A stretch of DNA of 17,114 nt from contig JADGNM010000007.1 in the NCBI GenBank assembly GCA_017883485.1, forward strand, positions 1 to 17,114, written 5' to 3'. The notes beneath the pieces were generated by a model. The model ran no database searches. It worked only from the letters and a program-made list of their open reading frames with translations, and was not told the origin of the DNA. Of the stretch, positions 1-17,114 are shown piece by piece. The position numbers and the translations under genes were made by a program. The stretch comes from Methanosarcina sp. (GTDB lineage: Archaea > Halobacteriota > Methanosarcinia > Methanosarcinales > Methanosarcinaceae). How positions within the stretch are numbered: position 1 is the first letter of the stretch; each line of letters begins with the position of its first letter.

Positions 1-37
1 AAGCATAATAACGAAACAAAATAGTATTCATTTTATA

Positions 38-70
38 TGCAATTTTTCCTCGAAACGAGGAAAAATTGTA
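38..70. repeat. Perfect 13-bp inverted repeat (strong hairpin)
   Basis: Arms at 40-52 and 56-68 are perfect reverse complements around an AAA loop. A G-T and a T-A pair can extend the stem to 38-70. One arm holds five T and the other five A, so transcripts of either strand would form a stable stem-loop. It could be a terminator for a gene lying left of the window, or the stem of a small RNA. There is no long T-run just outside the stem on either strand, so a terminator role is unproven. Confidence 0.6.
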
Positions 71-284
71 GCCTTTGAAAGGTTATCTGAATAGTTACCA
101 CAAATCTTCGATTCTACCTGGTTTGCTGACTTATGAAATTCGGATCACATGCAGTTCGTTGAATGACCGGCTCCTTAGAAAGGACCAGAAATGATGGCAA
201 GCTAGATAAATCAAAATTATTTGCCGAGAAGGATTGAGAATTCCTTGTAAATAAGAATTTAGTTAATTGCTGATTTGATATACC

Positions 285-340
285 TATTCAGGCAATTCCT
301 AAGGTAATTACTGGTCTATAGTTATTATAGTTCCTGAATA
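285..340. repeat. Spaced 8-bp inverted repeat TATTCAGG/CCTGAATA
   Basis: TATTCAGG at 285-292 is the exact reverse complement of CCTGAATA at 333-340, with a 40-base AT-rich spacer. A related TCAGGA lies at 381-386. This could be the stem of a structured RNA, a protein-binding pair or chance in AT-rich DNA. Low confidence that it is functional. Confidence 0.25.
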
Positions 341-534
341 ACATATTTTATTAACCATGAGTTATATTTTCTATATATTCTCAGGACTTATGCACTTAAG
401 ATCAAAACCAAGCACCCGTGAGTTTATCTAGACATGGCAAATTTAGACGACCTGGGTTAAGGAAAATTAAAGGTTCAATACTGTTGATTTTCCAGTTAAA
501 CCGCGCATATTCCTGAGGATACAATAATTTTTGG

Positions 535-571
535 GGTTAGCAACTGTAGATTGCTGACCTCCCATTTGGGA
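535..571. other. Two adjacent small hairpins in non-coding DNA
   Basis: GGTTAGCAA (535-543) pairs with TTGCTGACC (551-559) with one G-T wobble and a 7-base loop. It is followed directly by TCCC-ATTT-GGGA (560-571). An A-rich run follows at about 573-588. On the plus strand this would be a double stem-loop. It could be the 3' end of a small RNA or a processing site. No promoter or conserved motif settles it. Confidence 0.3.
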
Positions 572-729
572 ACAAAAAATACTCAAAAATATTATTATAT
601 AGTTGATTTTATAGAAAAAGTTACCTAATGTAAGAGAAATTCCAGGAAAATAAATATCAATAGAAGGCGCACTTTTTTAAAGTAGAACAAACAGTTCAAC
701 GTTTTTAAACCGCTACTCGGTCATGTTGT

Positions 730-760
730 AAAAAAAGGATGCTCGCCCTGAGAGGCGAGC
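730..760 (-). terminator. Hairpin plus poly-T terminator after rpl12
   Basis: GCTCGCC (741-747) and GGCGAGC (754-760) form a 7-bp GC-rich stem. On the minus strand the stem is followed by ATCC and then seven T (730-736). It sits 27 bases beyond the rpl12 stop, where the rpl1-rpl10-rpl12 transcript should end. Archaeal termination mainly needs the U-run; the stem strengthens the call. Confidence 0.75.
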
Positions 761-786
761 TGTAGATTATATTCCTGATTGCGTAT

Positions 787-1104
787 TTACCCGAAGAGGG
801 CGCCGAGACCGGCCATTCCGTCTTCTTCTGAGGTGTCTTCTTCCTCTTCCTCTTCTTCAGCAGGCGCTGGCGCTTCGGCTGCAGGGCCTGTGGCTGCTGC
901 AGGGGCTGCGGCTACTGCAGGGCCTGCAAATGCGGCCTTTGAGATCGCTTCTTCGATATTTACGCCTTCAAGGGCTGCAACAAGGGCTTTTACCCTGGAT
1001 TCATTAACTTCTGTACCTGCTGCCTTGAGAACGGCAGTGATTGCATCTTCAGTAATTGGTTTACCAGCATTGTGCAATAAGAGAGCTGCATATATATATT
1101 CCAT
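787..1104 (-). CDS. rpl12: Large ribosomal subunit stalk protein P1/L12 (archaeal type)
   Basis: This is the archaeal stalk protein, which binds as dimers to the helical spine of P0 (L10) and recruits translation GTPases. The 105 residues show the family layout: an N-terminal helical dimerisation domain ([15 protein letters not shown], to about residue 60), an Ala/Pro-rich hinge, an acidic Glu run and the factor-binding tail [14 protein letters not shown] chose ATG at 1104. A GTG nine bases upstream lies inside the GGTGAT ribosome binding site and would add only three residues. It is the last gene of rpl1-rpl10-rpl12, 34 bases after rpl10, with a terminator just downstream. Length and sequence are normal for the family. 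Confidence 0.97.
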
Positions 1105-1138
1105 TATAATCACCTAAACCTTCAATATCGTAAATTGT

Positions 1139-2182
1139 TTATCCGAAAAGGGCACCTAGACCAGCCATTCCGTCTTCTTCGGCATGGTCTTCTTCTTCCT
1201 CTTCCGGTTCTTCTTCCTTCACTTCTTCCTTTTTCTCGGTTGTTGTAGGTGTTGAGGCTGCGGCTGCGCTTGCTGCGGCCCCGAGAACTTCCCTCAGTTC
1301 ATCATCTACTGCATTTGCATCTTTGTCTGCGGCTTTGGATGCAACGGATGTCATCTGGACATAGGCTTTTGCCAGCAGGGAATCCATCACTCCCGTATCA
1401 AACACAACTGCATTGACACCGAGGTTCTTTGCTTCCGCAAAGGCTTTTGCCAGCAGAGTGCCCATTGTTGCACTTGTCGGGTATGCAGTGTTGACAGCTA
1501 GATTGAAAGCGTTCTGAGCTGCTCTGATGATGTCAGAGACGTACTGACTTTCATCAATCGCAAGGAGTTCAGGCTCGTAAATTGTCCCTTTATCGTAGGC
1601 AGCTCTCATATCCATCCCAATAATAAGAGGATATACTTCCAGCTTGGAGAGCATGGTTGCGAGTTTCTGCGGGACTGCCTGACCTGCTTGACAGACAACT
1701 TTCGTTTCCTTGATCGCGACTTTCCCGGCTTCGATTGAGGCAGGAATCCCTGCGCTCTGGAGGTCACCGAGAATGGGGCCGGGTGGGAAACTGGTAGGTC
1801 CTTTCTGAACAATAATATCAACAGGAGCTATTGCGCCTCCTTTGATAGCAGATGGGGTCTTTGTCTGTTCAAGCACTTTATAAAGCTTGAAGGGACTTTC
1901 ATTAGTAAATATAAGAGCAGTCTGTTTGTCAAGGTATTTGTTCATCCCGGGAACGTTTTCTCCAAGCTGGTTTAAAGCCCGCTCTATGAGGGTGTTCCTG
2001 GAGACTTTAATCACCGCAACATCTTTAAGGTCCCGGCGAATTTTCTGGATCTTGGTTGCGATAATCCCCTCAATCCCTACCATACCGAAGACCTTGTGAG
2101 ACTGGATGAGTTTTTTAATGTTATCGATCTCATCCTGTTTCCACTGCGGGATATGCTCGGCGTGATGCACTTCTGCTGCCAT
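1139..2182 (-). CDS. rpl10: Large ribosomal subunit protein P0/L10 (archaeal type)
   Basis: P0 anchors the ribosomal stalk to 23S rRNA next to L11. At 347 residues it has the long archaeal form: an N-terminal rRNA-binding domain that includes the KVSRNTLIERAL stretch, an inserted domain, an Ala-rich helical spine for P1 dimers, an acidic Glu/Lys linker and the tail [13 protein letters not shown]. That tail matches the last 13 residues of the L12 encoded next door. The ATG follows the rpl1 TAA with no gap. Its ribosome binding site (GGGTGAT) lies inside the last codons of rpl1, so translation is probably coupled to rpl1. Confidence 0.97.
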   Translation of the reverse strand: MAAEVHHAEHIPQWKQDEIDNIKKLIQSHKVFGMVGIEGIIATKIQKIRRDLKDVAVIKVSRNTLIERALNQLGENVPGMNKYLDKQTALIFTNESPFKLYKVLEQTKTPSAIKGGAIAPVDIIVQKGPTSFPPGPILGDLQSAGIPASIEAGKVAIKETKVVCQAGQAVPQKLATMLSKLEVYPLIIGMDMRAAYDKGTIYEPELLAIDESQYVSDIIRAAQNAFNLAVNTAYPTSATMGTLLAKAFAEAKNLGVNAVVFDTGVMDSLLAKAYVQMTSVASKAADKDANAVDDELREVLGAAASAAAASTPTTTEKKEEVKEEEPEEEEEDHAEEDGMAGLGALFG

Positions 2183-2824
2183 TTACATCACCCTCTCTGA
2201 TTTTCCCATTGTTGTCGTGACATAGACTGACTTAAGGTTATGCTTGCCTTTATCCAGGACACGTTCCAGCCTAGCTACAACAGTCTCAATGTTTTCGGCA
2301 AGATAGTCGGGATTCATTTCTCTTCTGCCGACAGGCACATGGAAAGTAAGCTTGTCTTTTGACCTGAGCCTGATCGCACTCTGCTTGCTCTGGATCAGTT
2401 CGCCTATATCCCTGTTAGGTAAGAGCGGAATAGGCATTTTCCCTCTGGGTCCGAGAACAATACCAAGGTTCTTACCGATTATCGGCATGAACTGGGTTTC
2501 TGCTATAAAAAGGTCAATTTCGTTTGCAAGAGTCCTGGCTTTATTCTTGTCAGCAGCCAGTTCATCGAGCTCAACATCAGAAATAACATATGCAGCACCG
2601 GCAGCTTTTGCCTTCAGGCCTACATCACCTTTTGCAAAAACGCCGATCTTCAGTTCTTTTCCGAGCCCACGCGGAAGAATTACTTCTTCATCGACTCTGT
2701 TCTTCGGTTGGTTCATGTCAAGATTTTTTAAGTTAATCGCCAGATCTACGCTTTCAGAGAACTTGCGCTGCGGAGATTCCTCAAGTACTTTCTTGACAGC
2801 TTCCAATACAGTTTTTTCTACCAT
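2183..2824 (-). CDS. rpl1: Large ribosomal subunit protein L1
   Basis: L1 binds helix 77 of 23S rRNA and forms the mobile L1 stalk near the E-site. The 213-residue protein begins MVEKTVLEAVKKVLEES and carries the L1 core with GPRGKMPIPL. I chose ATG at 2824 because a GGGGAGG site lies 6 bases upstream; the longer frame start ten codons earlier has no such site. It is the first gene of the L1-L10-L12 unit, preceded by a 236-nt gap that holds a promoter and a leader able to fold. In Methanococcus, L1 represses translation of its own operon by binding an rRNA-like site in the mRNA. A similar loop may act here but is not shown by the sequence. Confidence 0.96.
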   Translation of the reverse strand: MVEKTVLEAVKKVLEESPQRKFSESVDLAINLKNLDMNQPKNRVDEEVILPRGLGKELKIGVFAKGDVGLKAKAAGAAYVISDVELDELAADKNKARTLANEIDLFIAETQFMPIIGKNLGIVLGPRGKMPIPLLPNRDIGELIQSKQSAIRLRSKDKLTFHVPVGRREMNPDYLAENIETVVARLERVLDKGKHNLKSVYVTTTMGKSERVM

Positions 2825-2980
2825 CTTGTTCCTCCCCGTAGTGTTGGATTTCACTTGTCCAAGCAGCCTTTTCGGCTTACTACGGTTGGTCTTAGGGCTT
2901 CCCGTTAATCGGATTTGTTAATCTTAACAGTAAGCCGCTGATAACTCTTTTTGATTATCCAGTAAAACGGTATTTAAGGT
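2825..2980 (-). promoter_or_regulatory. Putative promoter and structured leader of rpl1-rpl10-rpl12
   Basis: On the minus strand a TATA-like CCTTAAATA lies at 2971-2979, predicting a start near 2948 and a leader of about 125 bases. Within the leader, 2873-2881 and 2929-2937 are complementary over 9 bp (arms CGGCTTACT/AGTAAGCCG on the plus strand). They enclose a purine-rich GGGAAGCCC element and repeated GTTAATC. The leader ends with the GGGGAGG ribosome binding site. Autoregulation by L1 is known in methanococci; whether this fold is the L1 target is inference. Confidence 0.4.
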
Positions 2981-3060
2981 TCCTGAGCTAATGGCGGTAT
3001 CCGATTTAAAACTATTGGTGCGAAATTAAATTTGGGTTTAACAGGAAAGGATAGGAAGGC

Positions 3061-3546
3061 TCACCACTTCTCGCCGGCAATCACATCATCGAACTTACCT
3101 TCGTCAAGTGCCTTCTGGCTGTCCTTGGCCTTTACTCCCTCTACGTTCACACCCATAGGGACACAGGTACCCATTACCTCTTTCATTGTTGATCTGAGAT
3201 CATAGGAGAGCACATCTTCCTTTTTCATACGGGCAATTTTTATTACCTGCTGGATATTGAGGTTTCCAACAACTTCGCTTCCCGCATTTCCTGATCCTTT
3301 CGGAATCCCTAACTCTTTCATAATCAGGGATGCCGTCGGTGGGGTGCCTACTTCGATCTCCACATTTTTCTTATCGTCAACGATTATTTTCACAGGGACC
3401 TGCATTCCATTATAGTCCCTGGTTTTTTCATTGATCTTTTCTACCACTTCTTTTATGTTTATCCCGAGCGGACCAAGCGCCGGACCTAAAGGTGGTCCGG
3501 GACTAGCTTTTCCTCCCGAGACAAGTGCTTCTACAATACTTGTCAT
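3061..3546 (-). CDS. rpl11: Large ribosomal subunit protein L11
   Basis: L11 binds the GTPase-associated centre of 23S rRNA beside P0 and helps couple factor GTPase activity to translation. The 161 residues include the conserved proline/glycine-rich N-terminal loop (PGPPLGPALGPLGIN at about residues 16-30) and the C-terminal rRNA-binding domain with GSGNAGSEVVG. The ATG at 3546 is preceded by GGTGAG at a normal distance. It lies between spt5 and rpl1 on the same strand. The 236-nt gap to rpl1 suggests that L1-L10-L12 can be transcribed separately. Confidence 0.97.
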   Translation of the reverse strand: MTSIVEALVSGGKASPGPPLGPALGPLGINIKEVVEKINEKTRDYNGMQVPVKIIVDDKKNVEIEVGTPPTASLIMKELGIPKGSGNAGSEVVGNLNIQQVIKIARMKKEDVLSYDLRSTMKEVMGTCVPMGVNVEGVKAKDSQKALDEGKFDDVIAGEKW

Positions 3547-3560
3547 CTGAGTCTCACCGA

Positions 3561-3630
3561 TTTTAATAAATATAAAGTTTGCAGATCTCTTTCAATCCAC
3601 CGGGTACTGGTGATTTATTTACTTATAAGC
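3561..3630 (-). promoter_or_regulatory. Possible rpl11 promoter elements
   Basis: Two TATA-like stretches precede rpl11 on the minus strand: GCTTATAAGTAAATA around 3616-3630 and CTTTATATTTATT around 3565-3577. The first would give a leader of about 55 bases. The second would start transcription almost at the ATG, downstream of the GGTGAG ribosome binding site, so it fits less well. rpl11 may also be read through from spt5. Confidence 0.3.
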
Positions 3631-3667
3631 TGGAATTTTTCGGTATTTCCCCAAGCAATATATGGCT

Positions 3668-4126
3668 TTATTCGTTTTCTTTTTTGAGTACCCTGACAAT
3701 ATCGCCGCGAATTGTGATGGGAATAGGGACCACAGCATCGAAGAGTTCCACAGTAATTTCCTCATGGCTCTCATCAACTCTTTTAACCCGGGCTTTCTCC
3801 CCTTTGAAGGGTCCTGAAGTGACCTCAATTATAGCTCCTTCCTTGATGCCGGTCACTATTGGTTTTGGCTTAAGGAAGTGCTCAATCTCAGAAACTGAAG
3901 AGCTTCCCTTCACAAGGGCCCGCGCATGGGGAATAGTTTGAATCGCCAGTTCCACAATTCCAGGTCTAGGAGCCTCAACAAGGACATATCCTTTTAGCTC
4001 ATCAGGAGCCAGAATTGCCCTTATATCCAGTTTTTCCTTTTTGGCAATTCTTGCAAGAGTTGTTGCAACCGATCTTTCCTGGTTTGCTGTGGTTTTGATT
4101 ACAAATATCAGGGAATCCTCACTCAT
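3668..4126 (-). CDS. spt5: Transcription elongation factor Spt5 (archaeal NusG)
   Basis: Spt5 (with Spt4) binds the RNA polymerase clamp, raises processivity and can link polymerase to the ribosome. The 152-residue protein has the archaeal two-domain form: an NGN domain at about residues 5-85 and a KOW domain at about 94-125, visible as [21 protein letters not shown] chose ATG at 4126 with a GGGTGG site directly upstream; the earlier GTG at 4138 overlaps that site. It lies between secE and rpl11, the same order as secE-nusG-rplK in bacteria. A TATA-like stretch at 4151-4170 suggests its own promoter with a very short leader. Confidence 0.95.
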
Positions 4127-4150
4127 TTGGCCACCCACTGGGGTAATATG

Positions 4151-4170
4151 TTAAATAAATATATAATAAA
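4151..4170 (-). promoter_or_regulatory. Putative spt5 TATA box
   Basis: The minus strand reads TTTATTATATATTTATT here. With the usual spacing of about 24 bases, transcription would start near 4139, just ahead of the GGGTGG ribosome binding site of spt5. Inferred from pattern only. Confidence 0.35.
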
Positions 4171-4189
4171 CCCCATCTGGTAAAAAGCA

Positions 4190-4408
4190 TTAAGTCCGCA
4201 GGAAAGCCTGGGGCAACACTGATAACAATACATATATAATGAACCCTATTGCTCCCACAGCCAGAATACCTAGACCTGCAACCTTAGCGATGGTCAAGAA
4301 CTCTTCCCTGGACGGTTTTTTTGTAAGTTTCAGGACTCTCAGGTGTGCCCTAATTACCTGACCAATACTTTCTGCAGTTATTTTAGACTCAAACGGGGAT
4401 TCTACCAA
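4190..4408 (-). CDS. secE: Preprotein translocase subunit SecE/Sss1
   Basis: This is the small essential subunit that clamps the SecY channel for protein export. The 72-residue protein has the single-membrane-span form typical of archaeal and eukaryotic SecE/Sss1: a charged cytoplasmic region with KPSREEFLTIAKVA, then a hydrophobic segment at about residues 42-65. The reading frame is closed by TGA immediately before codon 1, so the start must be the TTG at 4408, or GTA if TTG is rejected. A GGATGTGAT stretch upstream can serve as ribosome binding site. It lies 63 bases upstream of spt5 on the same strand. Confidence 0.92.
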   Translation of the reverse strand: MVESPFESKITAESIGQVIRAHLRVLKLTKKPSREEFLTIAKVAGLGILAVGAIGFIIYVLLSVLPQAFLRT

Positions 4409-4865
4409 TCAAATCACATCCAGGTTTTCGGTACTTATTTTATCCTATCTTGAGATTTTCGCTTTCGGTTTTTCCTATATGGTTTTCCAAGTTTTCTTTT
4501 TTACTCAAAAGATATGGAATTATCTTTCAGGAAGGACCGAGCGGGTTATATTATTAATTACTATTATATGAAGATATCACTGGTAAAGATTCCGATACAT
4601 CAGAAAATTTTGAGATAGGATTACGCTTTCTTCGAACTCAGAATCGCATCAGTCAAGATTCTTCATTTTTGACACTAAGTCGCGTCGGCTTCATACGGCA
4701 TTTGGCATAAAAATAGTTTTCGATTAGATCTATAATTCTATTCCTTATTTTTTACATTAAATAGAGGAAAACAGTATTTTTTTCTCCAATCGAATATTTT
4801 AAGTTTGCAGTGACAGTAGGGCAATTTTCCCGCGAATTGCGACGCTGCCCATCTGTCTTGGTTAA
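4409..4865. other. ftsZ-secE intergenic region
   Basis: These 457 bases hold no convincing gene. AT-rich stretches around 4545-4575 (minus strand CATATAATAG and TAATAATATAA) could be TATA boxes for secE. A large imperfect hairpin lies at 4812-4857 just after the ftsZ stop and is listed separately. The remainder is unremarkable AT-rich DNA. Confidence 0.5.
4812..4857 (-). repeat. Imperfect long hairpin downstream of ftsZ
   Basis: GACAG..GGGC (4812-4822) pairs with GCCC..CTGTC (4847-4857) across a 2x2 internal loop. Inside this, GCAATT (4821-4826) pairs with AATTGC (4835-4840). It begins nine bases after the ftsZ stop on the minus strand, so it could stabilise the ftsZ 3' end or help termination. 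No T-run follows directly, so I do not call it a terminator. Confidence 0.4.
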
Positions 4866-6008
4866 TTATTCTACAAAATCAATTCCATATTTAAATGTAA
4901 TACTCTTGTTACTTCCTTGGCCGTAAATCTGAGCGGACGTAACTCCTGTGACCACGATCATAGTACGGACTGTCTGTTCGAGTTCAGGATCAATCTGGGC
5001 ACCCCAGATCAGGCGGGCGCTGCTGTCTATTCGGCTGTAAACTTCCTGAACAACACTCTCAGCTTCCGAAATTGTCATATCGGGACCCCCGACCACGTTA
5101 ACAAGGGCAGAGGTCGCACCTGATATATCTACATCAAGGAGGGGGCTGCGCATAGCTTTTTGTACGGATTCGACAGCTTTATTCTCGCCGTCCGATTCAC
5201 CGAGCCCGATCATTGCAACACCCCCATTTTGCATAACAGTTCTGATATCCGCGAAATCAAGGTTTACAAGCCCGGGTTTTGTAATCAATTCGGTTATGCC
5301 CTTTACGGCTCTCATAAGGACTTCATCTGAGACTTTAAAAGCTGCCTGAAGCGGGAGTCTTGGAACTACTTCTATTAATTTGTCATTCGGGACCACTATC
5401 ACCGTGTCTGCAACATCCCTGAGGCGTTCCAGGCCGGCTTCTGCATTGGTTCTTCGAACATGTCCTTCCACACTGAACGGAAGAGTTACTACTGCGATCG
5501 TAAGGGCTCCTGCATCCCTTGCAGCTTCAGCAACTATCGGTGCCGATCCTGTCCCGGTTCCTCCGCCAAGACCTGCAGTGATGAAAACCATATCAGCACC
5601 TTCCACAACCTTGTTAATCTCATCGATGCTTTCGATTGCAGCATCTTCTCCTATCTGGGGGAGGCTGCCGGCTCCAAGCCCACGGGTTTTCTTTCTCCCG
5701 ATAAGAATCTTTTTGCCGGAACGGATATGAAGAAGGTGCTGGGCATCAGTATTTAACGCAACAAGGTCTGCTCCCTGAATACCTTCGCCCATCATACGCT
5801 GGATGCTGTTTGAGCCTCCGCCTCCGCAACCTACGACTTTAATGGTCGTTTTAAGGCTTCTAAGGATTTCCTCAAGTTCTGCATCCGTGTCTGAGTCGGA
5901 ATTAGAGTAATCTGAGTCTAAATAATCTCCCCGCCTGGCGCGTCCTTCCAGGGCAGATCGAGCAAGGGCTTCTTCCACAATGGATCTCATGCTACTGTTT
6001 TCCTCCAT
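4866..6008 (-). CDS. ftsZ: Cell division protein FtsZ (FtsZ1-like)
   Basis: FtsZ is a tubulin-like GTPase that assembles at the division site. The 380-residue protein has an N-terminal extension with an Asp/Ser-rich stretch (about residues 28-43), then the GTPase domain with [11 protein letters not shown] (58-68), the tubulin signature GGGTGTG (148-154) and the T7 loop NLDFAD with Asp251 and Asp254. It ends with a beta-rich C-terminal domain and no long tail. The neighbouring secE-spt5 is a common archaeal context for FtsZ1, on which the subtype guess rests. The start is uncertain. ATG 6008 has no ribosome binding site, while GGAGGA right after it lies 10-11 bases before a second ATG at 5990, which would remove six residues. 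Confidence 0.95.
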
Positions 6009-6392
6009 TTTAAGGGGTAATGTTTAACGGATAGTATTAAAGAACAAATCTATTTTGAGAGGGAACGTAAGTGTTTTAACCATCACATATACAGTTTCCA
6101 ATTTAATAATGTTCCTTTTCCAATTTTTAAATATATATAATCTTTGTGTAATTATATAATTAACGTTCCCCATTTTCCTGTTTAGCCTCAGGTTTTTGAT
6201 CCTTATTGTCCTGTGATCTGCTTTTTTCCTTTGGCCCCTATCTTTTTTAATTTTATTACTTAAAATGTTTATTTTTTTATTTTTTATATTTTTGAAGCCG
6301 TTCCTGTATTTTTACTTTTCCTTTTATTCTAAGTTTATTTCTCTGTATTCTCCCGATTTCTCTGTGCTGTCCTTAAGAACTAATATATACAG
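6009..6392. other. ftsZ-DUF99 intergenic region, strand-biased composition
   Basis: Holds the likely ftsZ promoter (about 6127-6161). From roughly 6160 to 6380 the plus strand is very pyrimidine-rich, with T-runs at 6241-6300, so minus-strand transcripts leaving the DUF99 gene would be purine- and A-rich. The one open stretch I tried in this A-rich part has no start codon and about 30 Lys/Arg-rich codons, so I do not call a gene. No terminator is visible for the DUF99 gene. Confidence 0.4.
6127..6141 (-). promoter_or_regulatory. Putative ftsZ TATA box
   Basis: The minus strand reads TTATATATATTTAAA here, predicting a transcription start near 6110 and a leader of about 100 bases before ftsZ. 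A second TATA-like ATTATATAATTA lies further upstream at about 6149-6161. Pattern evidence only. Confidence 0.4.
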
Positions 6393-6983
6393 CTATGCTT
6401 TTCCTCTGGATTCGCCCAAAATAATGCCTGTTGCTATTAAATGAGCAACCCTTAAAGGTTCAGGAATATTGCTTCTTATTGAAGTAAGTCGGATTATCTT
6501 ATTCACACTTTCCAAGCTTATGCCCGCATTCTGAACATATATAGAACTTTTTTCATTCCTACTGGCTATCTTGTTTATTCTTCCAGCCAGCTCTATTATT
6601 GCCCAGCGTTCTTCCCCATCCTGGAAATATTTAAGGGCAGATTTGATTTTCTCAAAATCCGGCTTTGATCTCATGACCACAATTACAGGAATTCCGGTTT
6701 GCCTGTAGAGCTTCTGTATATCAACGACATTGAAACCTGCATAAGTGATCCCGTCGAGCATAACTACTCTTATCTGGCCATAATGTTTGCTCCTTGTAAT
6801 CATCCTGCAGATTACATCGGTAGCGTCAAGCCCATCCTTTGTGATATCCGAACGAAGGACTCCGTCCATCCAGTCCCCGCCCCTAAAAACAGTCCCAACT
6901 ATCATAACTTTTTCATTGAGAATTGCCGAATCGTCTATACCCAGAATTCGGATCTCGCGTTTAATATGAAAATCTAAACTCAC
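6393..6983 (-). CDS. DUF99/UPF0215 family protein (endonuclease V-related)
   Basis: The 196-residue protein begins with the family hallmark EIRILGIDDS (about residues 10-19) and continues with VMLDGITYAGFNVVD, a strand-and-acid pattern typical of DUF99. The family is distantly related to endonuclease V. To my knowledge an Archaeoglobus member was reported to cut at deoxyuridine, so a DNA-repair role is plausible, but no activity can be read from sequence alone. The start is GTG at 6983; an in-frame TAA lies four codons upstream, so no longer start is possible. No clear ribosome binding site precedes it, which would fit a leaderless mRNA. PAN lies upstream on the same strand, separated by a terminator-like hairpin. 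Confidence 0.88.
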   Translation of the reverse strand: MSLDFHIKREIRILGIDDSAILNEKVMIVGTVFRGGDWMDGVLRSDITKDGLDATDVICRMITRSKHYGQIRVVMLDGITYAGFNVVDIQKLYRQTGIPVIVVMRSKPDFEKIKSALKYFQDGEERWAIIELAGRINKIASRNEKSSIYVQNAGISLESVNKIIRLTSIRSNIPEPLRVAHLIATGIILGESRGKA

Positions 6984-7080
6984 GGATGCTCTTTATGTAC
7001 GAATTGCAAAAATAGTTTATCGATCCTTAGTAAATTACATTTTTAACCTAATCCTACCACAAAAATCATAAATATTAATC

Positions 7081-7107
7081 AAAAAGAAGCCCTCTGAGGG
7101 GCTTCTT
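7081..7107 (-). terminator. Hairpin plus T-run terminator after PAN
   Basis: AAGAAGCCC (7084-7092) and GGGCTTCTT (7099-7107) form a perfect 9-bp stem with a 6-base loop. On the minus strand the stem runs into five T (7081-7085). It begins 16 bases after the PAN stop and separates PAN from the DUF99 gene. Confidence 0.75.
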
Positions 7108-7122
7108 ACGTTTATCAGATCT

Positions 7123-8421
7123 TTACACGAACATGGTAGTTTCAGGAAGGCTACTAGGCATCATTTTCTGCGTATCCGCGGCTACGGACACCTTGCCTAC
7201 TGCTTCAAGGAAATCTTCCATCTCAACAAATTCTTTGTCTTTCCTGACTGCGAACATGCCCGCTTCGGTGGCAATTGCCTTAAGGTCTGCCCCGCTCATC
7301 CCCTCTGTGGTTTTTGCAAGCCTCTTAAAGTCAATATCTCCTGCAAGGGTCATTTTTTCGCAGTGAATCTCCAGAATCATTCGTCTGGCTTCTACGCCTG
7401 GCATAGGAACATGGACAAGCCTATCAAAACGGCCTGGCCTGAGAATTGCCGGGTCAAGGATATCCGGACGGTTTGTTGCTGCAATTATCCGGATATTTTT
7501 CCTTTTGTCAAAACCATCCATCTCTGCAAGAAGCTGCATCAGTGTTCTCTGAACCTCGCGGTCTGCACCAGTAGTTTCATTCAAACGTCTCGCAGCAATC
7601 GAATCCAGTTCATCGATGAAGATAATACTCGGGGCTTTTTTTCGGGCCATCTCGAATATTTCCCTTACAAGTTTAGAACCGTCCCCAATGTACTTTTGTA
7701 CAAGCTCAGAACCTACAACCCTTATGAATGTCGCATTGGTCCTGTGAGCCACGGCTTTTGCAAGCAGGGTTTTGCCTGTTCCGGGAAGCCCATAAAGAAG
7801 AACTCCCTTGGGAGGTTCGATCCCTATGCGTGCAAATCGTTCCGGATCAATAAGAGGAAGTTCAACTGCTTCCTGAAGTTCCAGGATTTGCTCATCGAGA
7901 CCGCCGATCTGGTCGTAATCCACTTCTACGCTTTCAAGAACTTCCATTGCAGCGACAAAAGGCTCTTCCGTCGAAGGAATGACCTCGGCAATGGCAAGTG
8001 TATGCTGGTTTAAGGCAACCTTTGCCCCTGGAAGCAGTTTTTTCTCATCTATGTATTGTGAGACATTAACCAGAAACTGAGGCCCATTGCTGCTCCGGAC
8101 AATTATCCTATCATTCTTAATCACATCAATGACCGTACCGATAATAAGCGGAGAGGTCTTCATCCGATCAAGTTCGGATTGCAGCTTTCGTATCTCTCTT
8201 TCATACTTGATCTTTTGGTTTTCCAAATAGCGCTTTTCGGACTCTATCTGGCTGCATTGCTCTTCCAGGAAACTGTTGCGGCTTTCAAGTTGCCTCATTC
8301 GGTCCTGGACGCTTTCAGTTACTTCCCCCAGCTCTCCAGGCTCGATGCCGTCATACACAGATCCGGACTTAACAAGGTGACTGCGCATGCTTTCATCCTT
8401 ACTTTTAGTACTTTCCGTCAT
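7123..8421 (-). CDS. pan: Proteasome-activating nucleotidase (PAN), AAA+ ATPase
   Basis: PAN is the archaeal homologue of the 26S proteasome Rpt subunits; its hexamer unfolds proteins and feeds them to the 20S core. Counting from ATG 8421 (432 aa): coiled coil at about 36-88, OB domain at about 91-150, Walker A GLPGTGKT (211-218), pore loop KYIGDG (243-248), Walker B IIFIDELD (267-274), sensor Asn in AATNRPD (about 317) and arginine fingers in RPGRFDR (328-334). I prefer ATG 8421 over 8448: GGAG lies four bases upstream, and the likely TATA box (8452-8459) would start transcription between the two. The protein ends Met-Phe-Val, so the docking motif has Phe where HbYX has Tyr. Confidence 0.95.
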
Positions 8422-8430
8422 GGAGCTCCG

Positions 8431-8463
8431 AATAATATTTAAGTTCATACCGTATATAGCGTT
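8431..8463. promoter_or_regulatory. Overlapping divergent promoters of pan and mbf1
   Basis: Only 57 bases separate the pan and mbf1 ATGs. Two TATA-like elements lie between: CTTAAATATT (minus reading, about 8434-8443) and CTATATAC (minus reading, 8452-8459). By spacing, the second would serve pan (start near 8431) and the first would serve mbf1 (start near 8463). The two 5' ends would then overlap by about 30 bases. TATATA is also self-complementary and could recruit TBP in either direction. Confidence 0.4.
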
Positions 8464-8478
8464 TTCGAAGTGATTATT

Positions 8479-8964
8479 ATGCAGTGCGAAATATGTGGTG
8501 CAGAAATTCGCGGAAAGCCGGTATGCATTACAATCGATAGCAGTGAACTCCAGGTCTGCCAGAAGTGTGCCCCGTATGGTAAACCTGTTGATAAGCGGAC
8601 TCCCGTATCAAGGAAAGTCTCTCCGGTGGTTCGTATGGTGACACAAGCTGAAAAGAGGCCGAAAAAGGATTTTTTTGACATTCTGAAAGATGAACTCCTG
8701 GAAAACTATGTTCAGATTATCAGGGATGCCAGGGAAGCCAAAGGCTGGTCTCAGGAAGATCTGGCTGAGAATATCAAAGAAAAAGCAACTCTGATCAAAA
8801 AGATAGAACGCAGCGAAATCGTGCCTGAGGATTCCGTTCGAAAGAAATTGGAACACGCCCTCAATATTAAACTTACGGAGCGTGTGGATACCTCAGGGCA
8901 TGAAGCCTCACATTTAAAGAAAGATACAACCCTGGGAGACATTGTGAAAATTAAGAGGAAGTAA
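8479..8964 (+). CDS. mbf1: MBF1-family helix-turn-helix protein with zinc ribbon
   Basis: This is the archaeal relative of multiprotein bridging factor 1. In eukaryotes MBF1 is a co-activator; MBF1 proteins also associate with ribosomes. The 161 residues show an N-terminal zinc ribbon with Cys3, Cys6, Cys27 and Cys30 (MQCEICG, CQKC), a charged linker, a Cro/C1-type helix-turn-helix at about 78-130 ([16 protein letters not shown]) and a basic tail. I chose ATG 8479: the GTG at 8470 belongs to a GTGAT ribosome binding site, and family members start MQCEICG. It is divergent from pan over a very short region, so the two may be co-controlled. Confidence 0.93.
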
Positions 8965-8971
8965 ATTCCAG

Positions 8972-9000
8972 CGAAAATAAACTTAAACGAAAATAAACTT
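8972..9000 (+). repeat. Direct repeat of CGAAAATAAACTT (16-bp period)
   Basis: The 13-mer CGAAAATAAACTT occurs at 8972-8984 and again at 8988-9000, seven bases after the mbf1 stop. A related GAAAATAAACT follows the isocitrate dehydrogenase stop at about 11388. It may be a transcript-end feature or chance in AT-rich DNA. Confidence 0.4.
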
Positions 9001-9082
9001 TAACTGCAGACTTTATTCGACAGCGGATTTAATTTCCGGCAGGTTTACCCATCCGGGAAGAAGAGAGGGACAGATCTGAAAA

Positions 9083-9116
9083 GTTTTTCCTTTCTTTCTT
9101 CTCCCTCTTATTTTAC
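9083..9116 (+). terminator. Pyrimidine/T-rich tract, likely mbf1 terminator
   Basis: The plus strand carries several T-runs in a nearly pure pyrimidine tract between the convergent mbf1 and TatD-like genes. U-rich tracts alone are sufficient for intrinsic termination by archaeal RNA polymerase. No strong stem precedes it. Confidence 0.4.
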
Positions 9117-9153
9117 TCTACCTGCATTTACTTAATTTTCCTTTACCAAGCCT

Positions 9154-10014
9154 TTAGACCTTCCTTCTACCTTCAAGCTCGATTTCGATATCATATACCT
9201 TTTCGGGATTATCCTTATGGATGGTCCAGAAAGGCTCTTCGCTATATGTCTCCATCAGCTTTATAGTTCTTTTAGGAATTGTTTTCGGACCCAGTACTGC
9301 GCCTGGCCTGTCTGGATCGTCGATGTAATCCGTTTCCATCATGAAACGTGTCCCTTCTTCAAGCGCCTGTTCAATTGCCCCTTTAACGCAGATAACCCCT
9401 GGAAAGATACCAAATTCCTCACAGACTTTTACAAGGGGAGGAGAGTAATGCTTGACTACCCTGTGCATTTTGATCCCTGCTCGTCTTGCCCTTTCGGCTA
9501 TGTCCTGAAGTTCAGGTTCCCCAACACTTTCCGTATGAAGCTGAACCGCGCAGTCCTGTTCTTTTCCCAGGGAAAAAGCGTATTCCATAATCTCATTCGA
9601 CGCCGCCCATATTTCCGGACCCACAGGATAATGAGGGCGTCCGGACTTAATCCCTACAGCAAGGCCTTTTTCCACATACCCGGAAGCAATTTCGAGGCCT
9701 CTCTTCATGATTTCCGTAGCTTCTTGCAGTTCCATGTACTCGGTAAGCTTTGAGATCTCCGCCGGATGGACTCCGAGCACTGGAAAAGCTCCAACCCCTA
9801 TCTCTTTTATTTTCGAAGCGATATCGACTGTTTCATTAAAGATGCTGAAGTAATCCTCAGGTTTTTTGACAGTTGCCCCAAGAGACCAGCTGGGTTTACT
9901 TACCAGAATTATGTGTGTCCCTCCGGCATTCTTAAATTCCTTTACTGCTTCCAGTCCTCTGGCTCTGGGGTCGATATGCATATGGTTGTCGGTAATCGGA
10001 ATTTGTGCAGGCAT
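9154..10014 (-). CDS. TatD-like metal-dependent hydrolase (TIM-barrel, archaeal type)
   Basis: This belongs to the TatD-related branch of the amidohydrolase superfamily found in methanogens. Substrate is unknown; bacterial TatD proteins are DNases. From ATG 10014 (286 aa) the metal ligands are visible: His11 and His13 (DNHMHID), GVHP with His83, His160 (QLHTES), His189 (VKHYS) and Asp229 (METDYIDDP). The TPR-like ending found in some relatives is absent. I chose ATG 10014 because GAGGAA lies 7 bases upstream; the frame opens eleven codons earlier without a site. It is convergent with mbf1 and divergent from the isocitrate dehydrogenase, so it is probably monocistronic. Confidence 0.88.
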   Translation of the reverse strand: MPAQIPITDNHMHIDPRARGLEAVKEFKNAGGTHIILVSKPSWSLGATVKKPEDYFSIFNETVDIASKIKEIGVGAFPVLGVHPAEISKLTEYMELQEATEIMKRGLEIASGYVEKGLAVGIKSGRPHYPVGPEIWAASNEIMEYAFSLGKEQDCAVQLHTESVGEPELQDIAERARRAGIKMHRVVKHYSPPLVKVCEEFGIFPGVICVKGAIEQALEEGTRFMMETDYIDDPDRPGAVLGPKTIPKRTIKLMETYSEEPFWTIHKDNPEKVYDIEIELEGRRKV

Positions 10015-10360
10015 TTCTATTCCTCGAAAACTTTTGAGGCATCTCAATTTGGTTTAGATTTGGATCCGGCTTTTCAGGAATTCCGGATTAAACGTTCTCG
10101 CGACAGAGATACTGATCTTATTTTTCTAGAAATTGTCAGGAGTTAATACCTGAAATCTCACTTCCTGTGGGACACCTTTCAGTATATTATTAACCAGCAC
10201 TAACATTAACTAACATAATACCCAAAACTTGAAATATATAGCCTTACGTTGAGTACCGGGAAGACTCAATAAGTCTTACCATATTTTTCGAAAAGTCCCC
10301 TTTTTAGCTTTTCAATCCGCTACGGTTCTTTTGAACACGAACCTTGAGACCGGTGATAAT
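10015..10360. promoter_or_regulatory. Divergent intergenic region between TatD-like gene and icd
   Basis: For the minus strand, GGTTAATAATATACTG (about 10178-10195) is a possible TATA box for the hydrolase gene. For the plus strand, CTTGAAATATATAG (10229-10242) is a good TATA candidate for icd, giving a start near 10262 and a leader of about 100 bases. AAGACT-CAATA-AGTCTT (10261-10277) forms a perfect 6-bp hairpin right at that predicted start and could be an operator or a leader stem. icd has GGTGAT just before its ATG. Confidence 0.4.
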
Positions 10361-11389
10361 ATGACTAAAACCGCAGCAGTAATTAAAGGTGATGGGGTAG
10401 GCCCAGAACTTGTAGATGCTATGCTTAAAGTTACAGAAGCCGCTGGCACGGATATAGAATTTGTGATGTGTGAGGCAGGAGCCACCTGGTGGGAGCATCA
10501 TGGAGGCAATTCCCTGATCCCCGATGAGACCTGGGAAATCCTTAACAGCTCAGATGCCTGTTTTAAAGGCCCAACAACTACTCCCGGGGGCATAGGTTCC
10601 CCTAGAAGTGTAGCTGTGTCCATCAGGAGAAAATACGATCTCTATGCAAATGTCAGACCAATCAAAACTTTTCCCAATTCAAGTGCACCCCTGGGGGAAG
10701 TGGAAATGGTCTGTGTACGTGAAGGCACAGAAGGGCTCTATATCGGAGAAGAAATCCAGCTCACGGACGATGTTTCGATCGCAATCCGGAAGATTACGCG
10801 CACTGCATCCCGAAAGATTGCCAGCTATGCCTTCGAGGAAGCAAAGAGAAGAGGCTACGACACTGTTGTGCCCATTCATAAAAGCAATATCCTGAAACTG
10901 ACATGCGGCTCTTTCTTAGAAGAGGTAGAAAAAGTAGGGCAGAGTTATCCTGGAATCGAGATATGGCCCTATCACATAGATAACATCGCCCAGCAGCTGA
11001 TTAAGAACCCCCAGATCTTCAACAAAAAAGTTCTCCTTTCCACAAACCTCTTTATGGATATAATCAGCGAAGAATGCTCAGCCCTGGTAGGCAGTATCGG
11101 GCTTATCTACTCTGCAAATATCGGTGATTCATTCGCAATGTTTGAACCGGCTCACGGCTCAGCTCCGAAGTATGCGGGCCTGGATAAAGTAAACCCGGTG
11201 GCAACCGTACTCGCAGGAGCCTGGATGCTTGATTATCTGGGCGAGACAGAGAAGTCGAAAGCCATATTTAAGGCTGCGGAGCGTGTTATTTCCGAAGGTA
11301 AATATGTGACTTATGACCTCGGAGGCAGTGCGAAACTCAGTCAGATGGCTGGCGAGATTGCAAAATATACGGCAGAGATTCTCAAATGA
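10361..11389 (+). CDS. icd: Probable NADP-dependent isocitrate dehydrogenase
   Basis: It belongs to the beta-decarboxylating dehydrogenase family, which covers isocitrate, 3-isopropylmalate and homoisocitrate dehydrogenases. 342 residues from ATG 10361, chosen for GGTGAT three bases upstream. Visible: KGDGVGPE (9-16), KGPTTTP (69-75), Ser83 in RSVAVSIRR matching the isocitrate-binding Ser of E. coli ICDH, Arg89/Arg99/Arg120, Tyr127, catalytic Lys174, Asp233 and NIGD. APKYAG with Lys270-Tyr271 matches the NADP-selecting Lys-Tyr of E. coli ICDH; isopropylmalate enzymes have Asp-Ile there. Oddities: the substrate Asn two after Ser83 is Ala85, and a metal Asp is Glu237. The convergent Re-citrate synthase-like neighbour supports isocitrate. 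Homoisocitrate dehydrogenase (AksF) is the main alternative. Confidence 0.75.
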   Translation: MTKTAAVIKGDGVGPELVDAMLKVTEAAGTDIEFVMCEAGATWWEHHGGNSLIPDETWEILNSSDACFKGPTTTPGGIGSPRSVAVSIRRKYDLYANVRPIKTFPNSSAPLGEVEMVCVREGTEGLYIGEEIQLTDDVSIAIRKITRTASRKIASYAFEEAKRRGYDTVVPIHKSNILKLTCGSFLEEVEKVGQSYPGIEIWPYHIDNIAQQLIKNPQIFNKKVLLSTNLFMDIISEECSALVGSIGLIYSANIGDSFAMFEPAHGSAPKYAGLDKVNPVATVLAGAWMLDYLGETEKSKAIFKAAERVISEGKYVTYDLGGSAKLSQMAGEIAKYTAEILK

Positions 11390-11451
11390 AAATAAACTAA
11401 GAAGATAAGGAAATATATGAAGGTAAGGAATATATCGAAGCTTTAAATTTT

Positions 11452-12819
11452 CTAATCTACACTCCCCATCTCCTTACTTTCGTCACTCGTTAATCTCGTC
11501 GCTTTTTCTTCTTCAGACTCAGCTATTTTTCCTCTATGCTTCAGTTTTCCTCTACCTGCATATGCCGGGTTGCAAATAGGTTGATACAGGAAGTACTTTT
11601 CTACATATGCGAGAAGCTCTTCATCCGAAATGCAGGAAACTCTTTCTTCGTTATCGTAAAGCTTCTGGATTTCTCTCTGGATTTTCAGGAGTCTGGTATC
11701 GTCTTTTTCAACTATAGCTTCAACATCAAGGAGATCGTTTAAGGTTTCCTGGACTTTATAGCGTATGACTTCGAGACCTGAGGAGTCTCCTATAAGCAGG
11801 AACCTCTTTCCACCCACCAGTTCCGGTGAATAGGGTTCGTAATTGAAGGGATCTTTTAGAACACCTGCAGCATGAATTCCCGATTCGTGGGCGAAAATAT
11901 TTTTCCCAACCACGGCCTTATTTCTTGGAACCCGAAGTCCGAGCGCTTTTTCCATGAATTCTGCAAAGCGGGTAACAGACTTAAGGTTATATTTATCGAA
12001 GCCTTCCACCCTGTCTACCAGGAAAAGCAGAATTTTTTCCATCTCACTATTTCCTGCACGCTCCCCTATTCCCAGGAAAGTTACACTCGTCCAGTTGGCC
12101 CCGTGCCAGAAGCCTGCAATCGAGCTTGCCGAGCCGAATCCGTAATCATCATGGATATGAGTTTCTATGTTTTTAACCCCTATCTTCTTTTTGAGGTGCT
12201 GGATGATTTTCGGGATCCCATATGGTTCATCAATATCCATAAAGGGCATTCCATATCCGACGGTATCGCAGGCTCTGATAATGCAGTCAGGATCGATTTC
12301 TATAAGCTTCTCAACCAATGGGAAGACAAAGCCGTAATTGTCTGCTCTTGTCATATCTTCCAGATGTGCCCGGGTGCGGAGTCCATGATCCACAGCATAC
12401 TGAAGGGCATCCAGGTACTTCTCTTCCGCTTCTTCCCTACCTGAAAGCCTCATCTTAGAAAAAATATGTGTATCTGATACAGACATCAGGATACCTGTCT
12501 CTTTAAGCCCGTCGACCTCCAGAATCTTATCTATATCTGCCCTTGAAGCCCTTGCCCAGCCTGTGATCTCAGGGCATTCATACCCTATGTCTAACATCAA
12601 CTCTACAGCGTCTCTGTCTCTTTTATTGAATACAAAAGCCTCGAGTTTTTCAATCCCTATCTCATGCAGGTACTCATAAATTTGAAGCTTGTGCTCCCTG
12701 CTCAAGACTATCCCCGGCATCTGGGAGCCGTCCCTGATAGTACTGTCACTTATGAATACTTCATTTCCATAAGGCAGCTTCAGTTTGGGCAGATCCTCAT
12801 AAGATTCATAAATTTTCAT
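11452..12819 (-). CDS. Probable Re-type citrate synthase (homocitrate/isopropylmalate synthase superfamily)
   Basis: This is a DRE-TIM metallolyase that would condense acetyl-CoA with a 2-oxo acid. The 455 residues show STIRDGSQ (26-33, with the catalytic Arg-Asp), ETHIHDD with metal ligands His221 and His223, GIGERAGNSEME (251-261) and FAHESGIH (309-316), followed by a C-terminal region lacking a recognisable LeuA regulatory domain. The SDSTIRDGSQMPGI opening and the length of about 450 resemble the Re-citrate synthase described from Clostridium kluyveri more than AksA (about 390) or CimA (about 500). The isocitrate dehydrogenase next door fits a route from oxaloacetate to 2-oxoglutarate. 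Homocitrate or citramalate synthase remains possible. ATG 12819 has AAGGAGG seven bases upstream. Confidence 0.72.
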   Translation of the reverse strand: MKIYESYEDLPKLKLPYGNEVFISDSTIRDGSQMPGIVLSREHKLQIYEYLHEIGIEKLEAFVFNKRDRDAVELMLDIGYECPEITGWARASRADIDKILEVDGLKETGILMSVSDTHIFSKMRLSGREEAEEKYLDALQYAVDHGLRTRAHLEDMTRADNYGFVFPLVEKLIEIDPDCIIRACDTVGYGMPFMDIDEPYGIPKIIQHLKKKIGVKNIETHIHDDYGFGSASSIAGFWHGANWTSVTFLGIGERAGNSEMEKILLFLVDRVEGFDKYNLKSVTRFAEFMEKALGLRVPRNKAVVGKNIFAHESGIHAAGVLKDPFNYEPYSPELVGGKRFLLIGDSSGLEVIRYKVQETLNDLLDVEAIVEKDDTRLLKIQREIQKLYDNEERVSCISDEELLAYVEKYFLYQPICNPAYAGRGKLKHRGKIAESEEEKATRLTSDESKEMGSVD

Positions 12820-12890
12820 TGCTTTTCCTCCTTTTTTCAGGCTGCAGGCCTCGCGTTGAGAGAGCGGGCTTTTACGTAGAGATTTCCTGT

Positions 12891-12907
12891 GAAAAATATA
12901 TTTTTAC
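12891..12907 (-). promoter_or_regulatory. Putative promoter of the Re-citrate synthase-like gene
   Basis: The minus strand reads GTAAAAATATATTTTTC here, a strong and nearly symmetric TATA-like box. It predicts a start near 12875 and a 56-base leader ending in AAGGAGG. The symmetry means it might also work toward the plus strand. Confidence 0.45.
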
Positions 12908-12929
12908 TAATTAAATTGGAGAGTCAAAT

Positions 12930-13031
12930 ATGTATAATCGAAGAACTTCAGCTTCCGGTTTAAAAAACACTTTTTTGGGGGAACATTTATTGCTTTTCTC
13001 CAAAATGACAGTTAACTTCACATTCCTCTGA
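12930..13031 (+). CDS. Candidate 33-residue small ORF
   Basis: ATG at 12930 is preceded by GGAGAG with a 6-base spacer and opens 33 codons ending in TGA. The peptide starts MYNRRTSASG and contains a short hydrophobic patch (GEHLLLF). It lies in the long gap between the Re-citrate synthase-like gene and cbiT, reading toward cbiT. The TATA-like box at 12891-12907 would place the transcript start about at or after the ribosome binding site, which argues against it. I recognise no family. Confidence 0.15.
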   Translation: MYNRRTSASGLKNTFLGEHLLLFSKMTVNFTFL

Positions 13032-13280
13032 TAAGCTATGATATGCTGTTATAGTTAAAATTTCTTTCTTCTATAGAGAGATAAAGGTCGATTCAGGGTC
13101 AGTAAAAATTTTCCCTCCAAAGTTTTTCCCCTCTTTTCCAGCAACCTCATTAAACTTTACTTTCCTATCATGCCCCTCTTGCTGATAATAAGGTATATCT
13201 ATAACAAGTTATATTTATATTCGGGTTGACCTGAAAATTTGCCCTTTTGATTGATTTAATGAAACCGATAATTAGATCGG

Positions 13281-13291
13281 CATATATTTAA
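13281..13291 (+). promoter_or_regulatory. Putative promoter of the cbi cluster
   Basis: CATATATTTAA at 13281-13291 is TATA-like and predicts a start near 13309, giving a leader of only about 15 bases that contains the GAGGT ribosome binding site (13313-13317) of cbiT. A second TATATTTATATT lies near 13208-13220. Confidence 0.4.
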
Positions 13292-13323
13292 TTTATTTGC
13301 TTTACTTTATCCCGAGGTAGAAT

Positions 13324-13872
13324 ATGTCCGAAATAGTAAGCGTTAGCGGCGGTCCGACAAAACCCGAAATAATTGCGGTATCCCTCTCCAAACTCGGGCT
13401 GCGGGACGGAGACCGGTTCGCAGACATAGGCTGCGGGACGGGATCGGTATCTATTGAGGCAGCTAGGATTGCCAGAAATCTGACTATCTATGCAATAGAT
13501 GCCCGCAGGGAAGCCCTGAGAGCTACAGAAACGAATTTCAAGAATCTCAATATCGCAAATGCCACGCTTTTAGCTGGGGAAGCTTCGGAGATCCTGGGTT
13601 CCGGAGATTTTATTAATACTATTGACTGTGCTTTTGTCGGCGGGACAAAAAATATCGACTCGGTGCTTGAGATACTTGCTGAGAAAAAAACGCGAAGTAT
13701 TGTGGTGAATGCGGTCCGTATAGAGACAGTTGTCAGGACAATTGAAGCAATGAAAAAACTTGGAATTTTTGTTGAAGTAGTCTATGTATCGGTATCAAGA
13801 GGTGTACCGATTGCCGGGGAAACTATGTTCAAACCCGAAAACCCGGTATACATTATTGTCGGAGGAACATAG
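13324..13872 (+). CDS. cbiT: Cobalt-precorrin-6B C15-methyltransferase (decarboxylating) CbiT
   Basis: CbiT uses S-adenosylmethionine to methylate C15 and decarboxylates the C12 acetate side chain during anaerobic corrin synthesis. The 182 residues form a Rossmann-type methyltransferase with the SAM-binding motif ADIGCGTGSVSIE (33-45) and the family opening GGPTKPEI. In many bacteria CbiT is fused to CbiE as CobL; here it stands alone and no cbiE is seen in the window. ATG 13324 has GAGGT six bases upstream. It is the first gene of a plus-strand cobalamin cluster, 65 bases ahead of cbiL. Confidence 0.92.
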   Translation: MSEIVSVSGGPTKPEIIAVSLSKLGLRDGDRFADIGCGTGSVSIEAARIARNLTIYAIDARREALRATETNFKNLNIANATLLAGEASEILGSGDFINTIDCAFVGGTKNIDSVLEILAEKKTRSIVVNAVRIETVVRTIEAMKKLGIFVEVVYVSVSRGVPIAGETMFKPENPVYIIVGGT

Positions 13873-13937
13873 ATTCGTTTATATCTTAATCGGAGTTATG
13901 CTTTAAATTTACTTTTGCAAATCTACGGAGCGATAGC

Positions 13938-14546
13938 ATGTTAATAGGAGTAGGACTTGGTCCCGGAGACCCTGAACTTTTGACCTTGAAAGCAGTGGAT
14001 ATTTTGAAAAACAGCGATAAGGTATATGTGCCAGGCCGCCTGGCAAAAGACCTTGTAGCTCCCTATGCGGATGCGGAAATCCTTGAGTTTCCGATGATAA
14101 GAGACATCGAAGTCCTCAACGCTCTCTGGAAAGAAAATGCTGATAGAATAGCAGAGGAGGCGAGAAAAGGAACTGTTGTTTTTGGGCTCATAGGGGATCC
14201 TAACTTCTTCTCAACGTTTTCTCACCTCAAGAAAGTTATGCGCAAGCACTATTCAGATGTCGAGATTGCAACAGTGCCCGGAATAAGCTCTATCACTTCC
14301 TTTGCTGCCAGGACAGATGTTGCGGTTGAGAGCTCTTTTGAGGTTAGTGACGGTTCTGAGATCGGATACAAAATTCACCTTAAAGCCACTCACCCGAAAA
14401 CCATAGTCAAACAGCTCCAAGCTGAAGGATACAACGAATTTATCTTTGCGGAAAGACTCTTCTCCGACAACGAACTCATAATCCGCAAGAAAGAAGAGAT
14501 TCCGGAAAAAGGGAACTATTTCAGCATCATTTATGGAAAGAAATAA
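13938..14546 (+). CDS. cbiL: Cobalt-factor II C20-methyltransferase CbiL
   Basis: CbiL transfers a methyl group from SAM to C20 of cobalt-sirohydrochlorin (factor II). It belongs to the tetrapyrrole methylase family: the N-terminal GVGLGPGDPELLTLKA (4-19) with LTLKA is typical of the C20 enzymes, followed by LIGDPNFFSTF (84-94) and VPGISSITSFAA (113-124). At 202 residues it is slightly short for the family (usually about 210-240). ATG 13938 has a GGAG site upstream. It lies between cbiT and cbiF, with a 103-base gap to cbiF. Confidence 0.9.
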   Translation: MLIGVGLGPGDPELLTLKAVDILKNSDKVYVPGRLAKDLVAPYADAEILEFPMIRDIEVLNALWKENADRIAEEARKGTVVFGLIGDPNFFSTFSHLKKVMRKHYSDVEIATVPGISSITSFAARTDVAVESSFEVSDGSEIGYKIHLKATHPKTIVKQLQAEGYNEFIFAERLFSDNELIIRKKEEIPEKGNYFSIIYGKK

Positions 14547-14649
14547 AGTTATCCGGATAGATCGCTACCCGGATAGAATTGCCTGAACAAGAATCTGCGA
14601 AATCAGAACAATACCCTGGAATAAGTAGAGAAAAGCAAGGATTGGTCAG

Positions 14650-15378
14650 ATGGAACGAAAAGTCTATTTTGTAGGGGCGGGTCCAGGAAACCCAAAACTC
14701 ATTACTGTGCTCGGGCGTGAGATGCTTGTAAAAGCTGACTTTGTGGTGTATGCTGGCTCACTGGTAAATCCCGAGGTTCTTAAATATACACAGGGAGAAA
14801 CAGTAGATAGCTACGGTTTAACTCTAGAAGAGACCACTAAAATAATTGCGGATGCAGTAGATGCAGGAAAATTTGTTGTCCGGCTCCACAGCGGTGACCC
14901 CTCCCTTTACGGGTCCGTCGTGGAGCAGATGGAAGAGCTTAGAAAATACGACATAGAAGTTGAAAGAGTTCCGGGCGTCTCATCGGTTTTTGCAAGCGCA
15001 GCCGCTCTTGGTACTCAACTTACTCTTAACGGCATTTCCGATACTCTCATCATTACGCGCCCTGCCGGAAAGACTCTGGAAAAAGACCTTATCCCCGAAC
15101 TTTCTGCTTATAACACAACCATGGCAATTTTCCTGGGCACTCAGAAGATCAGGGAGATCATGGAGAAGGTCCGCTGCCCGAAAGACACACCCGTTGCAGT
15201 GGTTTTCCACGCCTCCTGGGAAGATGAGAAAATTATTACCGGAACGGTAGAAGATATAGCAGACAAAGTAAAAGATGCAGGCATTAAGCACTCGGCAATG
15301 ATAATTATCGGTGGGGTTGTTGACCCTAAGAACTACAGGAGGTCCTACCTATACGGAGTAGCGCAGGAACCGCTGTAA
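14650..15378 (+). CDS. cbiF: Cobalt-precorrin-4 C11-methyltransferase CbiF
   Basis: CbiF methylates C11 of cobalt-precorrin-4 with SAM, setting up the extrusion of a two-carbon unit by CbiG. Tetrapyrrole methylase motifs are clear: [14 protein letters not shown] (6-19), YAGSLV (34-39), [10 protein letters not shown] (79-88) and VPGVSS (107-112); the combination matches CbiF/CobM. 242 residues, normal length. The upstream ribosome binding site is weak (AAGGATTGG). Its last 28 bases overlap the apparent start of the CbiG N-terminal ORF in another frame, and AGGAGGT inside the end of cbiF is positioned to serve that ORF. Confidence 0.93.
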
Positions 15379-15890
15379 TTACATTCGAAAGGAATAGGGA
15401 AGTTGCAGCAAGGGTAGCTAGCCATCTGAAAGCTGACCTGTTTCTCTATGAAAAAGGCATATTTGAAAGAGTTTTTAAAAATTACGGGGCAATAGTTGCG
15501 GTCTTTGCCACAGGCATCGTAGTCAGGGAAATTGCTCCTCTTCTGGATAACAAGTGGTCGGACCCTGCCGTGGTTGTGGTTGATTCTAACCTGAACTTTG
15601 CAATCCCTCTTCTCGGGGGACATCACGGGGCAAATGAGCTTGCTCGACAGATTTCGGAACTGGGAGCAGTCCCTGTGCTAACAACAGCAACGGAAGTTCA
15701 TGGTAAGCCCTCGGTTGAAGGCATTGCAGATAGATCAGGCTGCGAGATTTTCAACAAGGGATCCACTGTAGCTGTAAACTGTGCACTCCTTGATCAGGGC
15801 ATAGAGGTCCTTGAGGTTAAGGGACCTGGAATCGTTATTGTGGACGAGGATGTATCCGTGCTGGTAAGAAAGCGGCAGAAGACGCAGTAG
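15351..15890 (+). CDS. cbiG: CbiG N-terminal and middle domains, apparent AUA start
   Basis: CbiG opens the delta-lactone of cobalt-precorrin-5A and releases acetaldehyde. This ORF encodes about 179 residues with the CbiG N-terminal domain ([37 protein letters not shown]) and the middle domain ([10 protein letters not shown] to [11 protein letters not shown]). The frame is open from 15330 (TAA at 15327), yet the first ATG/GTG/TTG is a GTG at 15570, codon 74, inside the conserved domain. An AUA at 15351 lies seven bases after AGGAGGT and gives the expected short N-terminus before AVITF, so I place the start there. It overlaps cbiF by 28 bases. A sequence error, real AUA initiation or a decayed gene are all possible. 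The C-terminal domain is a separate ORF. Confidence 0.75.
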
Positions 15891-15899
15891 TAACGGATG

Positions 15900-15937
15900 G
15901 AAGCATCGGTAAGCCGCAGAAGCATCGGTAAGCCGCA
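15900..15937 (+). repeat. Perfect tandem duplication of a 19-bp unit
   Basis: The 19-base unit GAAGCATCGGTAAGCCGCA occupies 15900-15918 and is repeated without change at 15919-15937. It lies in the gap between the two cbiG ORFs. Perfect identity points to a recent duplication or a site kept uniform. Nineteen is not a multiple of three, so gain or loss of one unit would shift any reading frame through it. Confidence 0.9.
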
Positions 15938-16010
15938 TAGGAAAGGCTAATGAGCCAACAACTGACGTTTGATCGGTAACTGCTTTAAAATCAGGGACAG
16001 ACGATAAAGG

Positions 16011-16364
16011 ATGATCATCGGAATAGGAACTCGCAGAGGCATTACAAAAGAAGAGGTCATTGAAGCTGTAAAACATGCACTTGATGAGTGCGGCCTGGGC
16101 CTGGATGAGATTACAGCTTTAGCTTCTGCTAAAATTAAGGAAAATGAACCAGGGCTGCTGGAAGCAGGAGAGATGCTCGGCATTCCGGTAGACTTTTTGC
16201 CGGACGAGGTGCTTAACAGTTATAATCCTCCTTCATTTTCCAGGGCATCTCGCTTCGGATTAAAAGGAGTTGCAGAACCTGCAGCTCTTGCCCTCTCCGA
16301 AGAAAAACAATTGATTTGCAGGAAGAAAGTATATGGCAGAGTTACAATCGCAATCGCAAGATAA
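16011..16364 (+). CDS. cbiG: CbiG C-terminal domain protein (CobE-like)
   Basis: A 117-residue stand-alone version of the CbiG C-terminal domain, homologous to CobE. Visible: MIIGIGTRRGITKEEV at the start, ALASAKIKENEPGL in the middle and GVAEPAALA near the end. In most bacteria this domain is the last third of a single CbiG chain. Here it follows the N/middle-domain ORF after 120 bases, in the same frame but separated by several stop codons. The ribosome binding site is poor (only AAGG directly before ATG). Its last 32 bases overlap the start of cbiH. The two halves probably act together, but this is inferred from family knowledge. Confidence 0.88.
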   Translation: MIIGIGTRRGITKEEVIEAVKHALDECGLGLDEITALASAKIKENEPGLLEAGEMLGIPVDFLPDEVLNSYNPPSFSRASRFGLKGVAEPAALALSEEKQLICRKKVYGRVTIAIAR

Positions 16365-17114
16365 GGCAGCAGGAGGAAAACTCTTCATCGTAGGGATCGG
16401 ACCCGGGTCTGTGGAACAGATGACGGTCAAAGCCAGGGATGTTATCCTTAGTGCCGATTATGTCCTCGGGAACAGTACTTACCTGGACCAGATAGGGAGT
16501 CTCCTCGAAACTCAGGAAGTATTCCGCAGCTACATGGGTAAAGAAGTGGACAGAGCAAGAAAAGCTGTGGAGCTTGCAAAAATCGCAAACGTTGTCATGG
16601 TCAGCGGCGGCGATACGAATGTCTACGGCATGGCAGGCATTGTACTTGAGGTAGCCGAACATGAAGGCCTTGATGTTGATATCGAAATTCTTCCCGGAGT
16701 TACTGCAATTCTGGCCGGGGCAAGTATTCTGGGAGCACCTGTTGTAACGGATTTTGCAGTTGTCAGCCTGAGTGACCTTTTGACTCCCTGGGAGGTAATT
16801 GAAAAGCGCCTGAACCTTGCTGCGGAAGCGGATTTTGTAATTGCACTTTACAACCCGAAGAGCCGTAAAAGACAGTCTAATTTTTCAAGGGCGATAGAAA
16901 TTATCCGCCAGTACAAGGCTGACTCCGTGCCTGTAGGGCTTGTAAAGAATGCTCTGAGAGGCGAAGGCGAAGACAGGGTCGTAACAACTCTCGGGAAAGT
17001 TATGGAATACGAGTACTGGGTAGATATGAGCACTACGATTCTCGTTGGAAATGGAGATTCCAGGATCTGGAATTCTCAAAAGAAGGACTTTATAATTACT
17101 CCCAGGGGGTACCA
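16333..17114 (+). CDS. cbiH: Cobalt-precorrin-3B C17-methyltransferase CbiH (cut by window end)
   Basis: CbiH methylates C17 and contracts the ring, forming the delta-lactone that CbiG opens. From ATG 16333 (AGGAAG about eight bases upstream) 260 codons are present and the frame is still open at the edge. Tetrapyrrole methylase motifs are LFIVGIGPGSVEQMT (17-31), GGDTNVYGMA (92-101) and LPGVTAILAGA (120-130), followed by VSLSDLLTPW (144-153), typical of CbiH/CobJ. The last visible residues FIITPRGY are the usual C-terminal end of the family, so only a few residues are missing. The second motif has Thr-Asn where relatives usually have Pro-Gly. It overlaps the CbiG C-terminal ORF by 32 bases. 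Confidence 0.93.
   Translation, partial: MAELQSQSQDKAAGGKLFIVGIGPGSVEQMTVKARDVILSADYVLGNSTYLDQIGSLLETQEVFRSYMGKEVDRARKAVELAKIANVVMVSGGDTNVYGMAGIVLEVAEHEGLDVDIEILPGVTAILAGASILGAPVVTDFAVVSLSDLLTPWEVIEKRLNLAAEADFVIALYNPKSRKRQSNFSRAIEIIRQYKADSVPVGLVKNALRGEGEDRVVTTLGKVMEYEYWVDMSTTILVGNGDSRIWNSQKKDFIITPRGY

Follow-up and report, generated by a model that had tools for sequence, protein, structure and literature searches.

How is translation of cbiG started at a Methanosarcina sp. locus whose cbiG reading frame offers no canonical start codon between its upstream stop and a distant internal GTG? The locus was analysed in a window of 17,114 nucleotides (the whole stretch of DNA studied), which belongs to a source genome that is 82% complete and spread over 453 contigs. 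All features given here by window position lie on the plus strand. The upstream gene, cbiF (cobalt-precorrin-4 methyltransferase, PF00590), starts with ATG and occupies 14650–15378 including its stop; its TIGR01465 score of 256.6 bits falls slightly below the curated cut-off of 259.65. The N-terminal part of cbiG (CbiG_N, PF11760; 15351–15890, 179 codons and a stop) overlaps the 3' end of cbiF in the -1 frame relative to it and was recognized by profile match and dN/dS. Its product scores 113.3 bits against PF11760, a cobalt-precorrin-5A hydrolase domain with a cut-off of 25. The gene sits in a cob/cbi cluster, with cbiF upstream and the C-terminal part of cbiG (CbiG_C, PF01890) nearby as a separate gene with its own ATG (16011–16364). 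More tetrapyrrole methylase genes are also present in the window. cbiG is here split into N- and C-terminal genes (window 15351–16364), and an 18-base direct duplication (15901–15918 and 15920–15937) lies between the two parts.

In the cbiG frame, TAA at 15327–15329 is followed by the Shine-Dalgarno sequence AGGAGGT at 15337–15343, a gap of seven bases, and ATA at 15351–15353, the proposed start codon. The first ATG, GTG or TTG in this frame after the TAA is GTG 15570. A sequence-only reading had noted both the missing canonical start and the AUA seven bases after AGGAGGT, and direct reading of the frame bears out both observations. The Shine-Dalgarno sequence falls within cbiF Arg-Arg-Ser codons. 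ATA is also located inside cbiF, where its A closes a Leu codon (CTA, 15349–15351) and its TA opens a Tyr codon (TAC, 15352–15354). The 16S rRNA 3' end GGATCACCTCC was present in all six relatives tried; it was not found in the source genome, which is incomplete.

Conservation of ATA across the class

A match was found in 168 of 185 genomes searched in the order and in 218 of 237 in the class. The match-bearing genomes examined comprised all 104 of family f1, all 14 of f2, 13 of f3, all four of f4, 21 of 33 in f5 and 19 of 49 in f7; the weakly matching f3 genome G108 did not enter the count. Families f1, f2 and f3 belong to the order, and f7 lies outside it. Judged by named records with the same junctions, f1 is Methanosarcinaceae, f2 is an ANME-2 group and f5 is Methanoperedens-like. 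As a guess, f3 would be a further ANME-2 group and f7 would correspond to Methanotrichaceae.

Of the 175 genomes examined, 144 have an in-frame ATA seven nucleotides after GGAGGT. By family, it was present in 98/104 genomes of f1, 14/14 of f2, 13/13 of f3 and 19/19 of f7, and in 0/4 of f4 and 0/21 of f5. Conservation of AUA among relatives was one part of the support that the sequence-only reading had looked for, the other being a matching N-terminal peptide. These counts include a first scoring of 151 genomes, 120 of them with ATA (f3 8/8 there), by a search pattern that demanded GGAGGT and ATAC (the C after ATA included) and allowed small spacing changes; five f3 and 19 f7 genomes were added later. 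Spacing between the Shine-Dalgarno sequence and ATA was seven nucleotides in 120 of 120 genomes. The 98 f1 genomes with ATA contain 79 distinct 60-nt sequences, and the Shine-Dalgarno core GGAGGTC is invariant in all 98. Locus L281 (G235) carries the in-frame AUA as well. Across the phylum, a strict Shine-Dalgarno plus ATA pattern had matches in 42 of 392 genomes; one of these lies outside the class (G276, two matches), and a few matches within the class lie away from cbiG. Because the same codon is kept in most of the relatives examined, the cbiG ATA is, on this comparative evidence, a real and old feature.

The length of the cbiG open frame differs between families, at ~183–239 codons in f1 (336 in G041) versus ~290–390 in f2 and f5. 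These longer frames suggest that a fused cbiG may be the older form. CbiG frames in f3 are mostly short (~130–180 codons), and several matches carry an in-frame TGA or TAG; the loci concerned are L285 and L287 and the second matches in G061 and G087.

Start codons in relatives and codon choice in the overlap

The six f1 exceptions belong to genera g9 and g10 (Methanimicrococcus-like), the sole f1 genomes to fail the ATA search pattern. Their cbiF and cbiG do not overlap: cbiF, which retains an LYGV tail, ends 18–100 nt before a cbiG ATG (MDLKIAVVTFERN or similar). In the 21 f5 genomes and one f4 genome, an ATG is found two bases further on, in another frame relative to cbiF; the remaining three f4 genomes also have ATG. 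Outgroup loci came from named Methanomicrobiales and from genomes grouping with Methanomicrobiales on the tree. They resemble the Methanosarcina locus in gene order and, in many cases, in the relative frame, in the cbiF tail and in a Shine-Dalgarno sequence placed in cbiF Arg-Arg-Ser. They differ in having an ATGA-type overlap: cbiF ends Tyr-Ser-stop, and the cbiG ATG, 13 nt after GGAGGT, shares bases with the cbiF stop codon. In Methanosarcina this outgroup-type ATG is absent, and AUA lies two codons further upstream instead.

Three start-codon changes were counted on a tree of CbiF and CbiG, which was built by a quick method and leaves many forks open. Since g9 and g10 are nested inside an AUA-bearing family on this tree, AUA was replaced by AUG there, and the overlap was lost with this change. 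On this tree AUA itself may have arisen once (ancestral to the class, with reversal in f5 and f4) or twice.

Codon choice in cbiF was analysed in a codon alignment from 98 f1 genomes, which yielded 142 columns with an amino acid conserved in at least 90% and degenerate codons. With genomes chosen by the GGAGGT/ATAC pattern, which only g9 and g10 of f1 failed, the third base was invariant in three of the 142 columns. These are the codon at 15340 within the Shine-Dalgarno sequence, the Leu codon 15349–15351, which contributes the first base of ATA, and the Tyr codon 15352–15354, whose third base directly follows ATA. Elsewhere in cbiF, Leu codons ending in A accounted for 159/1914 in f1 (8%), 67/310 in f2 (22%), 9/173 in f3 (5%) and 50/556 in f7 (9%). 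Where cbiG starts with ATG, the overlapping Leu codon was CTT (15), CTA (4), CTG (1) or CTC (1) in the 21 f5 genomes and CTC (12), CTT (3) or CTG (2) in 17 outgroup loci. The corresponding codon in the six g9 and g10 genomes was TTG (3), CTG (1), CTT (1) or CTA (1).

No genome lacking ATG has CTA, TTA or GTA in place of ATA. A plain Ile codon would tolerate Leu or Val codons at this position, which argues that ATA is not an ordinary Ile codon. The codons that follow are also near-invariant in f1 (codon 1 is CGG in 98/98 and codon 2 is AGT in 94/98), and this points to some constraint beyond the start codon itself. The next Ile codon, codon 9 from ATA, was ruled out as a start because it varies in f1 (ATA 49, ATT 28, ATC 21).

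Alternative origins of the CbiG N-terminus

One alternative, itself very unlikely, is a programmed -1 frameshift near the end of cbiF that would produce a CbiF–CbiG fusion and reduce ATA to an ordinary Ile codon. cbiG does overlap cbiF in the -1 frame, and an internal Shine-Dalgarno sequence can stimulate frameshifting. However, only 2 of 120 genomes hold an X XXY YYZ heptamer within the overlap, and simple folding of 20 of the 120, pseudoknots aside, gave no clear sign of excess structure (mean MFE z of -0.3, range -2.72 to 1.49). The Leu and Val codons that a plain codon could tolerate at the ATA position do not occur, and relatives produce CbiG as a free-standing, AUG-started protein. Frameshifting out of cbiF, which the sequence-only reading had listed as one possible explanation, is disfavoured on these grounds.

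A later start, whether GTG 15570 or one of the various codons that databases use, is highly improbable. Database annotation does place starts there: among 120 listed CbiG proteins (of 1689), 102 start at twelve positions between codons 8 and 56 from ATA, with some entries being partial records. Yet GTG 15570, codon 73, is kept in only 31 of 98 f1 genomes, and codons 10–72 ahead of it gave a median dN/dS of 0.097 (range 0.04–0.20) in 28 comparisons of the source genome within its genus. From these values, the CbiG stretch upstream of GTG 15570 is under purifying selection. Moreover, the alignment with the solved Sulfolobus CbiG (3EEQ) begins at residue 31 when the protein is read from AUA, ahead of codon 73, and at most 57% of the 98 f1 genomes have a canonical start at any one downstream position up to codon 89.

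Individual groups do carry canonical codons close to ATA. An in-frame GTG lies four codons downstream of ATA in 8/8 f3 genomes, and GTG is found at codon 8 in 11% of f1; either could act as a start there. Three genomes of f1 and two of f3 also have an in-frame canonical codon between the previous stop and ATA; its position places it within cbiF. The other 18 of the 120 listed database proteins start at -7 to +2, and those with first residues shown resemble the ATG form of g9 and g10. Some of the database starts (P0001–P0120) read Ile or Val codons as the start. Of the 120 database proteins, 28 were examined in full, including some recorded under the names Methanosarcina mazei and M. barkeri.

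It is also highly improbable that the invariant block has some other role in DNA or RNA (as a regulator site, for example) and that the true start has gone unrecognized. In f1, an invariant codon 1 and an almost invariant codon 2 would agree with such a function, but f2 and f7 have the same Shine-Dalgarno sequence and ATA with different following bases. Further, the Leu wobble base is always A in genomes without ATG and varies in those with ATG. Finally, a base error in the source genome (ATG read as ATA) or a recent start loss with a decaying gene, both raised by the sequence-only reading and given some opening by an incomplete assembly of 453 contigs, can be set aside, as the identical ATA occurs in 144 genomes, single-contig ones included, and dN/dS is ~0.1.

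Proposed initiation mechanism and known near-cognate starts

AUA initiation of cbiG is supported by the codon, its 7-nt spacing, the lack of a canonical start and the recurrence of ATA in 144 genomes. On this sequence evidence, translation of the N-terminal part of cbiG very probably starts at AUA 15351, driven by the Shine-Dalgarno sequence and kept via the overlap with cbiF. Strong Shine-Dalgarno pairing would position the small ribosomal subunit on AUA, and initiator Met-tRNA (anticodon CAU) would read it with a third-base mismatch, giving a protein predicted to begin Met-Arg-Ser. The codon at the best Shine-Dalgarno distance would be limited to NTA while cbiF keeps its Tyr (TAY), because TA forms the first two bases of that Tyr codon, which is present in all 144 ATA genomes. 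Of the four NTA codons, ATA alone differs from ATG by a single base. Retention of AUA may be explained by the effect of ATG on cbiF, where it would convert the Tyr to Cys. Loss of the overlap, as in the Methanimicrococcus-like genomes, would then allow ATG to appear. Under this mechanism CbiG output would probably be lowered and coupled to cbiF. We also tentatively suggest, as possible though far less secure, that an ancient, strictly kept AUA locked by the overlap throttles CbiG and couples it to cbiF, and that the ribosomes of Methanosarcinia are more generally tolerant of near-cognate starts.

Two 400-kb stretches, each taken from a different Methanosarcina genome, were compared blind over 233 conserved ORFs. 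Twelve were listed in which the alignment extends upstream of the first canonical start, and two of these were judged by eye to be convincing cases of coding well ahead of it: cbiG and a glycosyltransferase gene. The latter (GT2 glycosyltransferase/LPG_synthase_TM) is located at L359:10407–12182 on the minus strand, with a homologue in the source genome (G000:C58:1175–2368). At 27 Methanosarcina loci of this gene the expected start codon was ATA (15) or ATT (12), in most preceded by GAGGT or GGGGT at a distance of ~7 nt. A canonical codon lies in frame upstream at two loci, and a GTG five codons downstream at ten. From these sequences, the gene seems to start at AUA in some Methanosarcina species and at AUU in others; the case is weaker than that of cbiG because the ATT group also has an upstream ATG in another frame. 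The tRNA genes in both 400-kb stretches revealed nothing relevant, with no initiator tRNA among them.

A reconstruction of start-codon switches in prokaryotes reports one AUG-to-AUU change among 61,358 ancestral AUG starts, and AUA is not named in the accessible portion of that report (PMC5622118). For a small haloarchaeal toxin ORF, mutation of AUG to any other triplet is described as giving a weaker toxin, with GUG and UUG rescued by a strong Shine-Dalgarno sequence (PMC8501985); this rescue fits the idea that a strong Shine-Dalgarno sequence makes a weak start usable. A review of archaeal recoding, in which the term AUA does not occur, reports that the initiation factor aIF1 helps archaea to discriminate against non-canonical starts (PMC8211752). 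Ribosome profiling of M. mazei reports non-canonical start codons of small ORFs, and its main text contains neither 'cobalamin' nor 'cbi' (PMC11456600). A literature search conducted largely at title level found no archaeal AUA start.

If true, AUA initiation of cbiG would be a start conserved across much of an archaeal class, with a clear evolutionary reason in the overlapping Tyr codon and natural controls in the genomes where the overlap is lost and ATG appears. The locus would provide a native test system for archaeal start-codon fidelity, and the reading would correct a vitamin B12 gene whose database starts differ widely.

Near-cognate starts are established in bacteria, and Escherichia coli infC starts with AUU. 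The AUU-started infC and pcnB of E. coli share with cbiG the use of a near-cognate start, which is described as limiting expression in E. coli; they differ from cbiG in the codon itself and in belonging to a different domain of life, and we know of no overlap lock for either gene. Closer still in codon are infC and ccpN of Staphylococcus aureus, reported to have an AUA start behind a strong, extended Shine-Dalgarno sequence, the non-canonical start of ccpN being conserved between S. aureus and Bacillus subtilis (PMC13009471). Near-cognate reporters in S. aureus (ccpN, citZ and AUU-started cvfC1) are described in the same study as giving ~10% of AUG expression, with ccpN reaching as much as 30% when grown in rich medium (PMC13009471). 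Methanosarcina cbiG thus has in common with S. aureus infC and ccpN an AUA codon and a strong Shine-Dalgarno sequence. The S. aureus genes are bacterial and their starts are described as start-codon attenuation, whereas cbiG, as known from sequence, is an archaeal biosynthetic gene whose start codon would be locked in place by the gene that overlaps it upstream.
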